A stretch of DNA of 64,000 nt, from assembly GCA_028283825.1 (NCBI GenBank), contig JAPWJW010000003.1:1201501-1265500 (forward strand), in the 5' to 3' direction. Under the pieces are notes generated by a model. That model was not told the origin of the DNA, did not search any database, and saw only the letters and a program-made list of their open reading frames with translations. This document shows positions 1-64,000 of this stretch, one piece after another. The stretch comes from Azospirillaceae bacterium. Its GTDB lineage: Bacteria; Pseudomonadota; Alphaproteobacteria; Azospirillales; Azospirillaceae. How positions within the stretch are numbered: position 1 is the first letter of the stretch; every line of letters begins with the position of its first letter. The position numbers and the translations under genes are program-made.

Positions 1-662
1 CCATCCGCCTGGTGGGCCATGCCCAGGTTGCACCAATAGCCACCGTTGCCGGGGCTGAGGTCGATGGCCCGGCGATAGGCCGCCATGGCCTCCACCAGCC
101 GCCCCAGGCCGCGCAGCGCGTTGCCCAGGTTGGCATGGGCGTCGGCATAGCCGGACGCCTGGTCCAGCGCCCGGCGGTAACAATCGGCGGCCTCGGCCCA
201 GCGGCCGGCGGCGAAATGGGCGTTGCCCTCGCCGTTCAGCGCCGCCGCCCGTGCCAGCCGCGCCTCGGCCAGCCGGCGCAGACCTTCTTCCGCCGCCGGC
301 AGCCCCGGCTGCAAGCCCAGCGCCCGGCGGAAGGTCGCCGCCGCGTCCTCCTCCTGGCCCAGGTCGGCCAGGACATTGCCCAGGTTCACGTACAGCACGG
401 CATTGCCGGGGGCCAGCGCCAGGGCCTGGGCGTAGGTCGCGGCCGCCGGCGCCAGCTGGCCCAGGCGGCGCAGGGCCACGCCCAGATTGACCAGCGCCGG
501 TATGGAATCCGCCTGCGCCGCCAGCGCCTGGCGCAGGGTCGCCACCGCCTCTTCCAGACGGCCTTGCTGGATCAGCGCCACGCCCAGGTCGGACAGGGCG
601 ACGGCATCCAGGGGGGCCGTTTCAGCCCCGGTCCCGCTTTCCCCCCCGTCCTGCTCCGTCAC
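1..662 (-). CDS. TPR-repeat protein (C-terminus beyond window)
   Basis: The reverse strand reads open from a GTG at 662 to the left edge, so the C-terminal part is missing. The translation is a run of roughly 34-residue units of the tetratricopeptide type, with motifs such as LSDLGVALIQQGRLEEAVA near the start and NGGYWCNLGMAHQAD at the edge. TPR arrays are protein-interaction scaffolds; the architecture resembles the TPR front half of O-GlcNAc-transferase-like or sulfotransferase-fused proteins, but any such domain would lie outside the window. There is no ATG near the start; the GTG follows a G-rich stretch that could serve as ribosome binding site, and TTG at 692 is an alternative. It lies downstream of nrdB on the same strand, separated by an intergenic hairpin repeat, and is probably transcribed independently. 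Confidence 0.7.
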   Translation of the reverse strand, partial: MTEQDGGESGTGAETAPLDAVALSDLGVALIQQGRLEEAVATLRQALAAQADSIPALVNLGVALRRLGQLAPAAATYAQALALAPGNAVLYVNLGNVLADLGQEEDAAATFRRALGLQPGLPAAEEGLRRLAEARLARAAALNGEGNAHFAAGRWAEAADCYRRALDQASGYADAHANLGNALRGLGRLVEAMAAYRRAIDLSPGNGGYWCNLGMAHQAD

Positions 663-794
663 GCCCCGCCCCCAAAGATGGCACCGGCCCAAAACGGCCG
701 AGGCGCCGATGGTGACCCATCGACGCCCCGTCTGAAAACACCTGATGTGCCATCCGGCCAATCACACCGCCCAGGCGCCAACCGAGCGCAGCGG

Positions 795-893
795 GTAGGC
801 CCCGACCGGGGCCGCCGCGGCGTTTCGGGAAGCGTCAGCGGACTGAAACGCGAGGACAGCCAAATGGCCGGATAGCCATGCCGGCGCCTGAGG
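795..893 (-). repeat. Three-hairpin intergenic repeat, copy R1
   Basis: Read on the minus strand, the element starts nine bases after the nrdB stop codon. Hairpin 1 is ATGGCT-ATCC-GGCCAT (one T-G pair), hairpin 2 has the arms GCGTTTC and GAAACGC around a loop that begins AGTCC, and hairpin 3 is GGCCCC-GGTC-GGGGCC followed by TAC. The stems differ from the other copies, the loops do not. The rest of 663-901 shows no gene. Confidence 0.85.
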
Positions 894-901
894 AACAGCA
901 A

Positions 902-1867
902 TCAGTCAAACGCCTCGTCCCAGCTGCCGCCGGTGGCGGCCTTGCTGTACTCGGTGGCGCGGTTCTCGAAGAAGTTGGCGTGCTCCACGCCGTTCAGCAT
1001 CACGTCCATCCACGGCAGCGGGTTCTTTTCCACGCGGTAGATGGGCTGCAGTTCCAGCTGCACCAGGCGGCGGTCGGCGATCCAGCGGATGTACTGCTTC
1101 ACGTCCTCGGCCGTCAGGCCCTGCACGCCGCCCATCTCGAACGCCAGGTCGATGAAGGCGTCCTCATGCGCCACGATGGTGGAGCAGGCGACGTAGAGAT
1201 CCTTCTGGAAATCCTCGTTCCAGATCTCCGGGTTTTCGGCGATGAAGGTGCGGAACAGGCGGATGGCCGACTGGGTGTGCAGCGTCTCGTCCCGCACCGA
1301 CCAGGTCACGATCTGCCCCATGCCCTTCATCTTGTTGAAGCGCGGGAAGTTCATGAGGATGGCGAAGCTGGCGAACAGCTGCAGGCCTTCGGTGAAGGCG
1401 CCGAACACCGCCAGCGTCTTGGCGATGTTGGTCGGGTTGTCGACCGTGAATTCCTGCATGTAGTCGTACTTGTCCTTCATCTCCTTGTAGTGGAGGAAGG
1501 CGGAGTACTCCAGCTCCGGCATGCCGATCGTATCCAGCAGGTGGCTGTAGGCTGCGATGTGGATGGTCTCGATGTTGGAGAAGGCCGAGAGCATCATCTG
1601 CACCTCGGTCGGCTGGAACACCGCCGCGTACTTCTTCATGTAGCAGTTGTTCACCTCGACATCGGCCTGGGTGAAGAACCGGAAGATCTGGGTCAGCAGG
1701 TTGCGCTCGCCGTCCGACAGCTTCTGGCGCCAATCCTTCACGTCGTCGGCCAACGGCACCTCTTCCGGCATCCAGTGCAGGCGCTGCTGCGTCAGCCAGG
1801 CCTCATAGGCCCAGGGATAACGGAAGGGCTTGTAGACGGGATTGGGGGTCAGAAGCTGGCTGGCCAC
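902..1867 (-). CDS. nrdB: Ribonucleoside-diphosphate reductase beta subunit
   Basis: The small subunit of class I ribonucleotide reductase holds the dimetal centre that generates the radical used by NrdA to make deoxyribonucleotides. The 321-residue protein shows the ferritin-like ligand motifs: ADVEVNN (Asp), ETIHIAAY (Glu, His and, four residues on, the radical Tyr), FTEGLQ (Glu) and RDETLH (Glu, His). Presence of the tyrosine supports a Tyr-radical (class Ia-like) enzyme rather than a Tyr-less one. It is the third gene of the run nrdA, EF-hand lipoprotein, nrdB on the minus strand, with 38 bp to the lipoprotein stop. Its own stop is followed directly by repeat R1. The family call is secure. 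Confidence 0.97.
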   Translation of the reverse strand: MASQLLTPNPVYKPFRYPWAYEAWLTQQRLHWMPEEVPLADDVKDWRQKLSDGERNLLTQIFRFFTQADVEVNNCYMKKYAAVFQPTEVQMMLSAFSNIETIHIAAYSHLLDTIGMPELEYSAFLHYKEMKDKYDYMQEFTVDNPTNIAKTLAVFGAFTEGLQLFASFAILMNFPRFNKMKGMGQIVTWSVRDETLHTQSAIRLFRTFIAENPEIWNEDFQKDLYVACSTIVAHEDAFIDLAFEMGGVQGLTAEDVKQYIRWIADRRLVQLELQPIYRVEKNPLPWMDVMLNGVEHANFFENRATEYSKAATGGSWDEAFD

Positions 1868-1905
1868 GGTCGAAAATCCGTTCTCTTCTCAAGACATCAA
1901 AAGGA

Positions 1906-2547
1906 TCAAGACCGTTTCAGCGCCTCCAACGGCGCCATCATGGCCTTGAGGAATTCATCCCGGGTCACGCGGCCGTCATGGTCGGCGTCCCAGCTGTCGA
2001 ACTTGCGCATCGACTGGGCGCGCAACTCAGCCCGCGTCACCCGGAAGTCGCTGTCGGTATCGGCCGACATCACCGGATCCAGTCCCACCTGCAGGCGCAC
2101 GCGGGACCGCATCTGGTACTGCTGCTCCGCCGGCACCGGCTCCACCGAATCCGGCATCACCGGACGATCATGGGCGCCCAGCAGGGTGGTGGCCTCATGC
2201 GGCGGCGCCTGGAAAGGCTGGCCCAGGCGGTACTTTTCCAGTTCGGCCGAGGTGACGCTGCCGTCATGGTCCCGGTCGAACAGGTCGAAGCTGCGGTCGG
2301 TGTCGGCCAGCACCTCGTCCCGGGTCAGGACGCCGTCATGGTTGGCGTCCGTACCGTTGAACCACAGCATCATCGCCGTCTTGTACTGCAACTCGCTGTC
2401 GCCGGGCGGCCCCAGGATCTGGCCCGAGGGGCTGACCGGCACCAGCCGCAGGAAGGGATTCACGGGCGGGCCATGGCCGCAACCGGCAAGCCCAAGGGCC
2501 ATGGACAACGCCAAGGCCGTGCCGGCCAGTCCCCTAACAACCCGCAT
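1906..2547 (-). CDS. EF-hand lipoprotein
   Basis: The product is 213 residues long. An N-terminal signal ends in the lipobox LAGC with the lipidated Cys at residue 23, predicting an envelope lipoprotein. Four EF-hand loops follow: DANHDGVLTRDE (about 67-78), DRDHDGSVTSAE (91-102), DTDSDFRVTRAE (163-174, with Phe replacing the usual Gly, so degenerate) and DADHDGRVTRDE (187-198). Calcium binding is inferred from the loops. The gene sits between nrdA (68 bp upstream) and nrdB (38 bp downstream) on the same strand, an unexpected place for an envelope protein; the three may be co-transcribed. No catalytic domain is visible and the physiological role is unknown. Confidence 0.88.
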   Translation of the reverse strand: MRVVRGLAGTALALSMALGLAGCGHGPPVNPFLRLVPVSPSGQILGPPGDSELQYKTAMMLWFNGTDANHDGVLTRDEVLADTDRSFDLFDRDHDGSVTSAELEKYRLGQPFQAPPHEATTLLGAHDRPVMPDSVEPVPAEQQYQMRSRVRLQVGLDPVMSADTDSDFRVTRAELRAQSMRKFDSWDADHDGRVTRDEFLKAMMAPLEALKRS

Positions 2548-2615
2548 GCTTTTCCCCGCCAGCCGTGGATGGACCAGAAGTCCGAGGCCCCAACCCCGGA
2601 CCCTGATTTAAGGGG

Positions 2616-4457
2616 TCACTGGCAGGCCAGGCATTCCTCGTAATTAGTCACTTCCACGGCTGGCGCAACTGCGCCTTTCGCCTCGGCCTTTTTGGCCACG
2701 ACGGCGCCGATGTCGGCCTCGGCCCGCTGGATGGACATGGAGCGGAGATAATAGAGGCTCTTCACGCCCTTCTTCCAGGCCTGGAAGTGGATCTGGTGCA
2801 GGTCGCGCTTATGCACATCGGCCGGCAGGAAGATGTTCAGGCTCTGCGACTGGCAGATGAAGGGCGTGCGGTCGGCCGCATGCTCGATCAGCCAGCGCTG
2901 GTCCAGTTCGAACGCGGTCTTGAACACGTCGCGCTCGATATCCGACAGGAAGTCCAGGTGCTGGACCGAACCGCCGTTCAGGGTGATGGACGACCAAGTG
3001 TCCTCATCATTGCGACCGTAAGTCGCCAGCACCTGCTCCAGGTACTTGTTACGCACCGAGAACGAGCCCGACAAAGTCTTGTGGTTGAAGGCGTTGGCCG
3101 CCGCCGGCTCGATGCCGGGCGAGGCGCCGCCGCAGATGATGGAGATGCTGGCCGTCGGCGCGATGGCGATCTTGTTGGAGAAACGCTCCTCCGAGCCATA
3201 GTCGGCGGCGTCCGGGCAGGCGCCGCGCTCACGCCCCAGCTTCAGCGAGGCCTCGTCGGCCTGGCGCTTGATGTGGGCGAACATGCGCTTGTTCCACACC
3301 TTGGCCATCACGCCTTCCAGCGGCAGGCCCTGGCTTTGCAGGAAGCTGTGGAAACCCATGACGCCCAGGCCCACCGAACGCTCACGTTCGGCGGAGTACT
3401 TGGCGCGCGCCATATCATCCGGCGCCTTTTCGATGAAGTCGCTCATGACGTTGTCGAGGAAACGCAGCGTGTCCTCGATGAAGGTCGGGTGGTCCTGCCA
3501 CTCGGGGAAATATTCCAGGTTCAGCGACGACAGGCAGCAGACGGCCGTGCGGTCGCCACCCAGATGGTCCTTGCCCGTCGGCAGCGTGATCTCGCTGCAC
3601 AGGTTGGACATCTTCACCGACAGGCCGGCCATCTTCTGGTGTTCCGGCAGGGCGCGGTTCACGTGATCGACGAACAGCAGGTAGGGCTCCCCCGTCTCGA
3701 CGCGGGCGGTCAGGATGCGGATCCACAAGGACCGGGCGGAGATGCGGCGGATGACGGCGCCATCCTTGGGGCTGGTCAGCGCCCATTCCTCATCCTTCTC
3801 CACCGCGCGCATGAAGGCGTCGGGGATGACCACGCCGTGGTGCAGGTTCAAGGCCTTGCGGTTCGGATCGCCACCGGTGGGGCGGCGCATCTCGATGAAT
3901 TCCTCGATCTCGGGATGGTAGACCGGCAGGTACGTGGCGGCGGAGCCACGGCGCAAGCTGCCCTGGCTGATGGCCAGCGTCAGGCTGTCCATGACGCGGA
4001 TGAAGGGCACGACGCCGGAAGTCTTGCCGTTGCCGCCCACCTTCTCGCCGATGGAGCGCAGGTTGCCCCAATAGCTGCCGATGCCGCCGCCGCGCGAGGC
4101 CAGCCAGACGTTCTCGTTCCAGAGGTCGACGATGCCCTTCAGGCTATCGTTGCACTCATTCAGGAAGCAGCTGATGGGCAGCCCGCGCGAGGTGCCGCCG
4201 TTGGACAGCACCGGCGTCGCCGGCATGAACCACAGGCGCGAGATATAGTCGTACAGCCGCTGGGCATGGGCGGAATCGTCAGCGTAGTAGCTGGCCACGC
4301 GGGCGAACAGATCCTGGAAGCTTTCGCCGGGCATCAGGTAGCGGTCGGTCAAGGTGGCCTTGCCGAACGCCGTCAGCAGATCATCGCGAGAATGATCCAC
4401 AACGACCGCCGGACGGTTAGCGACTTGAATCCGACCGAAAACGTCTCCGTCCCGCAT
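2616..4457 (-). CDS. nrdA: Ribonucleoside-diphosphate reductase alpha subunit (short form)
   Basis: The catalytic subunit reduces ribonucleotides and pairs with the nearby NrdB. Active-site features are visible: SNLCSEI contains the Asn, radical Cys and Glu of the catalytic trio, PISCFLNEC and AVCCLSS carry the redox cysteines, SLYYLRS carries the tandem tyrosines of the radical pathway, and the protein ends in the re-reducing pair CLACQ. At 613 residues it is much shorter than the roughly 760 residues of the E. coli enzyme and starts almost directly in the catalytic barrel, so the N-terminal ATP-cone that senses dATP appears to be absent; activity control would then differ. The ATG at 4457 follows a good GGGGA ribosome site that overlaps a DnaA-box-like sequence. 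Confidence 0.96.
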   Translation of the reverse strand: MRDGDVFGRIQVANRPAVVVDHSRDDLLTAFGKATLTDRYLMPGESFQDLFARVASYYADDSAHAQRLYDYISRLWFMPATPVLSNGGTSRGLPISCFLNECNDSLKGIVDLWNENVWLASRGGGIGSYWGNLRSIGEKVGGNGKTSGVVPFIRVMDSLTLAISQGSLRRGSAATYLPVYHPEIEEFIEMRRPTGGDPNRKALNLHHGVVIPDAFMRAVEKDEEWALTSPKDGAVIRRISARSLWIRILTARVETGEPYLLFVDHVNRALPEHQKMAGLSVKMSNLCSEITLPTGKDHLGGDRTAVCCLSSLNLEYFPEWQDHPTFIEDTLRFLDNVMSDFIEKAPDDMARAKYSAERERSVGLGVMGFHSFLQSQGLPLEGVMAKVWNKRMFAHIKRQADEASLKLGRERGACPDAADYGSEERFSNKIAIAPTASISIICGGASPGIEPAAANAFNHKTLSGSFSVRNKYLEQVLATYGRNDEDTWSSITLNGGSVQHLDFLSDIERDVFKTAFELDQRWLIEHAADRTPFICQSQSLNIFLPADVHKRDLHQIHFQAWKKGVKSLYYLRSMSIQRAEADIGAVVAKKAEAKGAVAPAVEVTNYEECLACQ

Positions 4458-4460
4458 GAC

Positions 4461-4497
4461 TTATCCCCAGGCTGTGTATGAATTGCGCTGTGGATAA
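4461..4497. promoter_or_regulatory. Cluster of DnaA-box-like 9-mers at the nrdA start
   Basis: Three sequences resembling the DnaA box TTATNCACA occur in 37 bp: TTATCCCCA at 4461-4469, TCATACACA (reverse strand) at 4473-4481 and a perfect TTATCCACA (reverse strand) at 4489-4497. They lie directly upstream of nrdA, and the first overlaps its Shine-Dalgarno sequence. DnaA boxes control nrdAB in E. coli; the same role here is inferred. Confidence 0.6.
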
Positions 4498-4717
4498 CCG
4501 AGGGCCGGACACCACATCTTGCGGCAACGAGCGCTGATCCTACCAAATCATGACAACGCGCGGACGGAATTTTTTCGTCTCGGACGGCTATTTTCCCATT
4601 GACCCGAAAAGCCCAGGCAACCTGCGGCATGGATTGCGGTATGGTGGGGTCCGACCATGGTTAATGACGGCCCGACCTGTCCGAAAGGGGGCCGCCCGAC
4701 AGCCTGGAGGCAGCCTG

Positions 4718-6101
4718 ATGTTCATCGCGTGCTCTAACCTTATCGTCCCCAACCCCCCTACATGTTGTGCCGGTATCGCGGTGGGGGACATAGATGGTGA
4801 TGGACGCTTCGACTTCGTGATCACCTGCGCCGACGCCCCCAACCGGGTGCTGAGTTGGGATGGCGGTGCCCTGGTGGAGCATCCGGCGGGTCCGCTGGCC
4901 GATGGCCGGGCCTGCGCCCGCGCCGCCCTGTTCGCCGACATGGACGGCGACGGGCGCGAGGAACTCTACATATTGAATGAGCCCGTCGCCGGAACAGTGC
5001 CCACGCCCGACCGGCTGTTCGCCTGCTTCGGCAACCGCTGGATCGACCTGGCCGCCCTGCCGGAGAATTTCCCCGCCGCCAACCGCGCCGCCGGCACCGC
5101 CCTGGCCTGTATCGACCGCCACGGCACCGGCCGCTACGGCATCGTCGTGGGCGGCGAGGGCGTGCCCCTGCAACTGTTCGAACTGGACCGGCGCGGCCGC
5201 CTGCATGAGGTGGCGGAGGAGGCCGGCCTGGACATCGAGGCCGACGCCCGCCTGTTGCTGGGATCCTGCCTGACCGGGTCCCTGCCCGACCTGTTCGTCG
5301 GCTGCGCCAACGGCCCCAACCTGCTGTTCCGCAATCTGGGCGGCGGCCAGTATGAGGAGGTGGCGGACGAGGTCGGGCTGGACGATCCCTTCACCAACGC
5401 GGGGGCGGCCACCATCCTGGACGCCGACGGCGACGGCCTGGTCGACCTGCTGCTGGGCAATGCGGAGGGCCCGCACCGCCTGTTCCAGCATCGCGCCGGC
5501 GGCGGCTTCGTCGATGTGGCGCCGCCGGAAATGGCGCAAGCCGGCGACGTGCGCGCCGTCATCGCCGCCGATTTCGACAAATGACGGTTATGAGGAACTG
5601 TTCTTCAACCTGCATGGCCAGCCCAACCGCCTGTTCGCCTGGCGCGAGGACCGCTGGGTGTCCATCGACGTGGGCGATGCCGCCGAACCGGACGGCCTGG
5701 GCACCGCCGCCGTGGTGGCCGACATCGACGGCGACGGCCAGTTGGAACTGCTGATCGGCCATGGCGGCGACACCGGCCAGCCGCTGTCGCTGTTCCTGGC
5801 GTCGCCCACCGGCAACAACTGGCTGCGCGTCCTGCCCCTGACCGCCGGCGGCGCGCCGGCGCGCGGCGCCACCGTCTGCCTGACCGCGGGCGGGCGCCGC
5901 CAGCTGCGCAGCATCACCAGCGGCTCCGGCGGCCCGTATCAGCGCGAACCGGTGGCCCATTTCGGGCTGGGCGAATTGACGGTGGTGGACCTGCTGGAGA
6001 TCACCTGGCCCGACGGCGCCACCCTGAAGATGGAACAGCCCGACCTCTGCCGCCTGATGGTGGTGCACCACCCCAGCCAGGGGAATCAGGCATCCTGTTA
6101 G
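4718..6101 (+). pseudogene. CRTAC1/ASPIC-UnbV family protein, frameshifted
   Basis: The reading frame from ATG 4718 (GGAGG seven bases upstream) encodes FG-GAP/VCBS beta-propeller repeats with Asp-rich loops such as GDIDGDGRFDF, ADMDGDGREEL and LDADGDGLVDL. It stops at 5582-5584 after AADFDK. The next frame resumes immediately with NDGYEELFFNLHG, another Asp-rich loop (DIDGDGQLEL) and a C-terminal ASPIC/UnbV-like domain ending in DLLEITWPDGATL. Removing one A from the run at 5579-5581 restores ADFDNDGYEEL, so a single-base insertion separates the halves of one protein of about 460 residues. No signal peptide is obvious. The gene is divergent from nrdA. Either recent pseudogenisation or a sequencing error would explain it. 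Confidence 0.85.
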
Positions 6102-6298
6102 GCACACCCTCAAGCTAAATGCCGAAAGGCTTGCCTCATCCCACTTGATGACGGGGAGGAGACCAGCGCCTTGCCCCACGGGCGGCATTCATTTCAACGC
6201 ACTTTAGTTGAATTATAACAAATTATTAGTCCAAAAACGAGATATTCTGGACCATAATCTCGCATCAACAGCAACCTCTTTGGGATTGGGCGGCTGCG

Positions 6299-7897
6299 AT
6301 GGTCACAGCTGTATATGGCATTTTCGAAGGTGGTGGAGCAAAAGGCATTGCCCACATAGCCGGTGTTAAGGCCGCCGAAAGAAGCGATCTCGAATTCATC
6401 GGTGTGGCGGGCGCGTCCGCCGGCGCCCTTATTGCAGCCTTAATTGCCGTCGGTTACAAGGCCGATCAAATCTTCGACCCGGAATCGCCCAGCACCAATC
6501 TACTGAACCGGCACAGCATCAGTCCGCTCTCGCTATTGGGCGGGCCAGAGAAATGGGCCATGTTCGAGACGTCTCAACGCAAAGCTGCCACTGTAGCGAA
6601 ATGGGCGATGCGGGGTGGAATGGCGGCAGCGTGGCTGAAAAGTCCCGGCACTGTGAAAGTCGCCAGGGAAATCGCATCGACAGGCGGTTTCTTCGATACC
6701 GAACCTGTACGTCACGCACTCAATGAGTTCCTGCACACAAAACTGCGCATGCATCACGCGAATGCCGGGCGGGACATCGTCGTTCCGGAGCGTGTTCGCT
6801 TTCGCGACATCGATCCCACGGTCGCTCCGGAATGCTGTTCACTGAAAGTGATCGTCACCGATGTCACAAATCGGCGGATGATCGTATTCGGGGACATGCG
6901 CCAGCACGGCGATGTCGAGGTAGCTGAAGCGGTGGCGGCCTCGATAGCAATCCCCGGGGTATTCAAGCCCGCCCGCATTCCATCGTATCGGCATGGACCT
7001 GACGCGCTGTATGCGGATGGTGGCCTGGTATCAAATCTGCCCATTTGGGTGTTCGCGGAGGAAAAGCTGAATTACGAAAGGTCGGCATTGCCATGCGGGA
7101 AAGTGCCCACCCTCGCCTTCTCGCTTCGCGACGATGAAGAAGATACGGTTGCGCCACTCAACCAAAACAGCTTCGCATATTGGGTTTCGACAATCCGCAC
7201 GGCCGTCTTCGGCGGCCAGACCGTCGCCCGGCTCTTTGCCGCAGACCTGCAGCCAGTACAGATGGCGATCCGCCTGCGCGTGACGGAATTCGGCTTTTCG
7301 ACCAAGCGAGCGCTGGAAGGCTACCAGGACGCCTACACCGACGCCGCCCGTAGCGTCGTCCGGAATGTGCGACTTTTTCCAGCCAATAGGACTGCCCTAC
7401 TCAAAGCCTTTCATGACAACGCAATTGGATTGATACGAAATAACCCAAAACTCAATGGGATCAGTAAAATAAGAATTGCCCTTGTCAGACCTATTCCAGG
7501 AACAAATTCGTTCCGTGTTGAGGCTTCCTACAATATGGATCAGGACCCTGATGATCGGTTGATTTTCAGCCGGCTATCGGAGGGAGCGCCTGTAGCATTT
7601 CACGGCCGCGCACCTACCCTTCTCGATTTGCCCACCTTCTCCGCTAGTTCGATCCCACCGAATATGACAAAGTACGAATATGCCTTGGTAAGAGGTAATC
7701 TTGTAACCGCGATTTGCTTGCCCATATTTGCCGACGGCGTCGCGTGGGAAGATCCGGTGCCAGACAATCGACCGCCACCTCTTGGCGTCGTGTCCATTGA
7801 CAGCGTCCAGCCTCTTGATCAACTCTTCGCCGAAGTCGATGCTATAAAGAAGCTCGCGACATATAGCCTGACTTTGGCGCCGGCGCTTGAACCGTAA
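6299..7897 (+). CDS. Patatin-like phospholipase
   Basis: The 532-residue protein has the complete patatin catalytic set: the oxyanion glycine motif EGGGAKG (10-16), the nucleophile elbow GASAG with Ser40, and the catalytic dyad Asp in YADGGLVSNLP (Asp240). Patatins hydrolyse acyl chains of phospholipids. The region after about residue 290 has no feature I recognise. The protein is cytosolic by appearance, without signal peptide or membrane helices. The gene and its 200-bp upstream region are visibly more AT-rich than the neighbours, with the upstream stretch rich in A/T runs, which suggests horizontal acquisition. Patatins act as effectors in some anti-phage systems, but no nucleotide cyclase or other signature partner is adjacent; only the small gene 12 bp downstream travels with it. 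Confidence 0.88.
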   Translation: MVTAVYGIFEGGGAKGIAHIAGVKAAERSDLEFIGVAGASAGALIAALIAVGYKADQIFDPESPSTNLLNRHSISPLSLLGGPEKWAMFETSQRKAATVAKWAMRGGMAAAWLKSPGTVKVAREIASTGGFFDTEPVRHALNEFLHTKLRMHHANAGRDIVVPERVRFRDIDPTVAPECCSLKVIVTDVTNRRMIVFGDMRQHGDVEVAEAVAASIAIPGVFKPARIPSYRHGPDALYADGGLVSNLPIWVFAEEKLNYERSALPCGKVPTLAFSLRDDEEDTVAPLNQNSFAYWVSTIRTAVFGGQTVARLFAADLQPVQMAIRLRVTEFGFSTKRALEGYQDAYTDAARSVVRNVRLFPANRTALLKAFHDNAIGLIRNNPKLNGISKIRIALVRPIPGTNSFRVEASYNMDQDPDDRLIFSRLSEGAPVAFHGRAPTLLDLPTFSASSIPPNMTKYEYALVRGNLVTAICLPIFADGVAWEDPVPDNRPPPLGVVSIDSVQPLDQLFAEVDAIKKLATYSLTLAPALEP

Positions 7898-7909
7898 GGA
7901 AATGTGAGG

Positions 7910-8125
7910 ATGTCTGACTCCCTTCGTTTACTGGCTGCCGCTGCCCTTCGGGAAGGGCGGGATGGACCGTCCGCAGAATATACGGCCGGGCCCACCAGGA
8001 TCATGACCAATTTTTCCTTCACCGTTGGGCCAGCCGATGCACAGCTGATCAGGGAAACGCGTGCTCGCACGCAGCGCGCCCTAGATCTTACCCATTATGA
8101 CATCGAACGCTCGCCTAAGGGCTAA
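7910..8125 (+). CDS. Small hypothetical protein downstream of patatin
   Basis: A 71-residue protein beginning MSDSLRLLAAAALREG. The ATG at 7910 is preceded by AAGGA at 7896-7900, which overlaps the patatin stop codon, so the two genes look translationally coupled. GTG at 7904 would be an in-frame alternative start. The sequence has a mixed alpha/beta look, a charged C-terminal half (RETRARTQRALDL) and no membrane segment or Cys. I recognise no family. It could be a regulatory or immunity-like partner of the lipase, but this is inferred only from the tight spacing. A chance reading frame is not excluded. Confidence 0.5.
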   Translation: MSDSLRLLAAAALREGRDGPSAEYTAGPTRIMTNFSFTVGPADAQLIRETRARTQRALDLTHYDIERSPKG

Positions 8126-8275
8126 GGGCTGCCGGGGTCATTCCAAGGCGCCCTTTCGTATTGGTGCGCAAGAACAGGGGCGGCCCAAACTATCTCCCCG
8201 TTTTGCTTTGTTTACCAGGGCGCATGCCTATGGCATCGCCCGCCCCCCAGAGATTTGACACCGCTGAAGTGGTGA

Positions 8276-9094
8276 TCAACCCGGGGTGAGCACCTGACGA
8301 CGGGTGCGGCCCAGGGTCAGGCCATAGAAGCGGGCCAGCATGACGGCGTTGGCGCCCCAGCCGACGGCGTAGAGGCCGACGCTGACGGCGTAGCTGGCGG
8401 CGATCTCGATGGGGTCGGTCAGGCGGCTGAACACCAGGGTGATCAGCAGCGGCAGCACCGTCAGCAGACTGAGCGCCGTCAGGCGCACCGACATGCCCCG
8501 GGTGGCGATCCAGCCCTGGCGGAAGGACGCGATGCCGCCCGTCGCCACCGGCACCACCCCCACCATCAGCCGGCTGTAGACACCGGCCATGATCAGCAAG
8601 GGTGGCAGGGCGGCGACGGCGGCCAGGCCGTCCACCACGGATTCCGGCATCTCCATCCCTAAGGCCACCAAGGCGCTGTTGAGCGCCGCCAGCGACGGGA
8701 ACAGCAGGGCCAGCACCGGCAGGGTGGTGACGGCCGCCGCCAGCGACCAGCCGAGATAGGCCAGTTCACGCCCCCCCAGGCTGGGGCTGAGGAAGGCGAC
8801 GCCGTCGTCCGCCAGCAGCACCCAGCGCGCCCACCAGATCTGCATGCGGGCATAGAACCAGTAATGGAAGATCAGGGGCAGCAGGTAGAAGGGCAGGACA
8901 TCGTCCTCCCACGCCTGTTCCTGCGCCGGGTCCACCGGCCGGGGGTGGGTCAGGGCGATGATGACGTAAAGCGTCAGCATGACCAGCGCTGGCATGCCGG
9001 CGAAACGCATGGTCCGCCCGGGATCGGACAGCACCTCGCGGAACGCGGCCACGGCTTCGTGCCAAATCATCGGCTTGCGCCGCACATCCTCCAT
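8276..9094 (-). CDS. Multi-pass membrane protein of unknown function
   Basis: The protein from ATG 9094 is 272 residues; an upstream in-frame ATG at 9145 would add 17 residues without conserved appearance. After a short cytosolic segment (KPMIWHEAVAAFREVL) there are about six hydrophobic stretches, among them MPALVMLTLYVIIALT, LPLIFHYWFY, LAAAVTTLPVLALLFP, LTALSLLTVLPLLITLV and the C-terminal VGLYAVGWGANAVMLA. The layout resembles Yip1-like or DUF-type integral membrane proteins, but no motif allows a firm family. It is divergent from the epimerase gene starting at 9236. No substrate or partner can be proposed from the sequence. Confidence 0.75.
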   Translation of the reverse strand: MEDVRRKPMIWHEAVAAFREVLSDPGRTMRFAGMPALVMLTLYVIIALTHPRPVDPAQEQAWEDDVLPFYLLPLIFHYWFYARMQIWWARWVLLADDGVAFLSPSLGGRELAYLGWSLAAAVTTLPVLALLFPSLAALNSALVALGMEMPESVVDGLAAVAALPPLLIMAGVYSRLMVGVVPVATGGIASFRQGWIATRGMSVRLTALSLLTVLPLLITLVFSRLTDPIEIAASYAVSVGLYAVGWGANAVMLARFYGLTLGRTRRQVLTPG

Positions 9095-9235
9095 GACCAC
9101 TGTACCTCGACTCCGTCCCCGCGTGACCGCCCCACCGGCCCACACAAGGGCGACAATGCCGGATCGCGCACGCCGGTGCTAAGCGTTATGTTGCCGCGCC
9201 CCCAAAGCGCTAATCCCTGTTCCGCCGGAAACCGC

Positions 9236-10219
9236 ATGCCCGCCACCCTGACCGTCCTGACGGAAACCTTCCCCATTCGCGGCACCTTCCGCATTTCCCG
9301 CGGCGCCAAGACCGAGGCCGTGGTGGTGGTGGCCGAGGTGCGGACGGACGACGGCCTGGTGGGGCGGGGCGAATGCGTGCCCTACGCCCGCTATGGCGAG
9401 ACGGTGGCCGGCGTGGTGGCGGCGCTGAGGGCGCTGGGACCCGTCGTGGATCTGGACCGCACCAGCCTGCAAACCCGCCTGCCGCCGGGTGCCGCCCGCA
9501 ACGCGCTGGATTGCGCGCTGTGGGATCTGGAGGCCAAGCGGACCGGCGTGCCCGCCTGGCGCCTGGCCGGCCTGGTGACACCGCCGGGGCCGGTGGACAC
9601 CTGCTTCACCCTGTCGGTGGACACGGCCGAGAACATGGGCCGGGCCGCCCTTGCCGCCGCGCATTGCCCGCTGCTGAAACTGAAGCTGACCGGCGAGGGC
9701 GACCTGGAGCGGGTAGCGGCGGTGCGGGAGAACGCCCCCCGGGCCCGCCTGATCGTCGATGCCAACGAGGGCTGGACGCTGGATCAGCTGGACCGCTACG
9801 CCCCGACGCTGGCGGCCCTGGGCGTGGAATTGCTGGAACAGCCGCTGCCGGCCGGCCAGGACGCGGCACTGGCGGGCTATGCCTGCCCCATCCCGCTGGG
9901 CGCCGATGAATCGGTGCACGGGCTGGACAGCTTGGAAATGCTGGCCGGCCGCTACCAGGTGGCGAACATCAAGCTGGACAAGACCGGCGGCCTGACCGAG
10001 GCCCTGGCCCTGAAGGCCGCGTGCGCGGCGGCGGGCATGAAGGTCATGGTCGGCTGCATGGTGGCGACATCCCTGTCCATGGCGCCCGCCCACCTGCTGG
10101 CCCAGGGGGCCGCCTTCGTCGATCTGGACGGACCCCTGCTGCTGGACCGCGACCGGGCGCCTGGCCTGCGATACGAAGGCACCACGGCCTTCCCGCCCCC
10201 GCCCGCCTTATGGGGATGA
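9236..10219 (+). CDS. Enolase-superfamily dipeptide/amino-acid epimerase
   Basis: The 327-residue protein belongs to the muconate-lactonizing subgroup of the enolase superfamily. It shows the first catalytic lysine in KLKLTG, metal ligands in VDANEGW (Asp), EQPLP (Glu) and GADES (Asp), and the second catalytic lysine in NIKLDKTGG. The KxK plus DxxK arrangement is that of L-Ala-D/L-Glu dipeptide epimerases and the related N-acetyl-D-glutamate racemase DgcA. These act on peptidoglycan-derived dipeptides or on acylated D-amino acids; which applies is not decided by the sequence, and no murein-peptide uptake gene is adjacent. The ATG at 9236 begins MPATLTVLTETF, matching the usual start of the capping domain. 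Confidence 0.85.
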   Translation: MPATLTVLTETFPIRGTFRISRGAKTEAVVVVAEVRTDDGLVGRGECVPYARYGETVAGVVAALRALGPVVDLDRTSLQTRLPPGAARNALDCALWDLEAKRTGVPAWRLAGLVTPPGPVDTCFTLSVDTAENMGRAALAAAHCPLLKLKLTGEGDLERVAAVRENAPRARLIVDANEGWTLDQLDRYAPTLAALGVELLEQPLPAGQDAALAGYACPIPLGADESVHGLDSLEMLAGRYQVANIKLDKTGGLTEALALKAACAAAGMKVMVGCMVATSLSMAPAHLLAQGAAFVDLDGPLLLDRDRAPGLRYEGTTAFPPPPALWG

Positions 10220-10257
10220 TGGGCGTCCTAATCCAAGGGCTTATACCACAGGCCCCT

Positions 10258-10349
10258 CCCCTTTAGGCCGCTGGGCGTCCCCTCGGCCGAAACGCCTCCC
10301 CCCTGGGGCCTACGCCCAAGGGCTCTCTTCGCTTTTGGCCTAAAAGGGG
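10258..10349. repeat. Inverted repeat and possible decayed hairpin element before the kinase gene
   Basis: CCCCTTTAGGCC at 10258-10269 is complementary, apart from one extra base, to GGCCTAAAAGGGG at 10337-10349. Between them GGCGT (10274-10278) can pair with ACGCC (10292-10296). The stretch GAAACGCC...GGGGCCTACG resembles the 3' end of repeat copy R1 with part of hairpins 2 and 3 deleted. It occupies most of 10220-10389, which has no gene. Confidence 0.45.
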
Positions 10350-10389
10350 ATTAACTCATGGGCTTGAAGATAAACGTCCGGTTGGGGCC

Positions 10390-12171
10390 ATGCTGAATCG
10401 TATCCTGGGTCGCGAGCAGGTTGAACAGCGCGGGGAATTGGCCCGTCTGCGGGCCGAAAACGCCGCGCTGAAGGCGGAGAACGTGCTGCTGAACCGCCTG
10501 GCCGCACCCGCGCCCCTGCTGGCCTTCGTGCAGGACACCGACCTGCGCTACACCTGGGCCAAGGGGCCCGTCGCCGCCTTCGGTCCCGGCGTGCTGGGCC
10601 TGACCGACCTGGACATCCGCAACGGCCGGGGCAAGAGTGCGGAAGGCTTCACCACCCTGCACGCCATCAAGGGCCGCATCCTGGAAACGGGTCGCGGTGA
10701 ACGGCACATGTTCCGCCTGGAAATCCCGGGCGAGGTGGAAAGCCGGCTGTTCGACCTGGTGCTGGAACCCAACCGCGACGCCGCCGGCGCCATTGTCGGC
10801 ATCGTCGGCCTGGGCCTGGACATCACGGTGGAGGCGGCGCGCCGCGGCGCCGTGGCGCTGGCCGAGGCCCAGGCGGTGAAGGCGGAGGCGGAACGCGCCA
10901 ACCGCGCCAAGTCCCGCTTCCTGGCCGCCGCCAGCCATGATCTGCGCCAGCCCTTCCAGGCCATGCGCCTGTTCCTGCACCTGCTGGAGGTGCGGCTGAC
11001 CGATGACGGGCAGCGCGACCTGGCCACCAAGCTGACGGAATCGCTGGACGCGACTGAGGAGCTGCTGAACACCCTGGTGCAGATCTCGGCACTGGAATCC
11101 GCGACCGTCACGCCCGCCCCTACCCGTTTCGCCCTGTCGTCGCTACTGGAACGGCTGGCGGGGGAATTCCGCCCGGTGGCCGCCGCCAACGGCGTGACGC
11201 TGCGCCATGTGCCCACCCAGGCGCAGGTGGACAGCGACCCCGTGCTGATCGACCGCATGGTGCGCAACCTGATCGTCAACGCCGTCCGCCACACCCGCCA
11301 GGGCAGCATCCTGATCGGCTGCCGCCGCCGGGGCGGCACGGTGCAGTTGCAGGTATGGGACACCGGCTGCGGCATCCCGGCCGACCAGTTGCCCTTCATT
11401 TTCGATGAGTTCTATCGCGGTGAGGCCGTGGCCACCAGCCAACCGCCCGCAGCCAAGACGCCGAACAAGCGCGACGCCCAGGGTGCCGGGCACGGCCTGG
11501 GCCTGGGTCTGGCCATCGTCAAGAAGACAGCCACCCTGCTAGGCCTGACGGTCACCGCCACCTCCACCCCCAACCGGGGGTCGGGTTTCATCATCACCCT
11601 GCCGCTGGCCGAACCGGTGCGGGCACCCGCGCCCAAGCCCGTGCTGGTGACCGAAGCGCGTCCGGCGCCCACCCCGGTGCCGGTGGCGGCGGCCGTGCCC
11701 GACAGCGAACCCGCCGCCGGCGTGCTGGTGGCCCTGCTGGAGGATGACCCGCTGCAACTGGCGGCGCTGGAGGCGATGGTGGAGGATTGGGGCTGCATTC
11801 CACTGGCCGCCCCCACGCCGGAAGAGCTATTCGCCGGCCTGGACGGCACGGACGCGGTTCCCCGCCTGGTGATTTCCGACAACCGCCTGCCCGGCAACCG
11901 GCGCGGCATGGACATCATCGCCGAGATCCGCAAGCGCTACGGCCAGGATGTCGGCGGCATGCTGGTGACCGGCGATACCGACCCACAGCTGATGGAGCAG
12001 GCCAAGGCCGCCGGCATCATCGTGGTGCACAAGCCCATCGCCCCGCCGCGCCTGCAGCGCCTGGTGATGGAGGCATTGCAGAACGGCACCGCCGGGGAGG
12101 GCGCCCCGGCGGCACGCAGCCCGGAGATCAGTCCCGGAAGTTCTCGTATTGCAGCGGCTGCTCGATCTTGA
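10390..12171 (+). CDS. Hybrid sensor histidine kinase/response regulator
   Basis: A cytosolic 593-residue hybrid kinase. A short coiled coil (ELARLRAENAALKAEN) precedes a PAS-like domain (about 45-155), then the phospho-acceptor motif ASHDLRQPFQAM, the ATPase N box NLIVNAVRHT, G1 box DTGCGIP and G2 box GHGLGLGLAIV, a Pro/Ala-rich linker, and a receiver domain (about 440-560) with LLEDDP, the phospho-acceptor Asp in ISDNRLP and the Lys in VVHKP. The HDLRQPFQAM box places it in a large proteobacterial family of cytosolic hybrid kinases. No response-regulator partner is adjacent. The last 44 bases overlap the 3' end of yajQ on the other strand. No membrane segment is present, so the signal is probably intracellular. 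Confidence 0.92.
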   Translation: MLNRILGREQVEQRGELARLRAENAALKAENVLLNRLAAPAPLLAFVQDTDLRYTWAKGPVAAFGPGVLGLTDLDIRNGRGKSAEGFTTLHAIKGRILETGRGERHMFRLEIPGEVESRLFDLVLEPNRDAAGAIVGIVGLGLDITVEAARRGAVALAEAQAVKAEAERANRAKSRFLAAASHDLRQPFQAMRLFLHLLEVRLTDDGQRDLATKLTESLDATEELLNTLVQISALESATVTPAPTRFALSSLLERLAGEFRPVAAANGVTLRHVPTQAQVDSDPVLIDRMVRNLIVNAVRHTRQGSILIGCRRRGGTVQLQVWDTGCGIPADQLPFIFDEFYRGEAVATSQPPAAKTPNKRDAQGAGHGLGLGLAIVKKTATLLGLTVTATSTPNRGSGFIITLPLAEPVRAPAPKPVLVTEARPAPTPVPVAAAVPDSEPAAGVLVALLEDDPLQLAALEAMVEDWGCIPLAAPTPEELFAGLDGTDAVPRLVISDNRLPGNRRGMDIIAEIRKRYGQDVGGMLVTGDTDPQLMEQAKAAGIIVVHKPIAPPRLQRLVMEALQNGTAGEGAPAARSPEISPGSSRIAAAARS

Positions 12172-12613
12172 GGCCCTTCACCATGCGGATGGCGTCCTGA
12201 AGGTCGTCGATCTTCTTGCCGGTCACCCGCAGCTCCTCGCCCTGGATGGCGGCCTGGACCTTCATCTTGCTGTCCTTGATGGCCTTGACGATGGTCTTGG
12301 CCAATTCCTTGTCGATGCCCTGGCGCACCGTCACGGTCTGACGGCGGGCGTCGCCGGCGGCGCGCTCATCCGTACCCCAGTCCAGGCAGCCCACCTCCAG
12401 CTTGCGGCGGGTCAGGTGGACCTTCAGCATCTCCTGCATCTGCGACAGCTTGGGCGCGTCATCGGCCACGATGGTGATGACGTTGTCCTTGTGTTCGATC
12501 GTGCACTTGGCACCCTTGAAGTCGAAACGCTGGCCCAGTTCCCGCACCACGCCGGCGATGGCGTTGTCGACCTCGGCCTTGTCGGTCTTGGAAACGATGT
12601 CGAAGGACGGCAT
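12128..12613 (-). CDS. yajQ: YajQ family nucleotide-binding protein
   Basis: A 161-residue protein with the diagnostic start MPSFDIVSK, the central GCLDWGTDE segment and the conserved C-terminal QPLQYENFRD. YajQ proteins have two ferredoxin-like folds, bind nucleotides, and in Xanthomonas a member is a cyclic-di-GMP effector; the role here is not known. The ATG at 12613 is chosen because the family always begins MPSFD; an upstream ATG at 12661 would only add non-conserved residues. The stop codon region overlaps the C-terminal coding part of the hybrid kinase by 44 bases in a tail-to-tail arrangement. Confidence 0.95.
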   Translation of the reverse strand: MPSFDIVSKTDKAEVDNAIAGVVRELGQRFDFKGAKCTIEHKDNVITIVADDAPKLSQMQEMLKVHLTRRKLEVGCLDWGTDERAAGDARRQTVTVRQGIDKELAKTIVKAIKDSKMKVQAAIQGEELRVTGKKIDDLQDAIRMVKGLKIEQPLQYENFRD

Positions 12614-12928
12614 GGCTTTCAGGCTCCCCGAATGTTGGAATAAAGCATGTGGACAAGGCACCGTGGAAACGGCGCCGGACGCCCGGTTCTAGCATGCGCG
12701 CGATGGCGCGTGCATCCCCGGCTTGGGGGCGCGGCCCAGATGCGTGAGGGCGCGCGCGGTTCGCGGCGGCGTCATAACCGCGCAACACCTGCGTTGTTTC
12801 TGGGTCGCACCCCCCAAGATTTTGTTGCGATACGGGGTGTAGCGGGTCAAACATACCGCATCCGGAAAGGTCGGGCCTTCGGGCCACCCCGGGGCGTTTA
12901 TCGCGGGTTCATCGGGCGGACTTCATAC
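12614..12928. other. Divergent intergenic region between yajQ and amidase
   Basis: This 315-bp stretch separates two divergent genes and should contain both promoters. It includes a GC palindrome (GCATGCGC...GCGCGTGC near 12691) and a less GC-rich patch (AAGATTTTGTTGCGATAC, about 12817-12834) upstream of the amidase. I see no convincing promoter hexamers, RNA gene or coding sequence. Confidence 0.4.
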
Positions 12929-13741
12929 ATGGATCGCAGGGCCATACTCCGGCTTGCCGTGGGGATACCCTTCCTGGGCGTGAACGGCCTGGTACGTCCG
13001 GGCCAGGCGGAAACCCTGTTGCAGCCGGCGGCCGCGCGCACCGGTGCGGCCCGTCCGCCGCGCCTGGTCATGCTGGACCCCGGCCATGGCGGCAAGGACC
13101 CCGGCGCCATCGGTGCGGCCAACGGCACGTATGAGAAGGACGTGACCCTGGACCTGGCCAAGGAATTGGCCCTGCAACTGCGCCGGACCCAGGGCCTGAA
13201 CGCCGCGCTGACGCGTGAGGACGACCACTTCCTGGAACTGGGCGAACGGGTGGACGTGGCCCGCCAGGCCCAGGCCGACCTGTTCCTGTCCATCCACGCC
13301 GACAGCGCCCCCAACGCCGGCGCCCGCGGCCTGTCCGCGTATACCCTGTCGGAAAAGGCGTCGGACGCCTTCTCCCAGGCGCTGGCGGACAAGGAAAACT
13401 ATGCCGACCGCCTGGGCCTGGACCTGAAGCATACCAAGCCGGCGGTGGCCGACATCCTGATGGACCTGGCCACCCGCCGCACCAAGACCGCTTCGCTGCA
13501 AGCGCGCCAGAGCCTGGTGCGGGGTGCGGGGCGCGATCTGCACCTGCTGGAAAACCCCATGCGTTCCGCCAACTTCGTCGTGCTGAAGGCGCCGGACATC
13601 CCGTCGGTGCTGGTGGAGACGGGGTTCCTGTCCAACCGCCAGGACGAGGCGCTGCTGCGCGACCCGGCCCAGCGCAAGCGCATCGCCGGCATCCTGGCGC
13701 GCGAACTGGCGGCCCTGCTGGCCTCGCCCACCTTCGCCTGA
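12929..13741 (+). CDS. amiC: Tat-exported N-acetylmuramoyl-L-alanine amidase
   Basis: The 270-residue protein is an Amidase_3 zinc enzyme that cleaves the stem peptide from N-acetylmuramic acid during septum splitting. Zinc ligands are visible in DPGHGGKDPGA (His), NGTYEKD (Glu) and SIHAD (His), and the catalytic Glu in VLVETGFLSN. The N-terminus MDRRAILRLAVGIPFLG contains the twin Arg followed by a hydrophobic stretch, typical of the Tat export known for AmiA and AmiC. Compared with E. coli AmiC there is no AMIN domain, so septal targeting must differ. The ATG at 12929 gives exactly the Tat signal; longer in-frame starts would bury it. An unrelated lipoprotein gene follows after 53 bp on the same strand. 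Confidence 0.93.
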   Translation: MDRRAILRLAVGIPFLGVNGLVRPGQAETLLQPAAARTGAARPPRLVMLDPGHGGKDPGAIGAANGTYEKDVTLDLAKELALQLRRTQGLNAALTREDDHFLELGERVDVARQAQADLFLSIHADSAPNAGARGLSAYTLSEKASDAFSQALADKENYADRLGLDLKHTKPAVADILMDLATRRTKTASLQARQSLVRGAGRDLHLLENPMRSANFVVLKAPDIPSVLVETGFLSNRQDEALLRDPAQRKRIAGILARELAALLASPTFA

Positions 13742-13794
13742 CCAACCACCGTTCCAAGCCCCGCTTTTTAAAAACAGGGACCAAGGCTCAGCCC

Positions 13795-14412
13795 ATGACC
13801 GTCGCCACCAACCGCCCGCATCGCCGCACCGACCGCGCGTCCCTGTTGCTGGCCGGTCTGGTGCCGGCGGGCCTGATGGTGATGGGCCTGGCGCTGGCCG
13901 GCTGCGCCTCGCCGGGGCCGGAGTCGCCGGAACTGGCCCGTCAGCGCGCCGAGGCGGCGGCCGAGGTGCCGGCGGTGCCCGATGGCCAGATTGATGAGCA
14001 AATCCATGGCCTTTGGAAGGATAAGAGCCCGGAACTGAACAGCCGGCTGAACATCACCGTGAACCGGGGCGAGGTGCTGCTGACCGGCAACGCCCGCGAC
14101 CCTGATATGCGGGTGGATGCGGTGCGGCTGGCCTGGCAGGCGGATGGCGTTCGCAAAGTTATCAATGAAATCAAGATCGCGGACGAGAGCAGCCTGTCCG
14201 ACAGCGCCACCGACACCTGGATCAGCACCAAGTTGTGGGCCGCCCTGCTGCTGGATGGCAGCATCCGGTCCACCAACTACAGCATCGAAACCGTCAATCA
14301 GGTGGTCTACATCATGGGCGTCGCCCGCAGCGGGGTGGAACTGGAAGCCGTGCTGCAGCATGCCCGTGAATTGCCCCGCGTCCGCCAGGTTGTGAATTAT
14401 GTCCGTCGTTGA
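13795..14412 (+). CDS. BON-domain lipoprotein
   Basis: A 205-residue lipoprotein: basic N-terminus (NRPHRRTDR), hydrophobic segment and lipobox LAGC near residue 42. The mature part contains two BON-like segments, seen from the repeated pattern of a helix, beta strand and final V-strand: SRLNITVNRGEVLLTG with VDAVRLAWQADGVRKVIN, and TNYSIETVNQVVYIMG with VLQHARELPRVRQVVNYV. BON domains bind phospholipid or outer-membrane surfaces; the arrangement resembles the outer-membrane lipoprotein DolP (YraP), which links membrane integrity to amidase activity. Its place directly after an amidase gene is compatible with that. It overlaps the next gene by 14 bases. Confidence 0.88.
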   Translation: MTVATNRPHRRTDRASLLLAGLVPAGLMVMGLALAGCASPGPESPELARQRAEAAAEVPAVPDGQIDEQIHGLWKDKSPELNSRLNITVNRGEVLLTGNARDPDMRVDAVRLAWQADGVRKVINEIKIADESSLSDSATDTWISTKLWAALLLDGSIRSTNYSIETVNQVVYIMGVARSGVELEAVLQHARELPRVRQVVNYVRR

Positions 14413-15796
14413 GCGTGTTGCCGTGCGTTCTTCTTTCCTGGTCCTGCCCGTCATCGCCCTGCTGCTGCTGACGTCGCCGATGGCGTCGGCGGCCGGACAG
14501 CCCATTCCGGGCCTGGCCGGCAACCAGACGCTGCCCGACGCCCAGGCCATGGCCAACCGCCAGTTCGTGCAGGCCATGGACGCCATCCGCAAGGCGGACC
14601 AGAGCTATGACCTGGCGGAACAGACCCGCCTGTTGCAGCAGGCCGACAAGCTGCTGTCCAACATCCTGGTGCAAAGCCCGGAAAGCCCGCTGGCGGTGCA
14701 GCTGTCCACCAACCAGTTCGTGGGCGATTTCGACTACAACGACTTCAAGTCGCGCATCCGCAGCCTGGCCTGCAACGAGGCGCAGTCCACCGGCTGCTTC
14801 CTCTATCGCATCGAGGGGCTGATCCAGCCGGTCGATTATCCCATCACCGCCCCGCGCTGGGATTGGCTGTCGCTGGCCGTCGCCCATTACCACCTGGGTG
14901 ACAAGGACCGCACCAAGCAGATCATCGCGCCCTTCATCGCCGCCTTCCGCCGTGCCCCGCCGGTGACCGACACCGGCCGCGACCTGTTCCTGGGCCGCGC
15001 CCTGTCGCTGACGGGCGAGGTGGACATGGCGCTGGACATCACCCGGCGCATCAACGATTGCTCCACCCGCATCTACAACCTGACCGACATCAGCCAGGCC
15101 TTGATGTGGAAGGGCGACAAGGCCCAGGCCGGCAAGCTGGTGGATGAGGCGGCGGAATACGCCCAGGCCAACAACTGCGCCTGGGAACTGGGCCTGGTGG
15201 CCGAGGGTTTCTACAAGACCGGCAACGAAGCGCGCGCCCACACCATGTTCCTGAACACGGTGGAGGAGCAGTTCTCGCGCTTCAAGGACCGCAAAGGCAA
15301 TTGCTGCGCCCCGGAACTAGCCGTGGCCGCCGGCGACCTGGGCGACCCCAACCTGGCGCTGGGCCTGCTGCGCACCGTGCAGCAGGAAAGCCCCTGGACC
15401 ATCCCGGCCGTGCTGGGCCGCCTGGGCGCCCGGGGCGAGATGCAGCTGGCCACGACCTATGCCGAGCAGGTGCAGGACAGCGACATCAAGGCCGAGACCT
15501 TCGTGCAGTTGCTGGCCGACGCGCTGAAGACCGGCGACCGCAAGCAGGCGGAGGCGCTGTCCGGCCGCATCGACAAGCTGCTGTCGGCCGGCACCGACCC
15601 CAAGCCCCTGATCCTGGCCCAGCGCGCCCGCGCCGACAAACTGCTGTTCAAGGATCAACGCTGGCGCAACACCTATCTCGCCGGCCTGTCGGCGGCCGAG
15701 CGCAGCACCACCGGCGACACCCAGCGCAAGGACATCGCGGTCCCGATGCTGGCGGCCCTGGTGGAAATCGAGACCGGCACGCCGATGCTGCAGTAA
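14399..15796 (+). CDS. Exported TPR-like repeat protein
   Basis: A 465-residue protein with a signal sequence (VLPVIALLLLTSPMASAAG). The rest is alpha-helical repeat sequence with TPR-like pairs, for example AEQTRLLQQADKLLSNILVQ, WLSLAVAHYHLGDKDRTKQI, LFLGRALSLTGEVDMALDI and ALMWKGDKAQAGKLVDEAA. Three to four Cys positions (ACNEAQSTGCF, NDCSTR, GNCCAP) suggest disulphides in the periplasm. It starts inside the BON lipoprotein gene (14-base overlap), so the two are translationally coupled and probably act together at the envelope. No enzymatic motif is seen, and the specific function is unknown. A strong bidirectional terminator follows immediately. Confidence 0.8.
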   Translation: MSVVERVAVRSSFLVLPVIALLLLTSPMASAAGQPIPGLAGNQTLPDAQAMANRQFVQAMDAIRKADQSYDLAEQTRLLQQADKLLSNILVQSPESPLAVQLSTNQFVGDFDYNDFKSRIRSLACNEAQSTGCFLYRIEGLIQPVDYPITAPRWDWLSLAVAHYHLGDKDRTKQIIAPFIAAFRRAPPVTDTGRDLFLGRALSLTGEVDMALDITRRINDCSTRIYNLTDISQALMWKGDKAQAGKLVDEAAEYAQANNCAWELGLVAEGFYKTGNEARAHTMFLNTVEEQFSRFKDRKGNCCAPELAVAAGDLGDPNLALGLLRTVQQESPWTIPAVLGRLGARGEMQLATTYAEQVQDSDIKAETFVQLLADALKTGDRKQAEALSGRIDKLLSAGTDPKPLILAQRARADKLLFKDQRWRNTYLAGLSAAERSTTGDTQRKDIAVPMLAALVEIETGTPMLQ

Positions 15797-15823
15797 AAAG
15801 GGCCCCGATTGGGGGCCCTTTTT
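15795..15823. terminator. Bidirectional intrinsic terminator
   Basis: A 12-bp stem AAAAAGGGCCCC / GGGGCCCTTTTT with a short loop starts at the TAA of the TPR exoprotein. T-runs flank it on both strands, so it can stop transcription in both directions. Confidence 0.85.
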
Positions 15824-15842
15824 ACTGCCTTGGTCCTGAATT

Positions 15843-16205
15843 CCTCAAGCGCCGGCGTCCCCATCCGGGGACTTGGCTATCCTCGCATTCCAGTCCGCTC
15901 ACGCTACCCGGAATGCTGCGGCGGACGCCGTCGCGTCCTTGTCGCTACGCTTCCTTTTCCTTCTTGTCCCTCAAGCGCCGGCGTCCCCATCCGGGGACTT
16001 GGCTATCCTCGCATTCCAGTCCGCTCACGCTACCCGGAATGCTGCGGCGGACGCCGTCGCGTCCTTGTCGCTACGCTTCCTTTTTTCCTTCTTGTCCCTC
16101 AAGCGCCGGCGTCCCCATCCGGGGACTTGGCTATCCTCGCATTCCAGTCCGCTCACGCTACCCGGAATGCTGCGGCGGACGCGGTCGCGTCCTTGGCGCT
16201 ACACT
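15843..16205 (+). repeat. Tandem array of three-hairpin repeats, copies R2a-c
   Basis: Three nearly identical units start at 15843, 15969 and 16097 (periods 126 and 128 bp; the difference is two T residues in the joint). Each carries hairpin 1 GTCCCC-ATCC-GGGGAC, hairpin 2 arms GCATTCC/GGAATGC and hairpin 3 GGACGC-CGTC-GCGTCC (GGTC loop in the third). Units are joined by pyrimidine-rich spacers of about 20 bp. The third unit is truncated after hairpin 3. The near-identity points to recent amplification. The array fills the gap between two convergent genes. Confidence 0.9.
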
Positions 16206-16228
16206 CCGGGTGCACCGGGGCTGAAAGG

Positions 16229-17152
16229 TTACGAAGGCTTCCGCCGCGCCTCGTAGGCGCGCAGGTGGGTGGCGCACACGGTCAGCAGCGGCAGGGTGAG
16301 GCCCAGTTCGCGGCCGCGGCGCAGCAGGTCGCCGACGATATGCTCCCCTTCCGTGGCGCCACCCTTTTCGATGTCGCGCATCATCGAGGCCGACAGGGCG
16401 GAGTCCTCCATGGTCAGCAGGTGGCGGGATTCGGCGTCGCGCTCGGCGCTGGGGGGATGGCCGGCCGCCGTGGCGATGCTGGTGCATTCATCCAGCAGGC
16501 CGGTGATGAAGGCCCGGCCGTCCGGCGTTCCCACGATGGTGCCGATGGGGGCCCGCATCAGGGTGGTGGCCCCCGCCAGCGTCGCCAGGAAATAGAACTT
16601 CCCCCACATGTCCTGCAGAATGTCGGCGCTGTTGCCCACCGTGGCCGGCGTCTTGGCATAGGCGGCGGCCAGCGCCTCGGCCACCGGGGCCTGGTCCGGG
16701 TGGCGGGCGCCGAAGGTCAGGCGGTTGAAGGGGTAGAGATGGCGGATGGTGCCGTCGCCGTCCATGGTGATGGTCAGGTGGCAGAGGCCGCCCATCACCC
16801 GCTCCACCCCGAAGGCGGCGTCCAGCCGGTCCAGGTGGCAGAGGCCGTTCAGCAGCGGCAGGATGCGCGTCTGCGGCCCCACCGCCGGGCGGATGGTCTC
16901 GATGGCCGCATCCAGGTCGTAGGCCTTGCACGACAGCAGGATCAGGTCGGCCGGGCGGTTGAACCGGGTGACGGCCTGGACCGGCGTGATGATGTTGCCC
17001 ACCGGGCTGATCACCACCAGGCCGTTTTCCGTCAACTGCCCGTGCCGCTTGGGCCGCACCAGGAAGGTGACGTTCTCGCCCGCCTGCATCAGGTGGCCGC
17101 CGTAGAAGCCGCCCGTGGCGCCGGCGCCCAGGACCAGTATGCGCATGGTCAT
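16229..17152 (-). CDS. 2-dehydropantoate 2-reductase family protein
   Basis: The 307-residue protein has the N-terminal Rossmann motif GAGATGGFYGG (family: GxGxxG) in the ApbA/PanE fold, the conserved Lys in SCKAYDLD, and the C-terminal helical domain with FYFLATLAGATTLMRAPIG. Family members reduce 2-dehydropantoate to pantoate with NADPH, but many paralogues act on other 2-oxo acids; panC lies 4.4 kb away, not adjacent, so pantothenate synthesis is only one possibility. The start at 17152 (MTMRILVLG) follows GGAAGGAAACGGGA and does not overlap the upstream regulator; ATG 17194 would overlap it by 19 bases. Confidence 0.85.
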   Translation of the reverse strand: MTMRILVLGAGATGGFYGGHLMQAGENVTFLVRPKRHGQLTENGLVVISPVGNIITPVQAVTRFNRPADLILLSCKAYDLDAAIETIRPAVGPQTRILPLLNGLCHLDRLDAAFGVERVMGGLCHLTITMDGDGTIRHLYPFNRLTFGARHPDQAPVAEALAAAYAKTPATVGNSADILQDMWGKFYFLATLAGATTLMRAPIGTIVGTPDGRAFITGLLDECTSIATAAGHPPSAERDAESRHLLTMEDSALSASMMRDIEKGGATEGEHIVGDLLRRGRELGLTLPLLTVCATHLRAYEARRKPS

Positions 17153-17175
17153 TCCCGTTTCCTTCCCTTGAGTCA

Positions 17176-18042
17176 TTATGCGTCGGTCAGCCAACCGGCC
17201 GCCCGCAGGCGCGGCAACGCCGTGCGGCTGACGGGCACGATCTCATCATTCACCAGGCGCAGCTGCGCCGTCTGCCCCCGCACCGTCACCGCCGCCACGG
17301 CGTCGCGCGCCACCCAGAAGGAGCGATGGACCTGCGCGCCCCGGTCCTCGCCCAACTCGGCGATGGCGTCGCGCAGGCGTTTCAGCACCAGCTCATCCCC
17401 CTGGTCGGTGTGGATGCGCAGATAATGGTCCTCCGCCGCCAGCGCCAGCAGCCGCGCACCGGCAAGACGCGGGCAGGCGCGGGACAGGAAGGCCACGACC
17501 GCGTCGGGTGCCGCATCGCTGACGGGGACTGAAGGGGGCGTGGCGGGAACCGGCGCCTGCGGCTCGGGCACATCCCGGCGCCCCAGGATCACGGCGAACA
17601 CCAGGCTGGCGACCGCCACTTGCGGCCAGGTGTGCCAGAAGCCCAGCCGGCCGACGGGGACGTTGCTCAGCAGCCCGAACAGCTGGGCGATCATCACCGT
17701 GGCGGGCAGCGAGGCGATCAGGGACGACACCCCGCGCCGTCGCCAGGCGGGCCAGGCGGCGGCCACCGGCCAGCGGCGCAACAGCATATGGATCAGGCGG
17801 GACATCGCCGCCACGCCCAGGGCGGAGGTGCACCAGAACACAGTGCGGGCGGCGCCATCCATGGACAGGAAGGTGCCGTAGGGCCCGAACATGGTCAGCA
17901 CCAGGGCCAGGGCCACGATGGCGCCCCAGCTGCGCGCCCACGCAGGCATGGTGAGGGTGGCGATGCCGGCAAGGCCGCCCCCCGGCCGCCGCCCGTCCGA
18001 TCCCCGTTCCCCTCCGCGTTGCGCCGTCACGGGCCGCCTCAT
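17176..18042 (-). CDS. Membrane-anchored LytTR transcription regulator
   Basis: A 288-residue protein with about four N-terminal membrane helices (WGAIVALALVLTMFG, TVFWCTSALGVAAMS, VSSLIASLPATVMIAQLFGLL, VAVASLVFAVILG), a Pro-rich linker and a C-terminal LytTR DNA-binding domain (about 190-285) with LALAAEDHYLRIHT, the HRSFWVARDAV motif and VPVSRTALPRLRAAG. LytTR domains contact DNA through beta strands; membrane-bound members respond to envelope or small-molecule signals. No cognate kinase is nearby, so this is a one-component regulator. Targets cannot be inferred. The ketopantoate-reductase-like gene follows after 23 bp and may be co-transcribed. The start is uncertain: 17949 is an alternative ATG just before the first helix. 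Confidence 0.87.
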   Translation of the reverse strand: MRRPVTAQRGGERGSDGRRPGGGLAGIATLTMPAWARSWGAIVALALVLTMFGPYGTFLSMDGAARTVFWCTSALGVAAMSRLIHMLLRRWPVAAAWPAWRRRGVSSLIASLPATVMIAQLFGLLSNVPVGRLGFWHTWPQVAVASLVFAVILGRRDVPEPQAPVPATPPSVPVSDAAPDAVVAFLSRACPRLAGARLLALAAEDHYLRIHTDQGDELVLKRLRDAIAELGEDRGAQVHRSFWVARDAVAAVTVRGQTAQLRLVNDEIVPVSRTALPRLRAAGWLTDA

Positions 18043-18197
18043 CCGTTCACGCTTCGTGAACCGCCTTTACCAGCCGCTCACGAAATCCGTCAAGCAACCC
18101 GCGAAGGCGGCGTTGCCGGGCCCCCACCCCATCGGCGAAGGCTAGGCCCATCAACCACTTGGGGTCCGCCAGCCGCCGACCCACCGGAGCCTATATC

Positions 18198-18692
18198 ATG
18201 GAAATCATCAGCCACACCCCCCTCTGGTTCTTCGCCCTGTTCGCCTTCCTGGTCGTCATGGGGGTGCGGCGCCTGCGCACCAACACGCAACAGACGGGCC
18301 GCGTCTGGCTGATCCCGGGGGTGTTCATCATCTGGGGCCTGTACGGCCTGGTGACGCGGCCCGGCCCGCTGGGCCCCGTCCTGGCGGAATGGGCCATTGG
18401 CGCCGCCGTGGGCCTGGTGCTGGCCAGCCGCATGGCCATCCGGGTGGAGGTGGACCGCGAACGCGGCCTGGTGCGCCAGCCCGGCAGCTGGCTGCCGCTG
18501 GTGCGCAACCTGTTCCTGCTGCTGTCCCACTACATCCTGAACGTGCTGGCCGCCGTGCGCCCCGACCTGCACGACGTCGCCATCGCCCTGGACATCGGCG
18601 TGTCGGGCTTCAGCGTCGGCTACTTCGCCGCCTGGTCCTGGGGCTTCCTGCAAAGCTACCGCCGCGCCCCGGACATGGCGCTGGCCGCCTGA
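18198..18692 (+). CDS. Small multi-pass membrane protein
   Basis: The 164-residue protein contains four predicted membrane helices: PLWFFALFAFLVVMGVRRL, LIPGVFIIWGLYGLV, WAIGAAVGLVLASRM and the C-terminal VSGFSVGYFAAWSWGFL. Between helices three and four lie a soluble beta segment (IRVEVDRERGLVRQPGSW) and a further hydrophobic stretch. The layout resembles DUF1453/DUF6622-type membrane proteins, which have no known function. The start MEIISHTPLWFF is placed at 18198. The gene is divergent from the LytTR regulator, 155 bp away, and is closed by a clear terminator. Regulation by that LytTR protein is possible but not shown. Confidence 0.75.
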   Translation: MEIISHTPLWFFALFAFLVVMGVRRLRTNTQQTGRVWLIPGVFIIWGLYGLVTRPGPLGPVLAEWAIGAAVGLVLASRMAIRVEVDRERGLVRQPGSWLPLVRNLFLLLSHYILNVLAAVRPDLHDVAIALDIGVSGFSVGYFAAWSWGFLQSYRRAPDMALAA

Positions 18693-18713
18693 TCCCGCGA
18701 CACCCCAAAACGA

Positions 18714-18750
18714 CGACAGCGGCGGATGCCTTCCGCCGCTGTCGCTTTTT
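18714..18750 (+). terminator. Intrinsic terminator
   Basis: A 13-bp perfect stem CGACAGCGGCGGA / TCCGCCGCTGTCG with a 5-base loop, followed by CTTTTT, 20 bp after the stop of the small membrane protein gene. Confidence 0.92.
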
Positions 18751-18777
18751 CATCACCGGTGCCGGGGCGCCCCGCCC

Positions 18778-19896
18778 TCACCCCACACTTTTCCCCGTGC
18801 AGCTGGCGTACAGCGTTTCCACCACCTGGCGGCTGATGTCGCGGGTGATGAAGACGATGCGGCTGCGGCGGTCGTCGCTGGGCCAGGCGTCCAGTTGCAC
18901 CGGCGGGTGGAACAGGTGTTGCACGCCGTGGATGACGATGGGCAGGTCGCTTTCCTGGACGTTCAGCACGCCCTTCACCCGCAGCACGTCGGGCCCCCGC
19001 ATGCGGGCCAGCGTTTCCAGGAAGCCCACCAGTTCGTCCCACACCAGCGGCTGTTCGAAGGTCAGGCAGAAGGCGCCGATGGCCTGGTCGTGGCGGTTGG
19101 GGTCGTGGTCGTGATCATGGCCTTCATGCTCGCAATGGCCGTGGTCGTGGTCGCAATCGGCATGGTCATGATCGTGGTGGTCGTGATCATGATGATGGTG
19201 CCCGTGGGGTTCCTCGTACGCCTCCGCCCGCAGCCAGCGCTGCACGTCCAGGCTCTTGGTCTCCGGATTGTACAGGCCGGCGTCGAACAGCAGGACGGGC
19301 AGCGCCTCTTGCCCCTGGGCGTCGACGATGATGGCGCCGGGGTTCAGCTCATTCAGGCGGTGCTTCAGGTAGTCCACCGCCTCCGGCGTCGCGATGTCGG
19401 TCTTGGTCAGCACCAGCCGGTCGGCCACCGCCGCCTGCTTCAGGCTTTCCTCCTGCCCGTCCAGCTGGCCCATGCCGTGGACGGCGTCCACCGTGGTGAC
19501 CACGCCATCCAGGCGGAAGCGGGCCGCCACCAGCGGGTCGGTCATCAGGGTGTGCAGGATGGGGGCGGGATCGGCCAGGCCCGTGGTCTCGATCACCACG
19601 CGGTCGAACTCCGGCACCTCATCGCGCAGGCGGCGCATGTAGAGGTCGCGCAGGGTGTCGGCCAGGTCGCTGCGGATGGTGCAGCAGATGCAGCCCGAAT
19701 CCATCAGCACCGTGTTCTCATCCGCCTTGGACACCAGCAGGTGGTCCAACCCGACCTCGCCGAACTCATTGATGATGACGGCGGTGCGGGCCATGCGCGG
19801 GTCGCGGATGATGCGGGACAGCAGCGTGGTCTTGCCGCTGCCCAGGAAACCGGTCAGCACGGAAATGGGCAGGCGGGCGGCGGATACGGCGGTCAC
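18778..19896 (-). CDS. COG0523 (CobW/Zn-chaperone) GTPase
   Basis: The 372-residue protein is a metallochaperone-type GTPase. The Walker A motif is GFLGSGKT (16-23), the metal-binding switch motif CxCC is in DSGCICCTI, and LVLTKTDI provides the guanine-specificity TKxD. A very His/Asp/Glu-rich insert (about residues 231-270, with HHHHDHDHHDHDH) precedes the CobW C-terminal domain. Such His-rich loops bind zinc in family members induced by zinc starvation (ZagA/ZigA/YeiR types). The zur gene lies directly upstream on the same strand (53 bp), so this is most likely a Zur-linked zinc chaperone and not a cobalamin-pathway CobW. No cobalamin genes are in the window. Confidence 0.9.
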   Translation of the reverse strand: MTAVSAARLPISVLTGFLGSGKTTLLSRIIRDPRMARTAVIINEFGEVGLDHLLVSKADENTVLMDSGCICCTIRSDLADTLRDLYMRRLRDEVPEFDRVVIETTGLADPAPILHTLMTDPLVAARFRLDGVVTTVDAVHGMGQLDGQEESLKQAAVADRLVLTKTDIATPEAVDYLKHRLNELNPGAIIVDAQGQEALPVLLFDAGLYNPETKSLDVQRWLRAEAYEEPHGHHHHDHDHHDHDHADCDHDHGHCEHEGHDHDHDPNRHDQAIGAFCLTFEQPLVWDELVGFLETLARMRGPDVLRVKGVLNVQESDLPIVIHGVQHLFHPPVQLDAWPSDDRRSRIVFITRDISRQVVETLYASCTGKSVG

Positions 19897-19949
19897 GGGC
19901 TCTGATCCTCAAGACAAGGCATACGGGGAATGGGGGATGGCGCGGCCCT

Positions 19950-20495
19950 TCAGGCGGCGCTGGCGCCTTCCGCCTTCTGGCAGGCGGCGCACAGGCCCAG
20001 CACCTCCACCGTCTGGCGCTGGGCACGGAAACCCTGGGCCGCGGCGCCGGCGGTGATGGCGTGGGAAACGGCGGGGTCGTTCAGTTCGGTGGCGTCGCCG
20101 CAGCGTTCGCACACCAGGAACTGGCCGGAATGGCTCTGCCCGGGTTCCGGACAGCCGACATAGGCGTTCAGTGATTCGATGCGGTGGACCAGGCCCTGTT
20201 CCACCAGGAAGTCCAGGGCGCGATAGACGGTCAGCGGCGCCACGCGTTTGCCGTCCACCGCCATCTCTTCCAGGATGGCGTAAGCGCCGCGCGGCTTGTG
20301 GCTGGACCACACCAGTTCCAGCACGCGCTCCCGCAATGTGGTCAGGCGGGCGCCCCGCGCCTCACACAGGCCATGGGCGCGGCTGAGCGCGTCGCCGACG
20401 CAAGCCTTGTGGTCGTGGCTGCGCCCCGGCGCAGGGGTATGGGCGTGCCCATGGGGGTGACCCTGATCGGGGGATGTCTGGGTGGCAACCGACAT
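19950..20495 (-). CDS. zur: Fur-family zinc uptake regulator
   Basis: A 181-residue Fur-superfamily repressor. The winged-helix part includes LTTLRERVLELVWSSHKPRG and the recognition segment VAPLTVYRALDFLVEQGLVHRI; the dimerisation domain carries two structural CxxC zinc pairs, CERCGD and CAACQK. The N-terminus is unusual: a His-rich leader (HPHGHAHTPAPGRSHDHK) and two extra Cys. Pairing with a His-rich COG0523 GTPase, and the His/Cys content, favour Zur over Fur or PerR. The ATG at 20495 begins MSVATQTS; a longer start at 20570 has no conserved sequence. Zur would repress zinc-uptake genes when zinc is plentiful. I could not identify a convincing Zur box in 20496-20668. Confidence 0.9.
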   Translation of the reverse strand: MSVATQTSPDQGHPHGHAHTPAPGRSHDHKACVGDALSRAHGLCEARGARLTTLRERVLELVWSSHKPRGAYAILEEMAVDGKRVAPLTVYRALDFLVEQGLVHRIESLNAYVGCPEPGQSHSGQFLVCERCGDATELNDPAVSHAITAGAAAQGFRAQRQTVEVLGLCAACQKAEGASAA

Positions 20496-20668
20496 GGTTT
20501 CCAAGCCTTTCGCGAACTGCCGTTGCGGCAAACTATACCACGGAAGGCATTGTGTCCTATGCCACGCCATCCGTTGATCTATCTTTACAATATGTCAGCA
20601 TCCGGGGTCAGGATGCGGAACGGATCCCGTGCCGGGGGGCACCAACGTCCAGGGATAAAGGATGCGTA

Positions 20669-21547
20669 ATGCCACGTGACGCGAAAAATCCGCCGGGAAG
20701 CGGGCTTGTCCGGATGCGCCTGCCCGCCATGATCCTGGCCACGGCCCTGATATGGGGAGGCACCGCCCCCGCCGCCACCCCACCGGACCTGGCGCATCCC
20801 AATGCCGGGGCCACCCCGGCCCATGCCGACCTGACCGCCGGCCCGTCGCCGATGCCCACCACGCCCGACACGGCGGTGGAGCAGTCGCTGGACTTCTTCG
20901 CCCATTACGGCCACGACACGCCGCTGGGCCACCACAAGGTGACGGTGGCCCGGGCCGCCAACGGCGACACCGTGGTGGACGTGGACATCAGCTTCGAGGC
21001 CAAGGTGCTGATGCTGACGGCCTATCGTTATCACCACGTGGATCATGAGATCTGGCGCGGCGGCCGCCTGCTGGCGCTGGAGACCAGCACCAACGACAAT
21101 GGCGACACCGACTGGGTGCGCGGCCATGCCACGCCCGACGGCTTCGCGGTGGAAAGCTCCCGCGGCAAGGTCACCGCACCGGCCGACATCGTCCCCACCA
21201 GCTATTGGAACCCCGCCACGCTGACCGCGCCCCGCCTGCTGGACACCGTGCGCGGCGTGGTGATGGACACGCGGGTGGACCGCAAGGAGCCGGAGGTGAT
21301 CAAGGCCGGCGACGTCAAGCTGTCCGCCACCCGCTATACCCTGACCTTCACCACCAACCCGCCGCCGGCCACCAGCCATCTGGACTTCTGGTACGACGAG
21401 TCCGGCCATTGGCTGAAGATGGCCTTCCGCGCCCGGGGACACGACGTCGCCTATGCGCTGGAGGGCACGCCCCCCGGCGGCACCCTGGTGGCGGGCCCCG
21501 GCAGCGACACCGTTCTGCCGGCGCCGGAGGGGGACAGGAAGGATTAA
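20669..21547 (+). CDS. DUF6134-like exported protein
   Basis: The 292-residue protein has an N-terminal signal sequence (MRLPAMILATALIWGG...APAA) preceded by a basic stretch. The mature domain begins at about residue 70 and contains patterns typical of DUF6134: LDFFAHYGHDTPLGHHKV, the YRYHHVDHEIWRGGRL segment, LETSTNDNGDTDWV and a C-terminal HLDFWYDESGHWLKMAF. The family is predicted to be periplasmic or lipocalin-like in strand content; function is unknown. Start at 20669 has AAAGGA six bases upstream. It is divergent from zur and 55 bp upstream of panC; co-transcription with panC is possible. Zinc control is a guess from position only. Confidence 0.75.
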   Translation: MPRDAKNPPGSGLVRMRLPAMILATALIWGGTAPAATPPDLAHPNAGATPAHADLTAGPSPMPTTPDTAVEQSLDFFAHYGHDTPLGHHKVTVARAANGDTVVDVDISFEAKVLMLTAYRYHHVDHEIWRGGRLLALETSTNDNGDTDWVRGHATPDGFAVESSRGKVTAPADIVPTSYWNPATLTAPRLLDTVRGVVMDTRVDRKEPEVIKAGDVKLSATRYTLTFTTNPPPATSHLDFWYDESGHWLKMAFRARGHDVAYALEGTPPGGTLVAGPGSDTVLPAPEGDRKD

Positions 21548-21602
21548 GGGTAGGGATAAAAGCCCTTGCCCGGTACCCGTGCCCGCCGCTAAATGCCGGC
21601 CC

Positions 21603-22520
21603 ATGAGCACGGAGACCGCCGCCATGGCCCCGACCGATACGCCCCCGTCCGCCGTCGCGGACACCCCCCTTCCCGTCGTCCGCACCCCCGCCGACCTGCG
21701 CGCCCGCGTCGCCGCCTGGCGCAAGGAAGGGCTGCGGGTGGGTCTGGTCCCCACCATGGGCGCCCTGCATGAGGGGCACCTGAGCCTGGTGACCCGGGCG
21801 CGGGAATTGGCCGACCGGGTGGTCGCCAGCGTCTTCGTGAACCCCACCCAGTTCGGTCCCAATGAGGATTTCGGCCGCTACCCGCGCGACGAGGCGGGCG
21901 ACGCCCGCCTGCTGGCCGGCGCCGGCTGCGACCTGCTGTACGCCCCGACGGTGGAGGCGATCTACCCGCCGGGCCACAGCACGTCCGTGGACGTGGGCCC
22001 GGTGGCGGTGCCGCTGGAAGGCCACTTCCGCCCCGGCCACTTCCAGGGCGTGGCCACCGTCGTCACCAAGCTGCTGCTGCAGGCCCTGCCCGACGTCGCC
22101 TGTTTCGGGCAGAAGGATTACCAGCAGTTGGCCGTCATCCGCCGCTTGGCCACCGACCTGGACATCCCCGTCCGCATCGAGGGCGTGCCCACGGTGCGCG
22201 AGGCCGACGGCCTGGCCCTGTCGTCCCGCAACCGTTACCTGTCGGCGGAGGAACGGCAGCAGGCCGTCACCATCAGCCGCGTCCTGAAGCAGTTGCGCGA
22301 CACGCTGGGCGACGGCGGCCAGCCGGTGGCCCCGGCCATCACCCAAGCCACCGAGGCGCTGACCGCCGCCGGCTTCACCCGCATCGACTATGTCGCCGTG
22401 GTGGACGCCGACACCCTGGCGCCGCTGGAACGGGTGGACCGCCCAGCCCGCGCCCTGGTCGCCGCCTTCCTGGGCCGCACCCGCCTGATCGACAATCTGG
22501 CGCTGGGGCCACAGGACTAA
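21603..22520 (+). CDS. panC: Pantothenate synthetase
   Basis: PanC condenses pantoate with beta-alanine using ATP, the last step of vitamin B5 synthesis. The 305-residue protein has the nucleotidyl-transferase motif PTMGALHEGH, FVNPTQFGPNEDF, the ATP/pantoate site GHFQGVATVVTKL, FGQKDYQQ and LSSRNRYLS. Length matches the family apart from a poorly conserved N-terminal extension of about 25 residues (MSTETAAMAPTDTPPSA), so the true start may be a downstream codon. It follows the DUF6134-like gene on the same strand. panB is not in the window. Confidence 0.96.
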   Translation: MSTETAAMAPTDTPPSAVADTPLPVVRTPADLRARVAAWRKEGLRVGLVPTMGALHEGHLSLVTRARELADRVVASVFVNPTQFGPNEDFGRYPRDEAGDARLLAGAGCDLLYAPTVEAIYPPGHSTSVDVGPVAVPLEGHFRPGHFQGVATVVTKLLLQALPDVACFGQKDYQQLAVIRRLATDLDIPVRIEGVPTVREADGLALSSRNRYLSAEERQQAVTISRVLKQLRDTLGDGGQPVAPAITQATEALTAAGFTRIDYVAVVDADTLAPLERVDRPARALVAAFLGRTRLIDNLALGPQD

Positions 22521-22523
22521 CCC

Positions 22524-22850
22524 TCAAGGCATCAGCAGGGTGGTGGGCCGCAAATCCCACCGTTGCGCCCTCATGCACCGCAACACCGCGTCGTGCCGAT
22601 CATTGTCGATGAACCAGCCCGACGTCGGATACTCCTTGCCGGCGTCCAGATCGGCCAAGCGGCCGGGGTCGTTCGCGGCGACGCAGGCCCGCAGAAGCTG
22701 GGGAAACATTGCTTGGCCATCGGCAACCGCCTGGATCCGGGCGACGCCGTGGGACACCGGACCGCCATAAGTCCACTGCCGTTCCCCCGTGTAGAAACAC
22801 CCCGCCAGCGGCAGGCAAAGGGCGACGACACCCAGTCGTCTCCAACGCAT
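22524..22850 (-). CDS. Small lipoprotein
   Basis: A protein of 108 residues with the signal MRWRRLGVVALCLPLAGC; Cys18 is the predicted lipidation site. The mature part (GERQWTYGGPVSHGVARIQ, then LLRACVAANDPGRLADLD, and DRHDAVLRCMRAQRWDL) has two further Cys that could form a disulphide. I recognise no family. The ATG at 22850 has GAGG nine bases upstream; ATG 22859, three codons earlier, is the alternative. The gene is convergent with panC (stops three bases apart), and a perfect hairpin lies just upstream of its start. Confidence 0.65.
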   Translation of the reverse strand: MRWRRLGVVALCLPLAGCFYTGERQWTYGGPVSHGVARIQAVADGQAMFPQLLRACVAANDPGRLADLDAGKEYPTSGWFIDNDRHDAVLRCMRAQRWDLRPTTLLMP

Positions 22851-22871
22851 GTATCCCATCCTCGGCCAATC

Positions 22872-22904
22872 CCCCTGCGGTGCCGCCTTCCGGCACCGCA
22901 GGGG
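22872..22904. other. Perfect 14-bp hairpin without T-tract
   Basis: CCCCTGCGGTGCCG and CGGCACCGCAGGGG form a perfect stem with a five-base loop. It sits between the MFS gene's 3' end and the small lipoprotein start, both on the minus strand. No U-run follows on either strand, so a classical terminator is doubtful; an RNA stabiliser or a 5' UTR control structure is possible. Confidence 0.7.
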
Positions 22905-22958
22905 ATATCGATCCTGAATGGCAAAAATAGGGCCCGTCGCAGCCTGCGGCGGTGACAT

Positions 22959-24191
22959 TCAAGCCGCCGCCCCCACCGGCCGCTGGTGCCGGCGCAGCGT
23001 GAGGCCCAGTCCCACGGCCGCCACCAACGCCAGCGGGATGCCCAGGCCCCAGGGCAGGCGCGCCGCCAGGGCGTACAGGGCGGTGCCGCTGGCCGGGCCC
23101 AGCGAATCACGCAGATCGTTGGCGACCGACGCCGCCGCCATATAGGTGGCGCGGCGGCCGGGCGGGGCCAGCTGGTTGATGGCGGTGGGCACCAGGGGGC
23201 CGGTCAGCATCTGCGCCAGCGACACCAGGCTGACAGCACCCACCAGCGCGCCGGCGGCGGCCGAGGTCATCAAGACCGCGAAACCCAGCACCAGCGCGCA
23301 CCCGGCCACCACCGCCAGGGTCAGGGCCGACCAGCGGGCGGCCAGGCGGCTGATCGCCATCTGTGCCGCCACCACCAGGGCGGCGGCATAGGTGAACAGC
23401 AGGCCCACGCCGGAGGGGGACAGCGTCCCGGCGTCGCGGGCGTAGAGGGGGATCACTGCCTCCACCCAGCTGCCCGACACCTCCAGCAGCATGAACCACA
23501 GCAACAGGGTGGCCAGCCGGCCGTCGCGGAACACCGGCAGCAGGGCGGCCAGGCTTTCCTCTTCCTCCTCCTCATCATCCCCACCCGGCTGATCCTGGGG
23601 CCGTGTTTCCGGCAAATGGACCAGGACCAGCAAGCCGCCCAGCAGCAGCACGACGGCCCCCGCCAGGAAGACGGCGCGCAGCGAGACCAGGGCCAGCAGG
23701 GCGCCCAGCGCCGGCCCCACCACGCGGCCGGCACCGGCGCCGACCCGCACCAGGCTGAACACGCGCCGGTGCTCCGCCTCCGGTGTCGTGTCGGCGATGA
23801 CCGTGAAGACGGTCGGGTGCAGCACGCATTCGAACAGGCCGGTCAGGACCAGGATCACGGCGGCGGCGACAACGCCATGGGCGAAGAACAGGCCCAGGAA
23901 ACCGCAGCCGACGCCGATAAGGGAAACGATCAGGACCGGGCGGCGGCCCACGCGGTCGGCGATGCCGCCCAGGATGGGCGTGGCGATCAGTTCGCCGCCG
24001 GCGTAACAGCCGAACAGCAGGCCGATATAGCCGACGGCGATGCCGGCCTCATTCTGCGCCCACAGGGGGAAGAAGGGCACCATGGCCCCCTCCGCCACGC
24101 TGGCGCAGAAGAACAGCACCAGGCCCAGCAGGGCCGGGCGGCGGTCAGGCATCAACAAAGGTTTGAGAAAATTGGGCATTCCGTCATCCAC
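22959..24191 (-). CDS. MFS efflux transporter
   Basis: A 410-residue major facilitator with 12 predicted helices. The loop 2-3 signature GGIADRVGRRPVL is typical of the superfamily, and the sequence before it (YIGLLFGCYAGGELIATPI) resembles DHA1-type drug exporters. The central cytosolic loop contains an acidic run (GGDDEEEEEE). The substrate is unknown; family resemblance favours efflux of small organic molecules. It has no adjacent regulator. The upstream region (24192-24484) contains a hairpin repeat copy and no other gene. Confidence 0.85.
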   Translation of the reverse strand: MDDGMPNFLKPLLMPDRRPALLGLVLFFCASVAEGAMVPFFPLWAQNEAGIAVGYIGLLFGCYAGGELIATPILGGIADRVGRRPVLIVSLIGVGCGFLGLFFAHGVVAAAVILVLTGLFECVLHPTVFTVIADTTPEAEHRRVFSLVRVGAGAGRVVGPALGALLALVSLRAVFLAGAVVLLLGGLLVLVHLPETRPQDQPGGDDEEEEEESLAALLPVFRDGRLATLLLWFMLLEVSGSWVEAVIPLYARDAGTLSPSGVGLLFTYAAALVVAAQMAISRLAARWSALTLAVVAGCALVLGFAVLMTSAAAGALVGAVSLVSLAQMLTGPLVPTAINQLAPPGRRATYMAAASVANDLRDSLGPASGTALYALAARLPWGLGIPLALVAAVGLGLTLRRHQRPVGAAA

Positions 24192-24356
24192 GCAATGGCG
24201 ACCACACCCCGGGTTGGGGGTCGGGTCGGCTGATTGCGCGTTGATTGACGTAAACGCTTACGGCTGCACCGGACATCATGTCGGCAGCGGCGGCACTTTA
24301 TGCGGCGGCCAAACGGATGGCAATTCGCATTTGGGAAGGGTGTTTGTTTATGCGTG

Positions 24357-24488
24357 CGGCATTTGAGCGTAACCGCCCAAATGCCGCCCCTCAAACGCCG
24401 GGCGCCAGCATCCGCTGGCTTGGGCTTCCTCGCATTTCAGTCCGCTCATGCCCCCCGAAATGCTGCGGCGGCCCCGGTCGGGGCCTAC
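24357..24488 (+). repeat. Three-hairpin intergenic repeat, copy R3
   Basis: An outer hairpin with arms CGGCATTTG / CAAATGCCG (24357-24386) precedes the core at 24389. Core hairpins: GCCAGC-ATCC-GCTGGC, arms GCATTTC/GAAATGC, and GGCCCC-GGTC-GGGGCC followed by TAC. The terminal GGCCTAC supplies, on the minus strand, the stop codon of the neighbouring transporter gene. Confidence 0.88.
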
Positions 24489-25717
24489 AACGCCCCGATG
24501 TAGCCAAAAGCCAGCAGCCACAAGGCGGCCACGGCCAGCGAGACCAGCGTCATGGGGATGCCGCAGCGGGCGTGTTCGCGAAACCCCAGGGTGACGCCGG
24601 ATGCCGCCGCCCGCTCCACCGTGATGATGTTGGCCAGGCTGCCGGGCAGAGCCAAGTTGCCGGCCAGGGTGGAGAACAGGGCCAACGCGTACAGCGCCCC
24701 CTCCGGCGGGTGGGCCCACACCTTCATCAGCAGCACCACGGCCGGCACGTTGCCGATGGTGTTGCTGGCCAGCACGCTGAAGCCGGCCAGGAAGGGCAGC
24801 CGGTCCAGCGGCAGGCCGGCGGCCGTCAATTGGTCCACCAGCTGTGCCGGCAGGCCGGTGGCGGCCAGGGCGCCGGTCAGGATGAACAGGCCGGCGAACA
24901 GGGCCAGCAGGTGCCAATCCACCAGGCCCAGCATGTCGCGGCTGGCGAAGCGGCGGCTGACCAGCATGCAGCCGGCCACCCCCAGCACCGCCACGTCGCG
25001 GGGAAAGGGCGTGGTGAAGATCACCAGCAGCGCCACGGTACCGATCAGGCCCTTGGACAATTGCCAGGCCCGGGGCGATTCCGGCGGCACCTGGGGCGCC
25101 TGCGCCGATCCATTGGTCAGGCGTCCCCGCCACACCCGCGCCACCACCAGGTAGACCACACCCATGGACAGCAGCGCCGGCACGCCGCAGGCCAGCAGGA
25201 AGCGCCAGAAATCCAGGTGTCCGATCTGGCCGATCAGGATGTTCTGCGGGTTGCCGATGACGGTGGCGGCCGATCCGGCGTTGGCGGCACCCGCCAGCGC
25301 GATCAGGTAGGGCCGGGCGTCCAGCCCCCGCGCCCGCAGGCCGGCGCACAGCAGCGGCGTCATGGCGAACACCACCACGTCGTTGGCCAGCAGGGCCGAC
25401 AGCCCCCCGCCCACGCCGACCACCGCCGCCAGCAGCACCTCCGGCCTCAGGGGCACGTTGGCCAGCCGCCAGGCGCACCAGTCGTAAAAGCCGGACATGG
25501 CGAACTGGGCCGACAGGATCATCAGGCCCAGCAGGATGAACAGGGTGGGGAAATCGATGGCCTTGACGGCCGCCCCCTCCGTCATCGCCCCCGCCACCAT
25601 CAGGACGATGGCGCCCAGCATGGCGATGCCGGTGCGGTCCACCTTCAGCGGCGGCAACTGGCCCACGGCCATGCCCAGGTAGACGATGGCGAAGGTGATG
25701 AGGATCAGCACGGTCAT
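24485..25717 (-). CDS. SLC13/ArsB-type anion transporter
   Basis: The 410-residue protein has about 11 to 12 membrane helices and the ion-transporter superfamily layout: two inverted halves each with a hairpin and a conserved Asn/Pro-containing motif, GLSALLANDVVVFAMTPLLC with GNPQNILIGQ in the first half and VLASNTIGNVPAVVLLM with SLANIITVE in the second. The NDV...T and GNPQN motifs are those of SLC13, ArsB and NhaD relatives; dicarboxylate, sulphate or sodium exchange are all possible, and no neighbouring metabolic gene decides. Its stop codon lies inside the end of hairpin repeat R3, suggesting that the repeat inserted at or near the gene end. Confidence 0.85.
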   Translation of the reverse strand: MTVLILITFAIVYLGMAVGQLPPLKVDRTGIAMLGAIVLMVAGAMTEGAAVKAIDFPTLFILLGLMILSAQFAMSGFYDWCAWRLANVPLRPEVLLAAVVGVGGGLSALLANDVVVFAMTPLLCAGLRARGLDARPYLIALAGAANAGSAATVIGNPQNILIGQIGHLDFWRFLLACGVPALLSMGVVYLVVARVWRGRLTNGSAQAPQVPPESPRAWQLSKGLIGTVALLVIFTTPFPRDVAVLGVAGCMLVSRRFASRDMLGLVDWHLLALFAGLFILTGALAATGLPAQLVDQLTAAGLPLDRLPFLAGFSVLASNTIGNVPAVVLLMKVWAHPPEGALYALALFSTLAGNLALPGSLANIITVERAAASGVTLGFREHARCGIPMTLVSLAVAALWLLAFGYIGAL

Positions 25718-25776
25718 GGCCGCCAGCGCTACCGTGCGCAGGGCCGCTCAGCAAGGAGGAATCGCCGCGGCACCCC

Positions 25777-25998
25777 CTACTGCCCCCGCCCCTCCACCGT
25801 CTCGCGCCGATAGTCGGCGTACGGCCTGTCCGCCTCCGCCTCGCACCGCGACCGTTCCGCCGGCGGGTAATCGCGGCAGGTGCTTTTCCGCCAGGCCTGA
25901 CCCGTCGCATAAAGCTGCCGGGGGGAACAGGCGCCGAGGCCGATCACAACGGCCCCGGCCAGCAGCAAGCACCCGATCCCCACGCGCGCCCTTGTCAT
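25777..25998 (-). CDS. Small lipoprotein, last gene of a regulator cassette
   Basis: A 73-residue protein: signal segment MTRARVGIGCLLLAGAVVIG, lipobox LGAC, and a charged mature part SPRQLYATGQAWRKSTC...ADYRRETVEGRGQ with two Cys. The ATG overlaps the stop of the upstream XRE regulator gene in an ATGA junction, so translation is coupled. The family is not recognised; the short Cys- and Tyr-containing mature sequence (ATGQAWRKSTCRDYPPAER) looks like small proteobacterial lipoproteins of unknown role. Confidence 0.65.
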   Translation of the reverse strand: MTRARVGIGCLLLAGAVVIGLGACSPRQLYATGQAWRKSTCRDYPPAERSRCEAEADRPYADYRRETVEGRGQ

Positions 25999-26225
25999 TC
26001 CGGCACGCTTTCCGATGTCGGCGACGCCTCGTAACGCAGCAGGTCCCCCGGTTGGCAGTCGAGATATCGGCAAATCCGCTCAAGCGTCTCAAACCGCATG
26101 CCCTTGACCTTGCCTTGTTTCAGCAGCGACAGGTTGGCCTCGGTGATCCCGACGAACTCGGCCAGTTCCTTGGACTTGACGTTACGCTCGGCGAGCATGA
26201 CGCCCAGCCTTACCCGGATCGGCAT
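25995..26225 (-). CDS. XRE/Cro-type helix-turn-helix regulator
   Basis: A 76-residue single-domain regulator of the YozG-like group: MPIRVRLGVMLAERNVKSKE, the helix-turn-helix LAEFVGITEANLSLLKQGKV, and RFETLERICRYLDCQPGDLL. Such minimal HTH proteins are commonly paired with a DUF2975 membrane protein, exactly as here (10 bp downstream of the DUF2975 reading frame). It probably regulates its own cassette. The upstream extension to 26315 is in the DUF2975 coding region and not conserved, so the ATG at 26225 is chosen. Confidence 0.85.
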   Translation of the reverse strand: MPIRVRLGVMLAERNVKSKELAEFVGITEANLSLLKQGKVKGMRFETLERICRYLDCQPGDLLRYEASPTSESVPE

Positions 26226-26235
26226 CGACCTGCCC

Positions 26236-26818
26236 TCACACGAACTGACGATTCTCAGCGGCGATGTCGGCCGCTTCGAGCAACACCCAGGCGATGACCG
26301 CGACCATCGCGGCAAACAGAAGCGCCAGCAGCGTGTCGGACCCGAAATTCACGACAAGGCTGCGGACATGGCCGGGGCTCGTGGCGCCCAGCAGCAGGCC
26401 CAGGGCGGCGCCGACGACCGGCTTCAGCAAGGACGACGCCGCGACGGCCAGCGCGAAAGACCTCAGCCCACGGATCGCTTCGGATGAAAACGCCTGGCCC
26501 CGGGCGAACATCTCAAAAGAGCGGCGGGCACGCAGAAGGCCATAGATCAAGGCCCCCAACGGCACCATCGACAAGGCGAAACCGCCCCAGACGGACCGGC
26601 ATCCCGATGCCGGCCGGCGGTACCGTCATGAGCCCGGCGTGATGGAACAGGGTCTCGGGCGGCGTCCACCACCAGTAGACCAGCATGGCGACGACTAGCG
26701 GCGGTGCGGCGGCGACGCAGGCCCATGCCATCCATCTGCTGACCCGGCATATGCGGATTTGGCGCGCGGACCGGTCAGGGTCGGCAAAGGACGGTTCGAC
26801 GATCAACGATTGGGTCAT
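26236..26818 (-). pseudogene. DUF2975 membrane protein, frameshifted
   Basis: The first frame from ATG 26818 encodes a cytosolic start, a helix (MAWACVAAAPPLVVAMLVYW) and reads into PVRLGRF, then goes out of register and stops. The second frame takes over with LSMVPLGALIYGLLRARRSF and continues through the DUF2975 core FARGQAFSSEAIRGLRSFA, two more helices and the C-terminal LLEAADIAAENRQFV. Removing one T from the TTT at the junction (around 26590) restores RFALSMVPLG and a single protein of about 193 residues. The total length is a multiple of three plus one, as expected for one inserted base. DUF2975 proteins pair with YozG-like regulators; their function is unknown. Confidence 0.8.
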
Positions 26819-26903
26819 GTCTCCTCCTGGCTGCAGGAAGATCTAACACATTAATTATCGTTTTACAATAATTTATATCTACGCTACGATCTTATACGCA
26901 TGA

Positions 26904-27059
26904 CATTTGATCTTGGCCGATCAAATGCCCCCTCAGGCGCCGGGCGCCAGCATCCGCTGGCTTGGGCTTCCTCGTTTTGCAGTCCACTTCATTCCCCGCA
27001 AAACTCCGGCGGCTGCGGTCGCAGCCTACAGCGGCACGAGTCGAAATCTTGTGCCGCTG
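26904..27059 (+). repeat. Three-hairpin intergenic repeat, copy R4 with outer hairpins
   Basis: Outer hairpin CATTTGATC / GATCAAATG (26904-26927), core from 26931 with GCCAGC-ATCC-GCTGGC, arms GTTTTGC/GCAAAAC, GGCTGC-GGTC-GCAGCC, and a terminal hairpin CAGCGGCAC / GTGCCGCTG (27029-27059). It lies between divergent genes, and its end is 30 bp upstream of the start codon of the small exoprotein gene, so it could form part of that leader. Nothing else is seen in 26819-27088. Confidence 0.9.
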
Positions 27060-27088
27060 GTATTGATCCAGCAACCACGAGGCTCCCC

Positions 27089-27475
27089 ATGCCCATTCCC
27101 GGAAGGCTGTTCAACGCGTCAATGCTTGTGGCTGTCGCGATGGGGCCGGGCGCCGCCAGCGCAGAGCCCACGACGCCCGGCGGCGCGATCTCGGTCGCGC
27201 AGGTCAATCAGATGCTGGATCAGGCGCCGACCAACGGCATCGCGCGGCAAGTGCTGACGGCCTACCTTGCCGGCGTCGGCGAAACTGTCGGGGTCATGAT
27301 CGCCACAGGGGGCGGTGCCACATGCCAGCAGCCGTTCAGCCTGACGGCCCAGGACGTCCGGGCGGCGCTGGGCACAGCGGGGAACGGCCTACAGGCGGGC
27401 GCGGTCGCCGCGACGCCGCTGATCGTGCATGACATGCTGAACCGGGCGCAATGCAGCCGGCGACAGGGGGATTAG
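27089..27475 (+). CDS. Small exported protein, Rap1a/Tai-like
   Basis: A 128-residue protein with a signal peptide (FNASMLVAVAMGPGAASA). The mature part has the pattern of Rap1a/Tai-type proteins: a first helix ending in AYLAGVGETVGVMI, a Cys in GATCQQPFSL, a helix AQDVRAALGTAGNGLQAGA and a final LIVHDMLNRAQCS with the partner Cys. Members include immunity proteins against type VI secretion amidases, but many relatives are found without any effector and no T6SS gene is in the window. The ATG at 27089 has ACGAGG six bases upstream. The stop codon overlaps that of the convergent MBL hydrolase. Confidence 0.55.
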   Translation: MPIPGRLFNASMLVAVAMGPGAASAEPTTPGGAISVAQVNQMLDQAPTNGIARQVLTAYLAGVGETVGVMIATGGGATCQQPFSLTAQDVRAALGTAGNGLQAGAVAATPLIVHDMLNRAQCSRRQGD

Positions 27476-28329
27476 GCCGCGGCCTCTTTACCGGACGCGC
27501 CCTGGGCCAGCATGTCCACCTGCATGCCTTCACGGGCGGCGAAGCTGGCCGGCCATTCGCGTTGCGCCTCGCCCTCGATGGCGTGCATGCGCACGTCGTC
27601 ATGGTCGGGGTCATGGTGGAACAGGCACAGGCGCCCCACCCCGGCGGCGCGCGCCAGGCGCACACCCTCACGCCAGGTGGAATGGCCCCAGCCCCGGCGG
27701 CCGGCGAATTCCTCATCCGTGTAGGAACTGTCGTAGGCCACCAGGTCCGCGCCCTGGATCAGGCCCAGGACGTTGGCGTCCATGCGGTCGGGGTCATGCT
27801 CGGTATCGGTGACGTAGCAGAAGCTGCGCCCCTCATACTCGATGCGATAGCCGGTGCCGCCGCCCGGATGGTTCAACGGGGCGGTGCGCACGGTGATGCC
27901 GTCGCCCAGGTCCAGCGTGGCGCCGGGCCGGAAATCCTCAAACACCAGGGCTGCGCGCAGCTTTTGCAGCGGCACCGGGAACAGGCAGGAATCCATGGGT
28001 TTTTCCATGACGGACTGGATGCAGTGGGCACCCTGGCAGTGACCCGCCATCACGCGCATGGAAAAGTCGGGGGCGTAGCACGGCTCGAAAAAGGGGAAGC
28101 CGTTGATGTGGTCGATATGGGTGTGGGTCAGCAGCAGGGTGACGTCGTTGACGCCGCGCGCCCGCAGGCTCTTGCCCAGGGACCGCAGGCCGGTGCCGGC
28201 ATCCAGGACAAGCGTGCGATCACCCGCCGTCACCTCAATGCAGCTGGTGTTGCCACCATACTCAAGATGACTGGCCATCGGACAGGGGACAGTCCCGCGG
28301 ACACCCCAGAAGGTAACGGTGAAACCCAT
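27472..28329 (-). CDS. Metallo-beta-lactamase-fold hydrolase
   Basis: A 285-residue MBL-fold protein with the metal motif HTHIDH (family HxHxDH), the start TVTFWGVRGTVPCP and GGNTSC typical of the RNase Z/PhnP-like branch, a later Asp ligand in CYVTDTEHD and a His in LFHHDPDHDD. The WGVRGT...GGNTSC pattern is that of a group of proteobacterial hydrolases sometimes fused to signalling domains; the substrate is unknown, with cyclic phosphodiesters or cyclic nucleotides the best guesses by family. Zinc or iron is inferred from the motif. The gene stands alone: the next gene upstream on the strand is over 200 bp away. Confidence 0.85.
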   Translation of the reverse strand: MGFTVTFWGVRGTVPCPMASHLEYGGNTSCIEVTAGDRTLVLDAGTGLRSLGKSLRARGVNDVTLLLTHTHIDHINGFPFFEPCYAPDFSMRVMAGHCQGAHCIQSVMEKPMDSCLFPVPLQKLRAALVFEDFRPGATLDLGDGITVRTAPLNHPGGGTGYRIEYEGRSFCYVTDTEHDPDRMDANVLGLIQGADLVAYDSSYTDEEFAGRRGWGHSTWREGVRLARAAGVGRLCLFHHDPDHDDVRMHAIEGEAQREWPASFAAREGMQVDMLAQGASGKEAAA

Positions 28330-28547
28330 AAACAGCAGCCCCGATTTCCATCACGGCCAAGCTAACCTTCGTCCCTGCGACGGTCTGTGACGTGTCGCAC
28401 AGGAAGGCGAGGCGCTTGGGCACAAGTGCACAGGACTTGTCAAGTGATGTTCGCCAGGCGAACACGCAACTCCTCCCGAGGGGGTAGCGGCCGCCACGCG
28501 GATGGGGACTTGAAAATTCGCGGGAAATCCCCGGAAACCGCCGGAAA

Positions 28548-29510
28548 TCAGGATCGGCGGGGCCGCAGGCGATGGTCCAGGCGCTCATCATCCAGGCCGG
28601 CCGGTTCCTGGTGGATGGCGAAGTCGGCGCTGGGAAAGGCGGCGCGCAGGCCCGATTCGATCTCATCGGTGATGTCGTGCGCCTCAGCCAGGCTGAGGTG
28701 GCTGTCCAGTTCCAGGTGGAATTCCACATGCTGGCCCATGCCGGTGGACCGGGTGCGCAGATCGTGCAGGCCGCGGGCGGCAGGGTGGGCGTTCACCAGA
28801 TCGACGATGCGGGCGCGATCCTCGTCCGGCAGTTCCCGATCCATCAGCACGTCCAGTGCGGTGCGCGAGATGCCGATGGCACCCCACACCAGGAAGACGG
28901 CGATGCCCAGGCCGAACAGCGGGTCCCAGAACCCCTGCCCCGTCCAGCGGCCCAGCAGCAGGGAAATGGCGACCGCGATGTTCAGCAGCAGGTCGCCGCT
29001 GTAGTGCAGGCTGTCGGCGCCAATGGCCAGCGACTGGGTGCGGCGGATGACCCAGCGCTGGAACATCACCAGGAAGAAGGTGAGGATGACGGCACCCCCC
29101 ATGACCCACAGGCCCAGGCCGATGTCGCCCACGGGCCGGGGTTCGAACAGCCGGCCCAGCGACTCATAGCCGAGGAACATGGCGGAGCCGACGATGAAGG
29201 CCGACTGGATCAGGGCCGCCAGCGGTTCCGCCTTGCCATGGCCGAAGCGGAAGGCGAAGTCCGGCGGCTTCAGCGCGCGCGCCACGCTGACCAGCGTGAT
29301 GACGGAGGCCAGCGCGTCCACGCTGCTGTCGATCAGGGACGACAGGATGCTGACGGAATTGGTGGCGAGGTAGGCGGTGAACTTGGCGGCGATCAGGATA
29401 AGCGCCACGGTCACGCTGGCGTAGGTCGCCCCGCGCCGCCAGCGCCCGTCCTTGTCGGCGCCGTCCTCGGGGGGCGGCGCTTCTGTCTTCGTCGTCCCCG
29501 AGGTCATCAT
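28548..29510 (-). CDS. Cation diffusion facilitator (FieF-like)
   Basis: The 320-residue protein has six predicted helices and a cytosolic C-terminal ferredoxin-like domain. The transport-site residues are visible as SLIDSSVD (helix 2, DxxxD) and HYSGD (helix 5, HxxxD), the arrangement of FieF/YiiP-type Zn/Fe exporters. The C-terminal domain contains HVEFHLELDSHLSLAEAHD with the metal-sensing His residues. The start is ATG 29510 (MMTSGTTK), 14 bp after the pdxH stop, so the gene is probably in an operon with pdxH. Zinc or iron efflux is inferred from the site residues. Confidence 0.9.
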   Translation of the reverse strand: MMTSGTTKTEAPPPEDGADKDGRWRRGATYASVTVALILIAAKFTAYLATNSVSILSSLIDSSVDALASVITLVSVARALKPPDFAFRFGHGKAEPLAALIQSAFIVGSAMFLGYESLGRLFEPRPVGDIGLGLWVMGGAVILTFFLVMFQRWVIRRTQSLAIGADSLHYSGDLLLNIAVAISLLLGRWTGQGFWDPLFGLGIAVFLVWGAIGISRTALDVLMDRELPDEDRARIVDLVNAHPAARGLHDLRTRSTGMGQHVEFHLELDSHLSLAEAHDITDEIESGLRAAFPSADFAIHQEPAGLDDERLDHRLRPRRS

Positions 29511-29523
29511 GCGCAGGCGTTCT

Positions 29524-30124
29524 TTACGGGTAGAGGCGCTCCGTCGTCCAGGCAGCACCATCGGCGGCTGCTCGAGTATACGCCAGGCGGTCGTGCAAGC
29601 GGAACTCCCGATCCTGCCAGAACTCCATGCGCACGGGCGTGACGCGATAGCCCGACCAGTGCGGCGGGCGGGGGATGTCGCCCTCGCCGAAACGCGCCGT
29701 CTCCTCCGCCACGCGGCGTTCCAGGGTGGCGCGGCTGTCGAGTTGCTGCGACTGCTTTGATGCCCAGGCGCCGATCTGGCTGCCGCGCGGGCGCACGGCG
29801 TAGTACTCATCCGCTTCGGCCGCGGTGACGGGCGTGACATGGCCGTCCACCCGCACCTGGCGGCGCAGGGTCTTCCAGTGGAAGCACAGGCCCGCCACCG
29901 GATGGGCCACCAGTTCGCGGCCCTTGCGGCTCAATGTGTTGGTGTAGAAAACGAAGCCGGTGTCATCCAGGCCCTTCAGCAGCACGATGCGCGCCGTGGG
30001 GATGCCGTCGTCACCGATGGTGGCCAGGGACATGGCGTTGGGATCGTTGGGTTCGGTGCGCGACGCCTCCTCCAGCCAGGTGCGGTAAAAGGGCGAAGGG
30101 GTCGGGTGCGACAACAAAATCCAT
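29524..30124 (-). CDS. pdxH: Pyridoxamine 5'-phosphate oxidase (start region probably frameshifted)
   Basis: PdxH oxidises pyridoxamine or pyridoxine phosphate to pyridoxal phosphate with FMN. The body is clear: [32 protein letters not shown], the FMN-site segment [26 protein letters not shown] and the C-terminal [15 protein letters not shown]...WTTERLYP. In the open frame only TTG codons (30117, 30114) are available as start. However, ATG 30124 in the neighbouring frame reads [12 protein letters not shown], the usual type of PdxH N-terminus, and removing one base from the AAAA at 30087-30090 fuses it to [15 protein letters not shown]. The span 29524-30124 is three times 200 plus one. A one-base insertion, real or an assembly error, is therefore likely. 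Confidence 0.85.
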
Positions 30125-30365
30125 GGTGGTAATCCGTGTCATAGATATGCCGGAATTGCCGCCAACCATACGCGACACTACATCCTTGTCCACGAAGGAT
30201 GCCGCATGGTCGACCCGCACGCCGCCGTATGATCCCGACGCCAATAATTGGCCCAGATCATTTGTCGGAAGGTTGGCCGAGGCTGGCTCGTGTAATTAGG
30301 TAAGGCGTTTCACCCAGTCCGCACGCTCGGCGGCGGCACCAGGAGAGGGAAGAGGACCAACAATC

Positions 30366-30836
30366 ATGAAGAAAGTCATCCTCGCGTTGATGGCGTCGAG
30401 CGTCCTGTTGAGCGCGTGCGACACCACCGGCGGCAAGAACCAGACCGTGGGCATGCTGGGCGGTGCCGCCGCCGGCGGCCTGATCGGTTCGCAGTTCGGC
30501 CATGGCGGCGGCAAGCTGGCAATGACCGGCCTGGGCGTGCTGCTGGGCGGCCTGGCGGGCAGCTCCATCGGCAAGCGCATGGACGAGGCCGATCGCGCCG
30601 CCATGGAACGCAATACGCAGATGGCCTACACCGCCCCGGTGGGCCAGCCCATCGTGTGGAACAACCCCAACAACGACCACCAGGTCGTCGTGACGCCGGT
30701 GCGCGACGGCACCCGCAACGACGGCTCATACTGCCGCGAATTCCAGCAGACCATCGTCGTCGCCGGGGAGAAGCAGCAGGGCTACGGCACCGCCTGCCGC
30801 CAGCCGGACGGCAGCTGGAAGATCGTCAACGACTGA
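30366..30836 (+). CDS. Glycine-zipper outer-membrane lipoprotein
   Basis: The 156-residue protein has a signal ending in LLSAC (Cys18 lipidated), then a glycine-zipper segment (MLGGAAAGGLIGSQFGHGG, LGVLLGGLAGSSIGKRMDE) and a C-terminal domain with YCREFQQTIVVAGEKQQGYG and TACRQPDGSWKIVND. This is the rickettsial 17-kDa surface-antigen/RT0821-type architecture common in alphaproteobacterial outer membranes. The glycine zipper probably packs in or against the membrane; the Cys pair in the last domain may form a disulphide. The gene is monocistronic, bounded by an intrinsic terminator at 30867. Confidence 0.9.
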   Translation: MKKVILALMASSVLLSACDTTGGKNQTVGMLGGAAAGGLIGSQFGHGGGKLAMTGLGVLLGGLAGSSIGKRMDEADRAAMERNTQMAYTAPVGQPIVWNNPNNDHQVVVTPVRDGTRNDGSYCREFQQTIVVAGEKQQGYGTACRQPDGSWKIVND

Positions 30837-30866
30837 CGGCCGCCCGGGCCTTGTGACCTTGATGCC

Positions 30867-30907
30867 ACCCCCGGCCCGCATCGGCGCGCCGGGGGTTCGC
30901 TTTATCC
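30867..30907 (+). terminator. Intrinsic terminator
   Basis: Stem ACCCCCGGC / GCCGGGGGT with a 12-base loop followed by TCGCTTT, 30 bp after the stop of the glycine-zipper lipoprotein gene. Confidence 0.7.
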
Positions 30908-31014
30908 GGACACCGGCCAGCCCCATATTGTCTGCAGCCCTGCAGGGGGCCGTGCTTGAAGCCATGCGCGGGTTGCGCATATGGTGGGGCATTCCGGCAA
31001 TAGATAGTGCGACC

Positions 31015-31908
31015 ATGCGCGATCCCTACCAAATCCTTGGCATCAGCCGCACCGCGACCGCCGATGACATCAAGCAGGCGTATCGCCGCCTGGCCAAGCA
31101 GTACCACCCCGACCTGAACCCGGGCCGGGCCGATATCGAGCAGAAGTTCAAGGAAGCCAACAGCGCCCACAGCCTGTTGGCGGATCCGGACAAGCGCGCC
31201 CGTTTCGACCGGGGGGAGATCGACGCCACCGGGGCGGAGCGGCCGGACCGTTCCTTCCGCCGCGCCTATGCCGGCGCCGGCCGGTCGGGCGATTTCGACT
31301 TCGACGACGATCCCTTCGCCGACATCTTCGGCGCCGCGCGCAAGCGGGGCGGCCACGGGGTGAAGGCGCGGGGCAGCGATGTCGCCTATTCCGTCACCGT
31401 GACCTTCGTGGAAGCCTGCCTGGGCACCAAGCGGCGCCTGAACCTGTCCACCGGCAAAAGCATCGATGTCGCCCTGCCGCCCGGCACGCAGGACCAGCAG
31501 AAGTTGCGCCTGAAGGGCCAGGGGCTGCCGGGCCTGGGTGGTGCGGGTGCCGGCGACGCCATCGTGGAGGTGCACGTCACCCCCCACCCCTATTTCGTGC
31601 GGCGCGAGGACGACATCCACCTGGATGTGCCCGTGACCCTGCAAGAAGCCCTGCTGGGCGCCACCATCAAGGTGCCGACCCTGGATGGTGCCGTGCAGGT
31701 GAAGGTGCCCAAGGCCGCCAATTCCGGCACCACCCTGCGCCTGAAGGGCAAGGGCGTCGCCAACGCCGACCGCGGCACCCAGGGCGACCAGTACGTGAAG
31801 CTGACCGTCGTCCTGCCCGACCGGCCGGACGCGGAGCTGACCACCTTCATCGAGAAGTGGGGCAAGACCCACGACTACGACGTCCGCCGCAAGGCGGGGC
31901 TCATTTAG
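31015..31908 (+). CDS. DnaJ-family co-chaperone (CbpA-like)
   Basis: The 297-residue protein has an N-terminal J domain (about 1-66) with the HPD motif in KQYHPDLNPG, a Gly/Phe/Asp-rich linker with DFDFDDDPFADIFG, and the two beta-sandwich substrate-binding domains (GSDVAYSVTVTFVEACLG..., LDVPVTLQEALLGATIKVPT) without the cysteine-rich zinc finger of DnaJ. This is the type II (CbpA/DjlA-less) layout, which stimulates DnaK ATPase. The start ATGCGCGATCCCTACC at 31015 gives MRDPYQILGI, the expected beginning. It is followed six bases after the stop by hairpin repeat R5. Confidence 0.92.
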   Translation: MRDPYQILGISRTATADDIKQAYRRLAKQYHPDLNPGRADIEQKFKEANSAHSLLADPDKRARFDRGEIDATGAERPDRSFRRAYAGAGRSGDFDFDDDPFADIFGAARKRGGHGVKARGSDVAYSVTVTFVEACLGTKRRLNLSTGKSIDVALPPGTQDQQKLRLKGQGLPGLGGAGAGDAIVEVHVTPHPYFVRREDDIHLDVPVTLQEALLGATIKVPTLDGAVQVKVPKAANSGTTLRLKGKGVANADRGTQGDQYVKLTVVLPDRPDAELTTFIEKWGKTHDYDVRRKAGLI

Positions 31909-31914
31909 TTAGTC

Positions 31915-32044
31915 CCTCAAACGCCGGGCGCGGCCATCCGGCCGCTGGGCTTGTCCTCGGTTTTCAGTCCGCTGACGCTCCCCAAAAACCTCCGGCGGCT
32001 GCGGTCGCAGCCTACAGCCGCATGAGCCTTGGCTCATGCGGCTG
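31915..32044 (+). repeat. Three-hairpin intergenic repeat, copy R5
   Basis: Core from 31915 with GCGGCC-ATCC-GGCCGC, arms GGTTTT/AAAACC, GGCTGC-GGTC-GCAGCC, then a long terminal hairpin CAGCCGCATGAGCC / GGCTCATGCGGCTG (32015-32044, 14-bp stem). It fills the space between convergent genes, beginning six bases after the DnaJ-like stop. Confidence 0.9.
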
Positions 32045-32050
32045 GCACTG

Positions 32051-33055
<1,005 letters not shown>

Positions 33056-33063
33056 TCATTTCC

Positions 33064-33104
33064 GGAAAACAGACGGCCTCTGACCGGGGGACGATCAGAG
33101 GCCG
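33064..33104 (-). terminator. Intrinsic terminator of the dienelactone hydrolase gene
   Basis: On the minus strand CGGCCTCTGA pairs with TCAGAGGCCG, followed by TCTGTTTTCC. It lies between the hydrolase stop (33151) and the aldo/keto reductase start (33043). Confidence 0.8.
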
Positions 33105-33150
33105 CTGGAACGCCCGCCGCTATGACGGCGCTTACTCGAAGGGGGCCGTA

Positions 33151-33828
33151 TTACGCTCCGTGAGTTTCGAACAGCTCCAGCGTGCGCCGGCGCGCCAGCT
33201 TCGCATCATCCAGGTCGGCATCCGGGCGGCCGTCGTTGTTGAAGCCGTGGCCGGAGTTCTCATAGATGTGCACCGGCACCTCGGGGTGCGCCGCCGTGAT
33301 GGCGGCCGAGACGGTGTCGGCCGGGATGTGCGCGTCCTTGCGGCCCAAATGGCAGACCACCGGGCAGTTCAGGGGCAGGTCCACCATGCCGGGGATGCCG
33401 CCACCGTAATAGGCGGACACCGCCGCCAGGCCGGTGGCCTTGGACGCGGCGCGCCAGGCGACGGTGCCGCCGTAGCAATAGCCCACCAGGAAGACGGGGC
33501 CCTTGTCCTTCAGGGCGTCGACGCAGGCCTGGATGTCGGCCACCGGGTTGTCCATGCCGTTGGCCTGCATGTAGCCCACGCCCTTTTCCACGCCGGCGGG
33601 GTCGTGCTTGGCCAGGAAGCCCCTCTCCTGCCGGTCGAACATGGAGGGGGCGATGACCTCGAACCCCAGGGCGGACCAGCGGGCGACGTCGGCCTGCACG
33701 TAGTCATCCAGGCCGAAGATTTCCTGGATGACGATGACGCCGCCCTTGCGCGCACCTTCGGCGGCGGCGTGCAAGGCGGTGAATTCGAACCCGTCGATCG
33801 CGGACCGCAGGGTGATCTTCTCGGCCAT
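33151..33828 (-). CDS. Dienelactone hydrolase family protein
   Basis: The 225-residue alpha/beta hydrolase has the Cys nucleophile in GYCYGG, a catalytic Asp in GRKDAHIP and His in SGHGFNND, with QEIFGLDDYV near the N-terminus. Classical members hydrolyse dienelactone in chloroaromatic degradation, but no catechol-pathway genes are nearby, so a general carboxylic-ester hydrolase role is more likely. The length fits the family. It is flanked by a terminator downstream and a short spacer to the BrkB/YihY gene upstream. Confidence 0.92.
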   Translation of the reverse strand: MAEKITLRSAIDGFEFTALHAAAEGARKGGVIVIQEIFGLDDYVQADVARWSALGFEVIAPSMFDRQERGFLAKHDPAGVEKGVGYMQANGMDNPVADIQACVDALKDKGPVFLVGYCYGGTVAWRAASKATGLAAVSAYYGGGIPGMVDLPLNCPVVCHLGRKDAHIPADTVSAAITAAHPEVPVHIYENSGHGFNNDGRPDADLDDAKLARRRTLELFETHGA

Positions 33829-33889
33829 TATTATGATCCTAACGAATAGTGAGTGAACGGTTTGTCACCCCTGGTTACAGGGCCGGCGC

Positions 33890-35227
33890 CTATCTGCCCA
33901 CCGCCGTGCGATCTTCGGTCGCGGGTTGGATAAGCGGGGTTTCCGGCGCCAGCAGTTTCGACAGGGGCATGCCCATGAGGGAGCCGGCGTCGCGCCGCAC
34001 CTGGTCGAAGATGGTCTTGACGTTGCGCTGCCAGTCGGCCTGCAGATGCCCGACCGACAGCAGGTCGCCCCACATGCCGAAGTCCAGCGCCCAATAGAGA
34101 TCGCTCAGGCTGGCGTCGTGCGGATCGCGGGTGGCGACCCAGGCGCCGTCGGCGGTGCGCACGGTCCAGTTGGCCGCGTGCAACTGTTCCAGCATGCCGT
34201 CGACGGCCACCGCCCCCACCGGCACGCGGGTGATGATATCCGCCCGCTTCAGGGCGTGGCCGTCGCGCGACGCCAGCATCAGCTCGCGCAGGATGCCCAG
34301 CGCCACGACCAGGCGCTGGGCCGGCGACAGGCCGTCGGGCCCCAGTTCGGTGATGCGGCCCGCCCGCCATTCCGGCAGGGCCGCCGTCACCTCCGCCCCG
34401 AACAGGATCAGGCACCACACCAGGTACAGCCACAGCAGCACGGTGGGCAGCACCGACAGGGCGCCGTAGATGGTGGTGTAGGTGTGGACCTGGCCGATGT
34501 AGAGCGCGAAGGCCACCTTGGCGGCCTCCATGGCGGCACCGGCCACCACCCCGCCCACCATGGCGTCCTGCCAGCGCACCGGCCGGGTGGGGATGGCGAG
34601 ATACGTCAGCCCGAAGAACAGCGTCTCCAGCAGGCCGGGCAGCACCCGGCGCACCAGGGCGATCACCACCGAGCCCTGGCCGCCCAGGTACTCCACCGCC
34701 ACCGTGGACAGCGACAGGCTGACCCCCAGCAGCAGGGGCGCCATGGTCAGCACCGCCCAGAACGACAGCAGGCGCACCAGGACGGAGTGCCGTTCCCGGC
34801 TGCGCCAGATGGCGTTGTACGCCCCCTCGATGGAGAAGAAGAGCAGGATGGAGGTGATGGCCAGGCCCATCACGCCGACGCCGGTCATGGTGCCGGCGTT
34901 GCTGACGAACTCATGCAGGCGGTCGTTCAGGTTCTCGCCCACCTGGGGCACCAGATTCTGCAATAACAGCATTTCCGCATCAGCCCGCAGCTTTTGGAAT
35001 GCAGGAAATGCCTGGAAAATGGCGAAACCGACGGTGAAAAGCGGCACCACCGCCAGCAAACTGGTGTAGGTCAGCGAGCCCACCGCCTGCAGGCAGTTGT
35101 CGCGGTAGAAGCGGCGCACGGCGTAGCTGGCCACACCCACCACCGCCAGCAGGGCGTGCCGGGCCGCATCCGGCAGGTTCGCGATCAGGCGGTGCCAGTA
35201 AGGGACGGGGGCTGACGTATCAGTCAT
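33890..35227 (-). CDS. YihY/BrkB-family inner-membrane protein
   Basis: A 445-residue protein. Residues about 30-300 form the YihY/BrkB domain with six membrane helices and the signature FYRDNCLQAVGSLTYTSLLAVVPLF, then IEGAYNAIWR and the IYGALSVLPTVLLWLYLVW segment. A cytosolic C-terminal region of about 140 residues follows, winged-helix-like (LKRADIITRVPVGAVAVDGM) as in the longer alphaproteobacterial members. The family was once annotated as RNase BN, which is wrong; transport has been suggested but not proven. It is divergent from fabI. Confidence 0.9.
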   Translation of the reverse strand: MTDTSAPVPYWHRLIANLPDAARHALLAVVGVASYAVRRFYRDNCLQAVGSLTYTSLLAVVPLFTVGFAIFQAFPAFQKLRADAEMLLLQNLVPQVGENLNDRLHEFVSNAGTMTGVGVMGLAITSILLFFSIEGAYNAIWRSRERHSVLVRLLSFWAVLTMAPLLLGVSLSLSTVAVEYLGGQGSVVIALVRRVLPGLLETLFFGLTYLAIPTRPVRWQDAMVGGVVAGAAMEAAKVAFALYIGQVHTYTTIYGALSVLPTVLLWLYLVWCLILFGAEVTAALPEWRAGRITELGPDGLSPAQRLVVALGILRELMLASRDGHALKRADIITRVPVGAVAVDGMLEQLHAANWTVRTADGAWVATRDPHDASLSDLYWALDFGMWGDLLSVGHLQADWQRNVKTIFDQVRRDAGSLMGMPLSKLLAPETPLIQPATEDRTAVGR

Positions 35228-35351
35228 GAGAACCTGCCGATCGAAGGCTGCCGCCTGTGAATTCTAGCCGTGCGCTTATGTCGGGTGCCCAGCCTTTGAC
35301 CGTAAAACCGGTTCGTGTAGGATGCGCGCCTAATTTTCCGGAGAGAGACCG

Positions 35352-36227
35352 ATGAGCACTTCGACTGGCACCCCCGTGACGGGGGGCCCCGTGACCGGCA
35401 CCCTGATGGCCGGCAAGCGCGGCCTGATCATGGGTGTCGCCAACGATCGGTCCATCGCCTGGGGCATCGCCAAGGCGGTCGCGGCCCAGGGTGCCGAACT
35501 GGCCTTCACCTATCTGGGCGACGCGCTGGCCAAGCGGGTGAAGCCGCTGGCCGAACAGCTGGGCGTGCCGCTGGTGCTGCCCTGCGACGTCAATGACGAG
35601 GCCAGCATCGACGCGGTGTTCGCGACCCTGAAGGAAAAGTGGGGGACCATTGACTTCGTGGTGCATGCGATCGGCTTTTCCGACAAGAACGAGTTGGACG
35701 GGCTGTATCTCAACACCTCACGGTCCAACTTCCTGATGACCATGGATGTTTCCTGCTATTCCTTCACGGCGGTGGCCCAGCGGGCGGTGCCGATGATGAC
35801 GAACGGCGGCAGCCTGCTGACCCTCAGCTATTATGGCGCCGAGCGGGTGATGCCGCACTACAATGTCATGGGTGTCGCCAAGGCCGCGCTGGAGGCCAGC
35901 GTGCGTTACCTGGCGGCCGACCTGGGCGGGCAGAACATCCGCGTCAACGCCATTTCCGCCGGCCCGATCAAGACCCTGGCCGCCAGCGGCATCGGCGACT
36001 TCCGCGCCATCCTGAAGTGGAATGAACTGAACGCCCCGCTGAAGCGCAACGTCACCACGGGTGAGGTCGGCAATTCCGCCCTGTACCTGCTGAGCGACCT
36101 GGGCAGCGGCGTCACGGGCGAAGTCCACCACGTCGACAGCGGCTATCACACCGTCGGCATGCTGGCGGTGGACAGTGCTGCGGAAACCGCGGCCCTGCTG
36201 CAAAGCCTGGTCAAGTCGGAAGGGTAA
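35352..36227 (+). CDS. fabI: Enoyl-[acyl-carrier-protein] reductase
   Basis: FabI catalyses the last reduction of each fatty-acid elongation cycle with NADH. The 291-residue protein shows the FabI-type nucleotide motif GVANDRSIAWGIA, HAIGFSDKNEL, the catalytic Tyr and Lys in HYNVMGVAKAALEA (YxxxxxxK) and the substrate-loop region SAGPIKTLAASGI. A 20-residue N-terminal extension (MSTSTGTPVTGG) precedes the domain; the start has GGAGAGAG upstream. aroC follows after six bases and the two are probably co-transcribed. FabI is the triclosan target by family. Confidence 0.96.
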   Translation: MSTSTGTPVTGGPVTGTLMAGKRGLIMGVANDRSIAWGIAKAVAAQGAELAFTYLGDALAKRVKPLAEQLGVPLVLPCDVNDEASIDAVFATLKEKWGTIDFVVHAIGFSDKNELDGLYLNTSRSNFLMTMDVSCYSFTAVAQRAVPMMTNGGSLLTLSYYGAERVMPHYNVMGVAKAALEASVRYLAADLGGQNIRVNAISAGPIKTLAASGIGDFRAILKWNELNAPLKRNVTTGEVGNSALYLLSDLGSGVTGEVHHVDSGYHTVGMLAVDSAAETAALLQSLVKSEG

Positions 36228-36233
36228 GCTGAC

Positions 36234-37313
36234 ATGGCCGGGAACGGCATCGGGACCCAGTTCCGTTTCACCACCTTCGGCGAAAGCCACGGGGTGGCGC
36301 TGGGCTGCGTGGTCGACGGCGTGCCGCCGTTGATGGAGCTGGACGAGGCGTGGGTCCAGGGTTTCCTGGACCGGCGCAAGCCCGGCCAGTCGCGCTTCAC
36401 CACCCAGCGGCGCGAACCGGACACGGTGCGCATCCTGTCCGGCGTGTTCGAGGGCAAGACCACCGGCACGCCCGTCTGCCTGATGATCGAGAACGAGGAC
36501 CAGCGGTCCAAGGACTACGGCGACATCAAGGACAAGTTCAGGCCGGGCCACGCCGATTACACCTATTGGGAACGCTACGGCATCCGCGACTATCGCGGCG
36601 GCGGCCGGTCGTCGGCGCGGGAAACCGCGTCGCGCGTGGCCGCCGGTGCCGTGGCGCGCCGGGTGCTGGAGGCGGTGCCGGGTGGCGTCACCATCCGCGC
36701 AGCATTGGTGCAGGTGGGCCCGCACAAGGTGGACCGGTCGCGCTGGGACTGGGACCAGGTGGACCAGAACCCGCTGTTCTGCCCCGACCCGGTGATGGCC
36801 GAGGAATGGGCGCACTATCTGGACGGCATCCGCAAGAACGGCTCCTCCGTCGGTGCCGTGGTCGAGGTGGTGGCGTCGGGCGTGCCCGCCGGCCTGGGTG
36901 AGCCCATCTACGACAAGCTGGACGGGGATCTCGCCCGCGCCATGATGACCATCAACGCCGTCAAGGGCGTGGAGATCGGCGCCGGTTTCGCCGCCGCCGA
37001 ACTGACCGGCGAGGAAAACGCCGACGAGATGCGGGCCGGCCCCGACGGCAAGCCCCTCTTCACCAGCAACCACGCCGGCGGCATCCTGGGCGGCCTGTCC
37101 ACCGGCCAGGATGTGGTGGTGCGCTTCGCCGTGAAGCCCACCAGCAGCATCCTGACCCCCCGCCGCACCCTGGACATCCACGGGCAAGAGACGGACATCC
37201 TGACCAAGGGTCGTCACGACCCCTGCGTCGGCATCCGTGCCGTGCCGGTGGGCGAGGCCATGATGGCCTGCGTACTGGCCGACCATTGGCTGCGGCTGAG
37301 GGCTTATAGATAA
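36234..37313 (+). CDS. aroC: Chorismate synthase
   Basis: AroC makes chorismate from EPSP using reduced FMN, the branch point to aromatic amino acids and folate. The 359-residue protein starts with [20 protein letters not shown], contains [20 protein letters not shown], the signature [20 protein letters not shown], and [16 protein letters not shown] and a conserved RHDPC near the end. Length and motifs match. It is in an operon with fabI. The folate-branch genes pabB and pabC lie 2.5 kb downstream on the other strand. The stop is followed within six bases by repeat R6. Confidence 0.97.
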
Positions 37314-37318
37314 GATTC

Positions 37319-37435
37319 CCTCAGACGCCGGGCGCCGGCATCCGCCGGCTTGGCTTCCTCGTTTTGCAGTCCAGTCCGTTCCCCGCAAAACTCCGGCGGC
37401 CACGGTCGTGGCCTACAACGGCGTGAACGCCGTTG
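37319..37435 (+). repeat. Three-hairpin intergenic repeat, copy R6
   Basis: Core from 37319 with GCCGGC-ATCC-GCCGGC, arms GTTTTGC/GCAAAAC, GGCCAC-GGTC-GTGGCC, then the terminal hairpin CAACGGCGT / ACGCCGTTG (37416-37435). It starts six bases after the aroC stop. Confidence 0.9.
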
Positions 37436-37460
37436 ATTTCGCTTATGACTTGGAAACGGC

Positions 37461-37500
37461 AACGGCCCCGCCTGATCACCAGGCGGGGCCGTTTTGCTTT
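37461..37500. terminator. Intrinsic terminator between aroC and the spore-coat-U-like gene
   Basis: A 14-bp stem AACGGCCCCGCCTG / CAGGCGGGGCCGTT with a loop of five bases, followed on the plus strand by TTGCTTTT. It can serve aroC after repeat R6 and, on the other strand, the first spore-coat-U-like gene. Confidence 0.85.
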
Positions 37501-37503
37501 TGG

Positions 37504-37516
37504 CCGAACCGATAGG
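37504..37516 (-). promoter_or_regulatory. 3' UTR segment complementary to the 5' UTR of the same gene (copy 1)
   Basis: On the mRNA strand this reads CCTATCGGTTCGG, five bases after the stop codon. It is the exact complement of CCGAACCGATAGG in the leader of the same gene (37987-37999), which includes the AGG of the ribosome binding site. Confidence 0.6.
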
Positions 37517-37521
37517 GCCGA

Positions 37522-37977
37522 TCAGCGGCCCTGGATGGTGATGGTCAGGGTGTCGGTGTAGCTGCCAGCGACGGCCTGGGCGTTGGCGGGCACGGTCACG
37601 GCGATGGTGGCCTGCTTGGCGAACTGGGCGGAGGAGCGGCTGACGTTGACGCTGCTGCCGCTGGACTGGCCGTCGTAAATGGGGGTGTAGCTGATGGGCT
37701 GGGCGCCATTGGCCGAGGACTTCAGGTTGGCGCCGTTGGCCGAGGAGACCGAGATGGTGTAGCCCGCGCCGTCGTTGCAGGTCTCCACCGCCGTGCCGAC
37801 GGTGACGTTGGTCGAACCCGTCAGGATGTTCAGCTGCGCGCCGGCGTCGGTGACCGCGATGGTGCAGGTCTGGGCGACGGTGCCGTTCAACTGCACGGTG
37901 CCGGAGGTGGCGGCGAAGGCGGGGGCGGCGACCAGGGCGGCGGCGAAAACGGCGGCGGCGGCGATGCGGCGGATCAT
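37522..37977 (-). CDS. Spore-coat-protein-U/fimbrial-like exoprotein, paralogue 1
   Basis: A 151-residue exported protein: signal peptide MIRRIAAAAVFAAALVAAPAFA, then an Ig-like beta domain with GTVQLNGTVAQTCTIAV, VGTAVETCNDGAGYTISV (the two conserved Cys) and the C-terminal donor-like strand YTDTLTITIQG. This is the SCPU domain found in secreted chaperone-usher pilus subunits. No usher or chaperone gene is in the window, so if it is a pilin the assembly genes are elsewhere. A paralogue of the same length lies directly upstream on the strand. The leader contains TAGGAATT as ribosome site. Confidence 0.85.
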   Translation of the reverse strand: MIRRIAAAAVFAAALVAAPAFAATSGTVQLNGTVAQTCTIAVTDAGAQLNILTGSTNVTVGTAVETCNDGAGYTISVSSANGANLKSSANGAQPISYTPIYDGQSSGSSVNVSRSSAQFAKQATIAVTVPANAQAVAGSYTDTLTITIQGR

Positions 37978-37986
37978 GGCGAAATT

Positions 37987-37999
37987 CCTATCGGTTCGG
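37987..37999 (-). promoter_or_regulatory. 5' UTR segment overlapping the ribosome site, copy 1
   Basis: On the mRNA strand CCGAACCGATAGG ends in the Shine-Dalgarno AGG, ten bases before the ATG. The same 13-mer occurs in the leader of paralogue 2. It can pair over 13 bp with the segment after the stop codon. Confidence 0.6.
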
Positions 38000-38233
38000 T
38001 GGGCTTGTTGCCCGGCTGTTTAATGCTTCCGATATAAGCAATTCGGATGCCAGGTTCGGTGGCATAGCGGGCCATTTTTGTAACTGATTGAAAATCATCA
38101 CTTATCTGTAAGATGGACTTTGCCGTCACGGCACAGGCGTCCACCGCCATGGCGATACGCAACAGTGCCGAAATGACAAGCTCAATGAAATCAATGCATT
38201 ACAAGATGCATTCAGCCATGGTCCGAACAGCAC

Positions 38234-38265
38234 AAAGGGGCGGCCCCGGCTGGGACCGCCCCTTC
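38234..38265 (-). terminator. Terminator-like hairpin after spore-coat-U-like paralogue 2
   Basis: On the minus strand AAGGGGCGG pairs with CCGCCCCTT (stem interrupted in the middle), followed by TGTG. The weak T-content makes it a moderate candidate. Confidence 0.55.
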
Positions 38266-38275
38266 GCGAACTTAA

Positions 38276-38285
38276 CCGAACCGAT
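38276..38285 (-). promoter_or_regulatory. 3' UTR segment complementary to the 5' UTR of the same gene (copy 2)
   Basis: On the mRNA strand ATCGGTTCGG, eight bases after the stop codon, is the exact complement of CCGAACCGAT in the leader at 38784-38793. Confidence 0.55.
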
Positions 38286-38293
38286 GCGGCGGC

Positions 38294-38770
38294 TTACTTG
38301 CCGGCGATGGTGACCGTCAGGGTGTCGGCGTAGCTGCCGGCGATGGCCTGGGCGCTGGCCGGAACCGTCACGTACATGGCGGCGGTCTTGGCGAACTGCG
38401 CGCCCGACCGGGTGACCGTGAAGCTGGAGCCGGAGCCGTTGGTGCCGTCGTAGGTGGTGGTGTAGTTGATGGCCTGGGCGCCGGTGGCCGAGGACTTCAG
38501 CGAACCGTTGTTGGCGGAGGCGACGGTGATGGTGTAGCCCGCACCGTCGTTGCAGTTCTCAACCACCGAACCGACCTGCACGTTGCTGGAGCCGGCCAGG
38601 ATGTTCAGCGTGGCGTTGCTGTCGGTGACGGCCACGGTGCAGGTCAGCGCCACGGTGCTGTTCAGCTGCACGGTACCCGAGGTGCCGGTGGTGGCGGCGA
38701 AGGACGGGGCGGCGGCGAAAGCGGCGAAGACAACGGCGGCAGTGGCGGCGGCAGCGATGCGGCGGATCAT
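38294..38770 (-). CDS. Spore-coat-protein-U/fimbrial-like exoprotein, paralogue 2
   Basis: A 158-residue paralogue of the downstream gene: signal peptide MIRRIAAAATAAVVFAAFAAAPSFA, conserved Cys in VALTCTVAV and VVENCNDGAGYTITV, and the final strand YADTLTVTIAGK. The two proteins align along their whole length with many substitutions, so the duplication is not recent. Yet the leader 13-mer CCGAACCGATAGG is unchanged. The ATG at 38770 begins exactly the same MIRRIAAAA as the paralogue. Major pilin-like or biofilm surface role is inferred from the domain only. Confidence 0.85.
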   Translation of the reverse strand: MIRRIAAAATAAVVFAAFAAAPSFAATTGTSGTVQLNSTVALTCTVAVTDSNATLNILAGSSNVQVGSVVENCNDGAGYTITVASANNGSLKSSATGAQAINYTTTYDGTNGSGSSFTVTRSGAQFAKTAAMYVTVPASAQAIAGSYADTLTVTIAGK

Positions 38771-38780
38771 GACGTGAATT

Positions 38781-38793
38781 CCTATCGGTTCGG
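38781..38793 (-). promoter_or_regulatory. 5' UTR segment beside the ribosome site, copy 2
   Basis: On the mRNA strand CCGAACCGATAGG lies in the leader of paralogue 2, identical to the 13-mer in the leader of paralogue 1. Ten of the bases (38784-38793) are complementary to the segment after the stop codon of this gene. Confidence 0.6.
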
Positions 38794-39038
38794 GTGGGCT
38801 TGCTGCCCAGGTTGGTTCATGCCTGTTCTTAAGCATCCGGCATGCCAACTTTCGCCGCACCGCGAGCATTCTCTGAAAATATTAGCGATATCAGTCAGAT
38901 AGGAACGCGGCCCGTCTTCAACCCACCCCACCCGATCGGCATATATCCTTGGAACTAGAAAAACCAATGCATCACGCATCACGCCCTCGGGATAGGGCGT
39001 AACTGCATTTCGCAACAAACCCATGCGATGTGCAAAAA

Positions 39039-39839
39039 TCAGGTTCGGCGCCGCGCCTCGAGCATCAGGGCACCTGGCCGGCCATCGCCCACCGGCCGGC
39101 CATCCATGGCCACCACCGGCCGTACCATGAGGCTGGAGGTGAGGAACAGTTCCGTGGCGCGGACCAGGTCGGCCGGCAGCAGGGATCGCTCCACACCGCC
39201 CAGTTGATCCATTACGGCCGCCCGCCGGGTTCCGGGCAGCACGCCGTCCGCCAGCGGCGGGGTCACCAGGGCGCCGTCCAGCACCGCGAACAGCGTGGCG
39301 GCGGTGGCGCCCGCCACCCGGCCGGCGGTGTTCAGCAGCACGGCGTCGTCCGCCCCCTCCGCCGCCGCCTGGCGCCGCGCGAGGATCTGGTCCAGGTAGT
39401 TCAGGCTTTTCACCCGCGACAGGGGCGAATGCTCGTTACGGCGGGTGACCGTCGCCACCACCACCCGGGCCGGCGGCAACACCGCGCCGGCGGGGGCCGC
39501 CGTCACCAGGATGGTGGGTGTGGGCGGGTTCGGACGCGGCAGGCCCCGGGGGCCGAGGCCGGCACTGACCGTCAGGCGCAGGGCACCATCCGCCAGATCG
39601 TTGGCCGCCGCCGTATCGGCCAGCGCCGCCGCCAATTCAGCCATGGGCGGCAGGGGCAGGCCCAGCACCGCCGCCCCATCCCGCAGGCGCGCCAGATGGG
39701 CGTCCAGGCGGACAACGGCGCCGTCCCGCCAGCACAGCGTCTCAAACAGGCCGTCGCCCAGCAGGAAGCCCCGGTCATTGAACGCGATGCCGGCGGATGC
39801 CGCCGGTCGCAAGGTACCGTTCAGCCAGACCAGGTTCAT
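39039..39839 (-). CDS. pabC: Aminodeoxychorismate lyase (class IV aminotransferase fold)
   Basis: PabC converts aminodeoxychorismate to p-aminobenzoate with pyridoxal phosphate. The 266-residue class IV protein has FNDRGFLLGDGLFETLCWRDG, the PLP lysine in SRVKSLNYLDQI, and the conserved NTAGRVAGATAATLFAV and ADGVLPGTRR segments. Class IV also includes branched-chain and D-amino-acid aminotransferases; the four-base overlap with pabB strongly favours the lyase role. The pair supplies the folate precursor p-aminobenzoate. Confidence 0.9.
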   Translation of the reverse strand: MNLVWLNGTLRPAASAGIAFNDRGFLLGDGLFETLCWRDGAVVRLDAHLARLRDGAAVLGLPLPPMAELAAALADTAAANDLADGALRLTVSAGLGPRGLPRPNPPTPTILVTAAPAGAVLPPARVVVATVTRRNEHSPLSRVKSLNYLDQILARRQAAAEGADDAVLLNTAGRVAGATAATLFAVLDGALVTPPLADGVLPGTRRAAVMDQLGGVERSLLPADLVRATELFLTSSLMVRPVVAMDGRPVGDGRPGALMLEARRRT

Positions 39840-41290
39840 GCCGCCTCGCTTCCGGATCGCCCACTGTCCGCCACCACCGGCGGCCAGGCCATGTCGGGGT
39901 CCAACGCCGTCAGCAGCGCCTTGGCCTTGACCAGGCTTTCCTCATATTCCGCCGCCGGGTCGCTGTCGGCCACGATGCCGCCGCCGGCCTGGACCATCAC
40001 CCGGCCCTCGGCCACCGCCAGGGTGCGGATGATGATGGAACTGTCCATGGCCCCGTCCCAGCCCAGCCACAGCACCGACCCGCAATAGGGCCCACGCCGG
40101 GCGCCCTCCAGCTCATGGATGATCTGCATGGCGCGGATCTTGGGCGCCCCGGTGATGGACCCGCCGGGGAAGGTGGCGCGCAGCAGATCCACCGGCCCCA
40201 GGCCGCGCTTGAGGGTCGCCTCCACCACGCTGACCAGGTGATGCACGGTGCGATAGCTTTCCAGCCCGCACAGGGTGGGCACCGCCACACTGCCCACCTC
40301 CGCCACCCGCGACAGGTCGTTGCGCATCAGATCCACGATCATCAGGTTTTCCGCCCTATCCTTGGGCGAGGCCAACAGGTCGGCCGCCAGGGCCCGGTCA
40401 CGAACGGGGTCGGGGTCGCGTGGCCGCGTGCCCTTGATGGGCCGGGTCTGCACCCGGCCGGCGGTGTCCAGCGCCAGGAAGCGTTCCGGCGACACCGACA
40501 CCACCGCGCGGCCCTGGCCCAAGTCAAGCAAGGCCGAAAACGGCGCCGCCGCGCGGGGCCGCAGCCGGGCGTACAGGTCCAGCGGCGTCGCGCCCGGCGC
40601 CAGGCGGGCCAGGAAACGCTGGGTGATGTTGGCCTGGTAGATGTCGCCGGCGGCGATGTAGTCCACCGTGCGCGCCACCGCCGCCTCATGATCGTCCCTG
40701 GACCAGGCGGCGCGCCAGCCGGCCCCGTCCAGCAAGGGGCCCTGCCCTGCCGGCGTCGCACCGGCAGGGGCATCCAGCAGCGCCTGCCATTCCCGGGCGC
40801 GGGCGTCGGCATCCGGCCGGCCGGCGGACAGGATCCAGGCCCGCCCCGTCGCATGGTCGATGGCGACGATGCGGTTATAAAAGCCCACCGCCATGTCGGG
40901 CAGCGGCAGGTCGGCGGCATGCGGTGCCGGCAGCGCCTCCAGTTGGCCGCCCAGCTCATACCCCAGGAATCCCACCGCTCCACCGCGGAAAGGCGGCAGG
41001 TCCGGTGCCGTGGGGCCATCGCCCACCAGCACCCGCCCAGCCGCCAGCAGGTCGCCCACCACCGTCAGCGCGTCACCCGCCACCACCTGGCCGTTCACCG
41101 TGACGGCGGCACCGGCGCATTCCACCCAGGCATGGGGATCGGCGCCGATGTAGCTGTAGCGGGCGCGGGTCAGATCGGCGGCAGCGCCATCCAGCAGGAA
41201 GGGACGCGACAGGTGCGCCAGCCGGGCGTACAGCGCCACGGGATCGGTGATGGACAGCGGCACTGCCGTGATGGATGCGGGGCGCGTCAT
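39836..41290 (-). CDS. pabB: Aminodeoxychorismate synthase component I
   Basis: The 484-residue chorismate-binding enzyme adds an amino group to chorismate. Motifs: N-terminal YSYIGADPHAWVE and PPFRGGAVGFLGYE, then GDIYQANITQRF, SPERFLALD, PIKGTRPRD, ENLMIVDLMRNDLSRV, TFPGGSITGAPKIRAM and GGGIVADSDPAAEYEES. The Lys of PIKGT distinguishes aminodeoxychorismate synthase from anthranilate synthase (TrpE has Ala there). The stop overlaps the pabC start by four bases. A glutamine amidotransferase subunit (PabA) is not nearby and must be encoded elsewhere. Confidence 0.95.
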   Translation of the reverse strand: MTRPASITAVPLSITDPVALYARLAHLSRPFLLDGAAADLTRARYSYIGADPHAWVECAGAAVTVNGQVVAGDALTVVGDLLAAGRVLVGDGPTAPDLPPFRGGAVGFLGYELGGQLEALPAPHAADLPLPDMAVGFYNRIVAIDHATGRAWILSAGRPDADARAREWQALLDAPAGATPAGQGPLLDGAGWRAAWSRDDHEAAVARTVDYIAAGDIYQANITQRFLARLAPGATPLDLYARLRPRAAAPFSALLDLGQGRAVVSVSPERFLALDTAGRVQTRPIKGTRPRDPDPVRDRALAADLLASPKDRAENLMIVDLMRNDLSRVAEVGSVAVPTLCGLESYRTVHHLVSVVEATLKRGLGPVDLLRATFPGGSITGAPKIRAMQIIHELEGARRGPYCGSVLWLGWDGAMDSSIIIRTLAVAEGRVMVQAGGGIVADSDPAAEYEESLVKAKALLTALDPDMAWPPVVADSGRSGSEAA

Positions 41291-41484
41291 GGTGGGCGGA
41301 CCTTACCCCGTCGACCGGGGCCCCGCCAGACGAAGGTCGGCAACCTTGTGTCTTATGAAATGGGTGTCTTACGAATGGCGCCAGCCGAAGGTAAGGCATG
41401 CCCCGCCACCCGGCCGCCTTGGCAAGGGTCACGCGCTGTGGTGGTATGGCGGTCGGAATTTACGGCTCCCAGGAAACCGCCTCG

Positions 41485-43287
41485 ATGCGTTTCATCGTAC
41501 GCTTGTTCGCCTTGATCGGCCTGTTCGGCGTTCTGCTTGTCGCCGGCCTGATCCTGCTGGCGATCAAGACCAAGGACAAACAGCCCACCCTGCCCCAGTC
41601 CATCGTCCTGGAATTCGACTTCGAACGCCCCCTGGCGGAAGCGCCGGGTGAGGACGGATGGGCCGGTGTCTTCTCCAGCCGCCACGGCAGCGTGCGCGAG
41701 GTGGTGGACGCCCTGGAACAGGCCGGCCGCGACCCACGGGTGAAGGGCTTCGTCGCCAAGGTGGGCAACGCCAGCCAGGGCATCGCCACCACCCAGGAAC
41801 TGCGCGACGCCATCGCCCGCTTCCGCGCCACCGGCCGCTTCGCCTACATCCACGCCGAAAGCTTCGGCGACGCCGGCAGCGGCATGGGCCCCTATTACCT
41901 GGCCAGCGGCTTCGACCAGGTGTGGCTGCAGCCGGTGGGCACGGTGGGCATCACCGGCATCGCCGTCACCCAGACCTTCTTCCGGGGTGCCTTGGACACC
42001 ATCGGCGTGCAGCCGGAGATCAGCAAACGCGCCGATTACAAGACGGCGGCGGAGATGTATGCGGAAAAGAAGGCGACGCCCGCCAACCGCGAAATGACGG
42101 AAAGCCTGGCCGGCGACATCTATGACCAGATGGTGCTGGGCATCGCGGAAGGGCGCCATTTGGGCCCCGACGCGGTGAAGACCGCCATCGACCACGCCCC
42201 CCTGCTGGACAGCGAGGCGCTGGCCGGCAAGCTGGTGGACAAGCTGGGTTATTTCGATGAGGTGGAAAAGGCGGCCCTGGACCGGGCGGGCGGCAAGGCC
42301 GCCGACGCCGACACGGTGGGCCTGCTGAGCTATGGCAAGATCGCCGGTTCCGCCTTCCAGTCCGGCCCCACCATCGCCCTGATCGTGGGCGAGGGTGAGA
42401 TCGAGCGGGGCGGCAAGGACGACAGCGGCTTCGGCAACCAGGCCGCCTTCGCCGCCAACCGCGTCGCCGACGCCTTCGACACCGCCATCCAGCAGGCGAG
42501 CGTCAAGGCCATCCTGTTCCGGGTGAACAGCCCCGGCGGCAGCCCCGTGGGGTCGGAGGTGGTGCGCCATGCCGTAGACAGGGCGCGGGCCGCCGGCAAG
42601 CCGGTGGTCATCTCCATGGGCGACGTGGCGGGGTCCGGCGGCTATTGGGTGGCGATGGATGCCGACCGCATCGTGGCCCTGCCCGCCACCCTGACCGGGT
42701 CCATCGGCGTGCTGGGCGGCAAGTTCGTGGCCAAGGGCCTGGCCGACAAGCTGGGCGTGGGCATCGACCAGGTGACCCGCGGCGCCAACGCCACGATCTG
42801 GAGCCCGGCCAGCCCCTATACCGACAGCGAGAACGCGCGCCAGGAAGCCATGCTGGACGCGATCTACACCCAGTTCACCAACGGTGTCGCCAAGGGGCGC
42901 AAGCTGGATATCGCCAAGGTGCAGGACATCGCCAAGGGCCGCGTCTACACCGGCCGCCAGGCCAAGGATCTGGGCCTGGTGGACGCCATCGGCGGCTATG
43001 ACGTGGCCTTGCAACAGGTGCGGCAGGTGGCCAACATCCCGGCCGGGGCCAGCCTGACCATCGTGCAGTTCCCCAAGCCCAAGAACACCTATGAGATGGT
43101 GCTGGACCTGCTGAACGGCAAAGCCGCCGTCCAGATGGCCAGCGCTGCCGAGGCGCGGGGGGCGGACAAGGTGATGGCCGACTACGGCCCGCTGCTGAAC
43201 GTATTGCAACCCGTGGTCCGCGCCGCCCGCCGGCAGGATCAGGTGCTGATGATGCCGGATCTCAGCGTCAACAGCGCCGCCTACTAA
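41485..43287 (+). CDS. sppA: Signal peptide peptidase SppA, 67-kDa type
   Basis: SppA is a membrane-anchored serine protease that degrades cleaved signal peptides on the periplasmic face. The 600-residue protein has one N-terminal helix (FALIGLFGVLLVAGLILLAI) and two tandem protease-like halves. The catalytic Lys lies in KRADYKTAAE of the first half, and the Ser in GDVAGSGGYW of the second half; FRVNSPGGSPVGSE is the adjacent conserved strand. Start ATG 41485 (MRFIVRLFAL) has AGGAAA upstream; the reading frame opens 29 codons earlier without conserved sequence. Confidence 0.94.
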   Translation: MRFIVRLFALIGLFGVLLVAGLILLAIKTKDKQPTLPQSIVLEFDFERPLAEAPGEDGWAGVFSSRHGSVREVVDALEQAGRDPRVKGFVAKVGNASQGIATTQELRDAIARFRATGRFAYIHAESFGDAGSGMGPYYLASGFDQVWLQPVGTVGITGIAVTQTFFRGALDTIGVQPEISKRADYKTAAEMYAEKKATPANREMTESLAGDIYDQMVLGIAEGRHLGPDAVKTAIDHAPLLDSEALAGKLVDKLGYFDEVEKAALDRAGGKAADADTVGLLSYGKIAGSAFQSGPTIALIVGEGEIERGGKDDSGFGNQAAFAANRVADAFDTAIQQASVKAILFRVNSPGGSPVGSEVVRHAVDRARAAGKPVVISMGDVAGSGGYWVAMDADRIVALPATLTGSIGVLGGKFVAKGLADKLGVGIDQVTRGANATIWSPASPYTDSENARQEAMLDAIYTQFTNGVAKGRKLDIAKVQDIAKGRVYTGRQAKDLGLVDAIGGYDVALQQVRQVANIPAGASLTIVQFPKPKNTYEMVLDLLNGKAAVQMASAAEARGADKVMADYGPLLNVLQPVVRAARRQDQVLMMPDLSVNSAAY

Positions 43288-43315
43288 GGCGCATCCGATC
43301 CAAACCGGAACACCA

Positions 43316-43353
43316 CCCCCGGCCAGGGTTTCCCTGGCCGGGGGTTTTCTTTT
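43316..43353 (+). terminator. Intrinsic terminator of sppA
   Basis: Perfect 13-bp stem CCCCCGGCCAGGG / CCCTGGCCGGGGG with a TTT loop followed by TTTTCTTTT, 29 bp after the sppA stop. Confidence 0.95.
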
Positions 43354-43448
43354 GCGCGAAAAGGGCGCGCACCCTGGCATATGCGGCGATTTGTCACCAT
43401 CTGATGCGCTAACTTAAGAAGAACCCACCACTCACAGGCCCCCTTGCC

Positions 43449-44303
43449 ATGGATTTCCTTGCCGACCCGAGCATCTGGCTTGGGCTGCTGACCCTCGTCG
43501 CGCTTGAGATCGTCCTCGGTATCGACAATTTGATCTTCCTGGCCATCGTGGCGGACAAGCTGCCGCCGGAACAGCGCAACCGGGCCCGGGTGGTGGGTCT
43601 TTCGCTGGCGCTGTTCATGCGCCTGGGCCTGCTGTTCTCCATCTCCTGGATCATGGCGCTGACCCAGCCGCTGTTCAGCGTGGCGGGTTATTCCATCTCG
43701 GGCCGCGACCTCATCCTGATCCTGGGCGGCGGTTTCCTGATCGCCAAGGGCACGATGGAACTGCATGAACGGCTGGAGGGCGGGCAGCACAAGGGCCACG
43801 AGGGCAGCGGTAAGGGGGCCGACATCTTCTGGCGCGCGGTGGCGCAGATCGTGGTGCTGGATGCCGTGTTCTCGCTGGACAGCGTCATCACGGCGGTCGG
43901 AATGGTGGATGAGCTGCCGGTGATGGTGGCCGCCGTCTGCATCGCCATGGCCGTGATGCTGGCGGCGTCCAAGCCCTTGATGGCCTTCATCTCCCGCCAC
44001 CCCACGGTCATCATCCTGGGCCTGGGCTTCCTGCTGATGGTGGGCTTCAGCCTGGTGACGGAAGGCCTGGGCCTGCACATCCCCAAGGGCTATCTCTACG
44101 CCGCCATCGGCTTCTCCATCCTGATCGAGGCCGCCAACCAGATCGGCCGGCGCAAGCGCACAGCACCGACGGCAGACGCAGCCACTCTGCTGCAACGGCT
44201 GCGCGACACACCCGGCGGGGTGGTGACCATAACGGACGCCCAGGGCGCGGTGCTGGCCACGGTCACCACGGCCGAGGCGCTGGCGCAACTCAGGCCGGAT
44301 TGA
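43449..44303 (+). CDS. TerC-family membrane protein
   Basis: A 284-residue integral membrane protein of the TerC/YegH group. Seven helices are visible, with the acidic motif [11 protein letters not shown] in the first and [16 protein letters not shown] in the fifth; these Asp-containing helices form the suspected metal site. A His-rich cytosolic loop ([13 protein letters not shown]) separates helices. Relatives export manganese or are linked to tellurite resistance. The C-terminal 60 residues are soluble. I found no manganese riboswitch in 43355-43448. The 3' end overlaps the convergent tlyA by 14 bases. Confidence 0.9.
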
Positions 44304-45069
44304 ACTCGGCGCCGATCAGGAACTCGCGGTTGCCCTCCGGCCCCAGGATGGGGCTGGGGTCGACGCCCCGGACGATCCACCCGGGGCGGGCCGACAGCCA
44401 GGCGACGGTGGCGTCGCAGACTTCCTGGTGCAGTTCCGGCTCACGCACCACGCCGCCCTTGCCGACGCGGCCCTTGCCCACCTCGAACTGCGGCTTGATC
44501 AGGGCGACCAGCTTGCCGCCGGGCTGAACCAAGTCCAATGCCGCCGGCAGCACGGTGGCCAGGCCGATGAAGCTGGCGTCGCACACCACCATGCCGATGG
44601 GGTCGGGGATGATCTCGGCCGTCAGGTGGCGGGCGTTGGTCTTTTCCATCACCACCACGCGCGGGTCGGTGCGCAGCTTCCAGGCGAACTGGCCGTGGCC
44701 CACATCCACCGCGTAGACCTTGGCGGCACCGCGCGTCAGCAGCACGTCGGTGAAGCCGCCGGTGCTGGCGCCCACGTCGATGGCGGTCACGCCCGTCGGA
44801 TCGAATCCGAAATGATCCAGGCCGTGCACCAGCTTCAACCCGCCGCGCGACACCCAGGGATGGTCCTGGCCCTTCAGGCTCAGGGTCTTGTCGGCGGGGA
44901 TGGTCTGGCCGGGCTTGTCGATGCGCAGGGTGTCGGCATAGACCAAGCCGGCCAGCACCAGCGCCTGGGCGCGGGCCCGGCTTTCCACCAGACCGCGTTC
45001 CACCAAGGCCTGGTCCACACGGACCTTGCCTGGCTTGGCCGCCTTGGCTTTGGGGGATTCGTCCGACAT
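44290..45069 (-). CDS. tlyA: TlyA family rRNA (cytidine-2'-O)-methyltransferase
   Basis: The 259-residue protein has an N-terminal S4 RNA-binding domain ([23 protein letters not shown]) and a FtsJ/RrmJ-like SAM methyltransferase domain ([50 protein letters not shown]). TlyA 2'-O-methylates 16S and 23S rRNA in mycobacteria; it was earlier called a haemolysin. The ATG overlaps the dxs stop (TGATG), and the gene sits in the conserved xseB-ispA-dxs-tlyA block. An Ala/Lys-rich N-terminal tail precedes the S4 domain. Confidence 0.93.
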
Positions 45070-46985
45070 CAGGCTTTGGGCGCCAGCAGCGCCGCCTTCG
45101 TGCCCAAGGCCTTCAGCACGGTATCGACGATGCCGTTGGCGTTCAGGCCGGCCTCGTCATACTGCTTGGCGGGGCTGTCGTGCTCCTGATAGCGGTCGGG
45201 CAGGACCAGGGGGCGGAACTTCAGGCCGGCGTCGAACAGGCCCTCTTCCGCCAGGTACTGCATCACCTGGGCGCCGAAGCCACCCACGGACCCTTCCTCG
45301 ATCGTCACCAGCACATCATGCTCAACCGCCAACTGGCGAACCAGTTCCCGGTCGATCGGCTTGGCGAAGCGCGCGTCCGCCACCGTCGTCGACAGGCCGC
45401 GCGACCCCAGCTCTTCCGCCGCCTTCAAGGCCTCACCCAGGCGCGTGCCCAGGCTCAGCAGCGCCACCGTGGTGCCTTGGCGGACGATGCGGCCCTTGCC
45501 GATGGGCAGGACCTCGCCCTTCTCCGGCATTTCGATGCCCACGCCCTCGCCACGCGGGTAGCGCAGCGCGATGGGGCCGCTGTCATGGGCGACCGACGTC
45601 GCCACCATGTGCACCAGTTCCGCCTCATCCGCCGCCGCCATCACCACCATGTTGGGCAGGCAGCAGAGATAGGCCAGGTCGAAGGCGCCGGCATGCGTGG
45701 CGCCGTCCGCCCCCACCAGGCCGGCACGGTCCATGGCGAAGCGGACCGGCAGGTTCTGCAAGGCCACGTCGTGCACCAGCTGGTCGTAGCCGCGTTGCAG
45801 GAAGGTCGAATAGATCGCCACGAACGGCTTGTAGCCTTCCGTCGCCATGCCCGCCGCGAACGTCACCGCGTGCTGCTCCGCGATGCCCGTGTCGAAGGTC
45901 CGCGTCGGGAACGCCTGGCCGAACAGGTCCAGACCCGTGCCCGACGGCATCGCCGCCGTGATCGCCACCACCTTGTCGTCGGCCTTGGCCTCCTTGATCA
46001 GGCTGTCGGCGAAGACGCGGGTGTATGTCGGCGCGTTCGCCTTGGCCTTGGCCTGGGCGCCCGTCACCACGTCGAACCGCCCCACCGCGTGCAGCTTGTC
46101 GGCCGAGGCCTCCGCCGGCGCGTAGCCCTTGCCCTTCTGCGTCACCGCGTGGATCAGCACCGGACGGCCGTTCGGCTCATCCCGGATGTTCTCCAGGATG
46201 GGAACCAGCTGGTCCAGGTCGTGGCCGTCGATCGGGCCCACGTAATAGAAGCCCAGTTCCTCGAACAGCGTCCCGCCCATCACCATGCCACGGGCGTATT
46301 CCTCAACCCGGCGGGCGGCGTTCTGCAGGGGACGCGGCAGGCGTTCCGCCACCTGACGGCCGATGTCCCGCAGGTTGCGGTACTGGCTGCTGCTGACCAG
46401 GCGGGCCAGGTAGCCGGACACGGCACCCACCGGCGGGGCGATCGACATGTCGTTGTCGTTCAGGATCACCACCAGGCGGGAGCCCAGGGCGCCAGCGTTG
46501 TTCATCGCCTCATACGCCATGCCGGCGGAGATGGAACCGTCGCCGATCACCGCGATGACATGGTTCTTCGCACCCGACAGGTCGCGCGCCAGCGCCATGC
46601 CCAGGCCGGCGGAAATGGAGGTGGAGCTGTGGGCGGCACCAAACGGGTCGTACTCGCTCTCCGCCCGGCGGGTGAAGCCGGACAGGCCGCCGCCCGTGCG
46701 CAGGGTGCGGATGCGGTCGCGACGACCGGTCAGGATCTTGTGCGGGTAGGCCTGGTGGCCCACGTCCCAGATGATGCGGTCCGCCGGCGTGTCGAACACG
46801 TAATGCAGCGCCACCGTCAATTCCACCACGCCCAGGCCGGCGCCCAGGTGGCCACCCGTCACCGACACCGCGTCGATCGTCTCGGACCGCAGCTCATCCG
46901 CCAGCTGGACCAACTGCTCCGGACGCAGCTCGCGCAGGCGGTCAGGCGTCGGACACAGGTCCAACAGCGGGGTCTTCGTCGCCAT
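45069..46985 (-). CDS. dxs: 1-deoxy-D-xylulose-5-phosphate synthase
   Basis: Dxs condenses pyruvate and glyceraldehyde-3-phosphate, the entry step to non-mevalonate isoprenoid synthesis, using thiamine diphosphate. The 638-residue protein has the expected order: [20 protein letters not shown], the TPP motif [32 protein letters not shown], then [18 protein letters not shown] and [15 protein letters not shown] in the pyrimidine domain and a C-terminal transketolase domain ([13 protein letters not shown]). Length matches the family. ispA lies upstream and tlyA overlaps downstream, so isoprenoid and rRNA-methylation genes share a transcript. Confidence 0.97.
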
Positions 46986-47012
46986 TCATCGGCTCCCAAT
47001 CATACTCTTTTA

Positions 47013-47913
47013 TTAAGAACGCCGATCCACAACGAAGCGCGCCACCGCCTGCAACATGGAGGCCCGTCCCTCGAAAATCTCAAGATGGCCGCGTGGCCTG
47101 GTCGGCCAGGCGGCCCGCCTGATCGCGGGCCCGCTCCAGGCCCAGGATGGACACGAAAGTCGCCTTGCCGGCCGGGCGGTCGCGGCCGACGGATTTGCCG
47201 GTCTCGGCCTCCGTCCCCTCGACATCCAGCAGGTCGTCGGCGATTTGAAAGGCCAGGCCCAGATCGTGGGCGTAGGCCTGAAGGGCATGGAACTGCGGCG
47301 GCGAGGCGCGGCCCAGGATGGCGCCGGCCGTGGCCGAGAAGGCGATCAGTTCACCGGTCTTCAGCCGCTGCAACCGCGTGATGGCGCCGATGTCCAGCGC
47401 CTGGGTTTCCGCGATCAGGTCCAGCATCTGGCCGCCCACCATGCCGCGGGCACCCGACGCCTTGGCCAGCGCCGACACCAGTGCGCAGCGCACGCGTGGA
47501 TCCTCATGCGTCTCATGGTCGGTCAGCACCTCGAACGCCGCCGTCAGCAGGGCGTCGCCGGCCAGGATGGCCGTGGCCTCGTCGAACTGGCGGTGAACGG
47601 TGGGGCGGCCCCGGCGCAGCCGGGCGTCATCCATGGCCGGCAGGTCGTCATGAACCAGGGAATAGCAGTGCACGAACTCGATCGCCGCCGCGACGCGCAG
47701 CGCGCAGGCCGGGCTGACGTTGAACATCCGGGCGCTTTCCATCACCAGGAAGGGCCGCAGCCGCTTGCCCCCGCCCAGGCAGCTGTAGCGCATGGCCTCA
47801 TACAGCTTGGCCTCCGCCATGCTGCTGCGCGGCAGCAGGATGTCGATGGCGGTTTCCACCTGTTCGACGGTGTCCGCCATGGCGACGGTCAGGGATTTGG
47901 GCAGGCTGGGCAT
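47013..47913 (-). CDS. ispA: Farnesyl diphosphate synthase, frameshifted near the C-terminus
   Basis: IspA makes geranyl and farnesyl diphosphate. Motifs: GGGKRLRPFL, the first Asp-rich motif DDLPAMDD, KTGELIAFSATAG, and the second FQIADDLLDVEG. The open frame from 47913 stops at 47080 after ADQATRPS. The next frame continues with HLEIFEGRASMLQ and AVARFVVDRRS, the usual C-terminal sequence, up to the stop at 47013. Removing one G of the GG near 47089 joins them as DQATRHLEIFEG. The whole span is three times 300 plus one. As FPP synthesis is needed for growth, a sequencing error is plausible; otherwise the last 25 or so residues are lost. Confidence 0.9.
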
Positions 47914-47953
47914 CAGGGGCTACTCAATCGATAAGGGCCAACCGATAGGGGAC

Positions 47954-48205
47954 TCAGTCGATGCGGGCCGGTTCCACGCCCACCTGGCCGTCACTGCCCA
48001 GGGTGATGCGATCGACCTTTTCCTGGGCCTCCCGCAGCTTGCCCTCGCAATGGCGCTTCAGCAGGGTACCACGCTCATAAAAACCGATGGCGTCGTCCAG
48101 CTTGGCCTTGCCGTCCTCAAGCTGGCGCACGATGCGTTCCAACTCGCCCAGGGCATCCTCGAAACTCATGGCCTTGATGTCTGCCGGCAGGGTCAGCTCA
48201 GTCAT
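47954..48205 (-). CDS. xseB: Exodeoxyribonuclease VII small subunit
   Basis: An 83-residue helical protein with the conserved SFEDALGELERIVRQLEDGK and IGFYERGTLLKRHCEGKLREAQ. XseB forms coiled-coil pairs on the large nuclease subunit XseA, which is not in the window. The ATG at 48205 (MTELTLPADI) is chosen over 48229. The gene precedes ispA and dxs on the strand, the usual proteobacterial order. Confidence 0.94.
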   Translation of the reverse strand: MTELTLPADIKAMSFEDALGELERIVRQLEDGKAKLDDAIGFYERGTLLKRHCEGKLREAQEKVDRITLGSDGQVGVEPARID

Positions 48206-48355
48206 GGATCGTCCAAATCTCCGCGCCATGCTTGAACGACAGGCGCATCATCTCAAGGCCGGGGACTTTAGGACCCGCCGCTGCCCGCCGCAAGCATCCC
48301 GGCCCGGCGTGGCGGTGTCGGGAGGCATACGCCCAGCGACCGTAACCTTGATGCA

Positions 48356-49285
48356 TCACACCTCCATCAACGTGCCCACATGGGCGGCGACGCAGGATGC
48401 CAACGCCAGGGGATCATAGCCCCCTTCCAGGGACGAGACCAAGCGGCCGCCACAGTGGCGGTCGGCGATGGCCGCGATCTCCGCCGTCGCCCAGACGAAG
48501 TCATCCTCGACCAGGGCCAGGTCGGCCAGCGGGTCGGCGCGGTGCGCATCGAAACCGGCGGAGATGAAGATAAGTTCCGGGGCGAAGGCGTCCAGGGCCG
48601 GCAACAGGCTGGACCGCATGCCCTCGCGGAATTCCGCCCCACCGGAGCCGGCGCGCAGTAGCACGTTGACCACCGTGTCGAAATCCCCCCGGTCGCCCAG
48701 GGCGCCGGTGCCGGGGTAGAGCGGCCATTCATGGGTGGAGCCGTAGAACAGCTCCGGGTCGTGCTGGGCCAGGGTCTGGCTGCCGTTGCCGTGGTGGACG
48801 TCGAAATCGACGATGGCAATGCGGCGCAGGCCGTGGACGGCGCGGGCATGCTCCGCCGCCACGCCGACATTGTTGAACAGGCAGAAACCCATGGCCTGGC
48901 CCGGTTCGGCATGGTGGCCGGGCGGGCGGATGGCGCAGAAGGCGTTGCGCACCTCCCCCGCCATCACGGCATCCACGGCGGCGCAGACGGCACCGGCGGC
49001 GCGCAGGGCCGCCTCGATGCTGCCCGGGGACAGCATGGTGTCGCCGTCCAGCGCCACCACGCCGGTGACGGGTACCGCGGCCAGCAGGCGCTGCACCATG
49101 TCGGGGGTGTGCACCCGTTCGATCTGGTCGAAGGTCGCGGCCGGCGCCTGGCGGCGGTCCAGGTATTGGAACCGTTCCGCATCCAGGGCGCGCATGATGG
49201 CCGACAGGCGCGCCGCATTCTCCGGATGCCCCGGCCCCGTCTCATGTTCCAGGCAGGCCCAATGGGTGAACAACGCCGTCGCCAT
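48356..49285 (-). CDS. Histone-deacetylase-family amidohydrolase
   Basis: The 309-residue protein has the arginase/deacetylase fold. Zinc ligands are in VDFDVHHGNG (Asp and His) and AGFDAHRADP (Asp); the catalytic His pair is in RPPGHHAEPG, and the C-terminal SSLEGGYD contains the glycine loop. Bacterial members deacetylate acetylpolyamines, acetylated lysines or related amides; the substrate here is unknown. It is the class II-like group widespread in alphaproteobacteria next to xseB. Start is ATG 49285 (MATALFTHWACLEH); 49309 would be a longer alternative. Confidence 0.92.
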   Translation of the reverse strand: MATALFTHWACLEHETGPGHPENAARLSAIMRALDAERFQYLDRRQAPAATFDQIERVHTPDMVQRLLAAVPVTGVVALDGDTMLSPGSIEAALRAAGAVCAAVDAVMAGEVRNAFCAIRPPGHHAEPGQAMGFCLFNNVGVAAEHARAVHGLRRIAIVDFDVHHGNGSQTLAQHDPELFYGSTHEWPLYPGTGALGDRGDFDTVVNVLLRAGSGGAEFREGMRSSLLPALDAFAPELIFISAGFDAHRADPLADLALVEDDFVWATAEIAAIADRHCGGRLVSSLEGGYDPLALASCVAAHVGTLMEV

Positions 49286-49396
49286 ATGCCGCTTCCTCGA
49301 ACCCTGCATTCATTGTTATGGCCCGGCACGGATGACGTCCGGGCGATCGGCCATCATCACCGAAGCCGCCCCCCAGCCGCCAGTGCCTTCGTGGTC

Positions 49397-49627
49397 TCAA
49401 GCCCGGCGCAGGGTGAAGGTCAGCACCCCGTCCGCCTCATCAGCCGCCAGCAAGGCATGGCCCGTGGCCTCGCAGAAGGCCGGCACGTCGCGGCGCGCGC
49501 CCTGGTCGGTGGCCAGCAGGGTTAGCACCGCCCCCGCCGGCATGGCCATCAACGCCTTGCGGGCACGCAGCACCGGCAGGGGGCAGATCAGCCCCCGCGC
49601 ATCCAGCGTGCGATCCCCTTCACTCAT
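49397..49627 (-). CDS. TusA/SirA-like sulphur-carrier protein
   Basis: A 76-residue protein with the family motif LDARGLICPLPVLRARKAL, containing the CPxP Cys, a middle ATDQGARRDVPAFCEATGH, and a final strand VLTFTLRR. TusA proteins relay persulphide sulphur for tRNA thiolation or other sulphur transfer. The second Cys in PAFCEATGH is typical of the group. The start at 49627 overlaps the stop of the DUF423 gene by four bases. No tus or dsr genes are near. Confidence 0.87.
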   Translation of the reverse strand: MSEGDRTLDARGLICPLPVLRARKALMAMPAGAVLTLLATDQGARRDVPAFCEATGHALLAADEADGVLTFTLRRA

Positions 49628-50010
49628 CGCGGCGCCTTCAGGGCGGACGCCGCCAGCACCAGCCAGCCCAGGATGAAGCTGGAACCACCCACCGGCGCCA
49701 CCGCACCCAAGGCGCTGGGCCCCCACCAGCCCAGGCCATAGAGTGCGGCGCCGAACAGCACGGCGCCAATGATGAACAGCCAGCCGGCGATGGCGGCCAG
49801 GCGGCGGTGCAACAGCGAACCACCCAGCGTGGCGGCCACGGCGGCGGCCATGTGCATCAGCTGGTACTGGCTGGCCGTCTGCCACAGGCCGACGGCATGG
49901 GCGTCGCGCACCAGCGCCAGTCCGTGCACGGCATAGGCGCCGGCCGCCACGGCGATGGCGCCGATCAATCCCGCCACGGCCAGCCGGGCCCGCGCATCCT
50001 GCGTCAACAT
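49624..50010 (-). CDS. DUF423 small membrane protein
   Basis: The 128-residue protein has four hydrophobic helices: VAGLIGAIAVAAGAYAVHG, a second with SQYQLMHMAAAVAATLGG, a third (IAGWLFIIGAVLFGAALYGLG), and a fourth ending in GWLVLAASAL. The pattern GAYAVHG...QTASQYQLMHMAA and PVGGSSFILGWL is characteristic of DUF423 (YgdD-like) proteins, which have no established function. The ATG at 50010 is chosen by the family start; a longer frame reaches 50124. It overlaps the TusA-like gene by four bases, so the two are co-translated. Confidence 0.88.
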   Translation of the reverse strand: MLTQDARARLAVAGLIGAIAVAAGAYAVHGLALVRDAHAVGLWQTASQYQLMHMAAAVAATLGGSLLHRRLAAIAGWLFIIGAVLFGAALYGLGWWGPSALGAVAPVGGSSFILGWLVLAASALKAPR

Positions 50011-50078
50011 CCCCCAAATCCTTTCACATCGTAAGACCGTGCCAGGATATGGGCCCGCCGCGCGCCAGGCAAACGCGA

Positions 50079-50109
50079 ACGGGCCGCCCCCGGCATGGGG
50101 ACGGCCCGT
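50079..50109 (-). terminator. Intrinsic terminator of wrbA
   Basis: On the minus strand ACGGGCCG pairs with CGGCCCGT with further pairing inside, followed by TCGCGTTTG. It begins about 20 bases after the wrbA stop at 50131. Confidence 0.75.
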
Positions 50110-50130
50110 CGCGTCATCAATCACAAAACC

Positions 50131-50733
50131 TCAACCGGCCAGCTTGGCGGCGATGCCGGCAACGTGGGCGCCCTGGAAGCGGGCGCCGGCCAACTCGTTC
50201 TCGCTGGGCTGGCGCGAGCCGTCGCCATTGGCGATGGTGGTGGCGCCGTAGGGGCTGCCGCCCGTCACCTCGGCATTGTTGGTCTGGCCCTGGAAGCTGT
50301 AGGGCAGGCCGGCGATCACCATGCCGTGATGCAGCAGGCTGGTGTGGAAGGACAGGATGGTGGCCTCCTGCCCGCCGTGCTGGGTGGCGGAGGAGGCGAA
50401 GACGCTGCCCACCTTGCCGATCAGGGCGCCGGTGAACCACAGGCCGCCGGTCTGGTCCAGGAAGTTGCGCATGGGCGCCGCCATCATGCCGAAGCGGGTG
50501 GGGGTGCCGAAGATGATGGCGTCGTACTGCGGCAGTTCATCCACCGTGGCGACCGGGGCGTCCTGCGCCAGCTTGAAGCCGGCCTTGGTGGCGATCTCGG
50601 TCGGCACCGTCTCCGGCACGCGCTTCACCACCACCTCGGTGCCGGCGACCGACGCCGCACCCTCGGCCACGGCCTTGGCCATGGTCTCGATGTGGCCGTA
50701 GCTGCTGTAGTAGAGGACGAGGACCTTGGCCAT
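50131..50733 (-). CDS. wrbA: NAD(P)H:quinone oxidoreductase (WrbA)
   Basis: A 200-residue flavodoxin-fold enzyme that reduces quinones by two electrons. The FMN phosphate loop is [11 protein letters not shown], with [36 protein letters not shown] and the C-terminal [17 protein letters not shown] matching WrbA. The LysR gene on the other strand starts 158 bp away, the arrangement commonly seen when a LysR regulator controls its divergent neighbour. Start is ATG 50733. Confidence 0.96.
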
Positions 50734-50891
50734 TGCTTGACACTCCATCTCAGGGTTCGGGCCGGGCGTTCGGGGCGGGGCCGATTGGATGGACGGACCA
50801 TAACCGCGTTACGCATTGCGGATAATCCGGTGCCTGGGCATAAAATTGTTCCGCGCCCCGCAACAATGCGGCCCGACAAAAGGACCCCGAC

Positions 50892-51854
50892 ATGGATCGC
50901 CTGGACGACATGGCCCTGTTCGCCCGCGTGGTGGAAAGCCGCAGCTTCACGGTGGCGGCGGACAAGCTGGGCCTGTCGCGCTCCGCCGCCAGCCGCCGCA
51001 TGACGGAACTGGAGGCGCGGCTGGGCGCCCGGCTGCTGAACCGCACCACTCGGCGCATCAGCCTGACCGAGGCGGGGGAGACCTACCTGGCCCGGGTGCA
51101 GCAGATCCTGGCCGACGTGGATGAAGCCGACCGCTCCGTCGCCAGTTTGCAGGCCGCCCCCCGTGGCGTGCTGAAGGTGGCGGCCCCCATGAGCTTCGGC
51201 ATGAAGCACTTAGGGCCGGCCATCGCCGACTTCCTGTCCGCCTTCCCCGATATCGAGGTGGAGATGGACCTGAACGACCGCTTCGTGGATCTGGTGGATG
51301 AGGGCTACGACGTGGCCGTGCGCATCGGCCAGTTGAAGGACAGCTCATTGGTGGCCAAGCGCATCTGCCCCACGCGGGTGGTGCACGCCGCCAGCCCGGC
51401 CTACCTGACCCGCCGGGGCATCCCCCGCGCGCCGGATGATTTGGCCCAGCATGACTGCCTGATCTACACCAACGCGCCGCAGGGGGCGCAATGGCCGTTC
51501 CGCGTCACGCCGTTGACGCCGGGGGCGGCGCGCGGCGGCAACCACGACATCGACGCGGCCACCCGCCTGGTGAAGGTGAATGCGCGCCTGCGCGCCAACA
51601 ACGGCGACGTGCTGCTGGAGGCGGCCTGCGCCGGCGTCGGCATCGTGTCGCTGCCCACCTTCATCTGCGGCGACGCCGTGGCCGACGGCCGCGTCGTGCC
51701 CATCCTGCAGGAATGGTCGGTCAGCCGCAGCGCCATCAACGCCGTCTTCCCCGCCAACCGCCACCTGTCGTCCAAGGTGCGGGTGTTCGTGGATTTCCTG
51801 GCCGACCGCTTCGGCCCCAACCCCTATTGGGATGCGGGATTGAAGTTGGGATAG
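50892..51854 (+). CDS. LysR-family transcription regulator
   Basis: A 320-residue LysR regulator. The N-terminal winged helix reads MALFARVVESRSFTVAADKL and LSRSAASRRMTELEARLGAR, followed by the linker helix and the two-lobed effector domain (LKVAAPMSFGMKHLGPAIADF, FVDLVDEGYDVAVRIGQLKD, IVSLPTFICGDAVADGRVVP). It resembles the DsdC/CrgA-like subgroup that often controls oxidoreductases. Its probable target is the divergent wrbA. An effector cannot be named. Repeat R7 lies 13 bp after the stop in opposite orientation. Confidence 0.93.
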   Translation: MDRLDDMALFARVVESRSFTVAADKLGLSRSAASRRMTELEARLGARLLNRTTRRISLTEAGETYLARVQQILADVDEADRSVASLQAAPRGVLKVAAPMSFGMKHLGPAIADFLSAFPDIEVEMDLNDRFVDLVDEGYDVAVRIGQLKDSSLVAKRICPTRVVHAASPAYLTRRGIPRAPDDLAQHDCLIYTNAPQGAQWPFRVTPLTPGAARGGNHDIDAATRLVKVNARLRANNGDVLLEAACAGVGIVSLPTFICGDAVADGRVVPILQEWSVSRSAINAVFPANRHLSSKVRVFVDFLADRFGPNPYWDAGLKLG

Positions 51855-51867
51855 CGCACCTGGAAAA

Positions 51868-51979
51868 GGAGCGAAGCGACAAGGACGCGACCACGTCCGC
51901 CGGACCTTTCCGGGGAACGAAGTGGACTGGAAAGGGAGGATGAGGCAAGGGCCCGGATGGGCCCGCCCGCCGTCTGAGG
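51868..51979 (-). repeat. Three-hairpin intergenic repeat, copy R7
   Basis: Read on the minus strand: GGGCCC-ATCC-GGGCCC, arms CCTTTCC/GGAAAGG, and GGACGT-GGTC-GCGTCC (one T-G pair), then a tail TTGTCGCTTCGCTCC like that of the tandem array. It lies tail-to-tail with the LysR gene. Confidence 0.85.
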
Positions 51980-52485
51980 GAACAGCACAATTAAAGACGG
52001 CGGATCAGGCGTTGTCCCGACAGGCGGCAGCCCCGTATTGAGCCGCCATCCCCGGTGACTGTACAGCCTGGTCCGCCGTCCATTCTCAGTCGGATGGGCA
52101 AAAAGCCTTGAATCCGCGCTAGGGCGGCCGCTTTGCCACGATAGATCCGACCGTGTTTCCGGATGTCCCACCATGCAGGGGGTTTCGTCCGGTTCAAGCG
52201 CGGGCTGTGACGCCCGCCTCCTGAAACAAAGCGTGCGCCCCCCGGCGGGCCGGGTCAAACGACGATCCCTCATGCCGCAAAGCAGCGGCTACCCGCTGTC
52301 GTCATACCGGGTTAACACGCACCCGGAAGGGGCGAGAAAGCAGTTGGGCAGAGTCCAGACAACGCGAAATGGCCCACGATGACTTGGCGGCGGCCAATTG
52401 CGAACGATTTTCATAATCCTGTCACAACCCGCTTTTACCGCAACCCGCCCCCCCAAACCCGTCATATGCCGCAAATCTTCGTCGC
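51980..52485. other. Intergenic region upstream of the suf operon
   Basis: About 500 bp without a supported gene. Short reading frames on both strands (for example 52173-52382) have no ribosome site and no family resemblance. Some AT-rich patches (52405-52430) occur near the downstream end. I see no tRNA-like cloverleaf or recognised riboswitch. Confidence 0.4.
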
Positions 52486-52514
52486 TTGACATGCCGGGGG
52501 GAGTCGCTACTTAA
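52486..52514 (+). promoter_or_regulatory. Candidate promoter of the suf operon
   Basis: TTGACA at 52486-52491 is followed after 16-17 bases by TACTTA/ACTTAA (52508-52514). It lies about 100 bp upstream of the Rrf2 regulator start. The segment TACTGATTTGGTCCGG just after it could hold a regulator site, but I do not see a clear IscR-type box. Confidence 0.5.
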
Positions 52515-52616
52515 AGGGTACTGATTTGGTCCGGATTGACGGGCCGGTCTTCCGCCCCCGGTTCCGGCAGTCGCCGGGACCTTAAGGTGCAAACCCGACG
52601 CGACAGGATTATCGCA

Positions 52617-53102
52617 TTGATCCGGTTGAGCAAATTGACGGACTACGCCGTCGTGGTCATGACCGCGATGATGCAGGGCGAGGGCGGATCGCACAACGCC
52701 ACCTCGCTGGCGGAGCGTACCGGCCTGCCCGCCCCGACCGTGGCCAAGATCCTGAAGCTGCTGGCCCGGGACGGGCTGATGGCATCGCACCGCGGCGCCA
52801 CCGGCGGTTACCGCCTGGCACGGAGCCCCGAGGCCATCAACGTGGCCCAGATCATCGCCGCCATCGACGGCCCCATCGCCCTGACCGACTGTGTCGAGGG
52901 CTCGGCCGGCGCATGCGGGGTGGAAAGCCTGTGCCCCCGGCGTGGCAACTGGGACCGGGTGAACCGCGCCGTCCGCGGCGCGCTGGAAAGCGTCAGCCTG
53001 GCCGACATGGCCCGGCCCGTCTTCATGGATACCCCCCTGCCCGCAAATTCCGCCGCGCCGGCGGCACCGCACAGCGCGCCGGCCCTGCCGGTCGCGCGCT
53101 GA
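52617..53102 (+). CDS. Rrf2-family (IscR/SufR-like) Fe-S regulator
   Basis: A 161-residue winged-helix regulator: [40 protein letters not shown], the wing [14 protein letters not shown], and three Cys in [16 protein letters not shown] for an Fe-S cluster. The first Cys spacing is seven residues, wider than the five of IscR. A TTG at 52617 is proposed as start, because it yields the usual [13 protein letters not shown] beginning and has AGGA eight bases upstream; no ATG is available nearby. The gene is first of the suf operon, 28 bp before sufB, so it most likely senses Fe-S status and controls the operon. Confidence 0.9.
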
Positions 53103-53130
53103 CGTATCGAATTCGAGGAAGAGCAAGAAC

Positions 53131-54615
<1,485 letters not shown>

Positions 54616-54672
54616 GGCCGCAATCCTCTCAAGCCCCTGCCCTTACGAAATTCGGTTTCAAGGAATTACACG

Positions 54673-55425
54673 ATGCTGGAAATCAAGAACCTGCACGCCA
54701 CCGTCGACGGCAAGGAAATCCTGAAAGGGATCAACCTGACCATCAACCCCGGCGAAGTGCACGCCATCATGGGCCCCAACGGCTCCGGCAAGAGCACGCT
54801 GTCCTACGTGCTGTCGGGCCGCGACGGCTATGAGGTGACCGGCGGTTCCGTGACCTTCCAGGGCAAGGACCTGCTGGCCATGGAGGCGGAGGAGCGCGCC
54901 GCCGAGGGCGTGTTCCTGGCCTTCCAGTACCCGGTGGAAATCCCCGGCGTGTCCAACACCACCTTCCTGAAGACCGCGCTGAACGCGGTGCGCAAGCACA
55001 AGGGCCTGCCCGAGCTGGACGCCATGCAGTTCCTGAAGCTGATCCGCGCCAAGGCCAAGTCGCTGAACATGAACGACGACATGATCAAGCGCGCCGTCAA
55101 CGTCGGCTTCTCCGGTGGTGAGAAGAAGCGCAACGACATCCTGCAGATGGCCATGCTGGAGCCCAGCTTCGCCATCCTGGACGAGACCGACAGCGGCCTG
55201 GACATCGACGCCCTGAAGCTGGTGGCCGATGGCGTGAACAGCCTGCGCGGCCCCGACCGGTCCATGCTGGTCATCACCCATTACCAGCGCCTGCTGAGCT
55301 ACATCGTGCCGGACCATGTGCACGTGCTGGCCTATGGCAAAATCGTGCGCAGCGGCGGCAAGGAGCTGGCGCTGGAACTGGAAGCCAAGGGCTACGCCGA
55401 ATTCGGCTCCCCCGAAGCCGCCTGA
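54673..55425 (+). CDS. sufC: Fe-S assembly ATPase SufC
   Basis: SufC is a soluble ABC ATPase that drives SufB/SufD conformational changes. The 250-residue protein shows Walker A GPNGSGKS, the Q-loop FQYPVEIPGV, the signature FSGGEKKRNDILQMAM and Walker B SFAILDETDSGLD, with the H-loop His in VITHYQRLL. The SGGEKKRN signature is that of SufC and not of transporters. The gene starts 57 bp after sufB. Confidence 0.97.
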   Translation: MLEIKNLHATVDGKEILKGINLTINPGEVHAIMGPNGSGKSTLSYVLSGRDGYEVTGGSVTFQGKDLLAMEAEERAAEGVFLAFQYPVEIPGVSNTTFLKTALNAVRKHKGLPELDAMQFLKLIRAKAKSLNMNDDMIKRAVNVGFSGGEKKRNDILQMAMLEPSFAILDETDSGLDIDALKLVADGVNSLRGPDRSMLVITHYQRLLSYIVPDHVHVLAYGKIVRSGGKELALELEAKGYAEFGSPEAA

Positions 55426-55439
55426 AAGGGATCGATGCC

Positions 55440-56813
55440 ATGGCCGCCATCGCCACCCTGAAAGACTTGTACGAGACGCTGAGCCCCGCGCTGCCGGGTG
55501 CCGGTGCCGCCGGCATCGACCGCCTGCGGGCCGACGGCTACGCCCGCTTCGTCGCCGACGGCGTGCCCACGCCCAAGGTGGAAGGCTGGAAGTACACCAA
55601 CCTGCGCGACCTGGCCGGCGTCAGCCTGGCGCCCGCCCAGAGCGCCGCCAACACCGACTTCGACCTGCCCAGCGTGGCGCCGGGCAAGACCCATCGCCTG
55701 GTGTTCGTGGACGGCGTGTTCAGCGCCGCCCTGTCCGCCGTGGGTGAATTGCCCGAGGGTGTGACCCTGGACAGCCTGCGCGGCCAGATCGAGGCCTCCC
55801 CGGCCTACGCGGCGGAAGTGCTGGACCGGTTCCCGGTCCCCAAGGCCGACACCGGCCTGCGCGTCGGCCCCAATCCCGGCCGTGGCCAGTCCGGCGGCCT
55901 GGTCGGCCTGAACAGCGCTTTCCTGGCGGAAGGGGCCGTGCTGACGGTCGATGAGGGCGTGAAGCTGGCGCAGCCGGTGGAACTGGTCTTCGTCGCCACC
56001 GCGACCGACGGCGCCTGGCACCCGCGCGTGCTGGTCGACGTGGCCGCCGGCGCCGAGGTGACGGTGGCGGAGCATCACGTGGCCCGGGGTGGCGGCGCCA
56101 CCTTCGCCAACCTGGTGACCGCCATCCGTGTCGGCGAAGGGGCCACCCTGCGCCACGCCAAGTTCCAGGAAGAGGGCGAGAGCGCCCTGCACCTGGCATC
56201 CATCACCGCCACGGTGGCGGCGTCCGCCGTTTATGAGACCTTCGTGCTGACCACCGGCGCGCGGCTGGCCCGCACCGACGTGCAGGTCCGCCTGGAAGGG
56301 TCGAACGCCCGCACCCGCGTTTCCGGCGCCTATGGCGTGGACGGCAGCCGGCTGGCCGACTTCACCAGCCTGATCGACCATGTCGCCGCCAACTGCACCA
56401 GCCGTGAGGTGGTGAAGGGCGTCATCGACGGCCGTGGCCGCGCCGTGTTCCAGGGCAAGATCATCGTGCGGCCCGACGCGCAGAAGACGGACGGCCACCA
56501 GCTGAACCGCGCCCTGCTGCTGTCCGACACCGCCGAGATCGACGCCAAGCCGGAACTGGAGATCTACGCCGACGACGTCAAGTGCAGCCACGGCGCCACC
56601 GCCGGCGAGCTGGACGAGGAGGCGCTGTTCTACCTGCGGGCCCGCGGCATCCCCGCCGACACCGCCCGCGCCTTGCTGATCGCCGCTTTCCTGGATGAGG
56701 TGGCGGACGAGATCAGCGACGCGACCCTGCGCGCCTTCGCCACCGCCCGCATCCAGGACCGCATCGGCCGCCTGACCGGTATCGCCGTCGATACGGCGGC
56801 AACGGAGGAGTGA
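55440..56813 (+). CDS. sufD: Fe-S assembly protein SufD
   Basis: SufD forms the scaffold together with SufB. The 457-residue protein has an N-terminal helical domain with GWKYTNLRDLAGVSL and a beta-helix domain with EHHVARGGGATFANLV, GAYGVDGSRLADFTSLIDHV, and the C-terminal SHGATAGELDEEALFYLRARGI, which contains the His used at the SufB-SufD interface. The ATG at 55440 (MAAIATLKDL) lies 14 bases after the sufC stop. SufD helps iron entry; the exact role is inferred from family. Confidence 0.95.
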   Translation: MAAIATLKDLYETLSPALPGAGAAGIDRLRADGYARFVADGVPTPKVEGWKYTNLRDLAGVSLAPAQSAANTDFDLPSVAPGKTHRLVFVDGVFSAALSAVGELPEGVTLDSLRGQIEASPAYAAEVLDRFPVPKADTGLRVGPNPGRGQSGGLVGLNSAFLAEGAVLTVDEGVKLAQPVELVFVATATDGAWHPRVLVDVAAGAEVTVAEHHVARGGGATFANLVTAIRVGEGATLRHAKFQEEGESALHLASITATVAASAVYETFVLTTGARLARTDVQVRLEGSNARTRVSGAYGVDGSRLADFTSLIDHVAANCTSREVVKGVIDGRGRAVFQGKIIVRPDAQKTDGHQLNRALLLSDTAEIDAKPELEIYADDVKCSHGATAGELDEEALFYLRARGIPADTARALLIAAFLDEVADEISDATLRAFATARIQDRIGRLTGIAVDTAATEE

Positions 56814-56817
56814 TCCC

Positions 56818-58083
56818 ATGGACACCCGCGTCTTGAGCAACGCCCCGTATGATGTGGAGAAAGTCCGCCAGGACTTCCCCATCCTGACGCGCCTGGTGCA
56901 TGAGAAGCCGGGCCGTCCGGGCAAGCCGCTGGTCTATCTGGACAACGCCGCCAGCGCGCAGAAGCCGCGCGCCGTGATCGACGCCATGGCCAACTTCATG
57001 GCGCACGACTACAGCAATGTGCATCGCGGTGTGCATTACCTGTCGCAGGTGGCAACCAACCTGTATGAAGCCACGCGCGTCAAGACTGCCAAATTCTTCA
57101 ACGCGCCCTCGCCCGACACCATCGTCTTCACCCGCAGCGCCACCGAGGCCATCAATTTGGTGGCCAGCAGCTGGGGCGGCGCCCACCTGAAGGCGGGGGA
57201 TGAGATCATCCTGAGCGTGATGGAGCATCACGCCAACATCGTGCCGTGGCAGTTGCTGCGCGGCCGCACCGGCATCGTCATCAAGGTGGCGCCGGTGCTG
57301 GACGACGGCACCCTGGATCTGGACGCGCTGGAAGGCATGCTGAAAAGCGGCAAGGTCAAGCTGGTGGCCGTCACCCATGGGTCCAATGTCCTGGGCACGG
57401 TGACGCCGGCGGCGCAGATCGCCCGTATGGCCCATGCCGCCGGCGCCAGGGTGCTGTTCGACGGCAGCCAGGCCGCCGTGCACATGCCGGTGGACGTGCA
57501 GGCGATCGACGCCGACTTCTACGTCATGACCGGGCATAAGCTGTATGGCCCCACCGGTTTCGGCGTGCTGTACGGCAAGGCCGACATCCTGGAGTCCATG
57601 CCCCCCTACCAGGGCGGCGGCGACATGATCCAGACCGTGACCTTCGAGGAGACCACCTTCCGCGAGGTGCCGCACCGGTTCGAGGCCGGGACGCCGCCCA
57701 TCGTGGAGGGCATCGGCTTCGGTGCAGCCATCGACTACGTCACCGCCATCGGCATGGACGCGGTGCACGCGCATGAGCAGCGCCTGCTGGCCTATGCCAC
57801 GGAAAAGCTGCAGGCCATCGACGGCCTGCGCCTCATCGGCACCTCGCCCAACAAGGCGGCCATCCTGTCCTTCACCATCGATGGCGTGCACCCGCACGAC
57901 ATCGGCACCCTGGTGGACCGGGCGGGCGTGGCCGTGCGCGTGGGTCGCCACTGTGCCGAACCGCTGATGGAGCGTTTCGGCGTGGGCGCCACCGCCCGCG
58001 CCAGCTTCGCCCTGTACAACACGGAGGCCGAGGCCGACGCCCTGGTGGATGCCGTCCGCGCCGTGAGGGAGTTCTTCAACTGA
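56818..58083 (+). CDS. sufS: Cysteine desulphurase SufS
   Basis: SufS removes sulphur from cysteine with PLP and gives it to SufU. The 421-residue class V aminotransferase-fold protein has YLDNAASAQKPRAVIDAM, EHHANIVPWQL, the PLP lysine in VMTGHKLYGPTG and the catalytic Cys in VRVGRHCAEPLM, with the short loop of group II desulphurases. Start ATG 56818 lies four bases after the sufD stop. Its stop overlaps the start codon of sufU (TGATG). Confidence 0.97.
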   Translation: MDTRVLSNAPYDVEKVRQDFPILTRLVHEKPGRPGKPLVYLDNAASAQKPRAVIDAMANFMAHDYSNVHRGVHYLSQVATNLYEATRVKTAKFFNAPSPDTIVFTRSATEAINLVASSWGGAHLKAGDEIILSVMEHHANIVPWQLLRGRTGIVIKVAPVLDDGTLDLDALEGMLKSGKVKLVAVTHGSNVLGTVTPAAQIARMAHAAGARVLFDGSQAAVHMPVDVQAIDADFYVMTGHKLYGPTGFGVLYGKADILESMPPYQGGGDMIQTVTFEETTFREVPHRFEAGTPPIVEGIGFGAAIDYVTAIGMDAVHAHEQRLLAYATEKLQAIDGLRLIGTSPNKAAILSFTIDGVHPHDIGTLVDRAGVAVRVGRHCAEPLMERFGVGATARASFALYNTEAEADALVDAVRAVREFFN

Positions 58084-58553
58084 TGTTCGACGACCTGCGC
58101 GACCTGTACCAGGAAGTGATCCTGGACCATGGCAAGAACCCGCGGAACTTCGGCAAGCCGGCAGCCTTCAACCGGCTGGCCCGGGGCGAAAACCCGCTGT
58201 GCGGCGACAAGATCAACGTCTACCTGCTGATCGGGCCGGACGGCCTGGTCCAGGACGCGGCTTTCGACGGGCGCGGCTGCGCCATCAGCCAGGCCAGCGC
58301 GTCGCTGATGACGGAGACGCTGAAGGGCAAGACCGAGGTGGAGGCCGAGGCCCTGTTCGGCCACTTCCACGACATGTGCACCAAGGACGACCATGAGCAC
58401 ACTGACCATGGGCCGCTGGACCCGGAAGCGGTGGAAAAGCTGGACGTGCTGTCGGGCGTGCGGGAATTCCCCATGCGCGTGAAGTGCGCGACCCTGGCCT
58501 GGCACACCATGCACGCCGCCATCCATGGCGACGAAAAGACGACGACGGAGTAA
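58083..58553 (+). CDS. sufU: Sulphur-acceptor protein SufU
   Basis: A 156-residue IscU-like protein with three conserved Cys: NPLCGDKINV, GRGCAISQAS and RVKCATLAWHT. The insertion between the second and third Cys (about 20 residues around HFHDMCTKDDHEHTDHG) is longer than in IscU and marks the SufU type, which binds zinc and relays sulphur from SufS rather than acting as scaffold. The insertion is unusually His/Asp-rich. It overlaps sufS by one base, and no sufE is in the operon, in agreement with SufU as the sulphur acceptor. Confidence 0.92.
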   Translation: MFDDLRDLYQEVILDHGKNPRNFGKPAAFNRLARGENPLCGDKINVYLLIGPDGLVQDAAFDGRGCAISQASASLMTETLKGKTEVEAEALFGHFHDMCTKDDHEHTDHGPLDPEAVEKLDVLSGVREFPMRVKCATLAWHTMHAAIHGDEKTTTE

Positions 58554-58558
58554 GCGAG

Positions 58559-58948
58559 ATGTCTGGAGCCGAACGCCCCATCGCGCCGGATGTGACCTTG
58601 CAGGAACCCGCCATCATCCCCGAGGATGAACGGCTGCCCCCCGACGCGCCCTTGGCCGACCGGGTGACGGAAGCCCTGCGCACCGTCTACGATCCGGAAA
58701 TCCCGGTGAACATCTATGAACTGGGCCTGATCTACCGCTGTGACATCGACGCGGAAGGCCAGGTGCAGATCGACATGACCCTGACCGCCCCCGGCTGCCC
58801 GGTGGCAGGGGAGATGCCGGGCCAGGTGCAGGGCGTCGTCGGGTCGGTCGATGGCGTCAAGGACGTCACCGTGAACCTGGTGTGGGAACCGGCCTGGAAC
58901 CCCAGCCTGATGTCGGATGAGGCGCGCGTCGCCCTCAACATGTTCTAA
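58559..58948 (+). CDS. sufT: Fe-S maturation protein SufT (DUF59/MIP18 family)
   Basis: A 129-residue protein with the MIP18-like domain: LRTVYDPEIPVNIYELGLIY (motif DPExPxNIxELGLIY), MTLTAPGCPVAGEMP containing the reactive Cys, and VWEPAWNPSLMSDEAR. SufT helps maturation of Fe-S proteins under high demand. The N-terminal 30 residues are poorly conserved. It starts five bases after the sufU stop, inside the operon. Confidence 0.94.
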   Translation: MSGAERPIAPDVTLQEPAIIPEDERLPPDAPLADRVTEALRTVYDPEIPVNIYELGLIYRCDIDAEGQVQIDMTLTAPGCPVAGEMPGQVQGVVGSVDGVKDVTVNLVWEPAWNPSLMSDEARVALNMF

Positions 58949-58966
58949 TCGGTGGAGACGGAAGTC

Positions 58967-59314
58967 ATGAGCAAGATGGAACGCCCCAAGGCGATGAGCC
59001 TGACCGACGCCGCCGCGGAGCGCGTGAAGGAGATCATGGGCCAGCGCGAGACGCCGGCCGTGGGCCTGCGCGTCGGCGTGAAGGCACGCGGCTGCTCCGG
59101 CCTCAGCTACTTCGTCGAATATGCCGACGCCAAGAAGCCGTTCGAGGAGGTGGTGGAAGAGAAGGGCGTCACCCTGCTGCTGGACCCCGCCTCCACCATG
59201 TTCCTGCTGGGCACGCAGATGGATTACGTGGAAGACAAGTTCCAGTCGGGCTTCGTCTTCACCAATCCGAACGAGAAGGGCCGCTGCGGCTGCGGCGAAA
59301 GCTTCACGGTTTAA
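58967..59314 (+). CDS. sufA: A-type Fe-S carrier SufA
   Basis: A 115-residue A-type carrier with three Cys: KARGCSGLSYF and the C-terminal GRCGCGESF. Such proteins carry [2Fe-2S] or [4Fe-4S] clusters to target enzymes. The ATG at 58967 has GGAG and GGAA upstream; an in-frame start 15 bases earlier is not favoured. It is the last gene of the suf operon; its stop is followed by the long hairpin of repeat R8, which may end or stabilise the transcript. Confidence 0.94.
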   Translation: MSKMERPKAMSLTDAAAERVKEIMGQRETPAVGLRVGVKARGCSGLSYFVEYADAKKPFEEVVEEKGVTLLLDPASTMFLLGTQMDYVEDKFQSGFVFTNPNEKGRCGCGESFTV

Positions 59315-59319
59315 TACGC

Positions 59320-59482
59320 ACGGTATTTGAACGTGACCGTTCAAATACCGTCCCTCAGGCGCCGGGCGCGACCATCCGGTCGCTTGGGCTTCCTCGCTTC
59401 CCGGTCCGCCTTTGGCTCCCCGGAAAGCTCCGGCGGCCCCAGTCGGGGCCTACGGCGGCACGATCAAAATTTCGTGCCGCTG
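59320..59482 (+). repeat. Three-hairpin intergenic repeat, copy R8 with long outer hairpins
   Basis: An outer hairpin ACGGTATTTGAACG / CGTTCAAATACCGT (59320-59351, perfect 14-bp stem, TGAC loop) begins six bases after the sufA stop. The core follows at 59353: GCGACC-ATCC-GGTCGC, arms GCTTCCC/GGAAAGC (one mismatch), GGCCCC-AGTC-GGGGCC, and a terminal hairpin CGGCGGCACGA / TCGTGCCGCTG (59453-59482). It fills the gap between convergent genes. Confidence 0.92.
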
Positions 59483-59504
59483 ATGTAAAGGTTCTTCCGC
59501 CCCC

Positions 59505-60080
59505 TCAGGAAGCGTTGGCGGCATCCAGGTTGGTGACCGCCATGTCCAGCGCATCCAGGTCGATGGCGGTGACATCCAGCACCACGTGGGTCGTGCTGGG
59601 AAAGCGGGCGATGACCCGGTTATTGAATTCCCGCGCGCTGCCGGCGTAGCCATGGACCAGGCTGGTGCCCCCGCCGCCGCCATCCGTCGCCCCGCTGATG
59701 GGGCTGACGCGCGCCTCGAACAGCGTATCGCCCGACGACCACGCCTGTGACACCAGGTTCAAACGGCGGGGAATCACCTGCTGCAGCGTGTTCTTGCGCG
59801 TCTCGATCTCGCTGGTCCGGGCGGTCATTTCCACCAACTCCTCTTCCACTTCCTTCAGGGCGGATTTGATCTGGCCTTCCTGCTGGCGTGCGGCGCGCAG
59901 GGCGGCGGCGGCCTTGTTCCTTTCCTCGACCACGGCGGTGACGCGCCGCTCGGTCTTGCGGATTTCCGTGATCACCCGGTTCAGGGAATAGATCATCGCC
60001 GCCCCGCCCAGGGCCAAGGCACCGACATGCAGCGGGCTGGGGTTGGCATAGGCGTCGGCGAAGGCGTCCATCAACAGCAT
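59505..60080 (-). CDS. Membrane-anchored coiled-coil protein, second of a pair
   Basis: A 191-residue protein starting MLLMDAFADAYANPS at ATG 60080 (GGGAG eight bases upstream). One hydrophobic helix (HVGALALGGAAMIYSL) is followed by a long coiled coil (TEIRKTERRVTAVVEERNKA, QEGQIKSALKEVEEELVEMT) and a C-terminal mixed domain containing FEARVSPISG and HVVLDVTAIDLDALDMAVT. I recognise no family. It follows the other coiled-coil gene by 13 bp on the same strand, so the two are an operon and may form a heteromeric membrane complex. Its long antisense reading frames are not supported. Confidence 0.65.
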   Translation of the reverse strand: MLLMDAFADAYANPSPLHVGALALGGAAMIYSLNRVITEIRKTERRVTAVVEERNKAAAALRAARQQEGQIKSALKEVEEELVEMTARTSEIETRKNTLQQVIPRRLNLVSQAWSSGDTLFEARVSPISGATDGGGGGTSLVHGYAGSAREFNNRVIARFPSTTHVVLDVTAIDLDALDMAVTNLDAANAS

Positions 60081-60093
60081 GGTCGCATCTCCC

Positions 60094-60837
60094 TCATCGC
60101 GAAGTGGGCCGGGTGAGACCGGGCACAGGGCGCGCACCCGCCTTGGAAACATCCGCACCCGCCGGGGGCGCAGCGGTGAAGCGGCCGTCAGAGGGGGTGG
60201 GCGGCGTGGACGGCATGCCAAGCCCGGCCTCGAAGGCGGGGCCCGGTGCCGGCACGGTCTGGCCCAGCGTGGCTTTTCCAGCCGCCGGTGCGGCCGTGGG
60301 CTGGGCGGCCTGGCGCAGATTGTCGATGGAGAAACCGTCGGCCAGGGCGAATTCCTGCTGCAAACTGGTGCGCGCATCCCGGTCGTTGCGGGCCCAGATC
60401 CGCGCCCGGTTGACGTGCCGCCAAAGTGGGCAGATGGCGTTGATTCCGGACACCACGCCGTTTCTCAAGGCGTTGTTGTTGATCTCGGCGACGTACAGCG
60501 ACAGGCCTTTGGCCGGCGCCTCGCCCAGGCGGTGCCACACCTCCACCCGCCGCTGCTCGAACTGCTCACACTCCTTTTCCAGGCGCTGCAGGTCGGTGGA
60601 CTGGCGGAAGCGCACGGCGGTGCGCTGATCGCGCAGCCGCCCGTTCTCCCGGTTGGCCGCCACCAGCTTTTCCGTGGTCCGCTTGATCTCCTGGATCTCG
60701 CCCTTGACCTTGGCGTGGCTGGCCATCCACTCATAGAGGTCGCCGATGATGAGGCGCAGCAATTCCAGCAGCACCATGGCCGCCACGACGGCGCCCACGA
60801 TGGCCAGAACCACAAGGTCTGATTTATCCAACTGCAC
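60094..60837 (-). CDS. Membrane-anchored coiled-coil protein, first of a pair
   Basis: A protein of about 247 residues if GTG 60837 is the start (GTGCAGTTGGATAAATC, with GGGGG just upstream); ATG 60939 would give a longer form. It has one strong N-terminal helix (LVVLAIVGAVVAAMVLLELLRLI), a coiled-coil of about 90 residues (VKGEIQEIKRTTEKLVAANRE, LQRLEKECEQFEQRRVEVW), a globular part with NAICPLWRHVNRARIWARND, and a Pro/Ala-rich, probably disordered tail. No family is recognised. The order helix, coiled coil, small domain is shared with its downstream partner. Cellular role unknown. Confidence 0.65.
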   Translation of the reverse strand: MQLDKSDLVVLAIVGAVVAAMVLLELLRLIIGDLYEWMASHAKVKGEIQEIKRTTEKLVAANRENGRLRDQRTAVRFRQSTDLQRLEKECEQFEQRRVEVWHRLGEAPAKGLSLYVAEINNNALRNGVVSGINAICPLWRHVNRARIWARNDRDARTSLQQEFALADGFSIDNLRQAAQPTAAPAAGKATLGQTVPAPGPAFEAGLGMPSTPPTPSDGRFTAAPPAGADVSKAGARPVPGLTRPTSR

Positions 60838-61365
60838 CAGGCCCCCGGATCGGTCAGAAATGAATATCGCGCTTCCGGTTAGACGGGGCCGGCGGCAAGG
60901 AGGGGCGCGAAAATATCCGTACCCGCACCTGCCCCACACGCAAACCCGCGCCTTACCCTGGATGCATCGGTGAAGGCCACAGCAACGAATGTGCCAACCT
61001 CAGGCCCGCCCCCAGCCACAGCGGGCGCGAAGCCCGGCGCCCGCGACGCATCCATGGAAGTCAGAAGACATCAGAAGGCACCAATCTTATTGGCGCGCTG
61101 ACCGCACAGTAGTTTGAGTTACGCTTCAAACCCCTGGGAGTCCCCTTTAGGATCCACTTAAGTCACATGCAATCTAATCGGGCCATGATTGTGCCCGCAA
61201 GGTGGAGCATTCCCACAATTTCTCACAATGGCCGATCCTATACGAAAGATATGTAAGATCGGTTTCCATTAATATTTTGTCACATTTCCACATGTTAAGG
61301 ATCGGTTAAGGGGGTCGCGACACAGTGTCGCACATAGACCGCCCTATCCGAATGTGGAGATACCG
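60838..61365. other. Divergent intergenic region upstream of the chemoreceptor
   Basis: About 530 bp. The half next to the chemoreceptor is clearly AT-richer than the rest of the window. It contains small inverted repeats: GTTTGA (61112-61117) / TCAAAC (61126-61131) and CCGATC (61232-61237) / GATCGG (61257-61262); GGATCGGTTAAG recurs near 61299. These may be regulator sites. No RNA gene or coding sequence is supported. Confidence 0.45.
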
Positions 61366-63063
61366 ATGATCCGCTGGTTCGCCAACCTCAAGCTTGTGCA
61401 CAAGCTTGCCCTGCCCGTGGCCCTGATGATCGCGGTGGCGATCGGCCTCGTGGCACTCGCCGAGACGGGCCTGCGCCGGCTGGAGCGGAACACGGCGCAC
61501 CTGGTGGACGCGACCGCCGCGCGACTGACCACCATCCTGGACGCGCAAAGCGCGCTGAACGCCAGTTCCGTCGCCGCCAAGAACATCCTGCTGGTGGAAA
61601 CGGCCGCTGATAAAGCTCGATACGAACAGACCTATCGCGCCGAGCTGGCGATCGCCATCAGCGACGCCGACAAGCTGATCGCGCTGTCCGACGCTGCCGA
61701 GCGCCGCGCCACCAATGAGCAATTGAAGCAGCTGGTGCAGGATTACGCCACGGCGAACGAAGCCTCCATCCAGGCCGCCCTGAAGGGCGACAGTGCCACA
61801 GGCAGCAAAATCTCCATGGGTGCCGCCCGCGATGCCCGGCAGGCGGCGCTGGCCGCATTCAAGGCGCGCGTGGAGCATAACCGGGTGGAAATGGACAAGG
61901 GCAAGGCGGATGCCGCCGACCTGGCGGACAAGCTGGGCGCGACCCTGATCTGGATGGCGATCGCGGGCCTGGGTGCCGCCACCGGCCTGATGGGCGCCAT
62001 CGTCATCTTCCTGACCGTGCGTCCCATCGGCCGCGTCACCCACGCCATGACCGCCATCGCCGACGGCCAGCTGGAAACGGCCGTCGCCGGCGGCGACCGC
62101 AAGGATGAGGTGGGCGATCTCGCCCGTGCCCTGCTGGTGTTCAAGGACAACGCCCTGGCCGTCCGCCGGCTGGAGGCCGAACAGGCCGAGGCCAAGGCCC
62201 GGGCCGAGGTGGAGAAACGCCAGGCGATGGCGCGGCTGGCGGGCGATTTCGAACGCACCGTGCTGGGCGTGGTCGATGGGGTCACCGCATCGTCCACCGA
62301 GATGCAACAGGCGGCCCAGTCCCTGTCCGCCACCGCCGAACAGACCTCGGTGCAGGTGACGTCCGCCGCCGCCGCGGTGGAGCAGGCCTCGCAGAACGTC
62401 CACACCGTCGCCGCCGCGGCGGAGGAGTTGACCGCGTCGATCAATGAGATCGGCCAGCAGGTGGCCCATTCCAGCCGCATCGCCGGCGAGGCGGTGGTGG
62501 AGGCTGAGCGCAGCCAGGCGCAGGTGGCCTCGCTGGTGGATGCCGCCAACCGCATCGGCGAGGTGATGACCCTGATTTCCACCATCGCCGGCCAGACCAA
62601 CCTGCTGGCCCTGAACGCCACCATCGAGGCGGCACGGGCGGGTGAAGCTGGCAAGGGTTTCGCCGTGGTCGCGGCGGAGGTGAAGGGCCTGGCCAACCAG
62701 ACCGCCAAGGCGACGGACGAGATCGCCGCCCAGATCGGCGCCATCCAGGCGGCGACCGGCGATGCCGCCGCGTCCATCGGCAGCATCGCGGGCATCATCA
62801 CCCGCATCAACGAGATCGCGGCCGGCATCGCCTCCGCCGTGGAGGAACAGGGTGCCGCGACACGGGAAATCGCCAGCAACGTCCAGCAGGCGGCCGCCGG
62901 CACCAGTGAGATTTCCACCAACATCGCCGGCGTGACGGAGGCCGCGACCCACACCGGCGGGGCCGCCACCCAGATGCTGGGCACCGCCGGCCGCCTGGCG
63001 GGCGACGCCGGCGCCCTGCGCACCCAGGTGGATGAGTTCCTGAAAGTGCTGCGGACTGCCTGA
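61366..63063 (+). CDS. Methyl-accepting chemotaxis protein
   Basis: A 565-residue chemoreceptor. A first membrane helix ([19 protein letters not shown]), a periplasmic four-helix-bundle sensor of about 160 residues without PAS folds, a second helix ([23 protein letters not shown]), a HAMP domain ([19 protein letters not shown]), and the cytosolic signalling hairpin with tip sequence [19 protein letters not shown]. The start ATG 61366 has GGAG six bases upstream. Its ligand cannot be inferred, and no other che gene is near. The C-terminus lacks a CheR-binding pentapeptide. Confidence 0.94.
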
Positions 63064-63087
63064 CCCCTTCACCCGATAACGACCCGA

Positions 63088-63114
63088 ACGCCCGGCCCCA
63101 CAAAGGCCGGGCGT
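63088..63114. terminator. Terminator-like hairpin between convergent genes
   Basis: A 10-bp stem ACGCCCGGCC / GGCCGGGCGT with a seven-base loop, followed on the plus strand by CATCGTTTCATC. The T-tract is weak, but the place, 25 bp after the chemoreceptor stop and just downstream of the aldolase on the other strand, fits a shared terminator. Confidence 0.65.
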
Positions 63115-63124
63115 CATCGTTTCA

Positions 63125-64000
63125 TCAGGCGGCTTGCGCCACCGCGACCGCGCGGATGTCGGCGATCAGCTGGTCGACGCGGGCGGGATCGCTGTCCCAG
63201 GCGAACATGAAGCGGGCGCCGCCGCCGATGAAGGTGTAGAAGCGCCAGCCGCGCGCCCGCAGCGCGTCCAGCACAGGGGCCGGCGCCTGCAGGAACACGC
63301 CGTTGGCCTCGACCGGGAACATCGGGTTGACGCCGGCCACCCCCGCCAACCCCGCCAGCAGGCGCTGGGCGCAGGCGTTGGCGTGGCGGGCGTTGCGCAG
63401 CCAGGCGCCGTTGCCCAGCACCCGCACCCAGGGGGCGGACAGGAAACGCATCTTGGACGCCAGCTGCCCCGCCTGCTTGCAGCGGTAATCGAAATCCTCG
63501 GCCAGCGCCTTGTCGAAGAACAGGATGGCCTCGCCCACCGCCATGCCGTTCTTGGTGCCGCCGAAGCACAGCACATCCACGCCGGCCTCCCAGGTCATCG
63601 CCGCCGGGGTGCAGTCCAGGCTGGCGCAGGCGTTGGCGAAGCGGGCCCCGTCCATGTGCAGGCGCAGGCCCAGCTCACGGCACACGGCGGAGATCGCCCG
63701 GATCTCTTCCAGGCTGTAGACCTGCCCCGTTTCCGTGGGCTGGGTGATGGTGACGGCGCGCGGCTTGGGGAAATGGATGTCGGACCGGCCGGTGGCCAGC
63801 GCCCGGATGGCGTCCGGCGTCAGCTTGCCGTCCGCCGTCTGCGCCACCAGCAGCTTGGACCCGTTGGAGAAGAACTCCGGCGCGCCGCATTCATCCGTCT
63901 CCACATGGGCGGAAGCCGAGCAGATGACGCTGTGATAGGACTGGCAGAGCGAGGCCAGGGCCAGGGAATTGGCCGCCGTGCCGTTGAAGGCGAAAAAGAC
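63125..64000 (-). CDS. ltaE: Low-specificity threonine aldolase (N-terminus beyond window)
   Basis: A PLP enzyme that splits threonine or allo-threonine into glycine and acetaldehyde. The reading frame is open to the right edge, where it reads VFFAFNGTAANSLALASLCQ, the start of the domain that holds the cofactor ring. Further motifs: HVETDECGAPEFFSNGSKL, ITQPTETGQVYSLEEI, LHMDGARFANA (Asp to the PLP nitrogen) and the Schiff-base Lys in FGGTKNGMAVGEA. About 55 N-terminal residues must lie outside. It is convergent with the chemoreceptor gene. Confidence 0.95.
   Translation of the reverse strand, partial: VFFAFNGTAANSLALASLCQSYHSVICSASAHVETDECGAPEFFSNGSKLLVAQTADGKLTPDAIRALATGRSDIHFPKPRAVTITQPTETGQVYSLEEIRAISAVCRELGLRLHMDGARFANACASLDCTPAAMTWEAGVDVLCFGGTKNGMAVGEAILFFDKALAEDFDYRCKQAGQLASKMRFLSAPWVRVLGNGAWLRNARHANACAQRLLAGLAGVAGVNPMFPVEANGVFLQAPAPVLDALRARGWRFYTFIGGGARFMFAWDSDPARVDQLIADIRAVAVAQAA

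Follow-up and report, generated by a model that had tools for sequence, protein, structure and literature searches.

We describe a family of intergenic elements, each a row of hairpins, which we consider probably to be a REP-like, mosaic and non-autonomous family of mobile DNA whose stems turn over by recombination. According to this explanation, the hairpin row H0 to H4, in which loops and joints are fixed and stems vary freely, would be read by its shape and its single-stranded motifs. The element would spread to the 3′ ends of transcription units, or survive better there than elsewhere. Hairpins in place would mostly be kept paired, and whole stems would be swapped by recombination between copies or between species. 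The source genome, that of a nitrogen-fixing soil bacterium, and six relatives are taken to belong to the genus Nitrospirillum of the family Azospirillaceae.

Within the window, that is the whole stretch of 64,000 nucleotides that was analysed, an earlier note had recognised about ten copies with a common layout of loops and variable stems, and had proposed a covariance model. We built such a model from 73 copies of the source genome and ran it on the window. Ten strong matches were obtained (97.1-116.4 bits, E 1.1e-24 to 2.5e-20), all at the positions first recognised (Table 1), and the read-out and the alignment of the ten copies agreed with the stems, loops and layout initially described. 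Because nine of the ten window copies are among the 73 training copies of the model, these scores are high by construction. The informative point is that nothing else in the window scores near the ten, the next-best match reaching 13.3 bits (E 0.22). The genes before R5 and R6 end at 31908 and 37313; R5 starts 6 nt past the stop codon of the former and carries H4 on its 3′ side, and R6 starts 5 nt past that of the latter.

The members of the tandem trio R2a-c (15843-16196) are 99-100% identical to one another, with start-to-start distances of 126 and 128. Similar arrays occur in two sister species, with three copies at G002:C4:249665-249997 and four at G006:C1:201032-201483, and the stems of these two arrays differ through paired changes. 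At positions 37504-38765 of the window, adjacent stretches repeat with 72-79% identity at a spacing of about 775, perhaps reflecting a duplicated small minus-strand gene.

Table 1. Element copies in the window, with covariance model scores, and hairpins of copy R4.
Feature	Positions	Strand	Score (bits)	Description
R1	794..893	-	97.1	copy
R2a	15843..15942	+	104.1	tandem trio with spacers, first member
R2b	15969..16068	+	104.1	tandem trio
R2c	16097..16196	+	105.1	tandem trio
R3	24389..24489	+	109.2	copy, H0 hairpin on 5′ side
R4	26931..27030	+	109.9	core with H1-H3
R4 H0	26904..26927	+		optional 5′ hairpin, CATTTGATC - loop TTGGCC - GATCAAATG; DNA fold; module before other copies too
R4 H1	26946..26961	+		GCCAGC - ATCC - GCTGGC
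R4 H2	26974..27004	+		GTTTTGC ... GCAAAAC, loop starts AGTCC
R4 H3	27011..27026	+		GGCTGC - GGTC - GCAGCC
R4 H4	27029..27059	+		optional 3′ hairpin, CAGCGGCACGAG ... CTTGTGCCGCTG; DNA fold
R5	31915..32016	+	116.4	copy
R6	37319..37417	+	108.6	copy
R7	51879..51979	-	112	copy, different 3′ end type (CCTTGTCGCTTCGCTCC)
R8	59353..59454	+	98.6	copy, H0 hairpin on 5′ side

The core of the element shows a constant order. Its 5′ part reads CCTCA-NN-CG[CG]C-GGGC, followed by H1 (6 bp, loop ATCC) and by TTG[GC]CT.. - TCCTC; its 3′ part consists of H2 (7 bp, loop AGTCC...CTCCCC), TCCGGC, H3 (6 bp, loop GGTC) and CCTA[CG]. As H3 of R4 is followed by TAC, the foot of this copy reads GTAGG on the opposite strand. 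Among 83 full copies of the source genome, the 3′ foot was CCTAC in 40, CCTAG in 16, CCTTG in 11 and of another type in eight, the last eight feet not being located by the script. The limits first given for the element hold for the core but not for its outer extent, since H0 lies upstream or H4 downstream of many copies. Both are contained in the piece 26904-27059 (z-score -5.65, DNA fold). Within 46 nt upstream, 26 of the 83 copies have a perfectly paired hairpin with a stem of 7 bp or more, as compared to 0-3 in five rounds of shuffling. Sixteen of these 26 hairpins contain TTTGA or TTGAT and belong to the H0 type; by eye, the remaining ones mostly resemble terminators of the upstream gene. 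An H4-like hairpin was found downstream of 40 of the 83 copies, as compared to 0-2 in five shuffled rounds.

The 6-bp stem described for H1 was recovered but proved incomplete. A lower stem has to be added (columns 10-11 with 37-38), which covaries (CG 62, GC 9, other 2 in the 73-copy alignment). An outer stem CGCCG/CGGCG around H1 and H2 was predicted by RNAalifold and also appeared in the single-sequence DNA fold. We set it aside in favour of the lower H1 stem because the CGGC variant breaks it at its variable position (pair 11-83 is GG, one of ten copies) and pairs instead with CTTGC (columns 10-38, 73-copy alignment). A second H2 type (GCTGCGCCCT[TG]CGGTGCTCGC and similar) substitutes for the usual H2 in some copies (L291, L296); at G002:C4:161357 and its G006 orthologue, the replacement is seen between orthologous sites.

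The covariation of the stems, already claimed from the window alone, was clearly visible in the 73-copy alignment, drawn from 81 full hits after removal of two straddling piece borders, five below 45 bits and one trio member. The covariation score was 0.521 as compared to 0.139 after shuffling, and none of 500 shuffles scored as high. Stem cells were paired in 96.5% of 1667 cases (74.9% shuffled), and only 35.7-57.1% of them paired when the partners were slid by 1-3 columns. Changes on both sides affected 315 cells, versus 88.8 in shuffled alignments, and the proposed stem pairs were the top-ranking covarying column pairs. Coarser counts gave weak signals, with 16 pairs showing any both-side change versus 14.0 shuffled (31/500) and 40 further pair types versus 36.5 (22/500). 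The first alignment, made of the ten window copies, showed a both-side change in 13 of 26 predicted pairs. Among 144 copies from six genomes, the whole hairpin was Watson-Crick paired in 99 for H1, 79 for H2 and 123 for H3. In 77 source-genome copies, the stem distance was unrelated to the unpaired distance (mean stem difference of 0.28-0.32 in every bin), which fits either free reassortment or saturation. The pairwise distances of H1, H2 and H3 in the same copies were uncorrelated (r -0.03 to 0.08), as would fit three hairpins that reassort freely among copies.

The source genome carries 83 full copies in 800 kb of one contig, or 104 per Mb, as refined from 89 nhmmer hits. With a sequence-only model made from the ten copies, the best 150 of 19417 first candidates in the source genome were scored and all were full-length or nearly so. 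A pattern for H3 with two free letters per arm gave 60 places in this genome and none in the reversed control. The plasmid collection searched for the element gave no match. None of the 89 hits lies inside a gene, meaning that more than half of it would be covered by a gene called with a custom codon-usage script. A full copy was present in 42 of 105 convergent, 30 of 356 co-directional and 3 of 112 divergent gaps. When the upstream gene was co-oriented, 42 of 65 copies started within 15 nt of its stop codon, whereas 12.3 were expected from random placement within their own gaps (sd 2.8, maximum 25 in 2000 draws).

The strong preference for convergent gaps and the avoidance of divergent ones would suit a family of transcription terminators. 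However, no regular T-run was seen by eye 3′ of the hairpins, and canonical terminators are no less frequent in gaps with a copy than in the other gaps. The counts were 18 of 43 versus 17 of 62 for convergent gaps (P 0.14) and 9 of 35 versus 21 of 321 for co-directional gaps (P 0.001). Substitution for terminators was not supported, as terminators are not lacking where a copy is present, and we give hardly any credit to a terminator family.

The tight spacing behind stop codons argues for a different role, that of a cis-acting 3′-UTR RNA whose hairpins would protect the messenger end or slow ribosomes, the RNA fold being selected in place. Such effects, shielding of messenger ends or slowing of ribosomes, have been reported for E. 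coli REPs. Work cited in the RepRanger paper (PMC12306157), as summarised in an excerpt of it, also reports that REPs less than 16 nt from a stop codon lower translation. Several observations are nevertheless difficult to reconcile with an RNA. Eighteen of the 83 copies have no co-oriented upstream gene, and eight of the 23 copies lying more than 15 nt from the stop codon are located behind an intrinsic terminator. The presence of the element differs among sister species, as detailed below. Moreover, an RNA read from the gene strand should tolerate G-U over A-C, but 11 G-T cells were counted against 22 A-C cells (15 pairs, in the 96 of 113 hits with fewer than 12 gaps). The statement of the earlier note that non-Watson-Crick cells do not decide the strand therefore stands; they are not decisive for the strand of action and speak slightly against gene-strand RNA. 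Because the wobble cells show no gene-strand bias and copies occur behind terminators, DNA fits better than RNA. The lack of a G-T excess over A-C, the copies without a co-oriented upstream gene and the gain and loss between species all point to DNA as what would be read, and we regard a cis-acting RNA as somewhat unlikely. Both readings could also be true, as may hold for E. coli REPs.

Sister species differ in their set of copies. Syntenic pieces of five of them contained 10, 2, 2, 2 and 2 full copies (19-26 per Mb). Other regions of sister species were denser, with 35 and 37 hits in 400 kb, and each of six other genomes of the genus gave at least 99 matches. Thirty of 34 source copies could be anchored in G006, and no copy was detected there for 24 of the 30, four of these 24 facing gaps of 0.5-4 kb and hence not being clean absences. 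G002 and G006 are about 94% identical. They share 23 of 35 and 22 of 37 hits, one of the 23 shared G002 hits being doubtful as it rests on a 30-kb span; among the non-shared hits, 5 and 5 are absent, and 7 and 10 have no anchor. Nine of the ten absences were aligned. Five are clean gaps at gene ends. In two others, an internal deletion has left the CCTCAGG start and H3 in place; of the remaining two, one is a degenerate remnant and the other is unclear. A filled site of G006 (C1, 900.1 kb) is empty in both G002 and G003. No target-site duplication or terminal inverted repeats, the marks of a MITE, were recognised in the nine aligned cases, where the species differ by about 6% and the element ends are fuzzy, and neither was recognised at the C1 900.1 kb site. 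That no movement as such was observed, and that the element ends are not sharply defined, weigh against mobile DNA.

Orthologous sites were used to study how stems change. Starting from 56 orthologous pairs, 47 passed a gap filter and 27 were left after removal of tandem arrays and of five crossed pairs from a site with two copies; the 27 include several from the same locus, which are not independent. In these pairs, stem changes were one-sided in 34 cases and two-sided in 64, and Watson-Crick pairing was preserved in 62 of the latter. One-sided stem changes were rarer than unpaired changes, a point in favour of a selected RNA fold. Three kinds of site were seen: nearly identical ones, those decaying through one-sided changes, and swapped ones. 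In five pairs from three swapped sites, whose flanks are 93-98% identical, 10-15 of 40-42 stem letters are different. Each of these swapped pairs has 5-7 two-sided changes and at most one one-sided change, and unpaired letters differ at only 3-6 of 54-56 positions. The commonest two-sided change, C-G to G-C (58 cells, from pairs that are not independent), cannot go through a G-U wobble. The slow sites could be accounted for by point mutations that were compensated later. The fast sites need either re-insertion or the transfer of ready-made stems, from copy to copy or from species to species.

At locus A (G006:C1:308101), the element is found in all seven species with a common left junction, CTGACTA[AG]AGC(C)CCTCA. 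Overall, 98.2% of 114 cells are paired, eight of 19 pairs have changed on both sides, no cell has changed on one side only, and none of 500 shuffles reached the covariation score. Seventeen of 38 stem columns vary, versus 10 of 58 gap-free unpaired columns, and H1 occurs in three versions, H2 and H3 in several. At this one old site, paired change has occurred in place. Such conserved pairing counts in favour of a cis-acting RNA, and persistence in seven of seven species would also fit a host function. One stem set is common to G005 and G006 and another to G002 and G004. Since the closest three species by the 6-kb pieces compared are G002, G003 and G006, the stem sets cut across kinship, indicating that alleles have moved; the flanks are 93% identical to those of G004 and G005, closer than the 6-kb pieces. 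Stem versions common to species against kinship, together with the clusters of changes in both arms, therefore suggest that ready-made stems are exchanged.

Two other origins of the paired changes were considered. Selection on the fold might be absent altogether, the arms staying paired by template switching in hairpins and the loops being alike through recent common origin. The changes at locus A without wobble intermediates or one-sided cells would agree with this, as would the nearly identical orthologous pairs, in which unpaired letters drift and stems hardly change. However, copying from arm to arm spreads mutations singly and should proceed no faster than they arise, which is at odds with the five swapped pairs. 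In addition, the matches listed from other orders show the same loops and pairing, which a recent common origin does not account for. We find this scenario highly improbable. The apparent swaps might also come from independent re-insertion into the same gap. This is suggested by locus B, where the G005 copy is in the opposite orientation and G001 has no copy; the six filled species show six stem sets there. Re-insertion is contradicted by the junction common to all species at locus A and by three sister pairs (p05, p06 and p08) that keep the exact 5′ junction despite different stems. We consider re-insertion to be improbable as a source of the swaps.

If recombination moves the stems, converted tracts could leave a trace in the neighbouring letters. 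Next to swapped H3 stems, unpaired letters differ at 5 of 39 positions versus 14 of 229, an about twofold difference in small numbers, as a converted tract would give. Around swapped H1 and H2 stems, the unpaired difference is hardly raised (7.2% versus 5.2% for H1, 9.3% versus 8.8% for H2), which speaks against recombination over a long conversion tract, as this should raise it. Conversion of the whole element from one recent donor was rejected for one swapped copy, the best other copy in its genome being 92% identical among the best 40 of 266 candidates. Regarding the earlier claim that constant loops with compensating stems mean selection on a folded nucleic acid, both the covariation and the importance of the fold are borne out. 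Compensating stems alone do not prove selection in place, because orthologous stems change in clusters and in both arms at once. More generally, recombination may spread covariation from one repeat copy to others, and covariation alone is no proof of a functional RNA.

The occurrence of the element in alphaproteobacteria is wide and patchy. Of 386 genomes drawn evenly from the class, 15 matched, including the source genome with 180 places, and the reversed control gave none throughout. The H1 module, searched with free arms in named genomes, was found in at least 120 stretches (80 named). The matches listed include Azospirillaceae, Magnetospirillum, Telmatospirillum and Novispirillum, Acetobacteraceae (Roseomonas, Falsiroseomonas, Roseococcus, Rhodovarius) and Sphingomonadales (Sphingorhabdus, Aquisediminimonas, uncultured Sphingomonadaceae), the family placement of these genera being the one that we presume. 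Among the matches listed, the module with paired arms is seen in Rhodospirillales and Sphingomonadales. The unspecified four-letter H1 arms are perfectly complementary in 124 of 136 listed matches versus 15.9 after arm shuffling, several matches coming from the same genome and thus not being independent. By eye, and among the matches listed, other lineages have different hairpins 3′ of H1.

In other alphaproteobacteria, the H1 module was also seen about 10-43 nt behind a tmRNA (L213 6947-7454) and tRNA (L233 3224-3355, L302). Two loci (L305, L309) show T runs right before the CCTCA start, and tandem copies with a common H1 and partly different downstream hairpins.

A broader reading would see class-wide modular hairpin cassettes, read only by their fold and loops and blind to stem sequence, the stems being a rapidly exchanged and mostly paired barcode rewritten in place. 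It would need a non-Y1 recombination activity recognising folded single-stranded DNA at transcript ends, and we judge it unlikely. Whatever the reading, the family offers scores to hundreds of natural variants per genome, with invariant loops and joints as opposed to free stems. The orthologous sites of seven species, filled and empty, make it possible to separate what is read from what merely stays paired. Three questions thereby become testable: whether DNA or RNA is read, which mover acts, and why the elements lie behind stop codons.

The element was compared with known systems. No Rfam family reached its gathering cut-off in the window, as the earlier note had proposed to check, the best sub-threshold match being xerDC (15.6 bits versus 72.5). 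In 18 of 120 outside loci, Rfam gave five matches (tmRNA, FMN, tRNA), none of them on the element. No published description of the element was found in the open-licence literature searched. The remark that the layout has no known name is thus upheld for the layout; it does not extend to the behaviour, which is that of REP-type repeats.

Repeats of this type occur commonly in bacteria. REP sequences, their BIMEs and REPINs are moved by RAYT transposases, and the Y1 family includes the enzymes that move GTAG REPs. The Y1 transposase domain including the RAYT kind (PF01797) was found in none of the seven genomes of the genus, whereas 5 of 14 controls were positive, E. coli among them. Mobilisation by a resident RAYT was therefore rejected for these genomes. 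Outside the genus, 3 of 14 element-bearing genomes contain PF01797.

The element resembles REPs, BIMEs and REPINs as a set of many short intergenic palindromes near 3′ ends and in convergent gaps, with copy numbers that differ between relatives. High copy number, intergenic location and closeness to 3′ ends are features that it has in common with RAYT-mobilised REPs. It differs from them in being a row of up to five unlike hairpins rather than one palindrome or inverted pair, in its nearly free stems and in the lack of a Y1 transposase in the seven genus genomes. Its H3 has a GTAG-type foot on the opposite strand in part of the copies (CCTAC, 40 of 83); this foot is not fixed, whereas RAYT-mobilised REPs require GTAG or GTGG in essentially all copies. 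As in intrinsic terminators, GC-rich hairpins stand at gene ends; unlike them, the element has no regular T-run and does not replace terminators. RIME and ABC elements are mosaic intergenic palindromes of Rhizobiales, and the element is likewise mosaic, intergenic and palindromic, a likeness of description rather than of sequence.

In the literature on REPs, Nunvar et al. 2010 (PMC2817692), in the part drawn on here, list GTAG REPs and found RAYT homologues that satisfied their criteria in gammaproteobacteria only. Alphaproteobacterial REPs are reported so far without a known mover in excerpts of Di Nocera et al. 2013 (PMC3733652), which describe CGTC REPs of this class without a transposase. 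The REPs reported in that work mainly occupy gaps between convergent or unidirectional genes; in the two species diagrammed, most convergent ones are less than 20 bp from both 3′ ends. The element and the CGTC REPs thus have in common their occurrence in alphaproteobacteria and their position close to the 3′ ends of convergent genes, the latter REPs having no dedicated transposase according to the same excerpts. There, CGTC REPs are single stems of 8-9 bp at a CGTC (TGTC, CCTC) tag, nearly always with A-T pairs first. None of the hairpins H0-H4 fits this description, the two being set apart by the text in those excerpts of PMC3733652 rather than by letters. The CCTC of the element is separated by 11 letters from the GC-rich H1 stem, which opens with a G-C or an A-T pair. 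Because of its row of unlike hairpins, its nearly free stems and its lack of a fixed tag, the element is set apart from both GTAG and CGTC REPs, and we file it as a REP-type repeat outside these two described superfamilies.
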